DNA from: Streptomyces drozdowiczii | Lineage (GTDB): Bacteria > Actinomycetota > Actinomycetes > Streptomycetales > Streptomycetaceae | DNA length: 64,000 bases | Reading direction: 5' to 3' | Assembly: GCF_026167665.1 (NCBI RefSeq) | Contig: NZ_CP098740.1 | Coordinates: forward strand, 3,596,001-3,660,000 | Part shown: one piece after another, positions 1 to 64,000 of the stretch | Layout: the number at the start of each line of letters is the position of its first letter | Numbering within the stretch: the first letter of the stretch is position 1 | Translations under genes and position numbers: made by a program | The notes under the pieces: model-generated | Seen by the model: only the letters and a program-made list of their open reading frames with translations | Told to the model about the DNA's origin: nothing | Database searches by the model: none

Positions 1-1
1 C

Positions 2-70
2 GCGGCGACCCGGGAGCAGTTCCCGGCGCTGAAGGACCGGCGGCTCGGAGTGCCCGCGCCGAGGATCTGA
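2..70 (+). CDS. C-terminal end of a gene that starts before the window (partial)
   Basis: An open frame enters from the left edge and stops at a TGA (68-70). It encodes the last 22 residues, ending in VPAPRI, with GC-rich third positions typical of the neighbours. The hairpin with the parS site follows 6 bases later, which fits a gene end. The piece is too short to assign a family, so I give no function. Confidence 0.45.
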   Translation, partial: AATREQFPALKDRRLGVPAPRI

Positions 71-76
71 CGTGCG

Positions 77-119
77 AAGGGCCCTCGTCCCACGGTTTCA
101 CGTGAAACAAGGGGCCCTT
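77..119. terminator. Hairpin with parS in its loop, between two converging genes
   Basis: AAGGGCCC (77-84) pairs with GGGCCCTT (112-119), and the 27-base loop holds a complete parS site. CAAGGG-G-CCCTTG (108-120) is a smaller nested inverted repeat. It lies between the stop of the left-edge gene and the stop of the minus-strand LURP-one gene, so a bidirectional terminator is likely. There is no U-tract, as is usual in Streptomyces. Confidence 0.5.
95..108. promoter_or_regulatory. parS: parS centromere site 1 (ParB binding)
   Basis: A perfect 14-bp palindrome GTTTCACGTGAAAC, identical to the Streptomyces parS consensus. ParB binds such sites around oriC to build the segregation complex. Two more identical copies occur in the window. 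Confidence 0.93.
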
Positions 120-135
120 GGCGCGGTAGGCGCGG

Positions 136-627
136 TCAGTCGTCGTGGTCCTTCTCCGCGAGCACGATCACGCACACCGCCACCGCGATCAGCAGTGACG
201 CGTCGGCGTCGTCCCGCACGATGTCGATGCCGTACGTGTCCCGGATGGACAGCCAGCGGCGGGAGATCTGGGCCAGCAGCTCGCCGTCGTAGTCGATCGC
301 GAACTCGCGGTCCAGGATCTTCCCGCTGACGTCCAGCTCGGTGCCGTCCGCGAGGGTCACGCGGTAGTGGTTGCGGAGCAGCGACAGGTGCTTCTTCTTG
401 ACCTTGGCGAGCTGTTCGCCGTCCCGCTCGATCAGCATCGTGTCGCGGAGGCTCAGGAGCTTCTGGCGGATCTCCACCAGGATCCGGCCCTGCGCGTCCT
501 TCAGCTCGAAGGTGTCGCGCACCCGCATGGCCTTGCCGTCGACCAGGAAGACCTTGCGGCCGTCCGCGTCCTCGATCCAGTAGTCGTCACCGATGCCGAA
601 GATGCGCTCACGCACGAGAAGTCTCAT
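136..627 (-). CDS. LURP-one-related / scramblase-like family protein
   Basis: 163 residues with no signal peptide. The sequence is a series of short beta strands separated by turns, such as RERIFGIGDDYWIEDADG at the N-terminus and several 'L-S-L-R' repeats (LLSLRDTM, HLSLLRNHY, WLSIRDTY). This is the tubby-like beta-barrel layout of the LURP-one/YxjI family. The typical length is about 160 residues, so it looks complete. Family members are cytoplasmic or membrane-associated, and their biochemical role in bacteria is not settled. The ATG lies 65 bases from the divergent thioredoxin-like gene, so the two share a control region. Confidence 0.85.
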   Translation of the reverse strand: MRLLVRERIFGIGDDYWIEDADGRKVFLVDGKAMRVRDTFELKDAQGRILVEIRQKLLSLRDTMLIERDGEQLAKVKKKHLSLLRNHYRVTLADGTELDVSGKILDREFAIDYDGELLAQISRRWLSIRDTYGIDIVRDDADASLLIAVAVCVIVLAEKDHDD

Positions 628-654
628 GGCTCACAGGTTCCCCGAGCCACCTGT

Positions 655-681
655 GGAATGCGGGAACGCCACGGTGTTGTT
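655..681 (+). promoter_or_regulatory. Candidate SigR-type promoter of the thioredoxin-like gene
   Basis: GGAAT (655-659) is followed after 19 bases by GTT (679-681). This resembles the known SigR (thiol-oxidative stress sigma factor) consensus GGAAT-N18/19-GTT. Transcription would begin at or just before the ATG at 692, giving a very short leader or none. The downstream product is a thioredoxin-fold protein, which suits the SigR regulon. The assignment rests only on motif and context. Confidence 0.4.
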
Positions 682-691
682 GACTGGTCCC

Positions 692-2497
692 ATGGCAACA
701 CGAGCGCGCGTCAGGGCCCCCGAACTCATCGGCAAGGGCGGCTGGCTCAATACAGGCGACCGGCAGTACACCCTCGCCGACCTGCGAGGACGCATCGTCA
801 TCCTCGACTTCTGGACCTTCTGCTGTGTGAACTGCCTGCATGTTCTCGACGAACTGCGCGAGCTGGAGGAGAAGCACCGCGACACCGTCGTGATCATCGG
901 CGTGCACTCGCCGAAGTTCGTGCACGAGGCGGAGCACCAGGCGGTCGTGGACGCGGTCGAGCGGTACGAGGTCCACCACCCGGTCCTCGACGACCCCGAG
1001 CTGGCCACCTGGAAGCAGTACGCCGTACGCGCCTGGCCCACGCTCGTCGTCATCGACCCCGAGGGCTACGTCGTCGCCCAGCACGCCGGTGAGGGCCATG
1101 CCCACGCCATCGAGAAGCTGGTCGAGGAGCTGGAGGCGGAGCACGCGGCGAAGGGCACCCTGCGACGCGGGGACGGCCCCTACGTGGCACCCGAGCCGGT
1201 CGCCACGCATCTGCGGTTCCCCGGCAAGGCGCTGCTCCTCGCGGACGGCGGCTTCCTGGTCTCCGACACCACCCGGCACCGGCTGGTCGAGCTGGACCCG
1301 GACGGCGAGACCGTCCGCCGGTACTTCGGGACGGGCGAGCGCGGGTTCACGGACGGCGGGCCCGACCAGGTCCGCTTCAGCGAACCGCAGGGGCTCGCCC
1401 TGCTGCCCGACGGGCGGATCGCGGTCGCCGACACCGTCAACCACGCCATCCGCGCCCTCGACCTGGCGACCGGGACCACCACCACCCTCGCCGGCACCGG
1501 CCGCCAGTGGTGGCAGGGGGCGCCCACCAGCGGCCCGGCCCGCGAGGTGGACCTCTCCTCGCCGTGGGACGTCGCCTGGTTCGACGGCCGGCTCTGGATC
1601 GCCATGGCCGGGGTGCACCAGCTGTGGACGTACGACCCCGAGGACGGCACCGTACGGGTCGCCGCCGGGACCACCAACGAGGGCCTGGTCGACGGGCCCG
1701 GCGCGGAGGCGTGGTTCGCCCAGCCGTCCGGGCTCGCGGCGACCGAGGAGCGGCTGTGGGTCGCCGACTCGGAGACGTCCGCGCTGCGCTGGGTCGACCG
1801 CGAGGGCGCCGTGCACACGGCCGTGGGCACCGGCCTCTTCGACTTCGGCCACCGGGACGGCGCCGCCGGGCAGGCCCTGCTCCAGCACCCCCTCGGCGTC
1901 ACCGCCCTGCCCGACGGGTCCGTCGCCGTCTGCGACACCTACAACCACGCCCTGCGCCGGTACGACCCGGCGGGCGACGAGGTCACCACCCTGGCCACGG
2001 ACCTGCGGGAGCCCAGCGACGCCGTGCTGGTGGACGGCGACCTCGTGGTCGTGGAGTCCGCCCGCCACCGGCTGACCCGGCTGCGGCTGCCCGAGGAGGC
2101 GGTACGCGTCGCCGAACAGGCGCACCGCACGCAGCGGGCCGCGACCGAGGTCGCCCCCGGCGCGCTCCGGCTCGACGTCGTCTTCCAGGCACCGGCCGGG
2201 CAGAAGCTGGACACCCGGTACGGTCCCTCGACGCGGCTGCTGGTCTCCTCGACCCCGCCCGGGCTGCTGGCCGAGGGCGAGGGCGCCGGCATCGACCTCT
2301 TCCGCGACCTCGTCCTCGCGGACGGCGTCACCGAGGGCGTCCTGCACGTCTCCGCGATGGCCGCGTCCTGCGACGACGACCCGGCGAACGAGTACCCGGC
2401 CTGCCACGTCCACCAGCAGGACTGGGGCGTACCGGTCCGCGTCACGGGGGGCGGCGCGGCCCGGCTGCCGCTGGTCCTCGCGGGGATGGACGCGTAA
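692..2497 (+). CDS. Thioredoxin-like NHL-repeat protein
   Basis: 601 residues. The N-terminal 150 residues form a thioredoxin-like fold with FWTFCCVNCLHV, whose CVNC is the CxxC-type redox motif, followed by the cis-Pro-type strand AWPTLVVIDPEG. From about residue 180 to 470 there are repeated NHL/beta-propeller blades with patterns such as 'LPDGRIAVADTVNHAIR' and 'DGSVAVCDTYNHALRRYD'. A C-terminal domain of about 100 residues follows. The architecture matches the NHLRC2-like family, which is common in Actinobacteria; a role in redox homeostasis is inferred. I chose the ATG at 692 because upstream in-frame starts would run into the divergent LURP-one gene and have no homologous character. Confidence 0.88.
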   Translation: MATRARVRAPELIGKGGWLNTGDRQYTLADLRGRIVILDFWTFCCVNCLHVLDELRELEEKHRDTVVIIGVHSPKFVHEAEHQAVVDAVERYEVHHPVLDDPELATWKQYAVRAWPTLVVIDPEGYVVAQHAGEGHAHAIEKLVEELEAEHAAKGTLRRGDGPYVAPEPVATHLRFPGKALLLADGGFLVSDTTRHRLVELDPDGETVRRYFGTGERGFTDGGPDQVRFSEPQGLALLPDGRIAVADTVNHAIRALDLATGTTTTLAGTGRQWWQGAPTSGPAREVDLSSPWDVAWFDGRLWIAMAGVHQLWTYDPEDGTVRVAAGTTNEGLVDGPGAEAWFAQPSGLAATEERLWVADSETSALRWVDREGAVHTAVGTGLFDFGHRDGAAGQALLQHPLGVTALPDGSVAVCDTYNHALRRYDPAGDEVTTLATDLREPSDAVLVDGDLVVVESARHRLTRLRLPEEAVRVAEQAHRTQRAATEVAPGALRLDVVFQAPAGQKLDTRYGPSTRLLVSSTPPGLLAEGEGAGIDLFRDLVLADGVTEGVLHVSAMAASCDDDPANEYPACHVHQQDWGVPVRVTGGGAARLPLVLAGMDA

Positions 2498-2523
2498 GCG
2501 CCGAGGCGCCTCAGCCGTCCGCC

Positions 2524-5364
2524 TCAGCCGTCCGCCGTCAGGCGGCGGGTCGCCTCGGTGTGGCGGCGTACGTGGTCCGGGCTCGCCGTCACCCGGAGCA
2601 GCGCCTCCAGGGCCCGGACCGCGCCCTCGTCGTAGTCGGCGCGCTCCGCCTCCGTGGCCGCCTCGTCCAGGAGCCGGATGCCCTCCTCCTCCGCGCCCAG
2701 GGCGAGGCGGGCCTCGCCGCTGACGGACAGCAGCAGCACCCGGCGGGCCGCCTCCTCGTGCTCCGGGCCCAGGTCGAAGGCGGTCCGGGCGGAGTCCAGG
2801 GCGTCCCTCGGGCGTCCCGCCGTCAGCTGCATCCGGGCCAGGTGCTGGAGCGCGAGCATCTCGGTGTGCGCGTCGGGCTCCTTCCTGGCCAGCGCGAGGG
2901 CCCGCTCGCAGCCCTCCATCGCCACGTCCAGGCCGCCCTGCTCGGCCTGGACGATGGCCAGGTTGATCAGCGCCGTCGCCTCGCCGAGCCGGTCCCCGGC
3001 CTGCCGGGCGAGTCCGGGCGAGGGCTCCAGCGTGGCGACCGCCTCACCGGTCCTGCCCTCTTCCGTCAGGACCCAGCCGAGCAGATTGCGGACCCGGGAC
3101 TCGGCGTACGGGTCCTCGCGGGCGACGGCCGCCGCCAGGGCGAGTTCCAGCATCGGGACCCAGCCGTCCCGGACCCGCCAGACGACGTGCGGCCACTGGA
3201 GCAGGATGATCCGCCACGCCCGGTCGTCCAGCCCGGCGGCCCGGGCCGCGGCGGCCGCCAGGGTCAGGTCCTCGCGCTCGGCGGCCAGCCAGCTCATCGC
3301 CTCCGCCCGGTCCGTGAAGTCCCGGGTCGCGGTGGGCGCGTGGAAGTCGTCGGGCAGCACGAAGCAGGGTTCGCCGCCCGGTTCCGCCGTGTCGGCGGCG
3401 GCGAGCGCGGTCGCGATGTAGTGGTCCAGCACCCCGATGAGCGCGTCCGGCGCCCCCGCCGGGTCGAGCCCCCGCGCGTACAGCCGCACCAGGTCGTGCA
3501 GTATCCAGCGCCCGGGGCCGGCCTCCGTGACCAGATGGGCGGCGGCCAGCCGTTCCAGCGCGGCTCCCGCGGTGACCGGGTCGCTGCCGGCGAGCGCGGC
3601 GGCGGTGTACGGGTCGAAGTGGCTGCCCGGGTGGTGGCCGAGCCGGCCCAGGTGGTGGACGGCGTCCGGCGGCAGCTGCTGCACGGTGAGCCGCAGGGCG
3701 GCGGAGACGCCGGTGTCCTCCACGTCCAGATAGGACAGCCGGCTGCGCTCGTCGGCGAGTTCGTCGGCCATGGCGGCCAGCGTCCACTGCGGGCGGCCCG
3801 CCAGCCGGGCCGCCGTCACCCGCAGCGCGAGGGGCAGTCCGCCGCAGAGTTCTGCGAGCCGCCGGGCCGCCACCGGTTCCGCGAGGACCCGTTCCTCGCC
3901 CAGCACCCCGGCCAGCAGCGCGGTGCCGTCCGTCGGTTCCAGTATGTCCACCGGGACCGGTACGGCCGCGTCCGAGGCGATCAGCCCGTCGAGCCGGTGC
4001 CGGCTGGTGACCAGCGTGACGCAGTCCGCGCCGCCCGGCAGCAACGGCCTGACCTGCCCGGAGTCCCGGGCGTTGTCCAGCACGACGAGGAGGCTGAGCC
4101 GGTCGGTGAGCGAGCGGAACAGCGCCGCCGCGCCGGACACGGACTCCGGCACCCGGCGGGGCGCGACGCCGAGCGCGAGCAGGAACTCCCGCAGCACTTC
4201 GAGCGGGGTCGGTTCGCCGGTCTCCCCGAACCCGCGCAGATCCGCGAACAGCCGCCCGTCCGGGAAGGCGGCGGGGGACCGGCGCGCCCAGTGGAGGGCC
4301 AGCGCGGTCTTCCCGACCCCGGCAGGACCGGTGACCAGGCACACGGGCGCCTCCCCGGCCGCCGCCCGCGACAACGCGGTCAGCTCGGCCCCCCGCCCGT
4401 GGAACCCGCGCGGCGCGCGCGGCAGCAGATCGGCGGGTACGCCTCCGGCGGTGTACGGGGAGGGCGGCACCTGCGCCGGCAGGACGGCCCGCGCGGCGCC
4501 GGTTCCGGCGAACGACTGCGGTCCGCCGGGCGCCGCGCCGGGACGGGCGCGGGTGGATGCGGCACCGGACAGCGGTGAACCGGCCCCGGCGGCGTGCTCC
4601 GGGGCGACGGGTCCGCCGGGCCCGCCCTCCCCGCGCAGAACGCGCGCGTACGCGTCCGCCAGTTCGCGGCCCGGGTCGATGCCCAGTTCGTCCGCGAGCA
4701 GGCGGCGGGTGCGGTGGAAGCAGTCCAGGGCCTCGGACTGGCGGCCCGAGCGGTGCAGGGCGGTCATCAGGGCCGCCGCCAGGGATTCGCGCAGGGGATG
4801 GGCGACGGCCTCCGCGCGGAGGACCGCCGCCGCGCGGTGGTGTTCGCCCAGCTCCCCGTAGGCACCGGCCAGCTGCTCGACCGTCGAGAGGCGGGACTCC
4901 TCCAGCGCGTGGGCGGCCGCCTGGAGCGGGGCGCTCGCGAAGGTGCCGGTGAGGGCGGGCCCCTGCCAGAGCGACAGGGCCTCCTTCAGCATCAGCACCG
5001 TGTCGGCGGGTTCCCGCTGCTCGCGGGCCAGCATCAGCAGTTCCTCGAACCGCTGGGAGTCCAGCAGGGTTTCGGGCGCCCGGAGGACGTACGCGTCGCC
5101 GAGCGTCGCCAGCTCGACCCCGTACGCCCGCGCGTCCGCGCCGACCAACAGGGCGCGCAGCCGGGAGACATGGCCCTGGATGACCGTGCGGGCGTGGAGC
5201 GGCGGCTCCTCGTCCCACAGGCAGTCGGTCAGCCGTGCCATCGACACGGGGGTGTTGGCGTGCAGCAGCAGGGCGGCGAGCAGGCTGCGGCGCTTGGCGG
5301 GGCCGAGGGGCAGCGGCCCGGTCAGCGTGTCGACGCAGACGGTGCCGAGCAGCCGGAACTCCAC
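2524..5364 (-). CDS. AfsR/SARP-family transcriptional regulator with NB-ARC and TPR domains
   Basis: 946 residues. Order: OmpR-type winged-helix DNA-binding domain (1-95, containing LGPAKRRSLLAALLLHAN), bacterial transcriptional activation domain (about 100-245), a Pro/Ala-rich linker (250-315), an NB-ARC ATPase with P-loop GPAGVGKT near 346-353 and a LLVVLDNARD Walker B-like strand, then a C-terminal TPR region (about 690-940). This is the layout of AfsR-type large SARPs, which activate secondary metabolism or morphological genes by binding direct heptameric repeats. No biosynthetic cluster is next to it, so it may be a global rather than pathway regulator. It is not necessarily the orthologue of AfsR, so I leave the symbol out. 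Confidence 0.88.
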   Translation of the reverse strand: MEFRLLGTVCVDTLTGPLPLGPAKRRSLLAALLLHANTPVSMARLTDCLWDEEPPLHARTVIQGHVSRLRALLVGADARAYGVELATLGDAYVLRAPETLLDSQRFEELLMLAREQREPADTVLMLKEALSLWQGPALTGTFASAPLQAAAHALEESRLSTVEQLAGAYGELGEHHRAAAVLRAEAVAHPLRESLAAALMTALHRSGRQSEALDCFHRTRRLLADELGIDPGRELADAYARVLRGEGGPGGPVAPEHAAGAGSPLSGAASTRARPGAAPGGPQSFAGTGAARAVLPAQVPPSPYTAGGVPADLLPRAPRGFHGRGAELTALSRAAAGEAPVCLVTGPAGVGKTALALHWARRSPAAFPDGRLFADLRGFGETGEPTPLEVLREFLLALGVAPRRVPESVSGAAALFRSLTDRLSLLVVLDNARDSGQVRPLLPGGADCVTLVTSRHRLDGLIASDAAVPVPVDILEPTDGTALLAGVLGEERVLAEPVAARRLAELCGGLPLALRVTAARLAGRPQWTLAAMADELADERSRLSYLDVEDTGVSAALRLTVQQLPPDAVHHLGRLGHHPGSHFDPYTAAALAGSDPVTAGAALERLAAAHLVTEAGPGRWILHDLVRLYARGLDPAGAPDALIGVLDHYIATALAAADTAEPGGEPCFVLPDDFHAPTATRDFTDRAEAMSWLAAEREDLTLAAAAARAAGLDDRAWRIILLQWPHVVWRVRDGWVPMLELALAAAVAREDPYAESRVRNLLGWVLTEEGRTGEAVATLEPSPGLARQAGDRLGEATALINLAIVQAEQGGLDVAMEGCERALALARKEPDAHTEMLALQHLARMQLTAGRPRDALDSARTAFDLGPEHEEAARRVLLLSVSGEARLALGAEEEGIRLLDEAATEAERADYDEGAVRALEALLRVTASPDHVRRHTEATRRLTADG

Positions 5365-5475
5365 GAGCGGCTCCCCTTCGGGGTCTGACGCGCCCGGTTC
5401 CGGGTCACGGACAAGTGCCCAGAATATCGGGGATTCCGCCGTGGTGTTCCGGGGGTGTGGCCGGATCGCCCCCGG

Positions 5476-5694
5476 TCACAGGTGCCGTTCGTCGTCGGAC
5501 ACGACCGTCGTGGTGGGCGGCACGACCATGCGGCGGCGCCGGATGACGCTCGCGTAGACGAAGACGCCGATCACGCCGACGATCATCATGATCCAGCCGA
5601 CCAGGTCGACGTTGACGCTGTCCATGTGCCAATCGGTCGCGAAGGCCAGGATGGCCCCCACCCCGATGAGGAGAATGCATCCGCCGAGTCCCAT
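5476..5694 (-). CDS. Small two-TM membrane protein (DUF6458-like)
   Basis: 72 residues with two hydrophobic segments (GGCILLIGVGAILAFAT and LVGWIMMIVGVIGVFVYASV) joined by a short WHMDSVNVD loop. A basic RRRR stretch and a polar tail follow. This matches the DUF6458 family of small actinobacterial membrane proteins. No function is established. AGGAGGCGGA-type ribosome binding sequence precedes the ATG. It stands alone between the SARP gene and the aminopeptidase. Confidence 0.78.
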   Translation of the reverse strand: MGLGGCILLIGVGAILAFATDWHMDSVNVDLVGWIMMIVGVIGVFVYASVIRRRRMVVPPTTTVVSDDERHL

Positions 5695-5771
5695 GAGTTC
5701 CGCCTCCTAGGCGGCCCGGGGCCTCCGGGCCGTGTACGGAGCGCGTACCCGGCCCGGCAACGAGCATGCCT

Positions 5772-5800
5772 GGGCGGGAGGTTGACGCGGCCTCCCGCCC
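5772..5800 (-). terminator. Hairpin terminator after the M18 aminopeptidase gene
   Basis: GGGCGGGAGG (5772-5781) and CCTCCCGCCC (5791-5800) form a perfect 10-bp stem with a 9-base loop, 6 bases past the stop codon of the minus-strand gene. Confidence 0.65.
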
Positions 5801-5806
5801 CGGGGA

Positions 5807-7105
5807 TCAGCCCGTCAGGAACGCCGCCAGCGCGTTCGCCAGCAGGTACGGGTCGTCCGCGCCGCACAGCTCGCGGGCGCTGTGCATGGACAGGATGGCG
5901 ACGCCGATGTCGACGGTCTTGATGCCGTGCCGGGCGGCGGTGATCGGGCCGATCGTCGTGCCGCAGGGCATCGCGTTGTTGGAGACGAACGCCTGCCACG
6001 GCACGCCCGCCTTCTCGCAGGCCGCGGCGAACACGGACCGGCCGCCGCCGTCGGTGGCGTACCGCATGTTGACGTTGACCTTGAGGATCGGTCCGCCGTT
6101 GACGACCGGGTGGTGCGTGGGGTCGTGGCGCTCCGCGTAGTTCGGGTGGATCGCGTGCCCGGTGTCGGAGGAGAGGCAGACCGTGCCGGCGAAGGCGCGG
6201 GCGCGGTCCTCGTAAGTGCCGCCCCGGGCGAAGACCGAGCGCTCCAGGACCGTGCCGAGCAGCGGCCCGTCCGCGCCGGTGTCCGACTGCGAGCCGTTCT
6301 CCTCGTGGTCGAAGGCGGCCATCACCGGGATGTACGGCAGCTCGGAGTCGGGCTGTCCGGCGACGGCGGCGAGCGCGGCGGTCGCCGCGTGCACCGAGAG
6401 CAGGTTGTCCATGCGCGGCCCGGCCAGCAGCTCGCGGTCGCGGCCCAGGTAGGCCGGCGGCTCGACGGGGTGCGGCATCAGGTCCCAGCCGGTGATGTCC
6501 TCGGCGTCGACGCCCGCCTCCTCGGCGACGAACCGGATGAGGTCGCCCTCCTCGACGTCCCCGAGCCCCCAGATCGGCTGCATGTGCTTCTGCCGGTCCA
6601 GCTTGAGCCCGTCGGTGTTGGCCGACCGGTCCAGGTGCACGGCGAGCTGCGGCACGCGCAGCAGCGGCCGGTCGATCGAAACCAGCCGGTCCGTACCGTC
6701 GCGCAGCGAGATCCGGCCGGCGAGACCGAGGTCGCGATCCAGCCAGGTGTTGAGCAGGGTGCCGCCGTAGACCTCCACGGCGATCTGGCGCCAGCCGTAC
6801 GCACCGGTGTCCGGCAGCGGCTTGACCCGCAGGTTCGGCGAGTCGGTGTGCGCGCCGGCGATCCGGAACGGGGTGTGCGCCCCGGCGCCCTCCGGCACGT
6901 ACCAGGCGACGATCGCGCCACCGCGCAGGACGTACTTGCCGCCGGTGGTCCCGTCCCACGCCGCTGTCTCCTCCACCTGCCGGAATCCGGCCTTCTCCAG
7001 CCGGGCGGCGGCGGTGGCCACGGCGTGGTACGGGGAGGGCGAGGCCATCAGGAAGGCCATCAGATCGTCGGTGTGCCCGCGGTCGAAGCGGAGGGAGGAA
7101 CTCAT
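5807..7105 (-). CDS. M18 family aminopeptidase
   Basis: 432 residues from ATG at 7105; a GTG three codons upstream (7114) is possible. M18 enzymes are dodecameric cytoplasmic di-zinc metallopeptidases that remove N-terminal, often acidic, residues. Metal-site motifs are present: GAHTDSPNLRVKP near residue 85, the FDHEENGSQS segment near 255, and HPNYAERHDP near 325, followed by the terminal ILSMHSARELCGADDPYLL block. The length is normal for the family. It is transcribed away from the adjacent acyl-CoA dehydrogenase terminator, as a single gene. Confidence 0.92.
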   Translation of the reverse strand: MSSSLRFDRGHTDDLMAFLMASPSPYHAVATAAARLEKAGFRQVEETAAWDGTTGGKYVLRGGAIVAWYVPEGAGAHTPFRIAGAHTDSPNLRVKPLPDTGAYGWRQIAVEVYGGTLLNTWLDRDLGLAGRISLRDGTDRLVSIDRPLLRVPQLAVHLDRSANTDGLKLDRQKHMQPIWGLGDVEEGDLIRFVAEEAGVDAEDITGWDLMPHPVEPPAYLGRDRELLAGPRMDNLLSVHAATAALAAVAGQPDSELPYIPVMAAFDHEENGSQSDTGADGPLLGTVLERSVFARGGTYEDRARAFAGTVCLSSDTGHAIHPNYAERHDPTHHPVVNGGPILKVNVNMRYATDGGGRSVFAAACEKAGVPWQAFVSNNAMPCGTTIGPITAARHGIKTVDIGVAILSMHSARELCGADDPYLLANALAAFLTG

Positions 7106-7174
7106 GTTCTTCACTGTAGCCAGACGTGGCCGAAAGGATTCCCTGTCGCCCCCCGGCCCACCGCGCCCATCATG

Positions 7175-7215
7175 CGGCCGCCGTCCCCGGAAGACGGATC
7201 CGGGGACGGCGGCCG
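7175..7215 (-). terminator. Strong hairpin terminator after the acyl-CoA dehydrogenase gene
   Basis: A perfect 17-bp stem (7175-7191 with 7199-7215) encloses a 7-base loop. It sits 20 bases past the stop of the minus-strand dehydrogenase gene. No U-tract follows. Confidence 0.8.
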
Positions 7216-7235
7216 GCAGACGTGCGGTACGGCTC

Positions 7236-9062
7236 CTAGAAGGCCGCCTCGTCCAGCTCCATCAGGGAGTTGTCGACGGACTCGGCGAGCGCGCGCTCGG
7301 CGCCGACGCCCGGGAGGACGTTCGCGGCGAAGAACTTCGCGGCGGCGATCTTGCCCTGGTAGAAGGGGACGTCCTTCGCGGAGGCCGTCGGCAGCTTCTC
7401 GGCGGCCACGGCCGCGCCCTTGAGCAGCAGGTAGCCGACGACGACGTCGCCGGAGGCCAGCAGCAGGCGGGTGGTGTTGAGGCCCACCTTGTAGATGTTC
7501 TTGACGTCCTCGCCGGTCGCGGTGAGGTCGGTGATCATCGTGCCGACGATCGCCTCCAGGTCCACCGCGGCCTTCGCGAGGCTGTCCAGCGCGCCGGACA
7601 GCTCCTCGTGGTCCTGGGCGCCCGCGAGGAACTTCTTGATCTCCTCGGAGAGCGCGTTGAGCGAGGCGCCCTGGTCGCGGACGATCTTCCGGAAGAAGAA
7701 GTCCTGGCCCTGGATGGCCGTGGTGCCCTCGTACAGGGTGTCGATCTTGGCGTCGCGGATGTACTGCTCGACCGGGTACTCCTGGAGGTACCCGGAGCCG
7801 CCGAACGTCTGGAGCGACTGCGCCAGCTGCTCGTACGACTTCTCGGAGCCGTAGCCCTTGACGATCGGGAGGAGCAGGTCGTTGAGGCCGTGCAGCGCCT
7901 TGGCGTCCTCGCCCGCGGCCTCCTTCTCCTGGATCGCGTCCTGGACGGAGGCCGTGTAGAGAACGAGGGCGCGCATGCCCTCCGCGTACGCCTTCTGCGT
8001 CATCAGCGAGCGGCGCACGTCGGGGTGGTGCGTGATGGTGACCTTCGGCGCGGCCTTGTCCATGAACTGCGACAGGTCGGTGCCCTGGACGCGCTCCTTG
8101 GCGTACTCCAGCGCGTTCAGGTAGCCCGTGGAGAGCGTGGCGATGGCCTTCGTGCCGACCATCATGCGGGCGAACTCGATGATGCGGAACATCTGGCGGA
8201 TGCCGTCGTGCTTGTCGCCGATGAGCCAGCCCTTGGCGGGGTGGCGGTCGCCGAACGTCATCTCGCAGGTGTTGGACGCCTTGAGGCCCATCTTGTGCTC
8301 GACGTTCGTCGCGTACACGCCGTTGCGCTCGCCCAGCTCGCCGGTGGTCCAGTCGAAGTGGTACTTCGGGACCAGGAAGAGGGAGAGGCCCTTGGTGCCC
8401 GGGCCCGCGCCCTCGGGGCGCGCCAGCACGTAGTGGAGGATGTTCTCCGACATGTCGTGCTCGCCCGAGGTGATGAAGCGCTTCACGCCCTCGATGTGCC
8501 AGGAGCCGTCCTCCTGCTCGACGGCCTTGGTGCGGCCGGCGCCGACGTCGGAGCCGGCGTCCGGCTCGGTCAGCACCATCGTCGAGCCCCACTGCTTCTC
8601 GACGGCGATCTCGGCGACCTTCTTCTGCGCCTCGTTGCCCTCCTCGAAGAGGATGCCGGCGAACGCCGGGCCCGAGGAGTACATCCAGACGGCCGGGTTG
8701 GAGCCGAGCAGCAGCTCCGCGTAACCCCAGATCAGGGAGCGGGGCGAGGTGGTGCCGCCGATCTCCTCCGGCAGGCCCAGGCGCCAGTACTCGGACTCCA
8801 TGAACGCCTGGTACGACTTCTTGAACGTGTCGGGGACCGGCGCGGTGTTGGTCTCCGGGTCGAAGACCGGCGGGTTGCGGTCGGCGTCCGCGTAGGAGTC
8901 GGCGAGCTCGTTCTCGGCGAGGCGGGCGACCTCCTCGAGGATGCTCTTCGCGGTGTCGACGTCCATCTCCGTGAACGGTCCGGTGCCGTACAGCTTGTCG
9001 CGCCCGAGGACCTCGAAGAGGTTGAACTCGATGTCGCGGAGATTCGACTTGTAGTGCCCCAT
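7236..9062 (-). CDS. Acyl-CoA dehydrogenase (large, with C-terminal extension)
   Basis: 608 residues, FAD-dependent alpha,beta-dehydrogenation of acyl-CoA in beta-oxidation. The protein has the N-terminal helical domain (begins [13 protein letters not shown]), the mid-domain motif [19 protein letters not shown] near residue 165, the flavin/substrate loop around FITSGEHDM, the catalytic-domain helix block with [20 protein letters not shown] near 440, and the [16 protein letters not shown] motif. The C-terminal 120 residues are the extra dehydrogenase domain seen in 600-residue FadE-type enzymes. It is monocistronic, with its own terminator. TTACTGACGGGTAG-like sequence in the divergent region before sseB (around 9145-9160) may be a fatty-acid regulator site, but I could not match it to a known operator. 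Confidence 0.93.
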
Positions 9063-9210
9063 GGGAAGGCTCCGTAATCAATAGCAGTGGCGCGCAGCGC
9101 CCCGTGGAGGGGTGGCCCGGACCTATCAGGTGACCTCTCCGATGATGCTACCCGTCAGTAATAAGACGCAACCCCCTGAGCCCCGGATGTGGCCGATTAC
9201 TCTTTGTTCC

Positions 9211-9651
9211 ATGTACGGCTACGACCAGAACCAGGGCGCGCAGCAGCCGATGGGGGGCGGCTACGGCGAGCAGCCGCTGTACCCCGAACCCTCGCCGCCG
9301 TCGCTGGGTGACGCGGTACGGGCCTTCACGACCGGCTCGCTGGCCGCCGAGGACTTCCAGCAGATCTTCGCGACCTCGAAGGTCTACTGCCCGCGCGGCG
9401 ACAACCCGGGCTTCCTCGCGCTGCACAACACCCAGCAGCCGGTGATCCCGATGTTCACCACGCTCAAGGAGCTGCGGCGGTACGCGGGCAAGGACTCCAA
9501 GTACTTCGTGATCACCGGCGCCGAGGTGATCGACCTGCTGCCCACCGGCTACGGCTTCGTCCTGGACATGGAGGGCGAGCACCGGATGGTCTTCGACGCC
9601 AAGGCCGTCGAGCAGATGGTCGACTTCGCTATGCGCCGCATGTACGGCTAG
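9211..9651 (+). CDS. SseB family protein
   Basis: 146 residues from the ATG at 9211, where the conserved MYGYDQNQ begins. A 30-residue Gly/Gln/Pro-rich N-terminus precedes a compact domain (ALHNTQQPVIPMFTTLKELRRYAG ... VLDMEGEHRMVFDAKAVEQM) typical of the SseB N-terminal domain. These proteins are widespread in Streptomyces. Their function is unclear despite the name, which comes from an enterobacterial gene of unrelated meaning. A very strong terminator follows. Confidence 0.82.
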   Translation: MYGYDQNQGAQQPMGGGYGEQPLYPEPSPPSLGDAVRAFTTGSLAAEDFQQIFATSKVYCPRGDNPGFLALHNTQQPVIPMFTTLKELRRYAGKDSKYFVITGAEVIDLLPTGYGFVLDMEGEHRMVFDAKAVEQMVDFAMRRMYG

Positions 9652-9670
9652 ACATCGTCGCTCGAAGCTT

Positions 9671-9712
9671 CCGGAAGGGGCCCGTACCGCTCTCGGTACG
9701 GGCCCCTTCCGG
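9671..9712 (+). terminator. Very strong hairpin terminator after the sseB-like gene
   Basis: A perfect 19-bp stem (9671-9689 with 9694-9712) closes a CTCT tetraloop, 20 bases past the stop codon. Confidence 0.9.
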
Positions 9713-9804
9713 CTGTCCGGGGGCGCGCGGGAATGGGGGCGCCTTGCAAGATGTTCACCGTTCAACTAAATTGATGGCAGTACCGTCCCCCGGAGGTGGC
9801 TCCC

Positions 9805-10761
9805 ATGCCCGCAGTGACCGTCGAGAACCCGCTGACCCTGCCCAAGGTGGCCGCTTCCGGCGACGCCGCGGCCCGTCCCGTGCTCGCCGTGACCACGGCG
9901 CCGAGCGGCTTCGAGGGCGAGGGCTTCCCGGTCCGCCGCGCCTTCGCGGGGATCAACTACAAGTACCTCGACCCGTTCATCATGATGGACCAGATGGGTG
10001 AGGTGGAGTACGCGGCGGGCGAGCCGAAGGGCACGCCCTGGCACCCGCACCGCGGCTTCGAGACCGTCACCTATCTGATCGACGGCAGCTTCATCCACCA
10101 GGACTCCCACGGTGGCGGCGGCACCATCGGCAACGGCGACACCCAGTGGATGACCGCCGGGTCCGGGCTCCTGCACATCGAGGCGCCGCCGGAGTCCCTG
10201 GTCATGTCCGGCGGCCTCTTCCACGGCCTCCAGCTCTGGGTGAACCTGCCGAAGGCCGACAAGATGATGGCCCCGCGCTACCAGGACATCCGCGGCGGCC
10301 AGGTCCAGCTGCTCGCGTCCCCGGACGGCGGCGCGCTGCTCCGGGTGATCGCCGGTGAGCTGGACGGCCACGAGGGCCCCGGCATCACGCACACCCCCAT
10401 CACGATGATCCACGCCACCGTGCGCCCCGGCGCCGAGGTGACACTGCCCTGGCGCGAGGACTTCAACGGCCTCGCGTACGTGCTCGCCGGGCGCGGCACC
10501 GCCGGTGCGGAGCGCCGCCCGGTCCACATGGGCCAGACCGCCGTCTTCGGCGCCGGCTCCTCGCTGACCGTGCGCGCCGACGAGAAGCAGGACGGCAACA
10601 CCCCGGACCTGGAGGTCGTCCTGCTCGGCGGCCGTCCGATCCGCGAGCCGATGGCGCACTACGGGCCGTTCGTGATGAACAGCCAGGCCGAACTGAAGCA
10701 GGCCTTCGAGGACTTCCAGGCCGGCCGCCTCGGCACCGTCCCCGCCGTCCACGGCATGTGA
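9805..10761 (+). CDS. Pirin family protein
   Basis: 318 residues, bicupin fold. The N-terminal cupin carries the metal-binding set HPHRGFETVTYLIDG plus H in SFIHQDSHGG, and GLLHIEAPP follows, matching pirin (two His on HPHRG, then H and E). The C-terminal cupin (about 180-318) covers GAEVTLPWREDFNGLAYVLAGRG and GGRPIREPMAHYGPFVMN. Bacterial pirins include quercetinases and regulators of central metabolism; which applies here cannot be told from sequence. GGAGG (9792-9796) lies 8 bases before this ATG, so it is preferred over the in-frame ATG 9 bases upstream. Confidence 0.92.
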   Translation: MPAVTVENPLTLPKVAASGDAAARPVLAVTTAPSGFEGEGFPVRRAFAGINYKYLDPFIMMDQMGEVEYAAGEPKGTPWHPHRGFETVTYLIDGSFIHQDSHGGGGTIGNGDTQWMTAGSGLLHIEAPPESLVMSGGLFHGLQLWVNLPKADKMMAPRYQDIRGGQVQLLASPDGGALLRVIAGELDGHEGPGITHTPITMIHATVRPGAEVTLPWREDFNGLAYVLAGRGTAGAERRPVHMGQTAVFGAGSSLTVRADEKQDGNTPDLEVVLLGGRPIREPMAHYGPFVMNSQAELKQAFEDFQAGRLGTVPAVHGM

Positions 10762-10857
10762 CCCGCCCTCCCGCCCCCGCCGCCGGTGTGTGACGCTCCG
10801 TCACTCGTACGGCGGCGCGGGCGGGACACCGCCGCCCGGCCGTGATCGGCTGGCAGG

Positions 10858-11916
10858 GTGCAGACCCCGAAGCCACTCCTGCCCGAGGGCGCCCGGCGGA
10901 CCGCCGCCTGGTGCGGTGTCGTCCTGCTGGTCACCGGTGTCGCCGCCGTCGCCGTCTGGCTGTGCATCGTCTTCAAGACCGCCGTCACACCCGTGCTGCT
11001 CGCCCTGCTCGGTACGGCGCTGCTCGGCCCCGTCCACCGCCGGATGACCTCCCACGGCGTCAACCGCTCGCTGGCCGCCGCGGTCACCTGCGCGGTGCTG
11101 CTCGCCGTGGTCGGCGGCGCCGGCTACATCGTCGTCGCCGCGCTGGTCGAGACCGGTGACCAGATCGTCCAGTCGCTGAAGGACGCCGGGCAGTGGGTGG
11201 TCGACCACTTCCAGGTCGCGGACGACATCGATGTGAACGACCTGGAGGCCAGCGGCCGCAAGCTGGTCGAGAAGTTCGGCGCGACCGCCGCGGGCGGGCT
11301 CCTGACCGGACTCAGCCTCCTCGGCTCCCTCGTCGCGACCAGCGTCCTGGCGCTGCTGCTGACCTTCTTCTTCCTGCGCGACGCGGACCGGGCCGCGCAC
11401 CTCGCGCACTCCCTCGCGCCGCGCGGCACCGGCGACATGGTCGAGGCGATGGGCCGGCGGGCCTTCGAGGCCGTCCAGGGCTTCATGCGCGGCACGACGC
11501 TCATCGCCCTGATCGACGCCGTCTGCATCACGGTCGGGCTGCTGATCCTGCGGGTGCCGGGCGCGGTGGGGCTCGGGGCGCTGGTGCTGGTCGGCGCCTA
11601 CATCCCGTACCTCGGGGCGTTCATCTCCGGGGCCGTCGCCGTGCTGGTGGCCCTCGCGGACCGGGGGTTCGCGATCGCGCTCTGGGCGCTCGGCGTGGTC
11701 CTCGCCGTCCAGGTGCTGGAGGGCCACATCCTCCAGCCGATGATCCAGAGCCGTACGGTCCAGATGCACCCCGCGATGATCCTCATCGCCCTGACGGCGG
11801 GCGCGAGCGTCGCGGGCATCCTCGGGATGCTGCTCGCGGTCCCGCTCTGCGCGGCGGCCTTCGGCATCATCGGCGAACTCCGCAAGGGGCGCGTCGGGCT
11901 GGAGGACGGCGCCTAG
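10858..11916 (+). CDS. AI-2E family (PerM-like) transporter
   Basis: 352 residues starting at GTG. It has about eight membrane segments: a pair near residues 18-60 with TAVTPVLLALLGTALLGPVHR between, one near 65-95, a long soluble stretch (100-150), and the clustered C-terminal segments with the family signature LVGAYIPYLGAFISGAVAVLVAL and EGHILQPMIQSRTVQMHPAMILIAL. Members export small molecules or ions; autoinducer-2 export is proven for only a few, so the substrate is unknown. The stop codon overlaps the stop of the convergent SpoIIE phosphatase gene within a shared CTAG. Confidence 0.9.
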   Translation: MQTPKPLLPEGARRTAAWCGVVLLVTGVAAVAVWLCIVFKTAVTPVLLALLGTALLGPVHRRMTSHGVNRSLAAAVTCAVLLAVVGGAGYIVVAALVETGDQIVQSLKDAGQWVVDHFQVADDIDVNDLEASGRKLVEKFGATAAGGLLTGLSLLGSLVATSVLALLLTFFFLRDADRAAHLAHSLAPRGTGDMVEAMGRRAFEAVQGFMRGTTLIALIDAVCITVGLLILRVPGAVGLGALVLVGAYIPYLGAFISGAVAVLVALADRGFAIALWALGVVLAVQVLEGHILQPMIQSRTVQMHPAMILIALTAGASVAGILGMLLAVPLCAAAFGIIGELRKGRVGLEDGA

Positions 11917-14027
11917 TCCAGATCCAGGTCGGGGAAGGCCGGTTCCGGGTGCTCGGCCTCGTTCAGCTCGAACCAGATCGACTTGCCCGCACCCTGCGGA
12001 TCGACCCCCCACTTGTGCGCGAGCATCTCCATCAGCACCAGGCCCCGGCCGCTGGAGGCCATCTCGCCGGGCCGCCGCTTGTGCGGCAGCTCGTCGCTGC
12101 CGTCGGACACGTCGACCCGCAGACAGCGCTTCCCCGGCGTCCCGGTCGCCTGGGCGACCATCAGCGCGTCCCCGTCCGTGTGCACCAGGACGTTCGTGGC
12201 GACCTCGGAGAGCAGCAGCACCGCCGCGTCGACCTGGTCCGGGTCCGCCCAGTCGTGCAGCAGCTCCCGCAGCAGCTGCCGGGCCGTGGAGATCCGCTCC
12301 GGTTCGGCCTGGGCGATGGACAGCGCGGTCCGCCGGGGCGCGGGCGGGGAGGTGAGGGAGCCCTCGCGCCGCAGCAGCAGCACCGCGACGTCGTCCTCGC
12401 GCCGGTCCGCGAGCGGCCCGGTCGTGTAGTGCGAGCCCGGCCCGTGCACCGCCTGCACCAGGGCGTCCGCCAGCTTCTCCAGGTCGCCGGTGTGCCGTTC
12501 CAGGATCGGCCGGAGCCGGACCCAGCCGGTGGCCAGGTCGTGGCCGCCCGTCTCGATCAGCCCATCCGTGCAGAGCATGATCGTTTCCCCGGCCTCCAGC
12601 ACGATCCGGGTCGTCGGATAGTCCGCGTCCGCCTCGACGCCCAGCGGCAGCCCGCCCTCGGTCTGCCGGATGACCGCGGTGCCGTCGGCGGTCATCACCA
12701 CCGGGTCCGGGTGGCCCGCCCGCGCGATGTCCAGCACACCGGTCTCCGGGTCCGCCTCCGCGTACAGGCAGGTCGCGAAGCGCGCGGCCGTCGAGTCGTC
12801 GTCCTCGCCCGGGTCGGTGAGGCCGGAGAGGAAGCGCGAGGCGCGGGCCAGCACCGCGTCGGGGCGGTGCCCCTCGGAGGCGTACGCGCGCAGCGCGATC
12901 CGGAGCTGGCCCATGAGGCCCGCCGCCCGCACGTCATGGCCCTGGACGTCGCCGATCACGAGGGCGATGCGGCCGCTGGGCAGCGGGATCAGGTCGTACC
13001 AGTCGCCGCCGATCTGGAGGCCGCCGCCGGTCGGCACATAGCGCGCCGCCACGGTCATCCCCGGGATGCCCGGGCCGAGCGAGGGCATCATCGTGCGCTG
13101 GAGGCCCAGCGACAGCTCCCGCTCCGTGTCCGCCGCGCCCGCCCGGGCCAGCGCCTGGGCGAGCATCCGGGCCACGGTCGTCAGCACCGACCGCTCGTCC
13201 GGCGAGAACGCCACCGGGTGCCGGAAGCCGGCCATCCAGGTCCCTATCGTGCGCCCGGCCACGATCAGCGGCAGGAAGGCCCAGGAGCGGCGCCCGAACC
13301 GCCGGGCCAGCGGCCAGGTGGCGGGGTAGCGGGCGCGGTACTCCTCCGGCGTCGGCAGATAGATCGCGCGGCCCGTCCGGACGACCTCGGTGGCCGGGTA
13401 GTCCGTGTCCAGCGGCATGTCGGTGAAGGGACCCTCGTCGCTGAGGGAGTGCCCGTGCTGCCCGACGACCGTCAGCCGCTCGCCCTCGACGCCGAAGACC
13501 GCCAGGCCGTCCGGCGAGAACCCGGGCATGGAGAGCGAATAGGCGACCCGCAGCACCTCCGTGGTCGACCCGGCCTCCGCCAGGGCCCGCCCCGCGTCCA
13601 GCAGGAACGCCTCGCGGGAGCGCCGCCAGTCGCCGGTGATCGCGGTGTGCGTACCGGCCGTGCCCGGCGGGGGCTCGGCCACCTCCTGGAGGGTGCCGAT
13701 GAGCACGTAGTCCTCGCGGCCCTCGCCGGCCGGGACCGGCTTGGAGCGGCTGCGCACGGTGCGCAGGACCCGGCCGCTGCCGTCCACGATGCGCAGCCGG
13801 GCCTCGGCCAGGGTGCCCTCCGCCACGGCAAGGCCGATCACCCCGGCGATCTCGTTCCAGTCGACGGGGTGGAAGCGGGAGCGGACCTCCGATTCGCGGA
13901 AGACGCCGGGCTCGGCGGGCAGCTCCAGGAGACGGGCGGCCTCCGCGTCGAGCGTGACCGTCCCGGCTCCGTTGTCCCAGCGCCACAGCCCGGTCGCGGT
14001 CGCGGCCAGCACATCCTCGGTGCGCAT
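11913..14027 (-). CDS. SpoIIE-type PP2C phosphatase with PAS, GAF and anti-sigma-like kinase domains
   Basis: 704 residues. Order: PAS-like domain (1-100), GAF domain (about 150-300), SpoIIE/RsbU PP2C phosphatase (about 315-545, with GGDWYDLIPLPSGRIALVIGDVQGHDVRAAGLMGQ), and an RsbW-like HATPase (about 560-700, with DQVDAAVLLLSEVATNVLVHTDGD and SSGRGLVLMEML). Such proteins dephosphorylate anti-anti-sigma factors and may rephosphorylate them with the kinase domain, so they are stress-sigma partner switches typical of Streptomyces. There is no sigma or anti-sigma gene nearby. The start is an ATG followed by RTEDVLAAT. Confidence 0.9.
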   Translation of the reverse strand: MRTEDVLAATATGLWRWDNGAGTVTLDAEAARLLELPAEPGVFRESEVRSRFHPVDWNEIAGVIGLAVAEGTLAEARLRIVDGSGRVLRTVRSRSKPVPAGEGREDYVLIGTLQEVAEPPPGTAGTHTAITGDWRRSREAFLLDAGRALAEAGSTTEVLRVAYSLSMPGFSPDGLAVFGVEGERLTVVGQHGHSLSDEGPFTDMPLDTDYPATEVVRTGRAIYLPTPEEYRARYPATWPLARRFGRRSWAFLPLIVAGRTIGTWMAGFRHPVAFSPDERSVLTTVARMLAQALARAGAADTERELSLGLQRTMMPSLGPGIPGMTVAARYVPTGGGLQIGGDWYDLIPLPSGRIALVIGDVQGHDVRAAGLMGQLRIALRAYASEGHRPDAVLARASRFLSGLTDPGEDDDSTAARFATCLYAEADPETGVLDIARAGHPDPVVMTADGTAVIRQTEGGLPLGVEADADYPTTRIVLEAGETIMLCTDGLIETGGHDLATGWVRLRPILERHTGDLEKLADALVQAVHGPGSHYTTGPLADRREDDVAVLLLRREGSLTSPPAPRRTALSIAQAEPERISTARQLLRELLHDWADPDQVDAAVLLLSEVATNVLVHTDGDALMVAQATGTPGKRCLRVDVSDGSDELPHKRRPGEMASSGRGLVLMEMLAHKWGVDPQGAGKSIWFELNEAEHPEPAFPDLDLD

Positions 14028-14104
14028 TGCCCCACTTTAAACCGGCATGCGCGGCGAGGGCACGGGTGCCGGTCCCCGGACGATCTTGGCGCGGGCAATG
14101 ACAA

Positions 14105-14133
14105 TGAAACGCTCCGGTCGCGGGCGGTAGCCT
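14105..14133 (+). promoter_or_regulatory. Likely HrdB-type promoter of aspS
   Basis: TGAAAC (14105-14110) and TAGCCT (14128-14133) are spaced by 17 bases, close to the vegetative consensus in the -10 box. The predicted start of transcription leaves a 5' leader of about 40 bases before the aspS ATG. Confidence 0.55.
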
Positions 14134-14178
14134 GGGAGGGCTGAATCTCCCCCAACCGCGAAGACTGGATGAACGACG

Positions 14179-15960
14179 ATGCATCGGTACAGGTCCCACA
14201 CCTGCGGCGAGCTCCGCGCCTCTGACGTCGGCACCGACGTCCGGCTGAGCGGCTGGCTGCACAATCGCCGAGACCTGGGCGGCATCCTCTTCATCGATCT
14301 GCGCGACCACTACGGTCTCGTGCAGCTCGTCGCCCGCCCCGGTACGCCGGGCAACGAGGCCCTGGCGAAGCTCACCAAGGAGACCGTCGTCCGGATCGAC
14401 GGCAAGGTCTCCGCGCGCGGCGCCGAGAACGTCAACCCGGACCTGCCGACCGGCGAGATCGAGATCGAGGTCTCCGAGGTCGAGGTGCTGGGCGAGGCCG
14501 GCCCGCTGCCCTTCACGATCAACGCCGAGGACGGCGTGAACGAGGAGCGGCGCCTGGAGTACCGCTTCCTGGACCTGCGCCGCGAGCGCATGCACCGCAA
14601 CATCATGCTGCGCTCCGCCGTGATCGCCGCGATCCGCTCCAAGATGGTCGCCCTCGGCTTCAACGAGATGGCCACGCCGATCCTCACCGCGACCTCCCCC
14701 GAGGGCGCCCGTGACTTCGTCGTCCCGTCCCGGCTGAACCCCGGCAAGTTCTACGCGCTGCCGCAGGCCCCGCAGCAGTTCAAGCAGCTGCTGATGATCT
14801 CGGGCTTCGACCGCTACTTCCAGATCGCGCCCTGCTTCCGCGACGAGGACGCCCGCGCCGACCGTTCGCCCGGCGAGTTCTACCAGCTCGACGTCGAGAT
14901 GTCCTTCGTGGAGCAGGAGGACGTCTTCCAGCCGATCGAGAAGCTGATGACCGAGCTGTTCGAGGAGTTCGGCAACGGCCGCCACGTCACCTCGCCGTTC
15001 CCGCGCATCCCGTTCCGCGAGTCGATGCTGAAGTACGGCAACGACAAGCCGGACCTGCGCGCCAAGCTGGAGCTGGTCGACATCTCCGACGTCTTCGCGG
15101 ACTCGGAGTTCAAGGCGTTCGCCGGCAAGCACGTCCGTGCCCTTCCGGTGCCGGACACGGCGGGCCAGTCCCGTAAGTTCTTCGACGGCCTCGGCGACTA
15201 CGCCGTGCAGCAGGGTGCCAAGGGCCTCGCCTGGGTCCGCGTCGGCGAGGACGGCACGCTGGCCGGCCCGATCGCCAAGTTCCTCACCGAGACCGACGTC
15301 AAGACGCTCACCGAGCGCCTTTCGCTCGTCCCGGGCCACGCCGTCTTCTTCGGCGCCGGCGAGTTCGACGAGGTCTCCAAGATCATGTCCGCCGTCCGCG
15401 TCGAGGCCGCCAAGCGGGCCGGCCACTTCGAGGAGGGCGTCTTCCGGTTCTGCTGGGTCGTCGACTTCCCGATGTACGAGAAGGACGAGGAGACCGGCAA
15501 GATCGACTTCTCGCACAACCCCTTCTCGATGCCCCAGGGCGGCCTGAAGGACCTGGAGGAGAAGGACCCGCTGGACATCCTCGCCTGGCAGTACGACATC
15601 GTCTGCAACGGCATCGAGCTGTCCTCCGGCGCCATCCGGAACCACGAGCCCGAGCTGATGATCAAGGCGTTCGAGATCGCCGGCTACGACCGCGAGACCG
15701 TGGAGCGCGAGTTCGCGGGCATGCTCAAGGCGTTCCGCCTCGGCGCCCCGCCGCACGGCGGCATCGCCCCGGGCGTCGACCGCATCGTGATGCTGCTGGC
15801 CGACGAGCCGAACATCCGCGAGACGATCGCCTTCCCGCTCAACGGCAACGCGCAGGACCTGATGATGGGCGCGCCCACCGTCCTGGAGGAGACCCGCCTC
15901 CGCGAGCTCAACATCCAGCTCCGCAAGCCGGCCGCGCCGGCGAAGGACGCGCAGAAGTAA
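14179..15960 (+). CDS. aspS: Aspartyl-tRNA synthetase
   Basis: 593 residues, class II synthetase. The N-terminal OB anticodon-binding domain opens [18 protein letters not shown]. Catalytic motif 1 lies near residue 165 ([12 protein letters not shown]), motif 2 near 215 ([31 protein letters not shown]), the bacterial GAD insertion at about 300-410, and motif 3 at about 535 ([34 protein letters not shown]). The length and GAD insert are those of the bacterial type, which may be discriminating or non-discriminating for tRNA-Asn. There is a leader with a weak ribosome binding site. The gene is followed by parS and a strong terminator. Confidence 0.98.
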
Positions 15961-15979
15961 CCGCACCCCGCGTCTCGCG

Positions 15980-15993
15980 GTTTCACGTGAAAC
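15980..15993. promoter_or_regulatory. parS: parS centromere site 2 (ParB binding)
   Basis: Perfect GTTTCACGTGAAAC palindrome, 20 bases past the aspS stop. Its last three bases are the first of the terminator stem. Confidence 0.93.
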
Positions 15994-16024
15994 AGCCCCC
16001 GGCCGCCACCGGCCGGGGGCTGTT
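15991..16024 (+). terminator. Strong hairpin terminator after aspS
   Basis: A perfect 15-bp stem (15991-16005 with 16010-16024) closes a CCAC loop. It directly abuts and slightly overlaps parS site 2. Confidence 0.88.
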
Positions 16025-16173
16025 CGCGTGACGGGCCCTCAGCGGTTCCGATTAAGTACACGAATCACCTGAACGGCTACGGCCGGATGGGCTCCGCCCC
16101 GGATTGGGGGGTGACGCGGGCGGCAATGACTGGGTGGGCCGACACCGGCGCATTCACTGCTGAGGAGCCCTCC

Positions 16174-17019
16174 GTGCCCGTGCCCCCTTCGCGCGCGCCC
16201 CTGCGCCTGCCGCACGTCGTCTGCTCCCTGGTCCTGCTCGCGCTGATCGCCGGCTGCGGGGCGGGCGGCTTCGCCGGTACGGAGACGAGCGGTGGAGCCG
16301 CGGAGCAGGCACGGATCAGCGGCGTACCGGGGCCGCCCGGGGCCGCCGCGTCCGCCGCCGCCCCCGCCGCCGGGGCACCGGGGACACCCGTGGAGCCGGA
16401 GCCGGCCGCCTCGCCGCAGCCCACGGAGCTGCCCGGCCTCGGGCCGAAGACCCGGGCGGCGGTCCCGGCCACGGCCCGGCAGGCGTTCGTAGTGACCGGG
16501 GACTCGGTGGACTCCAACCGGTCGACCGCCGTCCTCTACACCCGGGACGGGCCCGCCGGGCCGGGCTGGCGGGCCACGCTGGGCCCCTGGCCCGCCCACA
16601 ACGCCCTCAACGGCTGGACCGACGAGCACTGGGAGGGCGATCTGCGCTCACCGGTCGGAGTCTTCACGCTGACCGCGGCGGGCGGCCGCCTCGCGCCTCC
16701 GGACACGGCCCTCCCGTACGACCTGAGCCCGGACTTCCGCGTGACGGGCGAGGGGTTCCACGGCGAGCCGCTGGAGGGCTCCTTCGACTACGTCGTCGCC
16801 ATCGACTACAACCGCCTCCCCGGCACCTCCCCGCTCGACCACACCCGCCCCCTCGGTGAGGAGCGCGGCGGCGGGATCTGGGTGCATGTGGACCACGGCG
16901 GGCCGACCCAGGGCTGTGTCTCGGTCACCGAGGACCGGATGAGGGAACTCCTGGGCGCCCTCGACCCGGCCATGGAGCCCGTGATCGTGATGGGCGACGC
17001 GGAGTCGCTGGGCCGCTGA
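16174..17019 (+). CDS. Lipoprotein with YkuD-type L,D-transpeptidase domain
   Basis: 281 residues from GTG at 16174, chosen because GAGGAG (16162-16167) sits 6 bases upstream. The N-terminus is a lipoprotein signal with lipobox IAGC near residue 30. A Pro/Ala-rich linker (about 45-90) leads to a YkuD-like domain (about 105-280) with the conserved IWVHVDHGGPTQGCVSVTED near residue 240, which holds the catalytic Cys and preceding Gly. L,D-transpeptidases make 3-3 crosslinks in peptidoglycan. The upstream His lies in a VHVDHGG rather than the canonical SxHGC context. The protein is likely anchored outside the membrane. Confidence 0.78.
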   Translation: MPVPPSRAPLRLPHVVCSLVLLALIAGCGAGGFAGTETSGGAAEQARISGVPGPPGAAASAAAPAAGAPGTPVEPEPAASPQPTELPGLGPKTRAAVPATARQAFVVTGDSVDSNRSTAVLYTRDGPAGPGWRATLGPWPAHNALNGWTDEHWEGDLRSPVGVFTLTAAGGRLAPPDTALPYDLSPDFRVTGEGFHGEPLEGSFDYVVAIDYNRLPGTSPLDHTRPLGEERGGGIWVHVDHGGPTQGCVSVTEDRMRELLGALDPAMEPVIVMGDAESLGR

Positions 17020-17095
17020 ACCGGCCCCCGCCGGAGAGCTTTGCGAAACCTCCCTTCCCGTATCAAGGACCCATCCTGGGAGGGAGTGGACACGC

Positions 17096-17773
17096 ATGCA
17101 CGAGGCGAGGGACATCACGATGCGGGTACTGGTCGCCGAGGACGAGGAAATCCTCGCGGAGCTGGTCGCCACCGGGCTGCGGCGCGCCGGCTTCGCCGTC
17201 GACACGGTGTACAGCGGTGATGCCGCCCAGGCGTACCTGGGGCTGCACGACTACGACGTGGTCGTCCTGGACCGCGATCTGCCCCGGGTGCACGGCGACG
17301 ACGTGGCGCGCGGGCTCGTCGCCTCCGGCTCCCGGACCCGGATCCTGATGCTGACGGCCGCCGGCTCCATGGAGGACCGGGTCGCCGGGCTCGACCTGGG
17401 CGCCGACGACTACCTCGGCAAGCCCTTCGAGTTCCCCGAGCTGGTCTCCCGCGTACGCGCCCTGCGGCGGCGCAGCGCCCGCCCCGTGCCGCCGCAGCTG
17501 GAGCGGTACGGCATCCGGCTCGACACCGTACGGCGCTCGGCGACCCGGGACGGGCGGGACCTGGACCTGTCCCCGAAGGAGTTCACCGTGCTCCAGCTGC
17601 TCCTTGAGGCGGACGGCGGGACGGTCAGCGCGGAGGAGCTGCTCGAACGGGCCTGGGACGCCAACGCCGACCCCTTCACCGGTGCCGTCCGGGTCTGCAT
17701 GAGCAAGCTGCGGAGCAAGCTCGGTGAACCGGCCGTGATCCGTACCGTCCAGGGCGTGGGGTACGCGCTGTGA
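17096..17773 (+). CDS. OmpR-family response regulator
   Basis: 225 residues with a receiver domain (phospho-acceptor Asp59 in VVVLDRDLP; acidic pair EDE near 16-18; Lys in LGKPFEF) and an OmpR/PhoB winged helix (about 130-220, FTVLQLLLEADGGTVSAEELLERAWDAN). GGGAGGGAG about 9 bases upstream supports this ATG. A second ATG at 17120 would start directly at MRVLVAEDEE and is also possible. It overlaps the kinase gene by GTGA, so the two are translationally coupled. The signal sensed is not deducible. Confidence 0.92.
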   Translation: MHEARDITMRVLVAEDEEILAELVATGLRRAGFAVDTVYSGDAAQAYLGLHDYDVVVLDRDLPRVHGDDVARGLVASGSRTRILMLTAAGSMEDRVAGLDLGADDYLGKPFEFPELVSRVRALRRRSARPVPPQLERYGIRLDTVRRSATRDGRDLDLSPKEFTVLQLLLEADGGTVSAEELLERAWDANADPFTGAVRVCMSKLRSKLGEPAVIRTVQGVGYAL

Positions 17774-18966
17774 AGCGACTGGCCCGGCTGCCGCACTCCA
17801 CGATCAGGACCCGCATCGCCCTCGTCTACGGCGGGGTCTTCCTGGTCCTCGGCACGGCCCTGCTGGCCACGGTCAATCTGGCCTCCCGCGCCGGTACGGA
17901 CTCGCAGGCACGGGCCATCGCGGACACCGCCGTGGTGGTCCAGCCCGGGTACGCGGTCAACGGTCCGCTCGTCAGCCGCCACCGGCTCGGGCCGCCGACC
18001 GTCTACGACCTCACCGACCACGTCAGCGACGCGGCCGGCCACCAGCTGCTCATCTGGTCCGCCGCCGCGCTGCTGGTGATGACGGCCTGCGCGGTGGGCG
18101 TCGGCTGGTGGACGGCGGGCCGGGTCCTGCGGCCCGTCCACGCCATGACCGCCAAGGCGCGCAAGCTCTCCGCGCACACGCTCCACGAGCGGATCGCCTC
18201 CAGCGGGCCCGACGACGAGCTGAAGGAGCTGGGCGACACGCTCGACGCGCTGCTGGCCCGGCTGGAGCGGGCCTTCGACAGCCAGCGCCGGTTCATCGCC
18301 AACGCCTCGCACGAGCTGCGCACCCCGCTGGCCACCCAGCGCACGGCGATCCAGGTCGGCCTGGACGATCCGACGCCGGAGGACCTGGTCCGCACCCGGC
18401 AGACGCTGCTGGACAACAACCGGCGCAGCGAACGGCTCATCGACGGGCTGCTCGTCCTGGCCCGCAGCGAGCGGGGGCTCGACAAGAGCGAGCGGGAACC
18501 GGTGGACCTGGCCCGGGTGGTGGCGGAGGAGGCGGCCCGGCATCCGGGCGCCCGGCTCGACACCCGGCCCTGCCCGGTGCGCGGGAACCGGCTGCTGCTG
18601 GCCCAGCTGGTGGCGAACCTGCTGGCCAACGCGGTGACGTACAACGTGCCCGGGGGAAGCGTCGACGTGTCGGTCGTCCCGGCCGGCGGCGGGGTCCTGC
18701 TGGAGGTCCGCAACACCGGGCCGGTGGTGGACGCGGCGGACATCCCCGGGCTGTTCGAGCCGTTCCGGCGGGGCGAGGGCAAGGACCGGATGGGGCGGGG
18801 CTCCGGGCTCGGCCTGTCGATCGTGCGGTCCATCGCGCTGGCCCACGACGGTACGGTCACGGCGGTGCCGGGCCCCGGGGGCGGGCTCGCCGTGACCGTC
18901 CGTCTGCCGGCGTCTCAGGAACGCGTGGCCACCCATGCGGGGAGCGCGGCCAGCAGCTCGCGGTAG
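17770..18966 (+). CDS. Sensor histidine kinase, partner of the OmpR-type regulator
   Basis: 398 residues from a GTG overlapping the regulator stop. TM1 (about 15-38) and TM2 (about 93-115) flank a short extracytoplasmic loop of about 55 residues. HAMP (115-165), HisKA with His181 in [12 protein letters not shown], and HATPase (about 270-375; N-box [11 protein letters not shown]-box [11 protein letters not shown]) follow. The small sensor loop is typical of envelope-sensing kinases. The last 17 codons overlap the convergent VWA gene. Confidence 0.92.
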
Positions 18967-20335
18967 AGCGTGGCGTCCGGGACCTCGCGGGGGCGGGGCC
19001 CGCGTGGAGGAAGCCGGTGTTCGGGGCGTCCAGCTTCCGCAGGAAGTCGAAGCCCTTGGAGTCCGTCTCGCCGAACGCGACGAACTGGAAGAACAGCGGC
19101 AGCCGGGCCGCCGCGTCGATCGCCTGGCGGGCCGCCTGCCGGACGTCCGGGGGACCGTCCGTCTGGAAGACCACCAGCGCGGGGCCGGTCGACCCGGACG
19201 CCTCGTAGTGCGCGACGACCTCCTCGACCGCGCGGTGGTAGTTCGTCCGGCCGAGCCGGCCGAGGCCCGCGTTGAGGGCGTCGATCCGGCCCTCGTGGCC
19301 GTCCAGCTCCACCGTGCCGGTGCCGTCGATGTCGGTCGAGAAGAACACGACCCGCACGGTGGCGCTCTCGTCCAGGTGCGCGGCGAGCGCGAGCGTGCGG
19401 TCGCCCAGGTGCTGGGCGCTGCCGTCCTTGTAGAACGGGCGCATGGAGCCGGAGCGGTCCAGGACCAGGTAGACGGTGGCGCGCAGCCCGGTCAGCCCGT
19501 GCGCCTTCAGCCCGGCCTGCGCCGCCTTGTACGCCCCCGCCAGCTCGGGCGCGCGCGCCTTGACCTTGGCGAGGGTGAGCGCGGGCTTGCCCGGGGCGGC
19601 CGGGGCCGCCTCGGGCTCCGGGTCCATGTCGATGATGATCGGCGCGGTGGCCTCGACGGCCGGCGCCGGGGGCGCGACGGGGGCCGGTTCGGCGACCGGC
19701 TCCGGCTCCGCCACGGGGGCGGGGGTCTCCGCGACCGGCTCGGGCTCGGCCACCGGCTCCGGCTGCGGGGTCCCGCTCGCCGCGACCGGCTCGGGCTCGG
19801 GCGTCTCCGAGGCCACGACGGGCTCGGGCTCCGCGATGGCCCCGGCGGCCGGCTTCGGGGCCTCCGGCGCCTCCGGCTCCACGACGGGCGCGGGGGCCTC
19901 CGACGCCTTCGGGTCCGCCACCGGTTCGGGCGCCTCCGGCTCGGGCGCCTCCGGCTCGGGCGCCTCCGGCTCGGGCGCCTCCGGCTCGGGCGCCTCCGGC
20001 TCGGGCGCCTCCGCCTCGGCGGCCGTCACCGGGGCCTCGGGCGCCTCCGGCGCCACCGCGTCCGGGCTCTTGCCCTGGGCCGGGACCGTGGGCGTGGCCG
20101 GGTTGTCGAAGGCGGCGGCCACCAGGTCCGACGCCTTGGCGTCCGACGAGGGCGTCTCCGTGTCCTCGTCCGAGGACGCGGGGGCGGGCACCGAGATCCT
20201 GAGGGGTGCCTCGTCCGGCTCCGGCTCCGTGGCACTCGCGTGCGCGCCCTGGGGCGGGACCGTGGCCGTCGTCGGGTCGTCCTGTTCCGTGCGGTCACGG
20301 CCGAACACCTTGCGCAGCAAGCTCCGAATGCCCAT
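18915..20335 (-). CDS. VWA-domain protein with EPEAP repeats; frameshift near its C-terminus
   Basis: The N-terminal half (to about residue 230) is Pro/Glu/Ala-rich, with six exact 15-bp EPEAP units. The C-terminal half is a von Willebrand A domain with [21 protein letters not shown] and [10 protein letters not shown], of the type found in TerF/TerY-like and other tellurite-resistance-associated proteins. As read, the frame after NTGFLHAGP ends in an Arg/Pro-rich tail. The other frame gives [23 protein letters not shown], the family's usual ending. One base is therefore missing in the GC run at 18989-18998; with it the protein is 473 residues. Uncorrected, the frame would continue past 18915 to 18857. 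Confidence 0.8.
19926..20015. repeat. Six 15-bp tandem repeats coding for EPEAP in the VWA protein
   Basis: Units TCGGGCGCCTCCGGC start at 19926, 19941, 19956, 19971, 19986 and 20001. The sixth differs only in its last bases. Looser E-P-V-A units extend to about 19690. The array is in frame and would form an extended acidic polyproline-like arm. The exact DNA identity suggests recent slippage expansion, so the copy number may vary between strains. Confidence 0.9.
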
Positions 20336-20602
20336 GGGCGAGCCTTTCGCGTGAGTTGGGTGCGATGAATGTCCGTACTGCGGGAATTGATCCCTGGCCA
20401 GGGCGGATACGTAAGGTTAGCGGCCGGATAAGGCCGTTCGACGGCACGGCCCGCATGTGGGACAACCGAGAGCGAACCGAGCCCGGACCGAGTCCTGAGG
20501 CCCCGTAGGGGCGTTCACCGTGCCCCCACTTCACCTGCACCGCGTAGGCGTCGAGTTGACGCGGGAGCGTACCGTCCCGGCCCACCGCCTAGAGTCGGAC
20601 GC

Positions 20603-21010
20603 ATGGTTTCGGGTGAGGCTCCGCAGGCGGAGGGCAGCGTCCGGGTCGATGTCTGGATCTGGTCGGTCCGGCTCACGAAGACCCGGGCGCAGGCCGCTGC
20701 CGCCTGCCGTGCGGGTCATGTGAAGGTCGCGGGCGAACGCGCCAAGCCCGCGCAGTCGGTGCGCGTCGGCGACGAGGTACGGCTCCGGCACGCGGGCCGG
20801 GACCGGGTCGTCGTCGTGTCGAAGCTGGTGAAGAAGCGGGTGGGCCCGCCCGTGGCCGCCGAGTGCTTCGTCGACAACAGCCCGCCCCCGCCGCCGCGCG
20901 AGGCCGCCATCCAGGTCCCGGTACGCGACCGGGGCGCGGGCCGGCCCACGAAGCGGGACCGCCGCGAGATGGACCGGCTGCGCGGAACGGGCCCCGGCCC
21001 CACGGAGTAG
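20603..21010 (+). CDS. S4-domain RNA-binding protein (Hsp15-like)
   Basis: 135 residues. An S4 domain covers about 10-75 with VRVDVWIWSVRLTKTRAQAAAACRAG and HVKVAGERAKPAQSVRVGDEVRL. A basic tail ends with RRPTKRDRREMDRLRG-like sequence. The layout and length match Hsp15/HslR, a heat-shock protein that in E. coli recycles 50S subunits carrying stalled nascent chains. The orthologous role here is inferred. The 267 bases upstream, shared with the divergent VWA gene, contain no other gene. Confidence 0.88.
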   Translation: MVSGEAPQAEGSVRVDVWIWSVRLTKTRAQAAAACRAGHVKVAGERAKPAQSVRVGDEVRLRHAGRDRVVVVSKLVKKRVGPPVAAECFVDNSPPPPPREAAIQVPVRDRGAGRPTKRDRREMDRLRGTGPGPTE

Positions 21011-21039
21011 CCGCGCCCGTACGGCAGTCACGCCCCGCG

Positions 21040-21993
21040 TCAGCCGCGCAGCACGATCACCGTCTTGCCGCGCGCCCCGCCCGCCCGGTTGCGCGCCAGG
21101 GCCAGCGGCGCATCCGCCAACGGGACTTCGGCGTCGACGGGCACGCGCAGGATGCCCTCCGCCGCACCCGCCGCCAGCACGTCCAGCAGGACCGGGCTCG
21201 GGTCGAGACGGAAGTCGACGCCCCTGACGCCCTCGGGCAGCCGGGCCCCGGCCGCGGCGCCCCGGGTGGAGAGCGCGACACCGCCCGGCCGGGCCGCAGC
21301 CGCGTGCGCCGCGAACGCGTCCGGGGCCGCCGACGCCAGGTCGGCCAGCGCGTCGATGCCGTCCGGGCAGGCCCTCCGCAGCGCGTCGGCGGGCGGGCCG
21401 TCCGTCAGGTCCACCGAGGCGGCGGCGCCCAACGACCCCATTCTGGACCGCTCGTCACCGCGCACCGCCGCGATCACCCGGACGTCGCGGGCCCGGGCGA
21501 GCTGGGTCAGGCAGCAGCCGACGCCGCCCGCCGCCCCGACGACCAGCAGGGTCTCGTGGCCGCGCAGGGCGACCGCCTCCAGGATCTGGGCGGCGGCCAT
21601 CCCGGCGGACGGCAGCGCGGCGGCGGCCCGGGGGGTGAGGCCGCGCGGGACGAGGGTGATGGCGGAGTCCTGCTCCACGCACAGGTACTCCCCGTAGGAG
21701 CCGCACGCGTCGGCCACGGCCGCCCGGCCGAAGACCGGGTCGCCCACCCGGAAGCGGTTCTCGCCGCCGCCGATCATGTCGACGCGGCCCGCGTAGTCCA
21801 GGCCGACGACGAACGGGAAGGTCCGGGGCGCCGGGGCGAGTCCACCGGCGGAGCCGTCCGTGACCTGCCAGTCCAGCGGGTTGAGCGAGGCGTATTCGAC
21901 CCGCACCCGGACCTCGCCGGGCCGGGGCTCCGGCTTGGGCAGCTCGACCAGCACCGGGTCGGCCCGCAGCGCGCTGACGGCGATGGCTCGCAT
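21040..21993 (-). CDS. Zinc-type alcohol dehydrogenase-like / quinone oxidoreductase family protein
   Basis: 317 residues, MDR superfamily. The GroES-like N-terminal domain (about 25-115, PGEVRVRVEYASLNPLDW, VVGLDYAGRV) is followed by a Rossmann domain with LLVVGAAGGVGCCLTQLAR near 155-172, the AxxGxxG-type NADPH motif. The catalytic-zinc ligands of alcohol dehydrogenases are absent, so it belongs to the zinc-independent quinone-reductase-like branch. The substrate is unknown. The C-terminus GKTVIVLRG is typical and the length is complete. Confidence 0.87.
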   Translation of the reverse strand: MRAIAVSALRADPVLVELPKPEPRPGEVRVRVEYASLNPLDWQVTDGSAGGLAPAPRTFPFVVGLDYAGRVDMIGGGENRFRVGDPVFGRAAVADACGSYGEYLCVEQDSAITLVPRGLTPRAAAALPSAGMAAAQILEAVALRGHETLLVVGAAGGVGCCLTQLARARDVRVIAAVRGDERSRMGSLGAAASVDLTDGPPADALRRACPDGIDALADLASAAPDAFAAHAAAARPGGVALSTRGAAAGARLPEGVRGVDFRLDPSPVLLDVLAAGAAEGILRVPVDAEVPLADAPLALARNRAGGARGKTVIVLRG

Positions 21994-22036
21994 CCGTACA
22001 CCTCCCAGTCGGGCCGCTCCGGCGGGAGCGGACGCG

Positions 22037-22927
22037 TCATTCCGCCGGGGCCGGCAGCACCCGCTGGGCCCAGATCCGGGCCGCCACCGCGCACACCGCG
22101 ACGGCCAGACCCAGGCCGAAGACGATCCACACCGTGGTGCGCAGCGAGGAGGTCAGCGCGTCGAAGACGGCAGCGGCGGCGCCGGTGTCGCTGTCCGGGA
22201 CCTCGTCGAGCACCCGGTCGCGGGCCAGCGCGAGCAGTCCGCGCAGCACCAGCGCGCCGAGCGCGAAGCCCGCACCGGCCACGGCGGTACCGGACAGCGT
22301 GGCCAGGGCGCGGGCCCGGCGGCCTGGCCCGCCGCGCAGCCAGGCGAGCGCGACGGCGAGCAGCGCGAACAGGACCGTGCCGACGGCCGGCCACACGCTC
22401 GCGGCGCGCAGCCACCGGAAGCTCTGCCGCAGCTGGTCGGCGCGGTCGGCGGAGACCAGCTGGATGTCGGTGTGCTGGACGGGGATCTGGTCGGCGAACG
22501 GCACCCCGTTGTCCACCAGGTTCTGCTTCACCTGTTCCGTCACGGGCGCCAGGTCGATCGTGACGCTCTCGCCGCTCTGCCCGTCCAGCGCGGCGGTGAC
22601 CGTCTCGTGCGCGGTGCGGTTGGCGGCGGTCCAGGCGTCCTGGAAGGCTTCCGTGGTGGTGAAGGACTCCACGGCCTGGTGGAGGAAGTCGCGCACGGTG
22701 CTCTGGAGCGGTCCGACGTCGATCTGCTTCATCGCGTTGTCGGTGATCAGGTCGGCGACGGTGGACCGCACGTCCGGGTCGTCGGCGAGCGGAGCGACGG
22801 CGGAGACGTAACGGTCCGTGTCGTCGATCTCCAGGTCGACCCAGGCGGACAGCGCGCTCAGCGGCACCAGGACGGCCAGCAGCACCAGCAGTACCGCCGA
22901 CAGGGCCACCGAGAAATACGTCCGCAC
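22037..22927 (-). CDS. Integral membrane protein with a large extracytoplasmic domain
   Basis: 296 residues from GTG (22925-22927): one TM at residues 7-28, a soluble domain of about 150 residues (DTDRYVSAVAPLADDPDVRSTVADLITD...), then three TMs (about 165-185, 200-225 and 255-280). The 'DTDRYV-VAPLA-DP-V' pattern defines a common actinobacterial membrane family without known function. The GTG start agrees with the usual N-terminus, but GGAGG is only one base away from it. An ATG at 23050 would add a hydrophilic extension of 41 residues and is less likely. Confidence 0.72.
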   Translation of the reverse strand: MRTYFSVALSAVLLVLLAVLVPLSALSAWVDLEIDDTDRYVSAVAPLADDPDVRSTVADLITDNAMKQIDVGPLQSTVRDFLHQAVESFTTTEAFQDAWTAANRTAHETVTAALDGQSGESVTIDLAPVTEQVKQNLVDNGVPFADQIPVQHTDIQLVSADRADQLRQSFRWLRAASVWPAVGTVLFALLAVALAWLRGGPGRRARALATLSGTAVAGAGFALGALVLRGLLALARDRVLDEVPDSDTGAAAAVFDALTSSLRTTVWIVFGLGLAVAVCAVAARIWAQRVLPAPAE

Positions 22928-23048
22928 CCCTCCAGGGAATCCCGGATGGCGCCGGGGCGCCCCGGGCCGTGGGCCATCCGAGTTGCCGGGCGGCCCGACC
23001 AGGTGTGCTCTGGAGGGAAAGCGGGGGTGACGGAAGGAGCTCTCTGCC

Positions 23049-23447
23049 ATGGCCGCACAAGCTTCGGTGCCGGCACGCGGGAGGCACGCGATGCCCGCCC
23101 GGCACCGCCCGGTCCTCAGCTGGGCGATCCCGGTCACGCTGGGCGTGATCATGGGCTGCTACGCGACCGCCATCGTCCGCGGCGGCGGGGTCCTCACGGG
23201 CACCCGGCTCGCCCTCGGGCTCGTCTCGGGCGCCGTGCTCGCGGTGCTCTGCTTCGGGCTCGGCCGCATCCAGAACCGGCTGCCGCGCGAGCTGCGGGCC
23301 GCCGCGTACGGGGTGCTGACCGGCGGCTCGATCGGCTTCCTCTACAGCCTGTCCGGAGCGAGCATCCTGTCCGCGTCGGTGATCGGGCTGATCCTCGGAG
23401 CCGGCGGACTGCTCGCCGCGTACTACTACTTCTACACGCGGGAGTGA
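23049..23447 (+). CDS. Small membrane protein, three to four TM segments
   Basis: 132 residues. Hydrophobic segments are at about 26-44 (AIPVTLGVIMGCYATAIV), 53-72, 86-104 (YGVLTGGSIGFLYSLSGA) and 106-125, ending YYYFYTRE. GGAAGGAG (23032-23039) lies 9 bases before the ATG. I do not recognise a family. It is divergent from the previous membrane gene, and their possible ATG starts would overlap, which supports the shorter GTG start for that neighbour. Confidence 0.7.
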   Translation: MAAQASVPARGRHAMPARHRPVLSWAIPVTLGVIMGCYATAIVRGGGVLTGTRLALGLVSGAVLAVLCFGLGRIQNRLPRELRAAAYGVLTGGSIGFLYSLSGASILSASVIGLILGAGGLLAAYYYFYTRE

Positions 23448-23554
23448 CGCCCGCGCCCACCCGCACGTCGGCGATCCTTGACCTTCTCCATGGGGGAAGG
23501 CCAAGGATCGAGTGTGCCGGGGCGGGAAGTCCGCCCGGTATGAGGAGGCGTGCG

Positions 23555-24661
23555 GTGACGGAGTACGGGCAGGGGCGGGGCCCCGGCGCGGCGCTGGTGA
23601 CGATCGGGGCGTTCGCCCGGCTCTCCCGGCTGTCCGCGAAGGCGCTGCGCCGCTACGACGAGCTCGGTCTGCTCCCGCCGGCCCTGGTCGACCCGGTGAA
23701 CGGCTACCGGTATTACGACCCGGCGCAGGTGCGGGCGGCCCGGCTGGTGGCCTGGCTGCGCCGGATCGGGATGCCGCTCGCCCGGATCAGGGAGGTGATC
23801 GCGCTGGACTCCGGCGCGGCCGCCGCGGCGATCCGGGCGTACTGGGCGCGCGTCGAGACGGAGACGGCGGCCCGCCGTGACCTCGCGGCCTTCCTCATCG
23901 ACCAGCTGTCGACGGAGGACGTCATGACATCGGTGGGCACACTCGGAATCCGCTACGCGGCCCGCACGGACACGGGCGCGGTGCGCGAGACCAACCAGGA
24001 CGCGGTCTACGCCGGTGCCCGGCTGCTCGCGGTCGCCGACGGGTTCGGCGCGGGCGGGGCGGGGGCCAGCACGGCCGCGATCGAGGCCCTGAAGCCGCTC
24101 GCGCCGGGCGCGGTGCCTGCGGGCGAGCTGCTGAACACCCTGCACGACGCGGCGGAGCGGGCGGCGCTCGCGGTGCGGGACGCGGTGGCGGGGAGCGAGG
24201 CGCCGGAGGAGTCCGGCACGACGCTGACGGCGATGATGTGGACGGGCTCGCGGCTGGGGCTCGTGCACATCGGGGACTCGCGGGCCTATCTGCTGCGCGG
24301 GGGCGAGCTGTTCCGGATCACGCACGACCACAGCCTGGTCCAGTCGATGATCGACGACGGTTCGCTGACGGAGGAGGAGGCGTTCTCGCACCCGCAGCGG
24401 GCGATGCTCCTCAAGGTGCTGTCCGGGGACGGCCCGTACGGCTCCGGGCCCGATGTGGACGTGCGGGACGCGCTGCCCGGCGACCGCTATCTGCTCTGCT
24501 CGGACGGGCTCTCGGCGGTGGTCGACGGCGGGGAGCTGGCCCGGGTGCTGGCCGGGGCGGACGGGCCGTCCACCGCCGTGGGCGCGCTGATCGAGCTGGC
24601 GGAGGCGGCCGGCGCGCCGGACAACGTGGCGTGTGCGGTGGCGGACGTCGTGGAGCTGTGA
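23555..24661 (+). CDS. MerR-type DNA-binding domain fused to a PP2C phosphatase
   Basis: 368 residues. Residues 12-80 form a MerR helix-turn-helix (TIGAFARLSRLSAKALRRYDELGLL and NGYRYYDPAQVRAARLVAWLRRIGMPLARI). A helical linker follows, then a complete PP2C-type Ser/Thr phosphatase (about 130-368) with RETNQDAVY, LLAVADGFGAGGAG, GDSRAYLLRGGELFRITHDHSLVQ, LLCSDGLSAVV and PDNVACAVAD. The usual VADGMGGH motif has lost its His. GTG at 23555 is preferred because GAGGAGG (23542-23548) is 6 bases upstream; ATG at 23540 overlaps that site. The fusion suggests phosphatase activity at a promoter, or a phosphatase regulated by ligand binding to the linker. Confidence 0.9.
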   Translation: MTEYGQGRGPGAALVTIGAFARLSRLSAKALRRYDELGLLPPALVDPVNGYRYYDPAQVRAARLVAWLRRIGMPLARIREVIALDSGAAAAAIRAYWARVETETAARRDLAAFLIDQLSTEDVMTSVGTLGIRYAARTDTGAVRETNQDAVYAGARLLAVADGFGAGGAGASTAAIEALKPLAPGAVPAGELLNTLHDAAERAALAVRDAVAGSEAPEESGTTLTAMMWTGSRLGLVHIGDSRAYLLRGGELFRITHDHSLVQSMIDDGSLTEEEAFSHPQRAMLLKVLSGDGPYGSGPDVDVRDALPGDRYLLCSDGLSAVVDGGELARVLAGADGPSTAVGALIELAEAAGAPDNVACAVADVVEL

Positions 24662-24668
24662 GGACGCG

Positions 24669-24704
24669 GCAGGGCCCCGCACCACGCGTGGTGCGGGGCC
24701 CTGC
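24669..24704. terminator. 36-bp perfect palindrome, bidirectional terminator
   Basis: GCAGGGCCCCGCACCACG followed directly by its reverse complement, between the convergent stops of the MerR-PP2C and universal stress genes (7 and 13 bases away). It serves both strands. Confidence 0.88.
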
Positions 24705-24717
24705 CCTGCGTACCGGA

Positions 24718-25140
24718 TCAGTTGCGGACGACGGTCACCGGGCACGAGGCGTGCTGGGTGACGTGCAGGCTGACCGAGCCGAGCAGGGTCGCCTTGAAGC
24801 CGCTGTAGCCGCGCGCGCCCACGACCAGGAGGTTCGCGCCCTCCGCCCGGTCCAGCAGGGCCTGTGCCGGATTGCCGATCACGACGACCTTGCTGACGGC
24901 GGCGGCGCCCTGGGCGCCCAGCGCCTCCTCCAGCGTCTCGGTGAGCGACACCGTGGCCATGGCCTGGGGGTCGAAGTCCTCCGGGAGGCCCGGCATCATC
25001 GACGCCCAGCTGGTCGCGGGGTACTCCCAGCTGTTGACGGCCTCCACCGTGTCACCGGTCAGCTTGGCCTGGCGTACGGCCCAGTGCAGTGCCTTGACCG
25101 ACGACTCGGAGCCGTCGACGCCCACCACGATCCTGCCCAT
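24718..25140 (-). CDS. Universal stress protein (UspA family)
   Basis: 140 residues, a single Usp domain. Begins IVVGVDGSESSVKALHWA (nucleotide-binding Asp) and carries the ATP-binding signature GARGYSGFKATLLGSVS near residues 108-124, so it is of the ATP-binding type. It ends CPVTVVRN. Such proteins are induced under starvation or hypoxia and act in the cytoplasm. It is monocistronic and shares a terminator with the convergent neighbour. Confidence 0.93.
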   Translation of the reverse strand: MGRIVVGVDGSESSVKALHWAVRQAKLTGDTVEAVNSWEYPATSWASMMPGLPEDFDPQAMATVSLTETLEEALGAQGAAAVSKVVVIGNPAQALLDRAEGANLLVVGARGYSGFKATLLGSVSLHVTQHASCPVTVVRN

Positions 25141-25234
25141 CTCTGCCTCCAGCTCGGTTCCGCGGTTGTGCTCGGGTCACGTATTCCCGTACGACTCTAG
25201 TCAAAACGGGCGAAACGGCGATCTCCGGGGCCGG

Positions 25235-25888
25235 TCAGGCCGTGCGCAGGGCTGCGAGCTGCTGCTCGAAGGGGACTACCTCGTCGTCCAGGCCGGGTGT
25301 CCTGGACGCGCCGGAGACCGCCCGGCCGCCGCTGACGGCGTCGGCCAGCTCGCCGCCCGCGCGCCGGATGCGGGCGGGCAGGCCCTCGGTGTACTCGTCG
25401 CCGGACGCGCCCCAGTCCTCCGACGCCGCGTAGACCGAGGTCGGCAGGGTGACGGCGCGCAGGTAGGCGAAGAGCGGGCGCATCGCGTGCTCCAGGACCA
25501 GCGAGTGCCGGGGCGTGCCGCCGGTGGCGGCGACGAGGACGGGCTTGCCGGTCAGCGCCGTGTTCTCGACCAGGTCGAAGAAGGACTTGAACAGACCGCT
25601 GTAGGAGGCGGTGAACACCGGCGTGACCGCGATCAGGCCGTCCGCGCCCGTCACCGCCGCGAGCGCGTCCTCCAGGGCGGGCGGCGGGAAGCCGGACACC
25701 AGGTGGCTCGCGATGTCCCCGGCGAGGTCGCGGAGTTCGACGACCCGGACGTCGACCGGGCGGTCCTGCGTGGCGTCGAGCCGGTCCCGGGCGGCGGCGG
25801 CCAGCCGGTCGGCCAGCAGCCGGGTCGAGGACGGGTTGCTGAGGCCCGCCGATACGGCGACGATCCTCACGGGTTCGGTGGCGAACAC
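25235..25888 (-). CDS. NADPH-dependent FMN reductase, CE1759-type
   Basis: 217 residues from GTG, with GGAGAG 6 bases upstream. Flavodoxin-like fold: IVAVSAGLSNPSSTRLLADRLA at the N-terminus binds the FMN phosphate, and TPVFTASYSGLFKSFFDLV and ATGGTPRHSLVLEHAMRPLFAYLRA continue the flavin site. This is the reductase of the two-component CE1758/CE1759 group. The start lies 2 bases past the monooxygenase stop (TGACCGTG), so the pair is coupled. It would supply reduced FMN to its partner. Confidence 0.9.
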   Translation of the reverse strand: MFATEPVRIVAVSAGLSNPSSTRLLADRLAAAARDRLDATQDRPVDVRVVELRDLAGDIASHLVSGFPPPALEDALAAVTGADGLIAVTPVFTASYSGLFKSFFDLVENTALTGKPVLVAATGGTPRHSLVLEHAMRPLFAYLRAVTLPTSVYAASEDWGASGDEYTEGLPARIRRAGGELADAVSGGRAVSGASRTPGLDDEVVPFEQQLAALRTA

Positions 25889-25890
25889 GG

Positions 25891-26970
25891 TCAGCTCTCC
25901 TTCGTGGCGGCGTAGGCGGGGTGCAGCGGCGCGGTCTCGGGGACACCGGCCGGGCGCAGGGCGGCGAACTCCTTGCGCAGCACGGGGACGACCTCCTCGC
26001 CGAGGATGTCCAGCTGCTCCAGGACCGTCTTCAGCGGCAGTCCCGCGTGGTCCATCAGGAACAGCTGGCGCTGGTAGTCGCCGACCGCGTCGCGGAAGGA
26101 CAGGGTCCGCTCGATGACCTCCTGGGGCGAGCCCACGGTCAGCGGGGTCTGCTCGGTGAAGTCCTCCATCGACGGTCCGTGGCCGTAGACCGGCGCGTTG
26201 TCGAAGTACGGGCGGAACTCGCGTACCGCGTCCTGGGAGTTCTTCCGCATGAACACCTGGCCGCCGAGGCCGACGATCGCCTGCTCGGCGGTGCCGTGGC
26301 CGTAGTGCGCGTACCGCTGGCGGTACAGCCGCACCATCTTCCTCGTGTGCTCCATGGGCCAGAAGATGTTGTTGTGGAAGAAGCCGTCGCCGTAGTACGC
26401 GGCCTGCTCGGCGATCTCCGGCGAGCGGATGGAGCCGTGCCAGACGAACGGCGGCACGCCGTCCAGGGGGCGCGGGGTCGCGGTGAACGACTGGAGCGGC
26501 GTACGGAACTTGCCCTCCCAGTCCACGACGTCCTCCCGCCACAGCTTGTGCAGCAGGGCGTAGTTCTCGATGGCGAGCGGGATGCCCTGGCGGATGTCCT
26601 TGCCGAACCACGGGTACACCGGGCCGGTGTTCCCGCGCCCCATCATCAGGTCCACGCGGCCGTCCGCGAGGTGCTGGAGCGTCGCGTAGTCCTCGGCGAT
26701 CTTGACCGGGTCGTTGGTGGTGATCAGCGTGGTCGAGGTCGACAGGACGATGTTCTTCGTCTGCGCCGCGATGAAGCCGAGCGTGGTGGTCGGCGACGAG
26801 GGGACGAACGGCGGGTTGTGGTGCTCACCGGTCGCGAAGACGTCGAGCCCGACCTCCTCGGCCTTCCGCGCGATGGCGACGGTGGCCTTGATCCGCTCGT
26901 GCTCGCTCGGCGTCGTACCGGTGGTGGGGTCGGTGGTGACGTCCCCGACGGTGAAGATCCCGAACTGCAT
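25891..26970 (-). CDS. Luciferase-like FMN-dependent monooxygenase, CE1758-type
   Basis: 359 residues, (beta/alpha)8 LLM fold. MQFGIFTVGDVTTDPTTG, FATGEHHNPPF and LSTSTTLITTNDPVKIAEDYATLQHLADGRVDLMMGRGNTGPVYPWF are the usual N-terminal landmarks. AGGAGG 8 bases before the ATG decides the start. It is oxidoreductase first gene of a two-gene operon with its FMN reductase. The physiological substrate is unknown for this group. Confidence 0.9.
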   Translation of the reverse strand: MQFGIFTVGDVTTDPTTGTTPSEHERIKATVAIARKAEEVGLDVFATGEHHNPPFVPSSPTTTLGFIAAQTKNIVLSTSTTLITTNDPVKIAEDYATLQHLADGRVDLMMGRGNTGPVYPWFGKDIRQGIPLAIENYALLHKLWREDVVDWEGKFRTPLQSFTATPRPLDGVPPFVWHGSIRSPEIAEQAAYYGDGFFHNNIFWPMEHTRKMVRLYRQRYAHYGHGTAEQAIVGLGGQVFMRKNSQDAVREFRPYFDNAPVYGHGPSMEDFTEQTPLTVGSPQEVIERTLSFRDAVGDYQRQLFLMDHAGLPLKTVLEQLDILGEEVVPVLRKEFAALRPAGVPETAPLHPAYAATKES

Positions 26971-26995
26971 GGCGTCCGCCTCCTGGTCGCTGTTG

Positions 26996-27017
26996 TTGAA
27001 CCTTGAACTATCTGAAC
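26996..27017. promoter_or_regulatory. TTGAAC direct repeats before the LLM/FMN-reductase operon
   Basis: TTGAAC occurs at 26996 and 27003, and CTGAAC at 27012, about 25-45 bases upstream of the monooxygenase ATG. This low-GC patch contrasts with its surroundings and could be an operator. No matching regulator gene is adjacent, and the VOC gene diverges from the same region. Confidence 0.3.
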
Positions 27018-27152
27018 GCCCCGTACAACGGGGGGCGGGGGCGGGGTATTCCTTCCGCCTCGGGGACCAGGACCGATGGCCGATGCGCGCGTCCCGGCGG
27101 CCCTCATACGCTGCGGCGACGCGGCCCGACGCCGCCCGACGAAGGGACCCCC

Positions 27153-27551
27153 GTGGCATTCACCGCCGAGACGCATGTCCGCCTCGCCCGCCCCTCGCGC
27201 GATCTCGGCGCCGCCGAGCGGTTCTGGGTGGAGGGGCTGGGGCTGACGGTCCTCTTCCGCGCGGACGCGGGGCGGGAGCCGGGAACGCATGACCTTCTCA
27301 TGGTGGGGCATCCCGGCGGCCCCTGGCATCTGGAGCTGACCAGGGGGCCGGTCGACCCCCGGCCCACCGAGGAGGACCTGCTCGTCCTGTACCTGGACGG
27401 CCCGGTCCCGGAGGACCTGGTGGCCCGGCTGCTCACCTGCGGCGGTACGAGGGTCGCCTCCCCGAACCCGTACTGGAACGAGTGGGGGGTGACGGTGGAG
27501 GACCCGGACGGATACCGGCTGGTCCTGTGCCGGAGGGGCTGGCGGCCGTAG
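27153..27551 (+). CDS. VOC (glyoxalase/bleomycin-resistance-like) family protein
   Basis: 132 residues from GTG. It is built of two beta-alpha-beta-beta-beta modules, with HVRLARPSRDLGAAERFWVEGLGLTVLFRA at the start and YWNEWGVTVEDPDGYRLVLCRRGW at the end. Possible metal ligands are His in ETHV, His in GGPWHLEL and Glu in the first module. Function cannot be narrowed further. AAGGGA precedes the start. The 22-bp element cluster begins 25 bases past its stop. Confidence 0.85.
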   Translation: MAFTAETHVRLARPSRDLGAAERFWVEGLGLTVLFRADAGREPGTHDLLMVGHPGGPWHLELTRGPVDPRPTEEDLLVLYLDGPVPEDLVARLLTCGGTRVASPNPYWNEWGVTVEDPDGYRLVLCRRGWRP

Positions 27552-27575
27552 GTACGTGCGCACCCCGGCATACCC

Positions 27576-27712
27576 AGCCCGTCCGGCGCTTGAGGACAAG
27601 GCGCGTGCCCCGGTCCGGCGCGGAGGGTTCCGTCCTCAAGCGCCGGACGGGCTGGGTTTGTCCGGATGGGCCGGGTGCGCGGGTATTTCAAGCCCGTCCG
27701 GCGTTTGAGGAC
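27576..27712. repeat. Cluster A of 22-bp inverted elements (3 copies)
   Basis: The element reads AGCCCGTCCGGCG-n-TTGAGGAC. Copies: 27576-27597 (forward), 27632-27653 (inverted, GTCCTCAAG-CGCCGGACGGGCT), 27691-27712 (forward). The first two can pair into a hairpin with a 22-bp stem. The cluster fills the intergenic region between the VOC gene and the convergent NAD-binding channel gene, so it may act as a terminator. Similar elements occur in cluster B. Confidence 0.9.
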
Positions 27713-27751
27713 GGAAGCCTGTGCCCCGGTCCGGGGTGGGAGGTCTGGGCC

Positions 27752-29677
27752 TCAGACGCCGGAACGGCTCGCGCGGCGGCGGCCCAGCAGCTCCGCGAGG
27801 CCGCGGCGTGTGGCCGCGATGATGACGCGGTCCGTCGGGCGGAGCACGTAGCCCGGGTGGAGGTTCCAGACGAGGGAGCCGGGGGCCACGTCCAGGGCCA
27901 GGACGCGCCAGGCGCCCTCGCGGAATGCCTGGTCCACCGTGCGGCCTTCCAGCTGGGGGTGGCCGCCCACCTCCACCGCCGCGAACAGGAGCACCTTGCG
28001 CTCGACCGGGATCGCGCCCAGGATCTGCCGGCCCATCATGGCGACCGCGAAGGACGGGCCCGCCAGATGGGAGACCGAGCGGGAGCGGGTGATCGCCTGC
28101 GGGTGCGCCGTGCGCAGCGTGCGGTAGACCGCCGTGGCGAACTCGTCGTCGAACAACCGCACCGTCACCCGCAGATTCGGCTTCAGCGAGCGCGCGTACA
28201 GCGCCGCCTCCAGGTTCGTCGTGTCGATGCTGGTCAGCGCGAGGAGCCCGCGTGAGCGGCCGATCTTGGCCGCCTCCAGGACCCCCTCGTCCGTGACGTC
28301 ACCGAGCACCACCGGCACATGCAGCCGCCGGGCGAGGGGGATGCCCCGCGCGTCCGGGTCCTCCTCCACGCAGACCACCGGGATGCCCAGCTCCCGCAGG
28401 TGCACCAGGACCCGGGTGCCGATCTTGCCGAGCCCGAGCAGCACCACGTGCCCGGAGAGCCCGCGCGGCGGCCGCCGCAGCGAGGACGCGCTGCGCAGCG
28501 AGCCGAACGCCTCCAGGACCCCCGCCACCAGCAGCGGCAGGAGCATCAGGCCCGCGATGCCGGAGAGGATCTGGATCACCTGGCGGGCGGTGGGCTCACC
28601 GATCGCCGGATCGCCCATCGCGAAGAGGTCGAGCAGGGTGAGGTAGGCCGCGTGCAGCGGATGGTCGCCGGTCGTGAACGAGGACGCCACCGCGAGCCCG
28701 AGCACCGCCAGCCCGACGCCCAGCGCCGACCACCGCAGCCGCCGCGAGAAGAACTGGCTGAGCGGCGCGCCCCGGCCGCCCATCCGGGGCTTGGGGGCAG
28801 CGGGCCCGGACTGCGTGACGGCCTCCAGGACGACCGTGCCGCGCCCGGTCGCGGCGGCGATCTCCGCAGGCCCGGGCAGCAGCTGCGGTCCCTCCGCCCC
28901 GCTGCTGTCGGAGCCCTCCGCGCCCGCCGGGTCGTGGGTGGTGGAGGAGAGCAGGGCCAGGGTGCACAGGCCGGGGTTCGCCACCTGGCCGCCCGGCGGC
29001 GGGGTGCGCTCGGCGGCCCGCAGGAACAGGCCCTCGGCCCGGATCACCCGGGTCGAACCGGCGAGCGCGGTGGCCGCGAGGGCCGGCGCGGCGGTGTCCG
29101 CGTCGGACAGCACCGTGGTGGAGGCGTCGATCGCGGCCGGGTCGAGCCCGGGGGACGCGACGGCCGCCGCCTGGTCGAGCAGGGTCTCCAGATGCTGGCC
29201 CAGCTTCCGGTTGTAGAGCCGGATCACCAGCCGCACACGGGGGTTGAGCCGGCGCGCGGTCAGCGCGGCCCGGATGTTGCGCTCGTCGTCGTCGTAGACG
29301 AGGGCGACCGCCGACGCCCGGGCGATGCCCGCCTCCGCCAGCGCCTCGTCGGACGGCTCGGCCGCCTGGAGGATGCGCACCGCCTCGACACCCGCGAGGG
29401 AGTCCCCGTCCGCTCCGTGCGGCAGCCCACCGCCGTTGCGGTTCATCGCGGACGCCATCCGCCCGAACAGCGCGGCGGCGCGCCCGCGCCCGCTCAGCGG
29501 CTCGTCCGGCCTGACCGCGCCCGGCTCCGGCGGCACGACGAGGGTGACCCGCTCCCCGTACACGTAACGCAGCTCCACGGCGAGCCGCTGGGCGAGCGCG
29601 TCGTCTCCGCAGACGACCATGTGGCCGGTGAACGGGGAGGGTTGGGGTTGCTGGGGGAAGGACACATGGCCCAGCAT
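27752..29677 (-). CDS. NAD-binding two-RCK potassium-channel-like protein
   Basis: 641 residues. A first TrkA-N/Rossmann domain (about 18-160, HMVVCGDDALAQRLAVEL) precedes two membrane segments (about 315-340 and 380-405) with an intervening pore-like loop (TLLDLFAMGDPAIGEP). A second RCK domain follows (about 425-550, GHVVLLGLGKIGTRVLVHL and VPVVLGDVTDEGVLEAA), then a C-terminal RCK_C/TrkA-C region with LHPGYVLRPTDRVIIAATRRG. The pore loop lacks the canonical GYGD filter, so ion selectivity is doubtful. It may be a Castor/Pollux-like cation channel or a sensor. It is last in the minus-strand flotillin-ATPase block, 31 bases from the ATPase stop, with GGAAGGGAG before the ATG. Confidence 0.85.
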   Translation of the reverse strand: MLGHVSFPQQPQPSPFTGHMVVCGDDALAQRLAVELRYVYGERVTLVVPPEPGAVRPDEPLSGRGRAAALFGRMASAMNRNGGGLPHGADGDSLAGVEAVRILQAAEPSDEALAEAGIARASAVALVYDDDERNIRAALTARRLNPRVRLVIRLYNRKLGQHLETLLDQAAAVASPGLDPAAIDASTTVLSDADTAAPALAATALAGSTRVIRAEGLFLRAAERTPPPGGQVANPGLCTLALLSSTTHDPAGAEGSDSSGAEGPQLLPGPAEIAAATGRGTVVLEAVTQSGPAAPKPRMGGRGAPLSQFFSRRLRWSALGVGLAVLGLAVASSFTTGDHPLHAAYLTLLDLFAMGDPAIGEPTARQVIQILSGIAGLMLLPLLVAGVLEAFGSLRSASSLRRPPRGLSGHVVLLGLGKIGTRVLVHLRELGIPVVCVEEDPDARGIPLARRLHVPVVLGDVTDEGVLEAAKIGRSRGLLALTSIDTTNLEAALYARSLKPNLRVTVRLFDDEFATAVYRTLRTAHPQAITRSRSVSHLAGPSFAVAMMGRQILGAIPVERKVLLFAAVEVGGHPQLEGRTVDQAFREGAWRVLALDVAPGSLVWNLHPGYVLRPTDRVIIAATRRGLAELLGRRRASRSGV

Positions 29678-29707
29678 GCCTTGCTCCCTTCCGTTGATCG
29701 AGGACGG

Positions 29708-32700
29708 TCAGCGGCCTTCGGGGTGCCGCGCCAGCAGGTGGCGCGGGTCGGCGGCGCGCCCGATCGCCGTCTCGACGGCCGCGATCCGGTCCGCGAGCAG
29801 CCCCAGCGCCGCCACCGCGCGGGTCATCGGATCGCCCTCGGGCCCGCCGAGCGCCTGGGTGCGGAGGTACGAGGAGCAGAGCGCCGCCCACCGCTCGGCC
29901 TGCGCGGGCGTGAGCGTGCCCCGCAGCGCGGCGAGCTTCAGGAGCGCGGCCTCGGCGCCGCTGGTCAGGGTCTGCGCCTCGCCCGCGTAGTGGTCGTCCA
30001 CGACGGCGGACAGCTCGGCGTCGTTCATCACGGGCGCGATCCGCTCGGCGATCCGGTTCATGTTGCGGTACGAGCCCTGGAGCCGGAACGGCGGTTCGGT
30101 GCGGGTGGCGTCGGTCTGCGCGGCGGAGGCGATGTACGCGGCGTTGACCGCGAGCACCGTCTCCCGGGCCCGCAGCAGATGCCGCAGAACGGCGGTGATC
30201 CGCTCCACCTCGGCGGGCGCGTAGGGGTGTTCCAGCTGTTCCGGGCGGGCCGCCGGGTCGTCGGAGGCGAGCCGCAGCAGCAGCGCCAGGTCCTCGCGGG
30301 AGCGGCCGGCGAGCGGGGCGAGGACCGGGTTGGCGGTCAGCGCGTTCTCCACGAAGCTCAGCGCGAAGACGTCCTCGCGGCCGGACAGCACCTCGCCCAG
30401 ATTCCACACGTCCGCCCGGTTGGCGAGCATGTCGGGCACCTGGAAGCGCGCCCCGGACTCGGTGTACGGGTTGCCCGCCATGCACACCGCGAACCGCTTG
30501 CCCCGCAGGTCGTACGTGCGCGGCTCGCCGTCCCGTACGCCCTCGACGCGGCGCGTGGCGTCGCAGAGCGGGATGAACTTCTGGAGGAGTTCCGGCGAGG
30601 TGTGCTGGATGTCGTCCAGGTAGAGCAGGGTGTTGTTGCCCGCCTCCAGGGCGAAGTTGATCTTCTCGATCTCCTGGCGCGCGGTGGCGCTGCCCGCCCG
30701 CGCGGGGTCGAGCGAGGTCACGTCGTGGCCCAGGTTCGGCCCGCTGATCTTGACGAGGACGAGCCCGAGCCGGTCGGCGACGTACTCCATGAGCGTCGTC
30801 TTGCCGTAGCCGGGCGGCGATACGAGCAGCAGCAGGCCCTGCGAATCGGTGCGGCGGTCGGCGTCGGCGGTGGAGAGCTGCTTGGCGAGGCTGTCCCCGA
30901 TCAGCGGCAGGTAGACCTCGTCGAGCAGTTGGTTGCGGACGAACGCCGACATCACGCGCGGGCGGTGGTCGTCGAGCCGCAGCCGGGTCCGCTCGGCGGC
31001 GACCAGGGCGGTGCGGCGGCGCTGGTAGGCGCGGAATCCGGGGACGACTTCCCGGCGGAACTCCTCGGTCCGGGAGAGGAGTTCATCGATGCGGACGGTG
31101 AGCCGGCCGCGTTCGATGCGCGGGTGGACGCCGAGGAGTCCGTCGACGGTCTCGGTGAGCGGCGCGTCCGCCTCGTACCGGCCGAGCAGGGGCTCGGGGC
31201 ACAGCTCCACGGCGACGGCCTCCGCGAGGTCGCCCGGGTCGATCTCCGTGCCGCTCGCCCCGGCGTACGAGGTGAGCCAGCCCTCCACGAGCTGGCGCCG
31301 GGCGGGCAGGTCGTCCGCGAGGGCCGCGAGGTCGTCGTCGTACGCGGACGTGCCGGTGGCGTGGCGGAACTTGTCCAGGAACGCGCGGACGGAGGCGCCC
31401 GTCGCGAAGCCCTCGGGCCCGCCGGTCAGCTCCTCGAAGAGGTAAGAGGCGACGGACCGCGCGCCCTCGCCGCCGATCACCGCCGCCCACTCCTCCTGGA
31501 GCGCGTCGACCGCCGGGGCGAGCCCGAAGGTCTCCCGGGCGCGGGCCAGCGAGCGGGCGCGGCGCGTCCAGGAGGTGCGGCGGGCCTCGTCCGTCCCATG
31601 GGCCCAGAACAGCTGGGCTGCGGCCCGGACGGCGGGCGGGAAGCGCAGCAGCCCGGCGCCCGCGTGCAGCCGCAGCAGCGCGGCCAGGATCGCGGTCGCG
31701 TCCTCGTCGTGGACACCGCGCTGGTAGCCCTCGTCGTACGCGGCGGCTGCCGACTCCCGCACGAGCGCCGCGAGTTCGCCGTCGTCCAGGGAGGCGAGCC
31801 GGTCCGCGCCGTGCTCGTCGAGGAGGCGGGCGGCCAGGTGCTCGCCCCGGTAGACCGCCGGGGACTCGGACGGGAGCGTCTGGTCCCAGTACGGGCGGGT
31901 CGCGGCGAACTCCGGGTCGGTGACCGGCATCCGGTAGTCGGTCCCGGTGACGGCGAACGCGAGCGTGCCGTCCTGCGGCACGAGGGTCAGCTCGAACGGC
32001 TGGGTGTTCACCGCGAACCGGTGCCGGCCGAGGCGGATCACGGACCCGCCGTCCGCGTACAGCTCGTCCCGGTCGCGCAGGGCCCTCCCCGCCTCCTGGC
32101 GGGCGGCGAGCAGCTGCCCGTCCAGCTCCTCCGCGCGCACGGTGTCCCCGAGCGCCCGCAGCTCCTCGGCGGTCCGGCGGATCTTGGCGACCATCGGGTC
32201 GGAGGCGAAGTAGGTGTGGACGGCGTCCGCGTCGGGGAGGGCGGCGCCGCGCCGGGCGACCGTCTCCAGGACCCGGGCGGCGGAGTCCGCGAGGCGTTCG
32301 GTGCGGCGGGCCAGCTCGTCCTGGAGGCCCTGCCTGCGCGCCGAGAACGCCTCGTACACCTCGGTCCGGCGCTCGCCCAGCTCCGCCAGGAAGTCGTCGT
32401 ACTCCGCGAACCGCGCCTCCAGGTCCTCCAGCTGGAGCAGTAGCCTGGCCAGCTGCCCGTCGCAGGACTCCGGCGTGTCGGCGGCGGCCAGCGCGGCCGT
32501 GACGGCCTGCCCGAGCAGCGCGGACTCGGCGGCGAACTCGGCCCGGCCCTCGTGGTCCGCGAGGGCGCGACGGCGGGCGTCGAGCGTGGCGCGGGCGCGG
32601 TTGACGGCGCCCAGGACCTCCGCGATGCGTTCCAGGATCGACGTGCGGACCACTCCGTCGCCGATGTCGAGCCCGGCGACGACGTCCGTGACGGTGCTCA

Positions 32701-34584
32701 GGCCGTCCGTCATGGCGGCCAGCCGGTCCCCGAGCGCTCCGGCGTCGGTGACCGCGGCGATCTCGGCGGCCTCCTCGGTGAGGCGGGCGATGTCCTCGTG
32801 GTAGCCGGCGAACGCGTCGTCCTCGGCCAGGAAGGCGACCGCGCGGCGGGCGGCCGCCTCGATGTCCTCGGCGGTGGCGGCGGTCAGCTCCGCGATGCGC
32901 TCGGTGTCCGCGTGCCGCATCTCCGCGAGGGTCGCCAGACGGCCGTGCGCGCCGCGCAGTTCGGTGAGGCGGTCGACCCACTCGGCGGCGGTGCGCGGGG
33001 CCTCGCCACGGACGCGGCGGACCAGGGTGGTGATGCGGTCGGCGGTCTCGGTGAGCGCGTCGGCGGCCTGCCGGGTGAGGGCCTGGACCGCCTCGAACTC
33101 CGCGACGACCTGGCGCGCGGTCTCGCGCAGCTCGTCCAAGGGCTCGGCGAGGGAGCCCAGTTCGGCGTCGTCCAGCCAGTGGTAGCGGTCGCCCGCCCGT
33201 ACGCAGTCCGCGACCAGCCGGTCGTACACGGCGGCGGTCGGCGTCGTCTCGGACGCGGCGTGCGCGAGGGCCAGGCAGTCGGAGATCCCGCGCACGAGGT
33301 CGGCGTTGCCGACCCGGGCCAGGGGGCCTTCGCCCGCCGGGCGGGACGCGGCGTAGGTGTCGGAGACGTACGGCGTCTGCCAGCGCTGCAAGGGGTGGAC
33401 GCGCGCGGCGCTGCCCTCCACCTGGTCACGCAGAACCACCAGCGTGCCGTCGTCCAGCAGCGCGTGGCCCCGGCCCTGGAGCGGGGTGGCCACCTCCTGG
33501 CGGATCACGTTGTACGGAAGCAGCAGGCTGCGGCCGTCCTGGCGGGACCGGAAGACGTACAGCACGTCCTCGCCGTTCGGGGAGCGGACGGCCTCCTCGA
33601 AGACCGGGTCGGTGAGCGGTTGCGCGATGTCGAAGGTCCTGGCCTCGCCGGTCGTCAGGTAGAAGCCGCCGGGGAAGATGATCCCCTGGTCCTCCGGGAG
33701 CCGTTGGCAGGCCGGGCCGATGCCGTCGAGGCGGGTCACGGTGGACAGGAGCGCGTTGAAGACGAGGTAGCGCCTCGCCTCCTCCTTGTACGGGCGGACC
33801 CGCAGCAGCACGAGCGGGCCCAGCTCGGCGTACTCGACCTCGGCGTCCGCGAGCGACTGGAGGGGTTCGGTGACGGGCTCCTCGTAGATCCCCTCCTGGG
33901 TCTCCGTGTCGTTGACGGTCTTCACGGTGAGCGTGCCGCCCAGCGTGTCCAGGTACAGCTCGGCCTCGCAGCCGATGGCGATGTGCGGGTGGCGGCCCGC
34001 GACGTGGGCCTCGCGGCCGGCGGCCGTCCAGCTGAAGTCGTGCGACGGCGGGAAGACGTGGTCGCGCTCGCCGCGCGCGTCCAGGAACGCGCCGGGGGAG
34101 CCGTCGGGGTTGAGGGCCCAGCGCAGGACCCGGATGTCCTCGGCGGTGTCGCCGGTACGGAAGACCGCCAGCAGGCGGCCCTCGGTCCGGCGCAGCCGCA
34201 GCAGGCGGGCGTCGCGGAAGTAGCGGTGCAGGCCGTCGAATTCACGGACGAAGGAGGCGTCGGTGAGGGGGGTGCCGGTGCCGGGGGTGAGGTCGGCGGC
34301 GTAGAGCGCGAGCACGTCGTCGACGGCGGGGGCGTCCTGTCGGCCGGGGCCGCGTTCGAAGCCGAACAGCAGCTCGCCACCGAGTGCGACGAGGTCGCGG
34401 GGGGTGGAGGGGCGGTCCGTCCGGATCTGCTCGCTGCGGAGGAGCGTGAGGCCGGTGGCGCCGAACGCCTCGGTGCGGCGGGCGTTGAGGTCGGTGGCCC
34501 TGCGGGCGAGCTCGGTTGCGTGCGTACGGAGGCGGCGCCGCAGGACGTCGTAGTCCCCGGCGGCGGGGCGGTCACGGTGTCCAC
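29708..34584 (-). CDS. Giant AAA+ ATPase of the DUF3686/'DNA repair ATPase' type; frameshift near the start
   Basis: About 1,625 residues after one correction. A long N-terminal beta-rich region (about 60-470, DUF3686-like) leads to an extended coiled-coil middle (about 480-820), then a helical region, and a C-terminal AAA+ module with Walker A SPPGYGKTTLMEYVADRLG near 1285, Walker B LLYLDDIQH near 1345, and the sensor-like FAVCMAGNPYTESGARF. The ATPase sits beside flotillin, OB-fold and channel genes. AAGGAG (34591-34596) is 6 bases from GTG at 34584, but that start is out of frame unless one base is added to the CCCC run at 34555-34558. The only in-frame alternative, TTG at 34622-34624, has no ribosome binding site and lies in a repeat element. 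Confidence 0.82.
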
Positions 34585-34616
34585 TGGGTGCTCCTTGCGG
34601 TGTGGCTTGCGGCGGT

Positions 34617-34836
34617 GTCCTCAACCGCCGGACGGGCTCGGACTTGCCGTCCAGGCGTCCTCAATCGCCGGACGGGCTTGGGAGGTGTGCCGGACGGACT
34701 GGAAGTGACCGCTGGGCGGGGCTTGAAGGCCAGCCCGGCCCCACTCAGCCCGTCCGGCGATTGAGGACGGACGGGGCTGGGGTGGGCGTTCAGGTCGTGG
34801 ACGGGGCCCCACCCAGCCCGTCCGGCGTTTGAGGAC
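34617..34836. repeat. Cluster B of 22-bp inverted elements (4 copies)
   Basis: Copies of the same element as cluster A: 34617-34638 and 34657-34678 (inverted), then 34747-34768 and 34815-34836 (forward). Each half pairs with copies of the other orientation. They occupy the 287-base gap between the flotillin stop and the ATPase start, which has no gene. They may attenuate or terminate transcription between the two genes. Confidence 0.9.
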
Positions 34837-34871
34837 GGACGGGGCCCGGTGGGGCGTTCGGCAGCGGACCC

Positions 34872-36971
34872 CTACGACACCGGCGTGCCGTTCAGGCCCG
34901 GCCGGGCCAAGCCGCTGACCGGGACGTCCGCCAGGCCCAGCGACTTCGCGTGGTCGAGCAGCGCCCGGACCTGGTCCGCACCGACCCCCGACGATGGCGC
35001 AGCCATCATCCGCATGAGCAGCGCCGACACCGTCAGGTTCTGCACATCGCCCGTCGAGACCGACGACAGCACCCGCGTCAGATCCTCCGTGAACGAGGAC
35101 TCGCCGTTCAGCCACGGACCGGCAAGCGCCTTCGCCGTATCGGAGTTCCCCACGAAGCCGTCCAGGCTCTTGCCCATCGAGATGGACGACACCAGCCGGT
35201 CGAAGAAGACCGACTCGCCGCCGACGATGTCGATGTCCGCGTTCTCCAGCCCCGTCGCGAGCACCGCCGCCTGCGACTCGGCGACCTGCCGCTGCACGTC
35301 CAGACCCGCGAGCCGGATCTCCTTCTCGGCGGCCAGCCGCAGCCGGTACTCCTCGTGCCCGCGCGACGCGTCGTCCAGCGCCGCCATCGCGGCCGCCTTC
35401 TCCGTGAGGCCCGCGGCCTCCGCCTTCAGCTTCTCGCCGATCACCGCCGCGTCGGCCGACGCCTGCGCCTGCGTACCCTCCGCGTCCGCGAGGGCCTTGA
35501 GACGGGCGCCCTCGGCCTCCGCCTTGAGCCGCGCGGACGTGGCCCCGGCCTCGGCGAGCCCCGTTTTCTCGATCACCTCCGCCGCCGCGTCCCGCACCTG
35601 GACGTCCGCGAGGCCGGGCGCCGCCGACTCCGCCTGGATGCCCTCGGCGAGCCGCAGCTTGGCCTGCGCGTCGAGGTCGGCGGTCTTCAGCCGGGCCTCC
35701 GCGAGCGTCAGCTGCTCGGCCGCCCGGTGGGTGGCGGCGGCCTCCGCGGCCTCGGCGGCCTTGATGTCCTTGACCAGCCGCTCCTGCGCCTCCGCCTCGG
35801 CGGCGATGATGACCGACTTGCGGGTGCGCTCGGACTCCTCGACGGACCGGAGCGTCTTGATGGACTCCTCCTGCTCGGCGACCGTGCGGTCCACCGCGAT
35901 CCGCTCGCGGATCACATCGGCGACCTCGCGGCGCTCCGCCTCGACCTCCTTCGTCGCGGCGATGCGGTTCAGCTCGGTCTCGCGCTCGCGCCCGATGACC
36001 TCCAGCATCCGGTCCTTCTCGATGCGCTCGTTCTCCACGGCGATGACCCGCTCGCGGTTCTTCTGCGCGACGGCGATCTCCCGGGCCTGGTTCTCCCGCT
36101 GGATGCCCAGCTGCTCCTCGGTCCTGATGAACGCGGCCTGGGCGCCCAGGCGTTCCTCCTCCTGGACCCGGGCGGTCACCGCCTCCTCGCGGGCCCGCAG
36201 CGTCTCGACCTCACGGCGCTGCTTGATCTCCGCCTCGGCCTGCCGGCGCTCCAGCTCCAGGATGGTCTCCCGGGCGTCGACGTCCTGCCGGGTGATCTCC
36301 TTCTGCTCGGTGCGCTGGAACTCGTTGGTGCGGACGTGCTCGATCGCGGTCAGCTCGGTGATCTTCCGGATGCCCTGGGCGTCCAGGATGTTGGCGCTGT
36401 CGAGCTGCGCCATCGGGGTCTGCTCCAGGAAGTCGATCGCCGCGTCGTCCAGGTGGTAGCCGTTCAGGTCGGTACCGATGACCCGGATGATCCGGTCGCG
36501 GAACTCCTCGCGCTTCGTGTACAGGTCCACGAAGTCCAGCTGCTTGCCGACGGTCTTCAGCGCCTCGGAGAACTTCGCCGCGAAGAACTCCTGGATGGCG
36601 ACCTTGTCGCTGGCGCGCTCGGTACCGATGGACTGGGCGACCTTCTTGACGTCCTCGACGGTCTTGTTGACCCGCACGAAGAACGTGATGTGGATGTCGG
36701 CGCGGATGTTGTCCTGGCAGATCAGACCCTCGCGCCCGGTGCGCCGGATCTCGATGGTCTTGACCGAGATATCCATGGACTCGGCCTTGTGCAGCACCGG
36801 CAGGACGACGGCACCGGTGAAGGTCACGTCGACCTTCTTGGTCTTGGAGATGATCAACGCCTTGCCCTGCTCCACCTTGCGGAAGAGCCGGGTGATGATC
36901 AGCAGCACGGCTACGGCGATGAGGAGGACCACGGCGACGAGCAGGCCGAGGCCCAAGGAGATGGCATCCAT
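34872..36971 (-). CDS. Flotillin (SPFH/band-7 family)
   Basis: 699 residues. A TM anchor (about 6-28) is followed by the SPFH domain (about 35-200, KALIISKTKKVDVTFTGAVVLPV ... EIRRTGREGLICQDNIRADIHITFFVRVN) and a long coiled coil (about 205-480, rich in EAEIKQRREVE and EAEAQERLVKD-like heptads). A C-terminal flotillin-type region with GGESVFFDRLVSSISMG near 600 completes it. It is close to the YqiK/FloT-like type that assembles membrane microdomains. AAGGA lies 6 bases before the ATG. It follows the OB-fold gene in one operon, with parS site 3 in the 116-base gap. Confidence 0.92.
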   Translation of the reverse strand: MDAISLGLGLLVAVVLLIAVAVLLIITRLFRKVEQGKALIISKTKKVDVTFTGAVVLPVLHKAESMDISVKTIEIRRTGREGLICQDNIRADIHITFFVRVNKTVEDVKKVAQSIGTERASDKVAIQEFFAAKFSEALKTVGKQLDFVDLYTKREEFRDRIIRVIGTDLNGYHLDDAAIDFLEQTPMAQLDSANILDAQGIRKITELTAIEHVRTNEFQRTEQKEITRQDVDARETILELERRQAEAEIKQRREVETLRAREEAVTARVQEEERLGAQAAFIRTEEQLGIQRENQAREIAVAQKNRERVIAVENERIEKDRMLEVIGRERETELNRIAATKEVEAERREVADVIRERIAVDRTVAEQEESIKTLRSVEESERTRKSVIIAAEAEAQERLVKDIKAAEAAEAAATHRAAEQLTLAEARLKTADLDAQAKLRLAEGIQAESAAPGLADVQVRDAAAEVIEKTGLAEAGATSARLKAEAEGARLKALADAEGTQAQASADAAVIGEKLKAEAAGLTEKAAAMAALDDASRGHEEYRLRLAAEKEIRLAGLDVQRQVAESQAAVLATGLENADIDIVGGESVFFDRLVSSISMGKSLDGFVGNSDTAKALAGPWLNGESSFTEDLTRVLSSVSTGDVQNLTVSALLMRMMAAPSSGVGADQVRALLDHAKSLGLADVPVSGLARPGLNGTPVS

Positions 36972-37007
36972 GACAGTCCTTGGCGGCAGGTGGTACGGAA
37001 ATGAGTG

Positions 37008-37021
37008 GTTTCACGTGAAAC
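37008..37021. promoter_or_regulatory. parS: parS centromere site 3 (ParB binding)
   Basis: Perfect GTTTCACGTGAAAC palindrome in the gap between the YqiJ-like gene and flotillin, 36 bases before the flotillin ATG on its upstream side. Confidence 0.93.
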
Positions 37022-37087
37022 ACGGCGCGGCGGCACACGGCGTCCGGGCAGCCCGGACGGGCACACCGCGCCCTTGGCGGCGGTGGC

Positions 37088-37732
37088 TCAGACGGCGGGG
37101 CCGGAGGCCGTACGGCCGTGCGGCGGACCCGGGTCGAGCGCCTTGTCGAAGGCCGCGACCCAGAAGAACTCCCCGGCCTCGTCGTACGCGTACAGCAGTC
37201 CGGAGCGTCCGGAGGTCAGCTCCGCGTCGACGGGCTCCAGCTGGCGCACCTGGACGGTGGCGGTGGTCCCATCGTCGGCGGTGACCTCGGCCTGGCCGAA
37301 GTCCGTGGAGACCGTGCCGGTACGGATCGTGCAGACGCGGCCCAGGAAGTCCTGGCGCGATGGCGGAGGCTGGTCGGGGAAGTAGCGCCGGAAGTGGTGG
37401 ACGAGCAGCCGCACCGCACCCCAGGCGAGCAGCAGCGCCCCGGCGAGCACCGCGCAGGCCAGCACGGCGCGCAGCGGTCCGGTGGCGCCCGAGCGGTGCA
37501 CCAGGACCGAACCGGTCAGGGCGGAGAACCAGCCGACGGCGATCATCAGGGACACCGAGACGGTGACCGGGACGCCTCCGACGCCCGCGAGATCGGCGTC
37601 CAGGTCGGCGTCGAAGGAGTGGTGGTCGGCCGCGCCGACCAGGACGAGCAGCCAGAAGGCGATGACGACGACCAGCGCGGCGGCGAAGAGTACGGCCGGG
37701 AAGGACAGCGTCGCGTCCAGGAATTCCCGCAT
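37088..37732 (-). CDS. YqiJ-like OB-fold membrane protein
   Basis: 214 residues with an N-terminal TM (about 8-32, FPAVLFAAALVVVIAFWLLVLVGA), two more (about 53-75 and 85-108), and a C-terminal OB-like domain (about 130-195: FLGRVCTIRTGTVSTDFGQAEVTADDGTTATVQVRQLE) typical of YqiJ/NfeD-related partners of flotillins. In E. coli yqiJ pairs with the flotillin gene yqiK, and the same order occurs here. It is likely the first gene of the operon, with the shared inverted repeat about 200 bases upstream. The start has only a weak GGGGG ribosome binding stretch. Confidence 0.83.
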   Translation of the reverse strand: MREFLDATLSFPAVLFAAALVVVIAFWLLVLVGAADHHSFDADLDADLAGVGGVPVTVSVSLMIAVGWFSALTGSVLVHRSGATGPLRAVLACAVLAGALLLAWGAVRLLVHHFRRYFPDQPPPSRQDFLGRVCTIRTGTVSTDFGQAEVTADDGTTATVQVRQLEPVDAELTSGRSGLLYAYDEAGEFFWVAAFDKALDPGPPHGRTASGPAV

Positions 37733-38038
37733 CGGTATCGACCCCCTGCCGTTCCGTCGGCGGTGTCGCCGGCGTCCGCGCGGACCGGTCGGGACCCCGG
37801 TGCCGCGGCGTCGCCCTCGACGACACCGCGGCAGCCGGGTCTTCCCCCGATCCCCCGTGCACCCCCGTGTTTCCCCCGTTGGTCCCCCGGTCGGTGCTGA
37901 CCGGATCGTGTCATCCGGGCCCGCCCGATCGCATTGCCGGAATGCGGCAACGTTCGCCGCTCCCCGATGCCGGGCACCGGCACCGCCCCTCGTGCGTTGG
38001 GGCTGGTGGCGGTACGGAATGGAAACGGAGGCGGACGC
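37733..38038. other. Divergent intergenic region between YqiJ-like and PucR-like genes
   Basis: 306 bases with no gene. It contains the 20-bp shared inverted repeat at 37932-37951 and the SD of the PucR-like gene (GGAGG 38027-38031). C-rich runs (CCCCC) fill the middle. I see no other structured element. Confidence 0.6.
37932..37951. promoter_or_regulatory. Shared 20-bp inverted repeat, copy 1 (flotillin operon 1)
   Basis: CATTGCCGGAATGCGGCAAC: arms TTGCCG and CGGCAA around a 5-base centre. It is 200 bases before the YqiJ-like ATG and 88 bases before the divergent PucR-like ATG. Copy 2 before the NfeD/SPFH pair matches at 18 of 20 positions. The motif occurs nowhere else I noticed in the window, and it looks like an operator. 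Confidence 0.7.
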
Positions 38039-39124
38039 ATGGCGGAACCGGTGATTCCCGACAGTTTTCTGGAGGGGTACGCACGGATACTCGGCGAGGC
38101 GGCCGTCTCGGGCCGCCGGCTCACCCGCGAGGAGCTGGACTCCCGCCGCACCCTGGGCCGGGAGGCCGCCGAGGCCGGCCACCAGCTCCGCGCCCTGGTC
38201 CGCATGCATCTCGCCGAGACCCGCGCCGCCTGGCCCGCCCCCGCCCCCGGCGCGACTCCGGCCGCCGTGGCCGCCGCCGCGGACAGCGTGCTGGCCGCGA
38301 TGGAGCAGGCGGTCGACGCGTTCGCGGACGGCTTCGAGCGCGCCCAGCGCCTCACCGTGCGCCGCGAGGAGGCCGCCAGACGGGAGTTCATCGACGACCT
38401 GCTGTACGGGCGCAGCGATCTCGGCCGGCTCGCCGAGCGGGCCACCCGCTTCGGGCTGCGCCTCTCGCGCGCCCACGCCGTGGCGGTCGCGACCGGCCCG
38501 GAGGCGTACACCGAGACGGAGGCGGTGCCCCGGCAGGTGGAGTCGGCGATGCTGGCCCGGTTCGGCGGGCGCAAGATCCTGCTCACCACGAAGGACGGGC
38601 GCATGGTGTGCGTCGCGCCCGGCAGCCAGCCCGACGTCCTGCGCTACTTCGCGAAGCAGGCGCACGCGGCGACGGACGGCGGCCGGGTCGCCATCGGCCG
38701 CGCCCACCGGGGCCCCGGCGGCGTCGTCCAGTCGTACGACGAGGCCCTGGAAGCGCTGGACCTGGCGGACCGGATGGACCTGGACGACCCCGTGCTGTTC
38801 GCCGCCGACCTGCTGGTCTATCCGGTGCTGACCCGGGACCGGCAGGCCATGGCCGATCTCGTCCGCAGTGAGCTTGGCCCGCTCCAGAAGGCCAGGGGCG
38901 GCGCCGAACCGCTCCTCAGGACGCTGTCGGTGTACTTCGACGCGGGCTGTGTCGCCGCCGAGACCGCCCGCCGCCTCTCGCTGAGCGTCCGGGCCCTCAC
39001 GTACCGCCTGGAACGCATCCACCAGCTGACCGGCTCCGACCCGGCGGACCCCCAGCACCGCTACACGCTCCAGACCGCGGTGATCGGCGCCCGGCTCCTC
39101 GACTGGCCCGCCAAGGAGGTCTGA
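38039..39124 (+). CDS. PucR-family transcriptional regulator
   Basis: 361 residues from ATG with GGAGG 7 bases upstream. A helical N-terminal region of about 120 residues precedes a GGDEF-like beta/alpha middle region (about 120-250). The C-terminal PucR/CdaR helix-turn-helix (about 300-360) has LLRTLSVYFDAGCVAAETARRLSLSVRALTYRLERIHQLTG, the family signature. Such proteins activate catabolic or stress genes. Its position divergent from flotillin operon 1, with an inverted repeat between, makes it the likely controller of that operon. Ligand not deducible. Confidence 0.88.
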   Translation: MAEPVIPDSFLEGYARILGEAAVSGRRLTREELDSRRTLGREAAEAGHQLRALVRMHLAETRAAWPAPAPGATPAAVAAAADSVLAAMEQAVDAFADGFERAQRLTVRREEAARREFIDDLLYGRSDLGRLAERATRFGLRLSRAHAVAVATGPEAYTETEAVPRQVESAMLARFGGRKILLTTKDGRMVCVAPGSQPDVLRYFAKQAHAATDGGRVAIGRAHRGPGGVVQSYDEALEALDLADRMDLDDPVLFAADLLVYPVLTRDRQAMADLVRSELGPLQKARGGAEPLLRTLSVYFDAGCVAAETARRLSLSVRALTYRLERIHQLTGSDPADPQHRYTLQTAVIGARLLDWPAKEV

Positions 39125-39216
39125 GCCCCTGCTTCCACATGCGGGACCGGCGTCCTCCGCCTAGCGTGATCAGCCGGGGGATTCCGGCGGTGTGCGCAGC
39201 GAGGGAGATCCGCCCC

Positions 39217-40713
39217 ATGGCCCGTGAAGCAGGTCCCCGAGCAGCAGGAACCCGCCGGGCGAACCCCCGCGAGGACCATCCGTCCCACCGCTGGTGGGTG
39301 CTCGGGGTGATCGGACTCGCCCAGCTGATGGTGGTGCTCGACGCGACGATCGTGAACATCGCGCTGCCCTCCGCCCAGCAGGACCTCGGCTTCAGCGACG
39401 GCAACCGGCAGTGGATCGTCACGGCGTACGCCCTGGCCTTCGGCTCGCTGCTGCTGCTCGGCGGGCGCATCGCCGACCTGGTGGGCCGCCGGGTGGTCTT
39501 CCTGACCGGCCTCGTCGGCTTCGCGGGCGCCTCCGCGATCGGCGGTGCCGCCCCGAGCTTCGAGGTCCTGGTGCTGGCCCGCGCCCTCCAGGGACTGTTC
39601 GGCGCGCTGCTCGCCCCGGCGGCGCTGTCCCTGCTCACCACGACGTTCACGGTGCCCAAGGAGCGGGCCAAGGCGTTCGGGATCTACGGCGCCATCGCGG
39701 GGGCGGGCGGTGCGGTGGGGCTGCTGCTCGGCGGGGTGCTCACCGAGTACCTGGACTGGCGCTGGTGCCTCTACGTCAACCTGGCCTTCGCGTTCCTGGC
39801 CTTCGTCGGCGGCTGGCGGCTGCTGACCGCCGGGGCGCCGGCGGACCGGCCCCGGCTCGACATCCCGGGGACGCTGCTGGTCTCGGCCGGTCTCTTCTGC
39901 ATCGTCTACGGGTTCTCGGAGGCCGAGTCGCATGCCTGGAGTTCGCCGCTGACCTGGGGGTTCCTGGTGGCGGGCGCGGTGCTGGTGGCGGCGTTCGCGT
40001 GGTGGCAGACCAGGGCCGCGCATCCGCTGCTGCCGCTGCGGGTGGTGCTGGACCGGGACCGGGCGGCGTCGTTCCTCGCGATGTTCATCTCCGGCGGCGG
40101 GATGTTCGGCGTCTTCCTCTTCCTCACGTACTACTTGCAGAAGGGCCTGGGCTATTCGCCGGTCTCCACGGGGCTCGCCTTCATCCCGATGGTCGCCTGC
40201 ATGATCGCCTCGTCGGTGACGACGACGAATGTGCTGCTGCTGCGGTTCGGCGCGAAACCGATCGTCCCGACCGGGATGGGCATCGCGGCCGCCGCGATGG
40301 TGTGGCTGACCGCCCTGGACCTGAACAGCAGTTACGCCGCCCATGTGCTGCCGCCGCTGCTCTGCCTGGGCATCGGCCTGGGCGCCGTCTTCGCCACGGT
40401 GATGAACCTGGCCACCGCGGGCGTCGGGCCGCGGGACGCCGGGGTGGCGTCGGCGATGGTGAACACCAGCCAGCAGGTGGGCGGCTCCATCGGCACGGCC
40501 CTGCTGAACACCCTCGCGACCACCGCCGCCACGAACTACCTGGTCGGCCGCAAACCGACCCCGCCCGTCCTCGCCCAGGCCCAGCTGGAGAGCTACGCCA
40601 CCGCGTACTGGTGGTCCGCGGGCTTCTTCGCCCTCGGCCTCGTCGTCACCGTGTTCCTGTACCGCCCGGGAGCCCCCCGCCCGCACCCCGTGGGAGAACC
40701 GGCCACGCCCTAG
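39217..40713 (+). CDS. MFS drug exporter, DHA2 (14-TM) family
   Basis: 498 residues. Fourteen TM segments run from about residue 33 to 490. Motifs include VVLDATIVNIALPSAQQDL (motif D1-like in TM1) and GRIADLVGRRVVFLTG (motif A), as in EmrB/QacA-type proton-coupled exporters. GAGGGAGA lies 9 bases before the ATG. It converges on a Ddn-like flavoprotein and shares its stop codon region; drug range is unknown. Confidence 0.92.
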   Translation: MAREAGPRAAGTRRANPREDHPSHRWWVLGVIGLAQLMVVLDATIVNIALPSAQQDLGFSDGNRQWIVTAYALAFGSLLLLGGRIADLVGRRVVFLTGLVGFAGASAIGGAAPSFEVLVLARALQGLFGALLAPAALSLLTTTFTVPKERAKAFGIYGAIAGAGGAVGLLLGGVLTEYLDWRWCLYVNLAFAFLAFVGGWRLLTAGAPADRPRLDIPGTLLVSAGLFCIVYGFSEAESHAWSSPLTWGFLVAGAVLVAAFAWWQTRAAHPLLPLRVVLDRDRAASFLAMFISGGGMFGVFLFLTYYLQKGLGYSPVSTGLAFIPMVACMIASSVTTTNVLLLRFGAKPIVPTGMGIAAAAMVWLTALDLNSSYAAHVLPPLLCLGIGLGAVFATVMNLATAGVGPRDAGVASAMVNTSQQVGGSIGTALLNTLATTAATNYLVGRKPTPPVLAQAQLESYATAYWWSAGFFALGLVVTVFLYRPGAPRPHPVGEPATP

Positions 40714-41222
40714 CGCTTCGCGCCCTCCGTCAGCCGGACGAACGGGATCGACTCGCCCACCCGCCGGTAGTCCTCCGTACCGCCGTCCACCTCGAAGCCC
40801 AGGTACGCGCTGAGCCGGCGGGCGAGCCTGGGGTGGCGGGGCGCGTACCGGGCCATCAGCTCGCCGCCCTCCTCGGCGGTCAGCACCTGCGCGGTCACCG
40901 CGTGGAAGCGGCGGCCGACCTGCACCGTGGCGTGCGGGGTGCGCTCCAGGTTGCGGAACCAGTCCGCGCCGGGGCCGAAACCCGAGGCGACGGTCCAGCA
41001 GGCCCGGCCCTCGTGGGTGCCCGCCTCCACGACCTCGACGGCGGTCCGGCGGGGGAGGCCCGAGACGCGGCCGGTGTGGACGAGCAGCAGCAGTCGGCCC
41101 CCGAAGAGCGGCCCGAGCCCCATGCGGAACATATGGACGGGCAGCCGGAAGGCGGTGCGCCGCCAGCCGGTCGGCGGGGCCGGGCGCCGGGGAGCGGGCG
41201 AAGCCGCGGATTCGTGCGTCAC
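40710..41222 (-). CDS. Deazaflavin-dependent nitroreductase-family protein (Ddn-like)
   Basis: 170 residues from GTG. The split-barrel fold is recognised from LLVHTGRVSGLPRRTAVEVVE and GRACWTVASGFGPGADWFRNLERTPHATVQVGRRFHAVTAQVL, the Ddn signature for binding F420. Such enzymes reduce quinones or nitro-compounds using F420H2, and some have unknown substrates. The stop overlaps the convergent MFS stop in a CTAG. A MarR regulator is divergent, with a palindrome 3 bases from this start. Confidence 0.85.
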   Translation of the reverse strand: MTHESAASPAPRRPAPPTGWRRTAFRLPVHMFRMGLGPLFGGRLLLLVHTGRVSGLPRRTAVEVVEAGTHEGRACWTVASGFGPGADWFRNLERTPHATVQVGRRFHAVTAQVLTAEEGGELMARYAPRHPRLARRLSAYLGFEVDGGTEDYRRVGESIPFVRLTEGAKR

Positions 41223-41224
41223 TA

Positions 41225-41237
41225 TGCAAACGTTGCA
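41225..41237. promoter_or_regulatory. Candidate MarR operator
   Basis: TGCAAACGTTGCA: 5-bp arms with a 3-base centre. It sits 3 bases before the Ddn-like start, where it would overlap the promoter, and 117 bases before the divergent MarR ATG. Confidence 0.45.
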
Positions 41238-41353
41238 CAATCCAAAGGTCGGTGCCAGTGGTCGGCGTCGTCGGTCCGGTACCGGTTGGGCGGCGTTTGC
41301 GTATCGGATGGCCGCTGGTTCGAGTAAGCCGGCCGGGCGCGGTAAAAAGGGGC

Positions 41354-41899
41354 ATGGCCGCGCACGGACAGGCACCCGATGGACCCCCGACCGCCCCCGA
41401 CGGGGACGACGTCGACGCGGTGACGGGCGCGGTGCTGACCGCGTCGAGACTGCTGGTCGCGGTGTCCGCCCGGTCGCTCGCGGCGGTCGAGGACCGGGTG
41501 ACGCTGCCCCAGTTCCGGCTGCTCGTGGTGCTCTCCACACACGGGGAGGCCAAGCTCGTCACCCTCGCCGAGCGCCTCGGCGTGAACCCCTCGACCGCGA
41601 TGCGGATGCTCGACCGGCTGATCGCGGCGGGCCTCGCGGAGCGTCAGGTCAACCCGGCCAACCGCCGCGAGACGGTGCTACGGGTGACGCCCGAGGGCCA
41701 CCGCCTGGTCGAGGAGGTCACGGCGGGCCGCCGCCGGGAGGTCGCCTCGATCGTGGAGCGCATCGCCCCCGCGCAGCGCGCCGCGCTGATCGACGCGCTG
41801 CGCGCGTTCACCGACGCGGGCGGCGAGGCGGCGGCCCCCGCCGAGGGGACCGACGCCTACCCGCTGGGCTGGGCGCCGGACCTGCCGGCGGGGGCTTAG
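41354..41899 (+). CDS. MarR-family transcriptional regulator
   Basis: 181 residues. A variable N-terminus (about 30 residues) is followed by the winged helix (TLPQFRLLVVLSTHGEAKLVTLAERLGVNPSTAMRMLDRLIAAGLAERQVNPANRRETVLRVTPEG, about 60-125) and dimerisation helices. The DNA-recognition helix and the D/E-R wing motif NRRE are present. It is divergent from the Ddn-like gene and likely represses it and itself. A short AAGGGG stands before the start. Confidence 0.9.
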   Translation: MAAHGQAPDGPPTAPDGDDVDAVTGAVLTASRLLVAVSARSLAAVEDRVTLPQFRLLVVLSTHGEAKLVTLAERLGVNPSTAMRMLDRLIAAGLAERQVNPANRRETVLRVTPEGHRLVEEVTAGRRREVASIVERIAPAQRAALIDALRAFTDAGGEAAAPAEGTDAYPLGWAPDLPAGA

Positions 41900-41921
41900 G
41901 GCCTGTCCGCCGGACAGGCCC
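41899..41921 (+). terminator. Hairpin terminator overlapping the MarR stop codon
   Basis: GGGCCTGTCCG (41899-41909) pairs with CGGACAGGCCC (41911-41921), with a single base between. The first G belongs to the TAG stop codon. Confidence 0.7.
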
Positions 41922-41965
41922 CAGGGCTGACGCCCGCACCCTGACGCCCGCACCCGGACGCGCGG

Positions 41966-43204
41966 TCACTCGGTGGACGCCGAGACCTCTTCCCGGGCTG
42001 CGGGCACCGCTTCACCGCTCGCGACCGGCGCGGGTGCGCCCCCGTCCTTGCCGCGCCACTTCTGGACGCGCTCGACCACCGGCTGGGTCCAGCGCGCGGT
42101 GAGCGGGCCGACGATGACCAGGATCAGGACGTACGCGGTGGCGATGGGGCCGATGCGGGGCTCCGTGGCCACGGCCAGCCCCGCGATGACGATGGAGAAC
42201 TCGCCGCGCGCGACGAGCGTGCCGCCCGCCCGCCAGCGCCCGCGCGGTCCGATGCCGGCGCGCCGGGCGGCGTACCAGCCGGTCCCGATCTTCGTGAAGA
42301 CGGTGACGATCGCGAGCAGCGCGGCAGGCAGGAGCACCGGCGGGATCTCGGCCGGGTTGGTGGAGAGTCCGAAGAACACGAAGAAGACGGCGGCGAACAG
42401 GTCCCGCAGCGGGGTCAGCAGCTTGCGCGCACCCTCCGCGACCTCACCCGAGAGCGCGATGCCGACGAGGAACGCGCCGACGGCGGCCGACACCTGGAGC
42501 TGCTGGGCCACCCCGGCGACCAGGACGGTCAGCCCGAGCACGACGAGCAGCAGCATCTCCGGATTGTCGGAGGACACCGCGCGGCTGATCAGCCGGCCGT
42601 GCCGCAGCGCGAGATAGAGCACGAACCCGACCGTGCCGAGCGCGATGAGCAGCGCGATGCTGCCGCCGGCGAGCCCGACGCCCGCGAGCATCGCGGTGAG
42701 CAGGGGCAGATAGACCGCCATCGACAGGTCCTCGATGACCAGCACCCCGAGGATGACGGGTGTCTCCCGGTTGCCGAGGCGTCCCAGGTCCGTGAGGACC
42801 TTCGCGATCACGCCGGACGAGGAGATCCAGGTGACACCGGCGAGCGCGACGGCCCCGACCGGGCCCCAGCCGAGCATCAGCGCGGCGATCGCGCCCGGGG
42901 TCGCGTTGAGCACGAAGTCCACGGCCCCGGACGGGTACTGCGTCTTCAGGCTGGTCACCAGCTCGGACGCGCTGTATTCGAGACCGAGCAGGAGCAGCAG
43001 CAGGATGACGCCGATCTCGGCGCCGACGGCGGTGAACTCCTCGCTGGCCCCGAGCGGCAGCAGCCCGCCCTCGCCGAAGGCCAGCCCGGCCAGCAGATAG
43101 AGGGGGATCGGCGAGAGCCCTATCCGGCCGGCGAACCGCCCGATGATGCCGAGTCCCAGGATGACGGAGCCGAGCTCCATGAGCAGTGCGGTCGTGTCGT
43201 GCAC
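41966..43204 (-). CDS. CPA2-family K+(cation)/proton antiporter, KhtU-like
   Basis: 412 residues, twelve or thirteen TM segments. Conserved stretches include LYLLAGLAFGEGG (TM2-3), LEYSASEL, LVIEDLSMAVYLPLL (the acidic exchange motif ED-type residue), and SVAVGAFLVGIALSGE-like membrane repeats. It starts at GTG, 2 bases after the stop of the RCK_C subunit gene (TGACCGTG), with GGAGGG upstream. The pair resembles KhtT-KhtU of Bacillus, a K+/H+ antiporter gated by its soluble subunit. It would act in the cytoplasmic membrane in pH or K+ homeostasis. Confidence 0.9.
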   Translation of the reverse strand: MHDTTALLMELGSVILGLGIIGRFAGRIGLSPIPLYLLAGLAFGEGGLLPLGASEEFTAVGAEIGVILLLLLLGLEYSASELVTSLKTQYPSGAVDFVLNATPGAIAALMLGWGPVGAVALAGVTWISSSGVIAKVLTDLGRLGNRETPVILGVLVIEDLSMAVYLPLLTAMLAGVGLAGGSIALLIALGTVGFVLYLALRHGRLISRAVSSDNPEMLLLVVLGLTVLVAGVAQQLQVSAAVGAFLVGIALSGEVAEGARKLLTPLRDLFAAVFFVFFGLSTNPAEIPPVLLPAALLAIVTVFTKIGTGWYAARRAGIGPRGRWRAGGTLVARGEFSIVIAGLAVATEPRIGPIATAYVLILVIVGPLTARWTQPVVERVQKWRGKDGGAPAPVASGEAVPAAREEVSASTE

Positions 43205-43206
43205 GG

Positions 43207-43677
43207 TCAGCCCTCCGCGATGATCTCGGAGAGCGTGTCGACGCCCTCGCGTGTTCCGACGGCGATGAGCGTGTCGCCGATGGCCAGCCGGAAGTCCGGC
43301 CCGGGGGACGGGTGCGCGCTGTGGGTGCGCAGCACCGCCACGATCGAGGCGCCGGTCCGGGTCCGCGCCTTGGTGTCGCCGAGCAGCCGGCCGCCGTACG
43401 GCGAGCGGGTGCCGAGCGGGATGTGCTCGGTGACCAGGTCGATGCCCTCGGTCCGTACGGCGTCGATGGGCGCCGCGTCGATGAGGTGCGCGAGACCGGT
43501 CGCCTCCTGTGGGGTCAGGGGTACGGAGAGCCGGCACGAATCAGGGTCGTCCTGGTCGTAGAAGCCGATGAACCGCCGCCCGTCGTGGTGGACCACGACG
43601 GAGATGTGCTGCCCCGACTCGGTGGTGTAGTCGTACTGGACGCCGACTCCGGGCAGCGTGGTGCGGTGGGTTCCCAT
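43207..43677 (-). CDS. RCK_C (TrkA-C) regulatory subunit of the antiporter, KhtT-like
   Basis: 156 residues. The C-terminal RCK_C domain (about 85-155) has GASIVAVLRTHSAHPSPGPDFRLAIGDTLIAVGTREGVDTL. The N-terminus (1-80) is a beta-rich KhtT-like domain (LPGVGVQYDYTTESGQHISVVVHHDGRRFIGFYD). GGGAGGAAGCC lies before the ATG. It is translationally coupled to the antiporter gene. RCK_C domains can bind c-di-AMP in other bacteria; this is not shown by the sequence here. Confidence 0.88.
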   Translation of the reverse strand: MGTHRTTLPGVGVQYDYTTESGQHISVVVHHDGRRFIGFYDQDDPDSCRLSVPLTPQEATGLAHLIDAAPIDAVRTEGIDLVTEHIPLGTRSPYGGRLLGDTKARTRTGASIVAVLRTHSAHPSPGPDFRLAIGDTLIAVGTREGVDTLSEIIAEG

Positions 43678-43820
43678 GGCTTCCTCCCGAGGAGCGCGGT
43701 ACGCGCGAGGCACTTGGCGATCTCTTTAGACCCGCATTACCTTATCCGGAGGTATGCGCCACCCCCGAGGGACGTTTTCCGGCCACCGGCCCGGTGCAGT
43801 CCGGGGCCCGGCACACGAAT

Positions 43821-43848
43821 GCCCGGCCGGTTGCGCAACCGGCCGGGC
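43821..43848 (-). terminator. 28-bp perfect palindrome, terminator of the SPFH gene
   Basis: GCCCGGCCGGTTGC followed directly by its reverse complement, 24 bases past the SPFH stop codon on the minus strand. Confidence 0.85.
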
Positions 43849-43872
43849 ACGCGGGTCCGTTCGTACGGGGGA

Positions 43873-45327
43873 TCAGTCGCCGATCTCGATCTTCCCGTTC
43901 TTCTCGGCCGAGGCCGTCGAAGCCGCCGGGACCGCCGGCTCGGCGGCGGCCGGCTTCGGCACCGCGCCCTTGAGGTTCTGGAGCAGCGCGGCGAGGTCGA
44001 CCCCGGTGGTGGAGGAGAGCAGCTCCATGCCCTGGGCGACGTTGTCCGTGACCGTACGGGACAGCTGACTGGCGCCGTCCGTGGAGATGACGGTCATCTT
44101 GTCGATCGCGCTCATCGGCTCGGCGGCCTTGGCGACGACCTGGGGCAGCACCTCGACGAGCATCTGGAGCACGGCCGCGTCACCGTACTGCGCGAAGGCG
44201 TCGGCCTTCTTCTGCATGGCCTCGGCCTCCGCCGAACCGCGCGCCGCGATGGCGGCGGCCTCCGCCTCGCCCTCGATGCGCACCGCCTCGGCGAGCGCGG
44301 AGCGGTGCAGCTTCTCGCCCTGACCGGTCAGCCGGGCGCGCTCGGCGGCCGCCTCGGCCTCCTTGACCTGGGCGATGCGGCGGGCCTCCGCCTCCTGCTC
44401 CGCCTGGTAGCGGGCGGCGTCGGCGGGCTTGCGGACCTTGGTGTCCAGCTCGCGGTCGGTCAGCGCGGCCTGGCGCTCGGCGACCTTCTCCTGCTCGGTG
44501 AGCACTTCCTGCTGGCGGGCGGCCTCGGCGAGCGGACCGGCGGCGTTGGCCTTGGCGGCGGCCGCCTCGGTCTCGGCCTTGATCTCGGCCTGCTTCAGGT
44601 AGAAGGTCCGCTCGGCGATCGCGATCTCCTCGGCGGCCTTCAGCCGGGCCTGCTCCGAGGCGCGGCGGGCGATGGCCTCCGCGATGTCGGCCTCCTGCTT
44701 GGCGCGGGCGGCCTCGGGGCGGCCCAGGTCCTCCAGGTAGGAGCCCTCGGTGGTGATGTCCTGGATCTGGAAGGCGTCCAGGATCAGGCCCTGGCCGGAC
44801 AGGCTCGCCTCGGCCTCCTCCGCCACCTGCCCGGCGAACGCGGCGCGGTCGCGGATGATGTCCTCCACGGACATCCGCCCGACGATGGCGCGCAGCGCGC
44901 CGGACAGCACCTCCTGGGTGAAGCCGACGATTCCGTCCTGCTGGCGCAGGAAGCGCTGGGCGGCGGCCCGGATGGCGTCCTCGCTGCCGCCGACCTTGAC
45001 GATCGCGACGCCTTCGAGGTGGGCCTTGACCCCGCGCAGGGTGACGGCGCCGCGCACGGCGACCGGGATGTGCCGGCTGGACAGGTCCAGGGTGAACTTC
45101 TGCTGGACGAACGGCACGACGAAGACGCCGCCGCCGACGACGACCTTCTGGCCGCTGTTGTCGATGCTGGTCCGGCCGGTCACCGGGTCGACGGACTTCT
45201 TGCCCCGGCGGCCGGTGATGATGAACGCCTGGCTCGGGCCGGCCACCTTGTAACGGGTGATCACGGCGAGGGCGAGCAGGAAGAGGAGTACGACGACTCC
45301 GACGATCGCGATCATTACGGGACTCAT
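43873..45327 (-). CDS. Second flotillin/SPFH-family protein
   Basis: 484 residues. A TM anchor (about 4-26) leads to a SPFH domain (about 30-200: YKVAGPSQAFIITGRRGKKSVDPVTGRTSIDNSGQKVVVGGGVFVVPFVQQKFTLDL region) and a long Ala/Glu-rich coiled coil (about 205-370; EAEARRIAQVKEAEAAAERARL). The C-terminal flotillin-like tail has AFAQYGDAAVLQMLVEVLPQVVAKAAEP. It is shorter than flotillin 1 and of the FloA/YuaG-like sort. A NfeD-like gene lies just upstream (70 bases) on the same strand. It ends in a terminator palindrome. Confidence 0.92.
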   Translation of the reverse strand: MSPVMIAIVGVVVLLFLLALAVITRYKVAGPSQAFIITGRRGKKSVDPVTGRTSIDNSGQKVVVGGGVFVVPFVQQKFTLDLSSRHIPVAVRGAVTLRGVKAHLEGVAIVKVGGSEDAIRAAAQRFLRQQDGIVGFTQEVLSGALRAIVGRMSVEDIIRDRAAFAGQVAEEAEASLSGQGLILDAFQIQDITTEGSYLEDLGRPEAARAKQEADIAEAIARRASEQARLKAAEEIAIAERTFYLKQAEIKAETEAAAAKANAAGPLAEAARQQEVLTEQEKVAERQAALTDRELDTKVRKPADAARYQAEQEAEARRIAQVKEAEAAAERARLTGQGEKLHRSALAEAVRIEGEAEAAAIAARGSAEAEAMQKKADAFAQYGDAAVLQMLVEVLPQVVAKAAEPMSAIDKMTVISTDGASQLSRTVTDNVAQGMELLSSTTGVDLAALLQNLKGAVPKPAAAEPAVPAASTASAEKNGKIEIGD

Positions 45328-45396
45328 GCGGTTTCCCCCTCTGCCTCCTGACGGGGGCAGTCGTGAGACGAGCGGTGGTGGTGCCGGGCGTACCGG

Positions 45397-45906
45397 TCAG
45401 CGTTCGACGGGACGGACCGACACCGATGTGCTGGAGAGCGACGCCTCGACCCAGACCTCGGCGCCGCGCGCGACCGGCACCGTGCACTTCGCGGACAGCT
45501 TCACGAGGTGGCCGCCGAGGCGGACCAGGACCTCGCCGTAGCCGTCGGCCGGGATCGCGGTGACCACGGAACCCGAGGTGCCGACCAGGTCCTCGCCGCG
45601 CGGCGTCGCGTCGGTCTGGTCCCGCATCAGGGCGCGGCTGAACTTCCAGGTCAGCAGGGCGGCGGCCACCCCGGCCGCGGCCCCCGCCGCGGTGGCGACG
45701 AGGGTGCCCGCACCGGTCGTGCCGAGCACGATGGCGCCGCCGAAGCCGAGCATCGACAGGAAGCCCGCGATCACCGGAAGGGAGACGAGCCCGCCGAACA
45801 GGCCCTCCAGCAGGCCCCCGAAAAGGCCCTCCAGAATCCCGTCGAAGACCAGCGACAGGGCGAGCAGGGCGACCCCCGCGATGCCGAGACCGAGAAACAA
45901 GGTCAT
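45397..45906 (-). CDS. NfeD-like membrane protein, partner of SPFH 2
   Basis: 169 residues. TM segments at about 3-22, 35-55 and 58-80 (GFLSMLGFGGAIVLGTTGAGTLVATAAGAAAGVAAALL) precede a C-terminal OB-type beta domain (about 105-165, LVGTSGSVVTAIPADGYGEVLVRLGGHLVKLSAKCTVPVARGAEVWV). This is the short NfeD/OB-fold layout that accompanies flotillin-type proteins. An unusual GLLEGLFGG repeat (DGILEGLFGGLLEGLFGGL) occurs at 22-40. Copy 2 of the shared inverted repeat lies 86 bases before its ATG. Confidence 0.83.
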   Translation of the reverse strand: MTLFLGLGIAGVALLALSLVFDGILEGLFGGLLEGLFGGLVSLPVIAGFLSMLGFGGAIVLGTTGAGTLVATAAGAAAGVAAALLTWKFSRALMRDQTDATPRGEDLVGTSGSVVTAIPADGYGEVLVRLGGHLVKLSAKCTVPVARGAEVWVEASLSSTSVSVRPVER

Positions 45907-45991
45907 GTGATCACCCCTCCCGGCCCCGCCGACCCCCGTGCTGTTCTTCCGCCGAACTGGCTGGATGGTCCCATACGCACCCCCCGCACGA

Positions 45992-46011
45992 CATTGCCGG
46001 AACCCGGCAAC
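45992..46011. promoter_or_regulatory. Shared 20-bp inverted repeat, copy 2 (NfeD/SPFH operon)
   Basis: CATTGCCGGAACCCGGCAAC, differing from copy 1 at only two central bases. It lies between the peroxiredoxin stop (46015) and the NfeD-like start (45906) on the minus strand, the right place for an operator or activator site of the NfeD/SPFH pair. Confidence 0.7.
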
Positions 46012-46014
46012 CTT

Positions 46015-46500
46015 TTACGTGTTCTTGATGCCGGACAATTGGTCGGACAGGGTGTCCAGGGACTGGAACGTCGCCCCCAGCAGCGCGACGTGCTTCCACC
46101 GCAGCACCCCCTCCGCGTCGATCAGGAAGACGGCGCGCCGCACCCCGATCCCGGGCGCCGCGACGCCGAAGGCCCGGGCGGTCTCCCGGCCCGGGTCCGC
46201 CAGCAGCGGCATGCGCAGCCCGTGGGCGCGGGCGAACGACTCATGGCTGTCCACACCCTGCGGGCTGATCCCCCACACCTCCGCGTCCAGCGCCTCGAAG
46301 GTCTCCATGCCCGAGGAGTACGCGCACAACTGCTTCGTGCACACGGTGGTGTTGTCGCCCGGATAGAAGGCGAGGACCAGGGCCCGGCCGCGCGCCTCCG
46401 CGAGCTTGTAGTCGCGCCGCTCGAAGGAGTCCTCGGTGAGCACGCCACCCGGAAGCGTGAAGTCCGGTACGACTGAACCCAGTTGCGGTGACGATCCCAT
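46015..46500 (-). CDS. Peroxiredoxin, Bcp/PrxQ-like
   Basis: 161 residues. YPGDNTTVCTKQLCAY places the peroxidatic Cys54 in TTVC and a second Cys59 five residues on, the C-x4-C arrangement of atypical 2-Cys Bcp/PrxQ enzymes. It reduces hydroperoxides using thioredoxin-type donors. LVLAFYPGD and VFLIDAEGVLRWKHV are the conserved strands. The stop is TAA, 3 bases from copy 2 of the shared inverted repeat. Confidence 0.9.
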   Translation of the reverse strand: MGSSPQLGSVVPDFTLPGGVLTEDSFERRDYKLAEARGRALVLAFYPGDNTTVCTKQLCAYSSGMETFEALDAEVWGISPQGVDSHESFARAHGLRMPLLADPGRETARAFGVAAPGIGVRRAVFLIDAEGVLRWKHVALLGATFQSLDTLSDQLSGIKNT

Positions 46501-46582
46501 GGCGTGCCCTTCGGTGTGCTGCGCCCGGGCGGCGGTGGTGCCGCCCGTGTCGCCTACAGCATGCCTCCGTCACAGGGGACGG

Positions 46583-47778
46583 TCAGCCACCCGGGGACGG
46601 TTCCGGCTCGGTGAGGAACAGCCCGAGGAGCACGGCCAGTACGGGGATGGCGCACAGGATCGTGAACACGCCCTGCGGCCCGTACGCCTGCGCCGCCGCG
46701 CCCAGCGCCGGGGCGATCAGGCCCCCGATGCTGACGGCGAGGCCCAGCGTGACCCCGGCCGCCGTCCCCGGGCGCCCCGGCAGGTAGTCCTGACCCAGCT
46801 TCACCAGGACGGCGAACGGCACGTTGAGCGCCAGCCCCGCCAGGACCGCGAAGACCAGCGGCAGCAGGGTGCCCGGGGTCAGCCGCAGCGCGACCAGGGC
46901 CGGCACGGCGGCGAGACCGCCCAGCTGCACCGTACGGACCATGCCGACGCGGTCCGCGATCCGGCCGCCGAGCAGTGTGCCGGCGACCCCGCCGACCAGG
47001 AAGCAGGCGAGCGCCACCCCGGCCACGCCCCGGCCCGAGTGGAGGTGGCGGATCCAGAACAGCTCGATGAAGGTGATCGCGCCGAAGAACGCCACCGAGC
47101 GCACCACCTCGATCCCGGTGAGGAAGAGGAACGGCCGCCACCGGTCCCGCCCCGCCCGGCCCGCCTTGCGCGCGGGGCGGCGGCCGGGCGGTGCCGGAGC
47201 AGCACGAAGGCCATCAGGACGGCGGGCGGGATGAACAGCGCCGTCGCCCCGACCCCCATCGCGACGAGCGCCGGCGTCGCCAGCACCGGGGCCAGGAAGA
47301 AGCCGACGCTGCCGCCCGCCGCGAAGACGCTCATCGCGGACGCGCTGTCGCCCGCCGCCTCCCGGGCCGCCTTGCCCGCCGCCGGGTGGAACATCGCCAC
47401 GCCGAGCCCGGAGAGCAGGATCAGCAGCCAGACCGCGGCGTACGGCCGCACCAGACCGGACAGCCCGAGCCCGATCCCGGCGACGGCGAGCCCGGCGGGC
47501 GCCAGCCGGGGCAGCCGGTAGCGGTCCACCGCGAGGCCGATGAACGGCTGCGGCACCGAGCTGCCGAGGGCCGCCGCGAGGGTCAGCCCGGAGGCGGCGA
47601 CATAGCTGTAGCCCCGGTCGAGCACGAAGTACGGGACGCAGGCGGGCACGAGGCCCTGGTAGAGGTCGTCCACGGCGTGCGCGGCGCCCCACATCCGCAT
47701 CCGCCGCCAGGCGGAGACGGGTGCGGCGGGGGCCGCGGCGGGCGGGGCGTCCGCGTGCGCGGCGTTGTCGGTGGTCAT
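46583..47778 (-). pseudogene. MFS transporter (fosmidomycin-resistance-like), frameshifted, probably a sequence error
   Basis: The N-terminal half (from MTTDNAAHADAPPAAAP to about residue 200, ending AFVLLRHRPAAA) and the C-terminal half (from RKAGRAGRDRWRPFLFLTGIEVVRS to LFLTEPEPSPGG) are in different frames. They join near 47160-47190, in a GC run with GGGG at 47174-47177. One added base yields a single 398-residue MFS protein of about 12 TMs. Features such as HAVDDLYQGLVPACVPYFVLDRGYS resemble Fsr-type exporters. The two halves keep GC-rich third codon positions and show no decay. The AraC regulator diverges from it and probably controls it. Confidence 0.85.
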
Positions 47779-47855
47779 GAAGGTGCTCCTCGCTGAAGGT
47801 CCCTTCGAGGATTCCGGCCGCGCGGGGAAGCGGGCTAGCGATAATCTGCCTGGTT

Positions 47856-48608
47856 ATGTCGCCGACCGGCCGCACTCTGCACGGCCCCGCCCGCGTCCCG
47901 CTCGCCCACCAGGAACGCATCGAGAGCCACCACCACCTGGAGCACCAGCTGGTCTGCCCCTCGCGCGGGGTCCTGGAGGTCGCCACCCCGCTCGGCGTCT
48001 GGGCCGTGCCCCCGCACCGGGCGGTCTGGATCCCGGCCGGTGTCGTCCACGCCCACCTCGCGTACGGGCCGACCGAGCTGCGGGCGCTCAGCTTCGCCCC
48101 GGCCGACAACCCGCTCCGGCTCGACCGGCCGACCGTCCTCGCCGTCACCCCGCTGCTGCGCGAGGTCGTGGCCTGCCTGACCGACGACACGGAGCTGACC
48201 GGCGACGCGCGCCGCCGCCGCAACCTGGAGCGCGTCGCGCTCGACCAGCTGCGCCGGGTCGAACCGCTCGGGGTCTGCCTGCCCACCCCGGCCGACGCCC
48301 GGCTCCGCGACATCGCCCGCATCCTCCAGGACGACCCGGCGGACGGCCGGACCCTCACCGAACTGGGCACGGCCGTCGGCGCGGCGCCCCGCACCCTGAG
48401 CCGGCTCTTCCGTGCGGAGACCGGCATGTCCTTCCCCCAGTGGCGCACCCAGCTCCGCCTGCACCACGCGCTGACCCTGCTCGCCTCGGGCGGCTCGGTC
48501 ACCTCGGTGGCCGCGGCCTGCGGCTACAGCGGCCCGAGCGCCTTCATCCAGTCCTTCAGGCACGCCTTCGGCACGACCCCCGGCTCGTACGCGTCCGGCA
48601 CCCCCTAG
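47856..48608 (+). CDS. AraC-family transcriptional regulator
   Basis: 250 residues. An N-terminal cupin-like sensor domain (about 15-130; ESHHHLEHQLVCPSRGVLEVATPLGVWAVPPHRAVWIPAG) precedes the double helix-turn-helix (about 150-245) with RTLSRLFRAETGMSFPQWRTQLRLHHALTLLASGGSVTSVAAACGYSGPSAFIQSFRHAFGTTPGSYA, the AraC signature. It diverges from the MFS gene, with 77 bases between starts. A ligand-responsive activator or repressor of that exporter is likely. Confidence 0.92.
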   Translation: MSPTGRTLHGPARVPLAHQERIESHHHLEHQLVCPSRGVLEVATPLGVWAVPPHRAVWIPAGVVHAHLAYGPTELRALSFAPADNPLRLDRPTVLAVTPLLREVVACLTDDTELTGDARRRRNLERVALDQLRRVEPLGVCLPTPADARLRDIARILQDDPADGRTLTELGTAVGAAPRTLSRLFRAETGMSFPQWRTQLRLHHALTLLASGGSVTSVAAACGYSGPSAFIQSFRHAFGTTPGSYASGTP

Positions 48609-48697
48609 GGAGCGCTGCGGATGCGGGAGCGGTCCCGGCGACCGAGGATGAAGGGCCGGGCAGCAGGCGGCCCGCGCCCTGCCTCAGGAGGTTTGTC

Positions 48698-50407
48698 TTG
48701 CCGGTGCACGCCGACCATCCGCCGTCCATCGACGTCACGGCGCTCGCCGCCGTGCTCGACGGCACGACGGCGGGCGTGGCCGTGTTCGACACCGAGCTGC
48801 GCTACCTGTACGTCAACCCGTCCCTCGTACGCCGCAACGGCCTTCCGCCCGCCGCCCACATCGGCCGCCGCCCCAGCGAGGTGCTGCCCGACATCGACGC
48901 CCGCGAGGACCTGATGCGCGCCGTGCTCGCGGACGGCCGGGCCCGCGAGGTCACCTCCAGCGGCCGGCTGCCCGCCGAGTCCGGGACCGCCCGGGTCTAC
49001 TGGCACGGGGCCTACCACCGCCTGGAGGCGGACGGCCGGGTCCTCGGCGTCGTCGGGATCGTGCTGGAGGTCATGGCCGACGACGAGCAGCGCCGGTTCG
49101 CCCAGGCCCAGCGCCACCTCTCCCTCCTCGACAGCGCGAACACCCGCATCGGCACCACCCTCGACATGGACACCACCTGCGCCGAGCTGGCCGACCTCGT
49201 CGTGCCCGGGCTCGCCGACATCGCCGCCGTCGAGGTCTTCCCCCCGGATGTGGCTCCGCCGGTGCGCCCGGCGCCGCCCGACGTGGTCCGGCTGCGGCGC
49301 GCGGCCATGTCGGCGGTGCGCGGGCTGAGCGGTGGGGTCACCAGGTTCGGGGTGGCCGGTGACTACATCGACTACCAGGAGGAGGCCGCCGTATCGCGGT
49401 GCCTGGCCACCAACCAGCCCGTGGTCGAGGACCTCACCGACACCGAGCGGCTGAGGCGGTCCGCACCCCATCCGGACCGGGCCGCCGCTTACCGGGAGCT
49501 CGGACTGCACTCGTCCGTGGCCGTCCCCATCTCCGTGCGCGGCGCCCCGATCGGCGTGCTCGGCCTGCTCAGAGCCGGCGGCTCGCCCGTCTTCTCGGAC
49601 GACGACGTGGTGGTGGCCCGGGAGCTGGCCGGGCGGGCCGCCGTCCATCTCGACCACGCCCGCCGCTTCACCCACGAGCACACCATCGCCCTGGAGCTCC
49701 AGCGCTCCCTGCTCTCCGAGCCCCGGCCGCCCCACCCGCACATCGAGGTCGCCACCCGCTATCTGCCGGCCGACCGCAGCGTCCTGGTGGGCGGCGACTG
49801 GTTCGACGTCATCCCGCTGCCCGACGGGCGGCACCTCAAGGCGATGGGCGACGTCATGGGGCACGGCGTGGAGGCGGCCGTCGCGATGAGCCACTACCGC
49901 TCGCTGCTGCGCCTCCTCGCCGACGAGGAACTGCCCCCGCACCGCATCCTGGAACAGCTGGACCGGATGGTGGAGCGGTCCGGGATAGACCGGGCGGCGA
50001 CCTGCCTGCTCACCGTGGTCAACGCGGACGGCGGGCTGTGCGAGGTGGCGAGCGCGGGCCACCTGCCGCCGGTCTTCCTCGACCCGGGCCCGGCGGGCAC
50101 CCGGATCTGCGACGTACCGGCGGCCCCGCCGCTCGGCACCGGGTTCGGCGGCTACCGGTCCACGGTGATGGAGTGCGGCCCGGGCACGGTGCTCTTCATG
50201 TACACCGACGGGCTCGTGGAGCGGCGCGGCGAGGACATCGACGCGAGCGTCGCCCGGCTGGGGGCGCTGACCCTGCCGGACAACGGCGATCTGGAGACCT
50301 TCCTGGACCGGGTGCTCGAACGCTTCGGCCCCGGCGCCGAGGACGACATCGCGGTCATGGCCTCACGGACCCGGGACGAGCCGGACGACCCGGCCCCGGA
50401 GCCCTGA
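48698..50407 (+). CDS. SpoIIE-type PP2C phosphatase with PAS and GAF domains
   Basis: 569 residues from TTG at 48698, which I choose because AGGAGG (48686-48691) lies 6 bases before it; the GTG at 48704 is 12 bases away. PAS-like sensor (about 10-120: VAVFDTELRYLYVNPSLVRRNGLPP), GAF (about 150-315), and SpoIIE PP2C domain (about 345-555: GGDWFDVIPLPDGRHLKAMGDVMGHGVEAAVAM, MYTDGLVERRGEDIDASVARL) follow. Unlike the window's other SpoIIE protein it has no C-terminal RsbW-like kinase. It would dephosphorylate an anti-anti-sigma factor; the partner is not nearby. Confidence 0.88.
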   Translation: MPVHADHPPSIDVTALAAVLDGTTAGVAVFDTELRYLYVNPSLVRRNGLPPAAHIGRRPSEVLPDIDAREDLMRAVLADGRAREVTSSGRLPAESGTARVYWHGAYHRLEADGRVLGVVGIVLEVMADDEQRRFAQAQRHLSLLDSANTRIGTTLDMDTTCAELADLVVPGLADIAAVEVFPPDVAPPVRPAPPDVVRLRRAAMSAVRGLSGGVTRFGVAGDYIDYQEEAAVSRCLATNQPVVEDLTDTERLRRSAPHPDRAAAYRELGLHSSVAVPISVRGAPIGVLGLLRAGGSPVFSDDDVVVARELAGRAAVHLDHARRFTHEHTIALELQRSLLSEPRPPHPHIEVATRYLPADRSVLVGGDWFDVIPLPDGRHLKAMGDVMGHGVEAAVAMSHYRSLLRLLADEELPPHRILEQLDRMVERSGIDRAATCLLTVVNADGGLCEVASAGHLPPVFLDPGPAGTRICDVPAAPPLGTGFGGYRSTVMECGPGTVLFMYTDGLVERRGEDIDASVARLGALTLPDNGDLETFLDRVLERFGPGAEDDIAVMASRTRDEPDDPAPEP

Positions 50408-50413
50408 ACCGGA

Positions 50414-51019
50414 TCACACGAACAGGAACGCCGCCGCCGTCGCCGCGCCCAGCGCCGTACCCGCCGTCACCTGGCCCACCGTGTGGTAGCCGAGCGCCAC
50501 CCGCGACCAGGACACGGCGGCCGCCATCGCGTACGCGCAGAGCCACCACGGCGAGTGGACGGCGGCCAGCAGGGCGACCACCGCCGAGGCGACGGAGGCG
50601 TCCACGGAGATCTTCCACACCGTGTTGACGGCCAGCAGCACGACCGTCATCGCCCAGAGCGCGAGCATCGCGGCCAGGATGCCGGTCGGCGCCCCGCCCA
50701 GCACCATGACCGCCGAACCGGCGCCGATGGAGCCCAGGATCACGAAGAAGATCGGCGCCCGCTTGGTGCGGTCCACGACATGGCGGTCGCCCCAGGTGCC
50801 GCGCCCCCGCTCCCACTCGATGTACCCGGCGGGCACGATCCCCGCGCACAGCGCGCCGAGCAGCCCCCAGAGCAGTCCGGTCCACTCCCCGGCCGCCGCG
50901 AGGCCGATGGCGAGCATGCCGACGAGCAGCACGTTGCGCGGCTGGAGGACGTCGGTCACCCGCCGCGCGAGGGCGTGGTCGGGGGCCGCCGCCGTGTCGG
51001 CGGGGTCGATGGTGGTCAT
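50414..51019 (-). CDS. PAP2-like membrane phosphatase family protein
   Basis: 201 residues, about six TM segments (e.g. VLLVGMLAIGLAAAGEWTGLLWGLL). The conserved C-terminal half has AVHSPWWLCAYAMAAAVSWSRVALGYHTVGQVTAGTALGAATAA, in which SRVxxGxHTxxQVxxG is the PAP2/undecaprenyl-pyrophosphate-phosphatase-type motif. The canonical KxxxxxxRP motif appears degenerate (DRTKRAP). The ATG overlaps the upstream gene's TGA by ATGA, so it is cotranscribed with the MAB_1171c-like gene. Confidence 0.8.
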   Translation of the reverse strand: MTTIDPADTAAAPDHALARRVTDVLQPRNVLLVGMLAIGLAAAGEWTGLLWGLLGALCAGIVPAGYIEWERGRGTWGDRHVVDRTKRAPIFFVILGSIGAGSAVMVLGGAPTGILAAMLALWAMTVVLLAVNTVWKISVDASVASAVVALLAAVHSPWWLCAYAMAAAVSWSRVALGYHTVGQVTAGTALGAATAAAFLFV

Positions 51020-52259
51020 GCCGGCTGCTCCTTGCCCGTGGTGTCGCACATGTCGAGGATCTGACGCGCCCGCTCCGGCGTGACCGTGCGGTACGCCGCC
51101 GCGACCCGGACCAGCCGGGCGACCTCGCCGTCCTGGTCGGTGGCGTGCTGGGTGGAGACGGCCGCCGCCTCACCGGCCGCCGCCCCGCCGTCCCGGGCGG
51201 TCAGCGCCGCCTTGATCCAGTAGGCGTCCGCGAGCGGCGAACCGGAACCGCCCCCGGCGGCCTCGGCGGCGGGCAGCAGGGTGTCCGGCACGTAGTGGCG
51301 CAGCTTCTCGACCGCGTCCGCGATGTCCGCCGCCCAGCGGTCGACGCGCAGGTCGGCGGGCGTGTCGAAGCGGGTCAGCTCCCGCGGCAGCGGGCGCGGC
51401 GGCTCGAAGGGCTGGTCCGGGAAGGCGGTCATCAGCTCGTACCAGAGGGCGTGCAGCCGGACCTGCGCCCGCCAGAGCTTGGCGCGGCGGCGGACGTTGC
51501 TCAGGGCCGGGATGGAGGCGCCGACCGCGAAGAAGAGGAACAGGACGAGCTGGGCGGCCTCGGTGACCTCGTCGAAGCGCAGCGCGAAGGACTCGCTCGG
51601 CCGGTCCACGACGCTGACCCAGAGGAACAGCGTCCGGCTGACGGTGTAGCCGACGCCGATGAACATCGCGAACGTCATCATCCCGAGCCCGACGCGCAGA
51701 TGGCGCATCCGGGCGCTCCCGGTGGCCAGCGCCCACTGGTACGCGCAGACGGCGGACGCGGCGCCGAGGTAGAGGTAGAAGACGCTCATGTACAGCGTGG
51801 CACCCCACTGCCCGGCATGGTCCGCGACGAAGCGGTCCGAGGGGGTGGAGCGGTCGACCACGGTGAAGAACAGCACGGTGAGCAGCACCAGCGTGGCGAC
51901 CGACGCCTTGGCCGCGACCTGCTGGATGAGCCGCGCGAACCGTACGTGCCGGGGGATGGCGCCCTCGTCCGCGTACCGGCCGTAGATCGCCACGATGTAA
52001 CTGAGAATGGCCAGAATCGCGATGGTCGCGGTGTAGTGCTTGATGAGGACGGACAGGTCGGTCACCGGGCTGTCGTTGAGCCCGACGCGCACGAACCGGG
52101 TCTTCGTCCAGAGCGCCAGCGCGAATCCCGCGTAACACCCCCACAGCGCCCGGCGCCGCCGGTCCTCCTCGTCCCCCAGAGCGCGGCCGGCATGCGCCAC
52201 AGGGCGACGGCTGTCATCAGGCCCGCTATGAGATAGCCGGCGAGGTCGAGCGGGGTCAC
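51016..52259 (-). pseudogene. MAB_1171c-family membrane protein, frameshifted, probably a sequence error
   Basis: MTPLDLAGYLIAGLMTAVALWRMPAALWG (GTG start at 52259) lies in one frame. From EEDRRRRALWGCYAGFALALWTKTRFV to the C-terminus the sequence is in another. Adding one base at the CCCCC run (52173-52177, plus strand) gives a 414-residue protein. About seven TM segments occupy the N-terminal 240 residues (e.g. TATIAILAILSYIVAIYG), followed by a hydrophilic C-terminal region with WAADIADAVEKLRHYVPDTLLPA. This matches the MAB_1171c family of putative actinobacterial transporters, usually next to an XRE regulator and a HExxH protein. It overlaps the PAP2-like gene by ATGA. Confidence 0.8.
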
Positions 52260-52306
52260 GGAAGAAGTCCTCGGGGTGGGGGGATTCGGGCCGGGCGGTA
52301 CGGATC

Positions 52307-52867
52307 CTACGGACGCCGGAACAGGCCGCCGCGGCGGTGGGCGACCGGGCGCGAGAGCGAGTTGGCGAGCCGCCCCACCATGTCATCGCTCGTGACGTCC
52401 CGGGCCATCCGGGGGATCAGCGAGGCACCGAATTCGGCCATGCGTTCGTCGTGGGTGTCGTACTGCGCGCGCGCCTGCACGGCGTCCGGGGCGAGCACCG
52501 CGTCCGGGCCGACCATCCGGGAGATGAGCGAGGTGTCGAAGACGGGCAGCAGCCGCTGGAGCTGCCGGGCGTCGAGCGAGGTGCCGTGGTCGAACCACTC
52601 GTGGCACAGCTCGTGCAGGATGACGTGCTGGGTCTGGTACGCGGTGGGGCGCCGGCGGTACAGCACGAAGCTGGTGTCCCCGCTCTTCAGGCGCAGTCCG
52701 CAGGCGGCGTTGACGCGTGCCAGCCGGTCGGGCATCTCGTGCAGCACGATGGTCCGGCCCCGGGCAGCCTCCATGTTGGCCACCAGGCCGGGTATGGAGA
52801 ACGGCGAGGGCAGCGGCAGCTCCGCGAGACCCTCCTCGCACTCCCTCCGCAACTTCCGCAGGGACAT
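52307..52867 (-). CDS. ImmA/IrrE-like metallopeptidase-family protein
   Basis: 186 residues. The HExxH zinc motif is HELCHEWFDHG (His85-Glu86-x-x-His89) in the position seen in ImmA/IrrE proteins. No TM segments. It is found 3 bases after the XRE gene on the same strand and 47 bases before the MAB_1171c-like gene. In ImmA-type systems the metallopeptidase inactivates a partner XRE regulator; the same could hold here, but substrate and signal are unknown. Confidence 0.82.
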   Translation of the reverse strand: MSLRKLRRECEEGLAELPLPSPFSIPGLVANMEAARGRTIVLHEMPDRLARVNAACGLRLKSGDTSFVLYRRRPTAYQTQHVILHELCHEWFDHGTSLDARQLQRLLPVFDTSLISRMVGPDAVLAPDAVQARAQYDTHDERMAEFGASLIPRMARDVTSDDMVGRLANSLSRPVAHRRGGLFRRP

Positions 52868-52870
52868 GGC

Positions 52871-53317
52871 TCAGCCCTGCTGTCCGCCGCCGGCCGGGGG
52901 CGTGCGCTCCTCGGCGTCCCGCAGCAGGGACATCGCGAACCGCAGCAGCTCCGGCGGCAGTCCGTCCTCGTCGAGCCCGCGTCCGGCGAGTCCGCTGATC
53001 TCGCCCGTCCGCCGCTTCGCGAGGAACTGGAGCCCGGCCACGACGTCGTCCACGACCTCGGACTCCTCCTTGAAGAACCGCCAGTCCACGCCGAAGCCCA
53101 GGCCGAGCGCCTTCAGGATCTCCTCGGACGGCTGGGTCACCTTGCCGGCCAGGATGTTGGAGAAGTAGCTGTGGGAGAGCGATCCGCCGCGCTCCTTGAC
53201 CAGGTCGGCGAAGAACCGGCCCGAGATCCTGCGGCCGGGGAAGGTCTTCTCGACCATGTACTCGACCTTCTGGCGCAGCGTCCGCAGCTCCGGCGCGCGC
53301 TCTACGCCGTTGTCCAT
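52871..53317 (-). CDS. XRE-family transcriptional regulator
   Basis: 148 residues. The helix-turn-helix is TLRQKVEYMVEKTFPGRRISGRFFADLVKERGGSLSHSYFSNILAGKVTQPSEEILKALGLGFGVDWRFF, where YFSNILAGKVTQPS contains the recognition helix. The C-terminal 65 residues have no recognised domain. ATG at 53317 is preferred, as GGGGG lies upstream. It heads the cluster XRE-metallopeptidase-MAB_1171c-PAP2 and may sense a peptide or the membrane protein via its C-terminal part. Confidence 0.85.
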   Translation of the reverse strand: MDNGVERAPELRTLRQKVEYMVEKTFPGRRISGRFFADLVKERGGSLSHSYFSNILAGKVTQPSEEILKALGLGFGVDWRFFKEESEVVDDVVAGLQFLAKRRTGEISGLAGRGLDEDGLPPELLRFAMSLLRDAEERTPPAGGGQQG

Positions 53318-53680
53318 CCGGCCCCCACATTCACGTCCACCGCGGAACCCCTGTCCGGAGCGGGCTTGCGCAAACACTCTACGTCACTGTTAACTCGAAA
53401 AAACATGGGCAGGGGGCCACGAGGGGAGTCCCTTGCCCGTGAAGACGCCGGTGCGCGCTGCTGCCACGCGCGCCCCGCAAAGGGGTGTAGCCCTTCACGA
53501 CGGGGGATGCGTGAAGGGCTACCCGCACATTATGGCCCCTGCCCGGGTAGTCATCAACTGACCGGCCGGTCAGTGTCCTTGCCGGGGGCCGGTTTTTCGG
53601 GCCCGGCGCCCCGCACCCGCCCCGGTTACCATCGGAAAGACCCGCGGAACGCCGCGCCTCCCCAGACGAAAAGGTTCCGC
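53318..53680. other. Divergent intergenic region between the XRE and DEAD-box genes
   Basis: 363 bases with no gene I can support. It contains a low-GC patch with GTTAACTCG and AAAAAACATGGG around 53388-53412, a 13-bp hairpin at 53487-53522, and CCCCGCAAAGGGG just before it. ACCGGCCGGTCAG (53560-53572) is a short inverted repeat near the helicase. Both promoters must lie here. Confidence 0.6.
53487..53522 (+). promoter_or_regulatory. Conserved-looking stem-loop upstream of the DEAD-box helicase
   Basis: GTAGCCCTTCACG (53487-53499) pairs with CGTGAAGGGCTAC (53510-53522) around a 10-base loop ACGGGGGATG. It is 160 bases before the helicase start, in its probable leader. It could terminate, attenuate or bind a regulator; a temperature-responsive leader as in other RNA helicase genes is only a possibility. 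Confidence 0.45.
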
Positions 53681-55123
53681 TTGAGCCGCGACCGCACCCC
53701 CCGCCCCCACGACCGCTCCTCCCACTCCCGTGGCCAGAACGCCGCGGGCTCCCGCGCGGGCGGCGGCTTCCGCACCCGGGGCGCCGGCCGCTCCGCCGCC
53801 CCCGACCGCCGCTTCGGCGGGAAGGGCCGCAAGCCCGTGGCGCGGCAGGGCGAGTACGAGCTGCCGCGGACCGAGACCCCGCCGCTGCCCCCCGTCGCCG
53901 CCTTCGGCGACCTGGACCTGCCCGACGCCGTGCTGGCGGCGCTGACCGCGCAGGGCGTCACCGAGCCGTTCCCGATCCAGGCGGCGACCCTGCCGAACTC
54001 ACTGGCCGGGCGCGATGTGCTGGGCCGGGGCCGCACCGGCTCGGGCAAGACCCTCGCCTTCGGCCTCGCGGTGCTGGCGCGCACGGCGGGGCACCGCGCG
54101 GAGGCCCGGCATCCGCGCGCCCTGATCCTGGTCCCCACCCGCGAGCTGGCCCAGCAGGTGACCGCCGCGCTGACCCCGTACGCGAAGCCGCTGCGGGTGC
54201 GCCTGGCGACCGTCGTCGGCGGGATGTCGATCGGCCGCCAGACGGCCGCGCTGCGCGGGGGCACCGAGGTCGTCGTCGCCACGCCGGGCCGCCTCCAGGA
54301 CCTCATCGAGCGCGGCGACTGCGTCCTGGACCGGGTCGAGGTGACGGTGCTGGACGAGGCGGACCAGATGGCCGACCTGGGGTTCATGCCCCAGGTGACC
54401 CAGCTGCTCAACCGGATCCCGGTGGGCGGCCAGCGCATGCTGTTCTCGGCGACCCTGGACCGGGACGTCGATCTGCTCGTCCGGCGCTATCTGAACGACC
54501 CGGTCGTCCACTCGGTGGACCCGGCCGCGGGCGCCGTGACGACGATGGAGCACCATGTGCTCCACGTACGGCCGTCCGACAAGTTCGCCGTCACGACGGA
54601 GATCGCGGCGCGCGACGGGCGGGTGCTCATGTTCCTGGACACCAAGCAGGCGGTGGACGAGCTGACGGCCCATCTCCTCGACAGCGGGGTCCGGGCGGCC
54701 GGGCTGCACGGCGGGAAGGCGCAGCCGGAGCGCAACCGCACCCTGGAGCGCTTCAAGACCGGGCACGTCACGGTCCTGGTCGCGACCAACGTCGCGGCGC
54801 GCGGCATCCACATCGACCGCCTGGACCTCGTCGTCAACGTCGATCCGCCCGCCGACCCCAAGGACTACCTGCACCGGGGCGGCCGCACCGCCCGGGCCGG
54901 CGAGTCCGGCAGCGTCGTCACGCTGGTGCTGCCCAGCCAGCGCCGCGACATGACCCGGCTGATGGCCGACGCGGGCATCACCCCGCGGATCGCGGAGGTC
55001 CGCTCCGGCGGGGAGGAGCTGAGCCGGATCACCGGCGCGCGGACCCCCTCCGGCGTCCCCGTCACCATCACCGCGCCGCCGTCCGAGCGCCGGGTCAGGC
55101 CCAGAGGGCCTCGGCGAGCGTGA
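53681..55123 (+). CDS. DEAD-box RNA helicase
   Basis: 480 residues. A Ser/Arg/Gly-rich N-terminus (1-60, RTPRPHDRSSHSRGQN and similar) precedes two RecA-like domains. Motifs: Q (PFPIQAATLP), I (GRGRTGSGKT), Ia (PTRELAQQV), II (VLDEADQM), III (SAT), IV-V (LMFLDTK), and VI (HRGGRTARAGESG). I choose TTG at 53681, with AAAAGG 6 bases upstream; in-frame alternatives lie in the unrelated upstream region. It unwinds RNA in ribosome assembly or decay, especially in the cold. The last 29 bases overlap the convergent crcB gene. Confidence 0.92.
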   Translation: MSRDRTPRPHDRSSHSRGQNAAGSRAGGGFRTRGAGRSAAPDRRFGGKGRKPVARQGEYELPRTETPPLPPVAAFGDLDLPDAVLAALTAQGVTEPFPIQAATLPNSLAGRDVLGRGRTGSGKTLAFGLAVLARTAGHRAEARHPRALILVPTRELAQQVTAALTPYAKPLRVRLATVVGGMSIGRQTAALRGGTEVVVATPGRLQDLIERGDCVLDRVEVTVLDEADQMADLGFMPQVTQLLNRIPVGGQRMLFSATLDRDVDLLVRRYLNDPVVHSVDPAAGAVTTMEHHVLHVRPSDKFAVTTEIAARDGRVLMFLDTKQAVDELTAHLLDSGVRAAGLHGGKAQPERNRTLERFKTGHVTVLVATNVAARGIHIDRLDLVVNVDPPADPKDYLHRGGRTARAGESGSVVTLVLPSQRRDMTRLMADAGITPRIAEVRSGGEELSRITGARTPSGVPVTITAPPSERRVRPRGPRRA

Positions 55124-55469
55124 CGCCCGCGAAGGCCGCGCCGAGGCCCGCGACGACGCTCACCACGACGTTGGCCGCCGCGTAGAACCCGGCCCCGTCC
55201 TCCGCCAGCCGCAGCGTCTCGTAGCTGAACGTGGAGTACGTGGTCAGCGCCCCGCACAGCCCGGTCCCGAGCAGCAGCTGAAGATGCGAGGAGGCCGCCC
55301 CGGCCGCCACCGCGCCGGTCAGCGTGCCCAGGATCAGGCAGCCGGTCACGTTGACGGTGAACGTCCCCCACGGGAAGAGCGTGTCGTGGCGGGACTGCAC
55401 CGCCCGGTCGGTCAGGTAGCGCATCGGGGCGCCGACCGCCGCCCCGGCGATCACGAGCAGCCAGTTCAC
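55095..55469 (-). CDS. crcB: Fluoride exporter CrcB/FluC
   Basis: 124 residues from a GTG, with four TM segments. Motifs [29 protein letters not shown] and [14 protein letters not shown] (the Fluc TTYSTFS signature) are present. FluC channels are dual-topology dimers that expel F-. The start overlaps the DUF190 stop (GTGA), so it is the third gene of the crcB-DUF190-crcB operon. Being one of two non-identical copies, it may form a heterodimer. Confidence 0.94.
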
Positions 55470-55819
55470 TCCTGCTCCCCCTGTATCCCCGGGCTCCGTA
55501 CGATCTCGCAGGCGTCCAGCGTCACCGGGCAGCCATGGGTCAGCTCCGCGATCTCCGGCAGAAAGGCCCGTACCGCCTCCTCCGCGTCCACGATCACCAC
55601 CGCCACCGGCAGGTCCTCGCTCAGGGACAGCAGCCGCTGGGTGTGGATCATCGAGGAGGCGCCGAAGCCCTCGATGCCCCGGAAGACGCTGGCGCCGGAG
55701 AGCCCGGCGGCGTGCGCCCGGTGCACGATCTCCGTGTAGACGGGCCGGTGGTGCCAGCTGTCGGACTCGCCGACCAGCACGGTCAGCCGCAGCCCCGGTT
55801 CGGTCACGGGTGTCGTCAT
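55466..55819 (-). CDS. DUF190-domain protein between two crcB genes
   Basis: 117 residues, no [84 protein letters not shown] covers the entire DUF190 (PII-like/CutA-like) ferredoxin-like fold, typically found with crcB. It may sense or regulate fluoride transport. ATGA overlaps on both sides with crcB genes show a tightly coupled operon. Confidence 0.9.
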
Positions 55820-56235
55820 GCCTGCCTCCACGCCAGTGCGCGGCGCGTCAGCCACACCGCGCTCCACACCGCCGCGAGGGCCGCGAGCAGTGTCACTCCG
55901 AGATAGACCAGTCCGGTGCCGGCCCGGCCCTTGGACACGAGTTGTTCGATATCGACCGCGTACGTCGAGAAGGTGGTGAACCCGCCGAGGAGCCCGGTCC
56001 CGAAGAACGGTCTCACCAGCCGGTGTGCCGCCCAGACCTCGCTGATCACCACCATGAACACGCCGATGACCGCGCAGCCGGTCACGTTGACGACGAGGGT
56101 CGTCCAGGGGAAGCCGCCGGCCGCGGTGGGCCACAGCAGCCCGGCGCCGTAGCGGGCGCAGGCACCGGTCGCGCCGCCGAGCGCGACCACGGCGACGACC
56201 GCGGTCTGCGGGTTCTTCGTGAGGATGCCGGGCAT
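55816..56235 (-). CDS. crcB: Fluoride exporter CrcB/FluC, second copy
   Basis: 139 residues from ATG at 56235, with GGAGA upstream. Motifs: [34 protein letters not shown], and [21 protein letters not shown], the FTTFSTY Fluc signature. It is first in the operon. No fluoride riboswitch is evident in the 267 bases before it. Confidence 0.93.
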
Positions 56236-56502
56236 ACGTCTCCTACCTGCCGGGGCGCCCGCCGGATACGGGCGCGCGTCTGCGCAAGTAGGGACCGTTG
56301 GCGGGCGTTTCACCGTCCGCGGTTCGGGTACGGCGGGCCCCACCGCCGCGCGGGGACCGGCGCACCGGTCCGCTGCTTCCCCCAGGATATCGCCGGAGCG
56401 GCCCCGTCCGGACGCGGCCCGGGGCTATTCCCCACCCGGGCCGATTTCACCCGATCGGCCACCTCATCTGCGGGCCGGGCGGGATAGCCGCAGGGTGGAG
56501 CC

Positions 56503-57279
56503 ATGTGGCCCCACCGAATATGGCTGGGTGCCGCGGTCCTCCCGCTGGCTCTGCTGGTGCCGCGGGACGCCCCGGTGCCCCACATCCTGGCCGAGCCGCC
56601 CGCCGCCCCGCGCACCCGGGCGGTGGCCGCGCCGCAGCCCGTGATCGTCAGCAGGACGGCCTGGCACGCGGACGAGTCCATCGTCCGGGAACGTGCCGCC
56701 TACACGGGCGCCGTCCGCGCGGTCTTCGTCCACCACACGGGCGAGACGAACGACTACGACTGCGCCGAGGCGCCCGAGCTGATCCGGAACGTCGAGGAGG
56801 CCCACATCAAGGGCCGCGGCTGGGACGACATCGGCTACAACTTCCTGGTCGACCGGTGCGGCACGATCTACGAGGGCCGGGCCGGCGGCATCACGCGCTC
56901 GGTGCGCGGCGCCCACACCACCGGCTTCAACGCCGACAGCGTGGGCATCGCGGTCCTCGGCGACTACCGCGACGGCGAGAAGGTCCCGGCCCCCGTGGTC
57001 CGGGCGCTGGCCTCGATCGCGGCCTGGAAGCTGCGCCCCGGCGAGGACCCGCGCGGCAAGGTGAAGCTGCGCTCGACCAACGACGCCAGCCGCTACCCCA
57101 AGGGCGAGGTGGCCGTGCTGAACGTCATCTCCGGCCACCGCGACACCTACCAGACGAGCTGCCCCGGCCAGGCGCTGTACGACGAGCTGCCAGAGATCCG
57201 GTCCATGGCGGCGGCCATGCGCACGGCGGCCGAGCGCGAGGGGGAGGCGAACACGGAGGACGCGGGCAATACGCACTAG
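56503..57279 (+). CDS. Secreted PGRP-type N-acetylmuramoyl-L-alanine amidase
   Basis: 258 residues with an N-terminal signal peptide (MWPHRIWLGAAVLPLALLVPRDA). The amidase-2/PGRP domain (about 45-225) has VSRTAWHADES, AVFVHHTGETN (His ligand), GWDDIGYNFLVDRCGTIYEGRAGG, VRGAHTTGFNADSVGIAVLGDY, and VISGHRDTYQTSCPGQALYDELP (His and Cys ligands), all the zinc-binding elements. It cleaves the amide between MurNAc and the peptide outside the membrane, in wall turnover. No cell-wall binding repeats. Confidence 0.92.
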   Translation: MWPHRIWLGAAVLPLALLVPRDAPVPHILAEPPAAPRTRAVAAPQPVIVSRTAWHADESIVRERAAYTGAVRAVFVHHTGETNDYDCAEAPELIRNVEEAHIKGRGWDDIGYNFLVDRCGTIYEGRAGGITRSVRGAHTTGFNADSVGIAVLGDYRDGEKVPAPVVRALASIAAWKLRPGEDPRGKVKLRSTNDASRYPKGEVAVLNVISGHRDTYQTSCPGQALYDELPEIRSMAAAMRTAAEREGEANTEDAGNTH

Positions 57280-57319
57280 TGCATAAACTGTTTGACGCTA
57301 GTGCGTACGAGGGTAGGCT
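57270..57319 (+). promoter_or_regulatory. Leaderless GNAT promoter with overlapping palindromic operator
   Basis: TTGACG (57292-57297) and TAGGCT (57314-57319) are spaced by 16 bases, and transcription would begin at the GNAT ATG (57326). TACGCACTAG (57270-57279) and CTAGTGCGTA (57298-57307) are a perfect 10-bp inverted repeat around the -35. GCACTAGTGC (57273-57282) is a palindrome in itself. The arrangement suits repression of this promoter. Confidence 0.6.
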
Positions 57320-57325
57320 GAGGGC

Positions 57326-57910
57326 ATGACCGCCACGCGCCCCCTCCCCGTGACCCTGACCGGCCGCCATGTCCGCGTCGAACCGCTCGCCACCGCCCAC
57401 CTGGACGACCTCTTCGCCGCCGGCGGGGACGACGACGAGGTCTGGCGCTGGCTCGGCGGCCCGGTGCCCCGCACCCGCCAGGACATGGAGGCCGCGCTCG
57501 CCGCCATGCTCGCCAACGCCTCGTACGTCCCGTTCGCCGTCGTCCACCGGGCCACCGGGCGGGCCATCGGCTGGACGTCCTTCCTCGACATCGACGTGGA
57601 GCACGAGCGCCTGGAGATCGGCTCGACCTGGTACGGCCGCGCGTACTGGCGGACCGCCGTCAACACGGAGACCAAGCTGCTCCTGCTCACCCACGCCTTC
57701 GAGGACCTGGGCATGGGCCGCGTCCAGCTGAAGACCGACCACCTCAACGAGCGCTCCCAGAAGGCGATAGCCCGCCTCGGCGCCCGCCACGAGGGCGTCC
57801 TGCGCCGCCACCGCCGCCGCCCGGACGGGAGTTGGCGCGACACGGTGTACTTCTCGCTGCTCGCGGACGAGTGGCCGGAGGCGAAGGCGCGCCTGGCGGA
57901 ACGGCTCTGA
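57326..57910 (+). CDS. GNAT-family N-acetyltransferase
   Basis: 194 residues, RimJ/RimL-like. PLPVTLTGRHVRVEPLATAHLDDLFAAGG starts the fold, and RVQLKTDHLNERSQKAIARLGARHEGVLRRHRRRPDGSWRDTVYFSLLADEW is the typical C-terminal half, in which the Q/R-x-x-G-x-A acetyl-CoA site is weak but present. Substrate (protein N-terminus or small molecule) unknown. The mRNA appears leaderless. It converges on the DUF4267 gene with a 7-base gap. Confidence 0.9.
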   Translation: MTATRPLPVTLTGRHVRVEPLATAHLDDLFAAGGDDDEVWRWLGGPVPRTRQDMEAALAAMLANASYVPFAVVHRATGRAIGWTSFLDIDVEHERLEIGSTWYGRAYWRTAVNTETKLLLLTHAFEDLGMGRVQLKTDHLNERSQKAIARLGARHEGVLRRHRRRPDGSWRDTVYFSLLADEWPEAKARLAERL

Positions 57911-57917
57911 CGGCCAG

Positions 57918-58334
57918 TCAGGCGGGGTGCGGGACCGGGGCGGTGCGCGCCGGGCTTGTCTCGCGAAGCACCAGTACCCCGGTGGCCGCGATGAACGCGC
58001 TGGTCAGTCCATGGATGCCGAACGCGGCGGAGAGCGGTCCGCCGTGGGCCAGCACATTGATCATGTCGCCGAACGGGGCGACCGCCTCCATCAGCAGGAC
58101 CAGTCCCAGGGCGCGGCGGTGGCCCGTGATCAGCAGGACGCCGATGACCAGACCCATGGCCAGCTCCCGGGTGCCCTTCATGATCAGGAACCCGTCCCCG
58201 TTTCCGGAGGGCCAGGTGGGCAGGCCGACCCCGTGCGTGGACGCCTCGGGGGCCAGGACGAAGGTCAGCCCGAGGTAGAGGACGAACAGCGTGCAGACGG
58301 TGATCAAGGCGGTGTTGACGTTCTTCAGTGACAT
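57918..58334 (-). CDS. DUF4267-type four-TM membrane protein
   Basis: 138 residues from ATG at 58334 (GGAGA about 6 bases upstream); the ATG at 58370, which overlaps the VOC stop by ATGA, is also possible. Four TM segments: ALITVCTLFVLYLGLTFVLAP, TRELAMGLVIGVLLITGHRRALGLVLL and two more, with FGDMINVLAHGG between. This is the DUF4267 family, often in TetR-controlled loci; function unknown. It is the second gene of a two-gene operon. Confidence 0.8.
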   Translation of the reverse strand: MSLKNVNTALITVCTLFVLYLGLTFVLAPEASTHGVGLPTWPSGNGDGFLIMKGTRELAMGLVIGVLLITGHRRALGLVLLMEAVAPFGDMINVLAHGGPLSAAFGIHGLTSAFIAATGVLVLRETSPARTAPVPHPA

Positions 58335-58366
58335 GGCGCTTCTCCGTCGTTCGGGTGCGGCGGTGG

Positions 58367-58756
58367 TCATCGGCGCTCGGTGTCGCCCGGCGTGAGGATC
58401 TCCATCAGGTGCCCGTCGGGGTCGCGGAAGTAGGTGCCCCGGCGGCCCGGGACCTGCCTGCTCTCGTAGATCCGCCCGGCCTCCCGGCATGCGGGGTCGG
58501 CGTAGTGGGTGATCCCGCCGTCCCGGATACGGGCGAACGCGGCGTCGAATTCCCGCTCGCCGACCATGAACGCGTAGTGGTGCGGCTCGAATCGCTCTGC
58601 CCGGTCGTAGTCCAGGGTCACCCGGTTCGACAGCCTGACCGGGGTGAAGTGCGCCAGCGGGGGATCGACGTCCAGGCCGAGGACGCCGGCCAGGAAGTGC
58701 GCCGAGACCTCCGGATCACGGGCCGGAACGATGGTGTGGTTGAGCTCCACGGACAT
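58367..58756 (-). CDS. VOC (glyoxalase-like) family protein
   Basis: 129 residues with vicinal-oxygen-chelate modules: MSVELNHTIVPARDPEVSAHFLAGVLGLDVDPP and HHYAFMVGEREFDAAFARIRDGGITHYADP ... GTYFRDPDGHLMEILTPGD. His7 (NHT), His in HHYAF and Glu in LMEIL are potential metal ligands. It lies downstream of a group of GTTGGC-type operators and is divergent from TetR, so it is likely repressed by it and induced by a reactive compound. Confidence 0.87.
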   Translation of the reverse strand: MSVELNHTIVPARDPEVSAHFLAGVLGLDVDPPLAHFTPVRLSNRVTLDYDRAERFEPHHYAFMVGEREFDAAFARIRDGGITHYADPACREAGRIYESRQVPGRRGTYFRDPDGHLMEILTPGDTERR

Positions 58757-58792
58757 GGTGGTCCCCTCTCAGGGGTGCGGTCGCGCCGCTTT

Positions 58793-58877
58793 GCCAACAG
58801 TTGTTGGCCAACGCGTGTTGGCTAACGTAGGACCCCGCTTCTGGTATGTCAACGGTTGTTGGCCTACGCTCGTTGGC
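58793..58877. promoter_or_regulatory. Four TetR operators in the divergent VOC-TetR region
   Basis: Sites with consensus GCCAAC-n4-GTTGGC: 58793-58808, 58807-58822 (overlap of 2), 58848-58863 (GTCAAC left half), 58862-58877 (GCCTAC left half, again overlapping by 2). Two pairs are each offset by 14 bp. The last site ends at the base before the TetR ATG. Confidence 0.82.
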
Positions 58878-59459
58878 ATGACCGGCACCACGGAGAACCA
58901 GCAGGGCGCGCGGCGTTCCGACGCCACCCGCGCCGCGATCCTCGCCGCGGCCCGCGCGCGGTTCGCGGCCGACGGCTATCAGAAGGCGACCATCCGGGCC
59001 ATCGCGGGGGACGCGAACATCGACCCGTCGATGGTGATGCGCTACTACGGCAACAAGGCGGGCCTGTTCGCGGCGGCCGTCGCCATCGACCCCGGACTGC
59101 CCGGCCTGCCCCTCGAACCGCACGACGAGATCGGCCGCACGCTGGTGCGCCACTTCCTCACCCTCTGGGAGGAGAACGGCGAACTGACCGCGCTGCTGCG
59201 AGTCGGCTCCACCGATCCGGCCGCCGCCGAGCGCATGCAGACCGTGCTGCGCGACCAGCTCATCCCGCTGGCCGGCCGCCTCGGCCACGGCCCCGAACAG
59301 GCCGCGACACGGGCAGCGTTGTGCGCCTCGGCGGTGCTGGGACTCGCGCTGACGCGTTACGTACTGCGCTTCCCGGCGAGCGTGGCGCTCGACCGGGACG
59401 AGATCGTGGACTGGCTCGGGGCCACCGTCCAGCGCTACCTCACCGCGCCCGAGCCCTAG
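58878..59459 (+). CDS. TetR-family transcriptional regulator
   Basis: 193 residues. Helix-turn-helix TRAAILAAARARFAADGYQKATIRAIAGDANIDPSMVMRYYGNKAGLFAAAV (about 15-65) precedes the ligand-binding helices. The ATG immediately follows an operator site, so the mRNA is probably leaderless and autorepressed. It diverges from the VOC/DUF4267 operon; ligand unknown. Confidence 0.93.
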   Translation: MTGTTENQQGARRSDATRAAILAAARARFAADGYQKATIRAIAGDANIDPSMVMRYYGNKAGLFAAAVAIDPGLPGLPLEPHDEIGRTLVRHFLTLWEENGELTALLRVGSTDPAAAERMQTVLRDQLIPLAGRLGHGPEQAATRAALCASAVLGLALTRYVLRFPASVALDRDEIVDWLGATVQRYLTAPEP

Positions 59460-59473
59460 GGCCTGTCCGGGCC

Positions 59474-59497
59474 GGGGTCCACCGACCGGTGGACCCC
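59474..59497 (+). terminator. Hairpin terminator after the TetR gene
   Basis: GGGGTCCACCG (59474-59484) pairs with CGGTGGACCCC (59487-59497), 2-base loop, 14 bases past the stop. Confidence 0.7.
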
Positions 59498-59544
59498 CGG
59501 TTCCACCGGTCGAGGCTGCCGGGCGCACCCCCCTCCCAAACAGC

Positions 59545-61743
59545 ATGGAGGGCATGAGACTTCGACCCGTACACATGGCCCGGTGGAGCGCCCGGCACCC
59601 CTGGCGCGCGATCACCGGATGGTTCCTCTTCGTCCTGCTCTGCCTCGGAGCCGGCATCGCGGCGGGCTCCAACGCCGCCACCACCAAGGACTTCTGGGTC
59701 GGCGAGGCCGGTCACGCCGAGTCGATGGCCACCGACGCCGGCCTCCAGCGCCGCCCCACCGAACACATCCTGATCCGCTCCGCCTCCGGCCCCCTGGACA
59801 CCGCCCGCGCGAACGAGGCCGCCCGCCAACTCACCGCCCGCATGCGGGCCCTGGACGAGGTACGCGCGGTGGAGGCGCCGGTCCCCTCCGCGGACGGCAC
59901 CGCCCTGCGGGTCAGCGTCGTCATGCAGGGCGCCGAGCTGGACGGCAAGAAGAACGTCGTCCCGCTCCTCGCGGAGACCGCCGAGGTGGCCGACGCCCAC
60001 CCCGAACTCGTCGTCGAGGAGACCGGCTCTCCGGCCATCAGCAAGGGCGTCAACGACCAGCGCGGCGACGACCTCGCGCTCTCCGAACGGCTCTCCCTGC
60101 CGGTCACGCTCGTCATCCTGCTGGCCGTCTTCGGCTCGGTCGTCATGGCCGGGGTGCCGCTGCTGCTGGCGCTCTCCTCCATCGCCGCGACGATGGGCCT
60201 GTCCATGCTGGCCTCGCACCTGCTGCCCGACCCGGGCGTCGGCACCAACATGATCCTGCTCATGGGCCTCGCGGTCGGCGTCGACTACACCCTCTTCTAC
60301 CTCAAGCGCGAACGCGAGGAACGGGCCCGCGCGGGCGGCCGCCTCGGCCCCGAGGCCCTGGTGGAGCTGGCGGCGGCGACCGCCGGCCGGGCCGTGGTGG
60401 TCTCCGGGCTCGCGGTGATCGTCTGCACCGCGACCCTCTACCTCGCCACGGACGTCATCTTCTCCTCGCTGGCCACCGGCACGATCCTGGTCGTCGCCGT
60501 GGCCGTGCTCAGCTCGCTCACCGTGCTCCCCGCCCTGCTGGTCAAGCTGGGCCACCGCGCCGAACGCCGCGCCGCCCGGAAGGCCGCCCGCCGGGCGAAG
60601 CGCGGTGCCCCGGTCACCACCAAGCGCCCGAAGCCCGAGAACGGCCGGATCTTCACCGCCCTCCTGCGCCCCGCGCAGCGCCACCCCGTGGCCACCCTGT
60701 GCGCCTCGGTCCTGGTCATGCTCGCCATCGCCGCGCCCGCCCTGGGCCTCAAGCTCGTCGACCCCGGCAAGGACACCTTCTCCCGCTCGATCCCGGCCAT
60801 GCAGGTGTACGACCGGCTGACTGCGGCCTACCCCGAACTCCTCGTGAAACACGAGGTGGTGACCCGTACGAGCCCCGACCGGGCGCCCGAGGCCAGGGCG
60901 GCGCTGACCGAGCTCGGGCGGCGCGCCCAGGCCGACCCGCTCTTCGCCCGCACCGGGAAGCCCGTCCTGCGCACCTCCGCCGACGGCCGGGTCACCGTGC
61001 TCGAACTCGCCGTCCCGCACCCCGCGCCCTCCGACGAGGCCATCGCGTCCCTGGACCACCTGCGCGACCGCTACATCCCCGCCACCGTCGGCAAGCTGGC
61101 CGGCGCCGACACGGCGGTCAGCGGTGACGTGGCACGCGGACAGGACTACGTGCACCACGAACGCGGCAAACTGCCGCTGGTGATCGGCTTCCTGCTGCTG
61201 TTCACCTTCGTCACGACCGCGGTCGCCTTCCGCTCGGCGGCCATCGGCCTGATCGGCGTCGTCCTCAACCTGCTCTCGGCAGCCGCCGCGCTCGGCGCGC
61301 TCGTCCTCGTCTTCCAGGGCACCTGGGCCGAAGGACTGCTGGACTTCGACTCGCTCGGCGCCATCGCCTCCCGCGTCCCGCTCTTCCTCTTCGTGCTGCT
61401 CTTCGGCCTCTCGATGGACTACCAGGTCTTCGTCGTCAGCCGGATCAAGGAGGCCATGGACCACGGCATGACGGCCCGGGAGGCCGTCCTCGAAGGCATC
61501 GCCCGCTCGGCGAAGGTCGTCACGAGCGCCGCCCTCGTCATGGTCACGATCTTCGCGGCCTTCGTCTTCCTGCACCTCACGGAGATGAAGCAGATGGGCT
61601 TCTGCCTCGCGGTCGCGGTCCTGCTGGACGCCGTGGTGATCCGGATGATGATCCTGCCGTCGCTCCTGCTGCTCCTCGGCGAACGCGCCTGGCCCCGGAA
61701 GCGCCAAGCCACAGTCGCCGCCGAACCCCTCCCCGTAGGCTGA
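59545..61743 (+). CDS. MMPL-family membrane transporter
   Basis: 732 residues; ATG at 59554 is an alternative start. Twelve TMs in two halves: TM1 near 18-38, TMs 2-6 near 185-335, then TM7 near 390-410 and TMs 8-12 near 545-715. The RND/MMPL motif GLAVGVDYTLFYLKREREER and its counterpart FGLSMDYQVFVVSRIKEAMDHG, each with the membrane Asp-Tyr proton-relay pair, are present. Such proteins move lipids or hydrophobic compounds across the membrane. It stands just before the NarL-type two-component pair; a functional link is possible. Confidence 0.92.
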   Translation: MEGMRLRPVHMARWSARHPWRAITGWFLFVLLCLGAGIAAGSNAATTKDFWVGEAGHAESMATDAGLQRRPTEHILIRSASGPLDTARANEAARQLTARMRALDEVRAVEAPVPSADGTALRVSVVMQGAELDGKKNVVPLLAETAEVADAHPELVVEETGSPAISKGVNDQRGDDLALSERLSLPVTLVILLAVFGSVVMAGVPLLLALSSIAATMGLSMLASHLLPDPGVGTNMILLMGLAVGVDYTLFYLKREREERARAGGRLGPEALVELAAATAGRAVVVSGLAVIVCTATLYLATDVIFSSLATGTILVVAVAVLSSLTVLPALLVKLGHRAERRAARKAARRAKRGAPVTTKRPKPENGRIFTALLRPAQRHPVATLCASVLVMLAIAAPALGLKLVDPGKDTFSRSIPAMQVYDRLTAAYPELLVKHEVVTRTSPDRAPEARAALTELGRRAQADPLFARTGKPVLRTSADGRVTVLELAVPHPAPSDEAIASLDHLRDRYIPATVGKLAGADTAVSGDVARGQDYVHHERGKLPLVIGFLLLFTFVTTAVAFRSAAIGLIGVVLNLLSAAAALGALVLVFQGTWAEGLLDFDSLGAIASRVPLFLFVLLFGLSMDYQVFVVSRIKEAMDHGMTAREAVLEGIARSAKVVTSAALVMVTIFAAFVFLHLTEMKQMGFCLAVAVLLDAVVIRMMILPSLLLLLGERAWPRKRQATVAAEPLPVG

Positions 61744-61748
61744 CGGAC

Positions 61749-62938
61749 ATGCTTCAACGGCCCCAACGCGGCGACCCGCTCTGGATCTGGGTGCTCCACG
61801 GCTGGGAGGCCCTGTCCTGGGGCCTCGTCGCCCTGATCACCCTGATCACGATGGCGGGCGGGTCGCCCGGGGACCGGAAGCTCGGCATCCTCGCCGTGAC
61901 GGTCGCCATCGCCGCCTGCTACGCGCGGGTGCGGCTGCGCCCCGAGAGCCGGGTGCCCGGCCCGTACGGCTATCTGTCGGTGCTCACCGCGGGGCTCGGG
62001 CTCCTCGCCTACCTGGGCGACGGGTTCGGCGCCCTCTACACCGTGATGCTCGCGCAGTTCATCGTCTTCGTGGACAGCCCCCGGGGCGCCGTCCTCTTCA
62101 CGGGGCTCGGGCCTTGGGGATCACGGTCGGCGGGAGCCTCAGGGAGGGCGGACAGCCGGAGGTCTTCCTCCACAACACCTACTCCTCGCTGGGCGTCTGG
62201 GCGGTCGCCGTCCTGATGGCCGTGCTCACCCCCAGGGCCCTGGCCCAGCGCGACGAACGGGCGGCGCTGCGCGCCGAGTTGCAGAGCACCCAGCTCGAAC
62301 TGGCCGAGAGCCAGCGGCGCCAGGGCGCGGCCGAGGAGCGCGAACGCCTCGCCCGGGAGATCCACGACACCCTCGCCCAGGGCTTCGCGTCGATCATCGT
62401 CCTCGCCGAGGCGGCCAGGTCCCAGCTCGCCGCGGACCCGGCGCGCAGCGCCCAGCAGTTGCAGTCCATCGAGCAGACGGCCCGGGAGAACCTGGCCGAG
62501 GCCCGGGTCCTGGTCGGGTCCGCCCCCAGCAGCGGGGTCGCCGCGGGCTCCGTCGCCGCGACGCTCCGCCGCACCCTGGACCGCTTCACCGAGGACACCG
62601 GCCTCACGGTCACCGCCGAGCTGGCGGACATCGACTGCGACCAGCCGACCCGGGTCGCCCTGCTCCGCTGCACCCAGGAGTCCCTGGCCAACATACGTAA
62701 ACACGCCGCCGCCACCACCGTGGGCGTCGTCCTCACCGCACACCCCGGCGGCGTCGAGCTGGAGATCACCGACGACGGCTGCGGCTTCGTCGTGGCGGAC
62801 TCCCGGGGCTTCGGCCTGGACGGCATGCGACGCCGCCTCGCGGAGTTCGGCGGCGGGCTCACCGTCACCAGCTCGCTCGGCGACGGCACCCGCGTGCTCG
62901 CCACCATCCCGCTCCACGAGAGGCCCCAGGTGCCATGA
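61749..62938 (+). pseudogene. NarL-type sensor histidine kinase, frameshifted, probably a sequence error
   Basis: The N-terminus (MLQRPQRGDPLWIWVLHGWEALSWGL to about VDSPRGAVLFTGLG) and the rest (LGITVGGSLREGGQPEVFLHNTYSSLG to HERPQVP) lie in different frames. Adding one base near 62102-62119 (GGGG and GGG runs) gives 396 residues. Several TMs (about 20-140) precede HisKA_3 (ERERLAREIHDTLAQGFASI, His about 206) and HATPase (CTQESLANIRKHAAATTV, DDGCGF, GFGLDGMRRRL). Its stop overlaps the response regulator start (ATGA). The domains are intact and look functional. Confidence 0.85.
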
Positions 62939-63579
62939 CGCCCACCCCCGCACCCCTGCGGATCATCCTGGCCGACGACCACACCGTGATGCGTGCGGGG
63001 CTGGTCGCCCTGCTCGGCTCCGAGCCGACGCTCGACATCGTCGGCGAGGCGAGCAACGGCCGCGAGGCGGTCGACCTGGTCGGACGCCTCCGCCCGGACG
63101 TCGCCCTGCTCGACCTGCGCATGCCCGTCCTCGACGGCGTCGGCGCCACCACGGAGATCGTCGCGGGCCCCGCCCCGACCCGGGTGCTGATCCTCACCAC
63201 GTACGACACGGACGCGGACATCGAACGCGGCGTGGAGGCGGGCGCCACCGGCTATCTGCTCAAGGACGCCACCCGCGAACAGCTGGTGGACGCCATCCAC
63301 GCGGCCTCACGCGGCGAGACGGTCCTCGCCCCGCGCGTCGCCCAGCGCCTGGTGGCGAAGATGCGGCGGCCCGCTCCGGTCGCCCTGACCGCCCGCGAGT
63401 CGGACGTCCTGGAAGCGGTCGCGGACGGCCTGTCGAACGCGGAGATCGGCCGCCGCCTGTTCATCGGGGAGGCCACGGTGAAGACCCACCTCCTGCGCAT
63501 CTTCGCCAAACTCGACGTCAACGACCGCACCCACGCGGTGGTGGTAGCCCTGGACACGGGCCTGCTGAAACGCCGTTGA
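62935..63579 (+). CDS. NarL/LuxR-family response regulator
   Basis: 214 residues. The receiver domain has phosphoacceptor Asp60 (DVALLDLRMP) with DDH acidic residues and K in YLLKDATREQ. The LuxR-type helix-turn-helix (about 150-210) is LTARESDVLEAVADGLSNAEIGRRLFIGEATVKTHLLRIFAKLDVNDRTHAVV. It is coupled to the kinase gene by ATGA and is part of the cassette with MMPL upstream. Confidence 0.94.
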   Translation: MTPTPAPLRIILADDHTVMRAGLVALLGSEPTLDIVGEASNGREAVDLVGRLRPDVALLDLRMPVLDGVGATTEIVAGPAPTRVLILTTYDTDADIERGVEAGATGYLLKDATREQLVDAIHAASRGETVLAPRVAQRLVAKMRRPAPVALTARESDVLEAVADGLSNAEIGRRLFIGEATVKTHLLRIFAKLDVNDRTHAVVVALDTGLLKRR

Positions 63580-63583
63580 CGCC

Positions 63584-64000
<417 letters not shown>

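Follow-up and report, generated by a model that had tools for sequence, protein, structure and literature searches.

The closest described system is an operon reported by Ravi et al. 2024 (PMC11237479), passages of which describe a flotillin, a YqiJ/YuaF protein and an AAA+ ATPase with a coiled coil and a beta-propeller. According to these passages, the operon either includes PspA and a CesT/Tir protein or lacks both, the 'abbreviated' versions lack PspA, the trio has PspA partners in proteobacteria, and chaperone-like membrane roles with PspA are proposed. A simpler arrangement is found in Bacillus subtilis, where excerpts of PMC2636767 and PMC3498285 describe the yuaF-yuaG (floT) genes of the SPFH2/NfeD2 type as coding for a small membrane partner and a flotillin; in the latter source these genes are placed in the sigma-W regulon, which is induced by alkaline and salt shock. 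On the structural side, human flotillin builds cage-like scaffolds (sections of PMC11260169), and a stomatin cage associates with aquaporin-1 and UT-B (sections of PMC12407830).

In the present study, we analyzed a stretch of 64,000 nucleotides (the window) of the Streptomyces drozdowiczii genome, which is a single contig of 7.39 Mb. The features of interest are listed below with their coordinates in the window and the basis of the assignment.

37088-37732, minus strand: YqiJ-like membrane protein of 214 aa with 3 hydrophobic segments (open reading frame and hydrophobicity; matches to the upstream cluster of diverse loci)
34872-36971, minus strand: flotillin-like protein of 699 aa with one N-terminal hydrophobic segment (matches to the upstream cluster; HHalign to flotillin 2)
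29708-34624, minus strand: DUF3686-DUF7902-AAA+ ATPase, open reading frame of 1638 aa, start uncertain (Pfam; invariant motif residues)
27752-29677, minus strand: protein of 641 aa with an RCK domain, 2 hydrophobic segments and another RCK domain (Pfam TrkA_N; hydrophobicity)
37932-37952, no strand: candidate operator 1, a 21-bp palindrome in the divergent promoter region (pattern match)
38039-39124, plus strand: PucR-type regulator, GGDEF_2 and HTH_30 (Pfam; tblastn in relatives)
41966-43207, minus strand: antiporter of the Na+/H+ exchanger family, PF00999 (Pfam)
43207-43713, minus strand: TrkA_C-domain protein of 168 aa (Pfam)
43873-45327, minus strand: second flotillin, FloT2 (flotillin 2), Band_7 and Flot (Pfam; phmmer)
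45397-45906, minus strand: small membrane protein upstream of FloT2, similar to NfeD/YuaF in position and topology only (hydrophobicity)
45992-46012, no strand: candidate operator 2, the other exact TTGCCGNNNNNCGGCAATG match of the genome (pattern match)

Open reading frames and Pfam matches placed the first four minus-strand genes in the position and order given by the earlier note, with gaps of 116 bp between the YqiJ-like and flotillin-like genes, 247 bp (containing copies of an intergenic repeat) between the flotillin-like and ATPase genes, and 30 bp between the ATPase and RCK genes. That note missed the divergent PucR-type regulator, as well as the palindrome shared by the two operons and, 8 kb away, a second run of flotillin and antiporter genes. 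A sigma-70 scan found no match.

The YqiJ-like, flotillin-like and ATPase genes are the operon already described, and the window carries its Streptomyces variant. A flotillin gene preceded the ATPase gene in 110 of 112 Streptomyces relatives and a YqiJ gene was present in 88 of 112; these loci came from 110 of the 147 ATPase-positive genomes, the remaining 37 being left out, and together with the window they make up the 113 loci or stretches referred to below. Among 80 diverse loci found by the ATPase profile (35 Pseudomonadota, 29 Actinomycetota including 10 Streptomyces, 11 Myxococcota, 1 Planctomycetota, 1 Lentisphaerota and 3 unplaced), 76 had a flotillin gene upstream of the ATPase gene on the same strand and 59 a YqiJ-like gene. 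Neighbor genes in both sets were called with a crude open reading frame caller, the Streptomyces YqiJ and RCK counts being made by tblastn. The earlier note had regarded its system as refuted if the homologues were not adjacent in most genomes; this objection does not apply to the YqiJ, flotillin and ATPase genes, because they form a conserved unit. Downstream of the trio, some diverse loci had rhomboid (9), PLD (9) or TelA (4) genes. The DUF3686 domain was found in 147 of 295 Streptomyces genomes; a sample of the phylum, Streptomyces included, had it in 8 of 296 genomes, belonging to 2 of 198 genera. The ATPase also matched 12 of 72,556 PLSDB records. The name 'DUF3686' appeared nowhere in the literature searched, which consisted of papers free of subscription.

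The names of the two smaller proteins of the trio call for some caution. Pfam found no SPFH domain in the flotillin-like protein of the window up to E 1 and Band_7 in only 1 of 13 aligned members of its family; the family profile matched no PDB chain up to E 1, and aligned with flotillin 2 over residues 46-206, the SPFH region, with an E-value of 1.1e-5 and a probability of 82% (HHalign). For the YqiJ-like profile, the only relevant PDB match was YuaF (E 0.89). Against the upstream clusters of the diverse loci, the flotillin-like protein of the window matched 76 of 76 members and the YqiJ-like protein 40 of 59. Judged by profile, both putative labels are remote, that of YqiJ being weak; because the profile and Pfam support is remote, they lean on PMC11237479, passages of which assign both identities.

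The gene divergent from yqiJ encodes a PucR-type regulator (PF17853, 75.2 bits; PF13556, 60.8 bits), whose start codon in the window was our choice. A tblastn search detected its gene in 87 of 113 loci; 20 random regions taken from these genomes had none. Between the yqiJ and PucR genes lies the 21-bp palindrome CAYTGCCGGNNNCCGGCARTG. Allowing no more than 2 mismatches over 18 positions, we found it 0.1-1.5 kb before the flotillin gene in 99 of 113 loci and in none of the 20 controls; at 3 mismatches the counts were 105 of 113 and 5 of 20. In twelve of the 14 loci without the palindrome at the stricter threshold, the best match is weaker, at 3-6 mismatches; the other two lack a flotillin match. 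As the consensus was built from the same loci in which it was counted, the genome-wide counts matter more. In the S. drozdowiczii genome, TTGCCGNNNNNCGGCAATG has two exact matches, both inside the window, and allowing one mismatch added no further place, while the backwards control gave three; a looser pattern, with one mismatch in YTGCCGNNNNNCGGCAR, was not enriched in this genome (361 matches vs 456 for the backwards control). The exact form YTGCCGGNNNCCGGCAATG was found in 124 of 295 genomes, and the backwards pattern gave four matches by hand count among the matches listed. Among the matches listed there were 141 distinct sites, of which 68 are 2.3-4.0 kb upstream of the DUF3686 domain and thus immediately in front of the trio, 20 are 0.47-0.86 kb upstream of flotillin 2, and 53 are outside these intervals. 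We placed 27 of the 53 by hand, leaving 26 without placement: 16 are before PucR, two (G111, G118) were placed by PucR positions, three (G214, G232, G242) from the distances between site and gene in the 113 loci, five are 142-168 bp before a CPA1 exchanger gene (G003, G009, G113, G169, G274), and one (G232) precedes an ATPase gene without a detected flotillin gene.

The palindrome and the regulator also occur together where the ATPase is absent. PucR was found in 30 of 31 ATPase-less genomes with the palindrome, the 31 being those with a site among the matches listed (at least three more, G071, G102 and G144, were left out), and in 2 of 20 site-less genomes, which we chose among many. Together, the 31 genomes and that of S. 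drozdowiczii have 37 sites, 28 of them no more than 1 kb upstream of PucR, flotillin 2 or RCK; 19 of the 37 are 82-342 bp before PucR itself, and four lie immediately downstream of a diverged PucR gene. For 13 ATPase genomes with a site (at most 3 mismatches) and no PucR inside the fetched stretch, PucR was found outside it in all 13. PucR was also matched in four of six additional genomes, the exceptions being G129 and G151.

The second exact site, at 45992-46012, precedes a same-strand run of genes for the small membrane protein, flotillin 2, the TrkA_C protein and the Na+/H+ exchanger, which, to judge from strand and spacing, probably form one transcript. Flotillin 2 matched the flotillin-1 chain 9bq2_B with an E-value of 5.4e-41 (phmmer). 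The small membrane protein has four hydrophobic stretches, two of them overlapping, and no Pfam match. In 12 relatives, the TrkA_C gene is just before the antiporter gene on the same strand. The 113 loci contain a further 22 sites at up to 2 mismatches: seven at 141-211 bp before a CPA1 Na+/H+ exchanger gene, six at 707-774 bp before flotillin 2, six near a PucR gene (the classes overlap) and four without an assigned gene. At 3 mismatches, a site was present within 700 bp of 11 of 21 CPA1, 3 of 20 AGCS, 3 of 40 RCK, 2 of 11 NhaD/CitMHS and 1 of 4 TrkH genes, and of none of the NhaA (0/25), CPA2 (0/15) and UspA (0/26) genes; all these site-to-gene distances run to the start of the tblastn match and not to the start codon. 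Comparison of the genomes gives good support to one predicted regulon, in which PucR and the palindrome cover both flotillin operons and some exchangers. Among the papers listed, none joins PucR and flotillin, and the literature free of subscription yielded, in its listings, no prior mention of this regulator or palindrome; passages of PMC13118837 name a pucR-like gene solely in connection with a fatty-acid locus.

Our preferred explanation, which we regard as probable although its mechanism goes beyond the genomic comparison, is that the locus encodes a PucR-controlled flotillin scaffold that is remodeled by the ATPase and serves cation and pH homeostasis. The PucR-type regulator would bind the 21-bp palindrome and control itself, the trio operon and the second flotillin operon, and in some species also a Na+/H+ exchanger or the RCK protein. 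As in other members of the SPFH family, the flotillin-like protein may form a membrane scaffold or cage together with YqiJ, and the giant ATPase might spend ATP to assemble, load or dismantle it. The cation antiporters and the RCK protein could be clients or co-effectors of the scaffold, and would hold monovalent cations and pH under membrane stress. The alkaline and salt induction of the sigma-W regulon, to which yuaF-yuaG belongs, fits this cation and pH reading of the Streptomyces locus. A bolder version, which we put forward only tentatively, is that a cation- or pH-responsive PucR raises flotillin cages enclosing the antiporters and the RCK pore protein, and that the MoxR-like ATPase of 1,600 residues opens, loads or resets them. 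If this is true, Streptomyces would have an ATP-driven membrane compartment for ion homeostasis.

The strongest alternative, still a rather doubtful one, is an envelope-stress machine of the PspA type, in which the ATPase acts on PspA/ESCRT-III-like filaments as Vps4 does and the ion genes are incidental. The Pseudomonadota loci, in which DUF2170 (21 loci) and PspA_IM30 (19 loci) genes stand before the trio, speak for it, as do the PspA-linked roles suggested in PMC11237479. However, within the diverse set, the cluster of PspA genes was confined to Pseudomonadota, no PspA was seen among those recurrent Streptomyces neighbors whose clusters were identified, and Pfam detected none in the four-gene run of the window, where the divergent gene is PucR; the palindrome, moreover, reaches the exchangers. 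The ATPase itself also argues against this alternative in part. Pfam agrees with the earlier note on a DUF3686 N-terminus (574.6 bits, residues 38-482) and an AAA+ C-terminus, and adds DUF7902; the first dozen residues of the open reading frame are doubtful, since a relative with 96% identity starts differently. The stretches that we take to be Walker A, Walker B, sensor 1 and sensor 2 have invariant residues in 20 aligned sequences. In a structure model covering residues 870-1638, the C-terminal AAA+ core looks like the MoxR/NorQ/CbbQ type: it was nearest to the MoxR-family CbbQ/NorQ in one of two structure comparisons, whereas RuvB ranked level with NorQ in the other (Foldseek). NorQ and CbbQ operate with VWA-domain partners. 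No VWA gene was noticed among the recurrent neighbor clusters, of which some representatives were identified, and NorD VWA appears in the titles of structure matches to the core model.

The earlier note assumed an obligate machine of four proteins, with YqiJ, flotillin, the ATPase and a two-RCK channel in one complex. The same strand and 30-bp gap of the ATPase and RCK genes in the window agree with this, and 24 of 112 loci have RCK directly behind the ATPase in the same orientation, with gaps of 31-298 bp. However, RCK is present in 257 of 295 Streptomyces genomes and the ATPase in 147 of 295; the 24 loci and the window make up one supported clade of 25 in the ATPase tree; and RCK was found at only 2 of 80 diverse loci, both in Streptomyces. 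We consider the obligate machine improbable, and RCK as a constant fourth partner was rejected. What stands of the claim is the conserved trio and a link of the RCK gene to the ATPase locus that is more than chance: counting every match, RCK was in 40 of 113 stretches, and none of the 20 control regions had it. At other loci it is found close by in various arrangements (tblastn). Among the matches listed, no more than 5 kb separates it from flotillin 2 at 16 of 150 places, eight of these pairs being divergent and about 0.8-1.0 kb apart. Probably, RCK entered the ATPase operon itself in one clade. The protein has TrkA_N matches in two stretches (Pfam) and two central hydrophobic segments, which may correspond to the two RCK domains and the two-TM pore of an RCK-gated K+ channel. 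The selectivity filter TVGYG was not found in the pore-loop region, which has MGDPA instead, with M, D, P and A invariant in 29 aligned sequences. Because of this, the label 'channel' is unproven. The AlphaFold model of the protein is poor (mean pLDDT 47.7).

Equally improbable, in our opinion, is that the ion, RCK and Ter genes merely share a rearranging chromosomal region and have no functional tie to the flotillin operon. The ion genes differ between loci in identity, order and strand, and 44 of 113 stretches have no cation or RCK gene, as would be expected from such hitchhiking. Against it, a Na+/H+ antiporter, sodium-alanine symporter, NhaD/CitMHS, Ktr/Trk or RCK gene was present in 69 of 113 stretches (56 when RCK is not counted) vs 0 of 20 controls, although this family list was drawn up after the neighbors were seen and the controls were 20 regions. 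NhaA, which 100 of 101 genomes have, with about 1.5 copies each, was found in 24 of 113 stretches, the expectation by our arithmetic being about 0.4%. On the ATPase tree, the presence of any cation or RCK gene changes 20 times and that of RCK 13 times; thus, the association recurs and was not inherited once. Furthermore, the same palindrome stands before the trio, flotillin 2 and the CPA1 exchangers. TerB or TerD genes were in 26 of 113 stretches vs 1 of 20 controls. In the diverse set, cation genes occurred only at Streptomyces loci and at one Nocardia locus, where NhaA is just after the ATPase on the same strand.

That the palindrome is a transcription terminator or a repeat element and not an operator is very unlikely. 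It is a GC-rich inverted repeat, and candidate operator 2 was flagged as terminator-like on the plus strand; however, in the trio loci it lies between divergent genes, its letters are conserved and not its pairing alone, and it tracks the PucR gene across genomes, often at the short distances given above. A DNA-repair ATPase, as the Pfam and NCBI names say, is hardly credible and was rejected as a database name only, since its constant neighbors encode membrane proteins and the sole repair gene noticed among recurrent neighbors was of the RecJ type, at 7 Pseudomonadota loci.

The predicted PucR regulon is more interesting than the four-gene claim. For the role of bacterial flotillins, this regulon points to cation and pH homeostasis. 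It is small and testable, with a sharply defined candidate operator, both flotillin operons and some Na+/H+ exchangers, and the regulator is a possible on/off switch for the flotillin system in a genetically tractable genus of soil bacteria.

Compared with known systems, the operon of PMC11237479 has the same three genes in the same order and strand as the window, whereas its section 19, in the portion that deals with this operon, leaves PucR, the operator, the second flotillin operon and Na+/H+ exchangers unmentioned, and the potassium channel sits in another operon group, with polyamine genes, in the passages concerned. B. subtilis yuaF-yuaG resembles the window in pairing a small membrane partner with a flotillin, but is under sigma-W control, and the excerpts describe no DUF3686 ATPase with it. 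The MoxR-family NorQ and CbbQ are like the window ATPase model in the AAA+ core fold by one of two structure comparisons; the window ATPase has about 1,200 more N-terminal residues. Finally, the stomatin and flotillin cages are human proteins and have no dedicated AAA+ ATPase operon, in contrast to the window, but they are SPFH scaffolds on membranes, as is the scaffold proposed here.

The RCK gene, which in the window follows the ATPase gene, is matched at two ATPase loci of other genomes (L022 and L024) by short pieces adjoining the trio of YqiJ-like, flotillin-like and DUF3686-DUF7902-AAA+ ATPase genes, and these fragmentary matches suggest that the RCK gene has decayed in some species. A short repeat, GTCCGGCG-TTGAGGAC together with its complement, occurs between genes of the window in seven copies (27581-27711 and 34617-34835). 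These copies are placed directly beyond the 3' end of the RCK gene and within the gap between the flotillin-like and ATPase genes; across the 20 control stretches, the same repeat was found in 2 copies. In the start region of the ATPase (34570-34624), the frame differs from that at the start of the homologue P0007 (96% identical).

At another ATPase locus, L083, no flotillin match was found between the ATPase and the YqiJ-like gene. The exact operator, the 21-bp palindrome that precedes the trio in the window, was present there alongside these two genes.

Plasmid-borne DUF3686 ATPases were observed in Streptomyces, Deinococcus and Pseudomonas (PLSDB records H1 and H3-H6). Outside Streptomyces, the ATPase gene of a Nocardia (L251) is followed first by a gene for NhaA and next by one for TerD, all on the same strand. 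In Pseudomonadota loci, including L216 and L249, rhomboid (9 loci) and phospholipase-D (9 loci) genes come after the ATPase, or alternatively TelA genes (4 loci).
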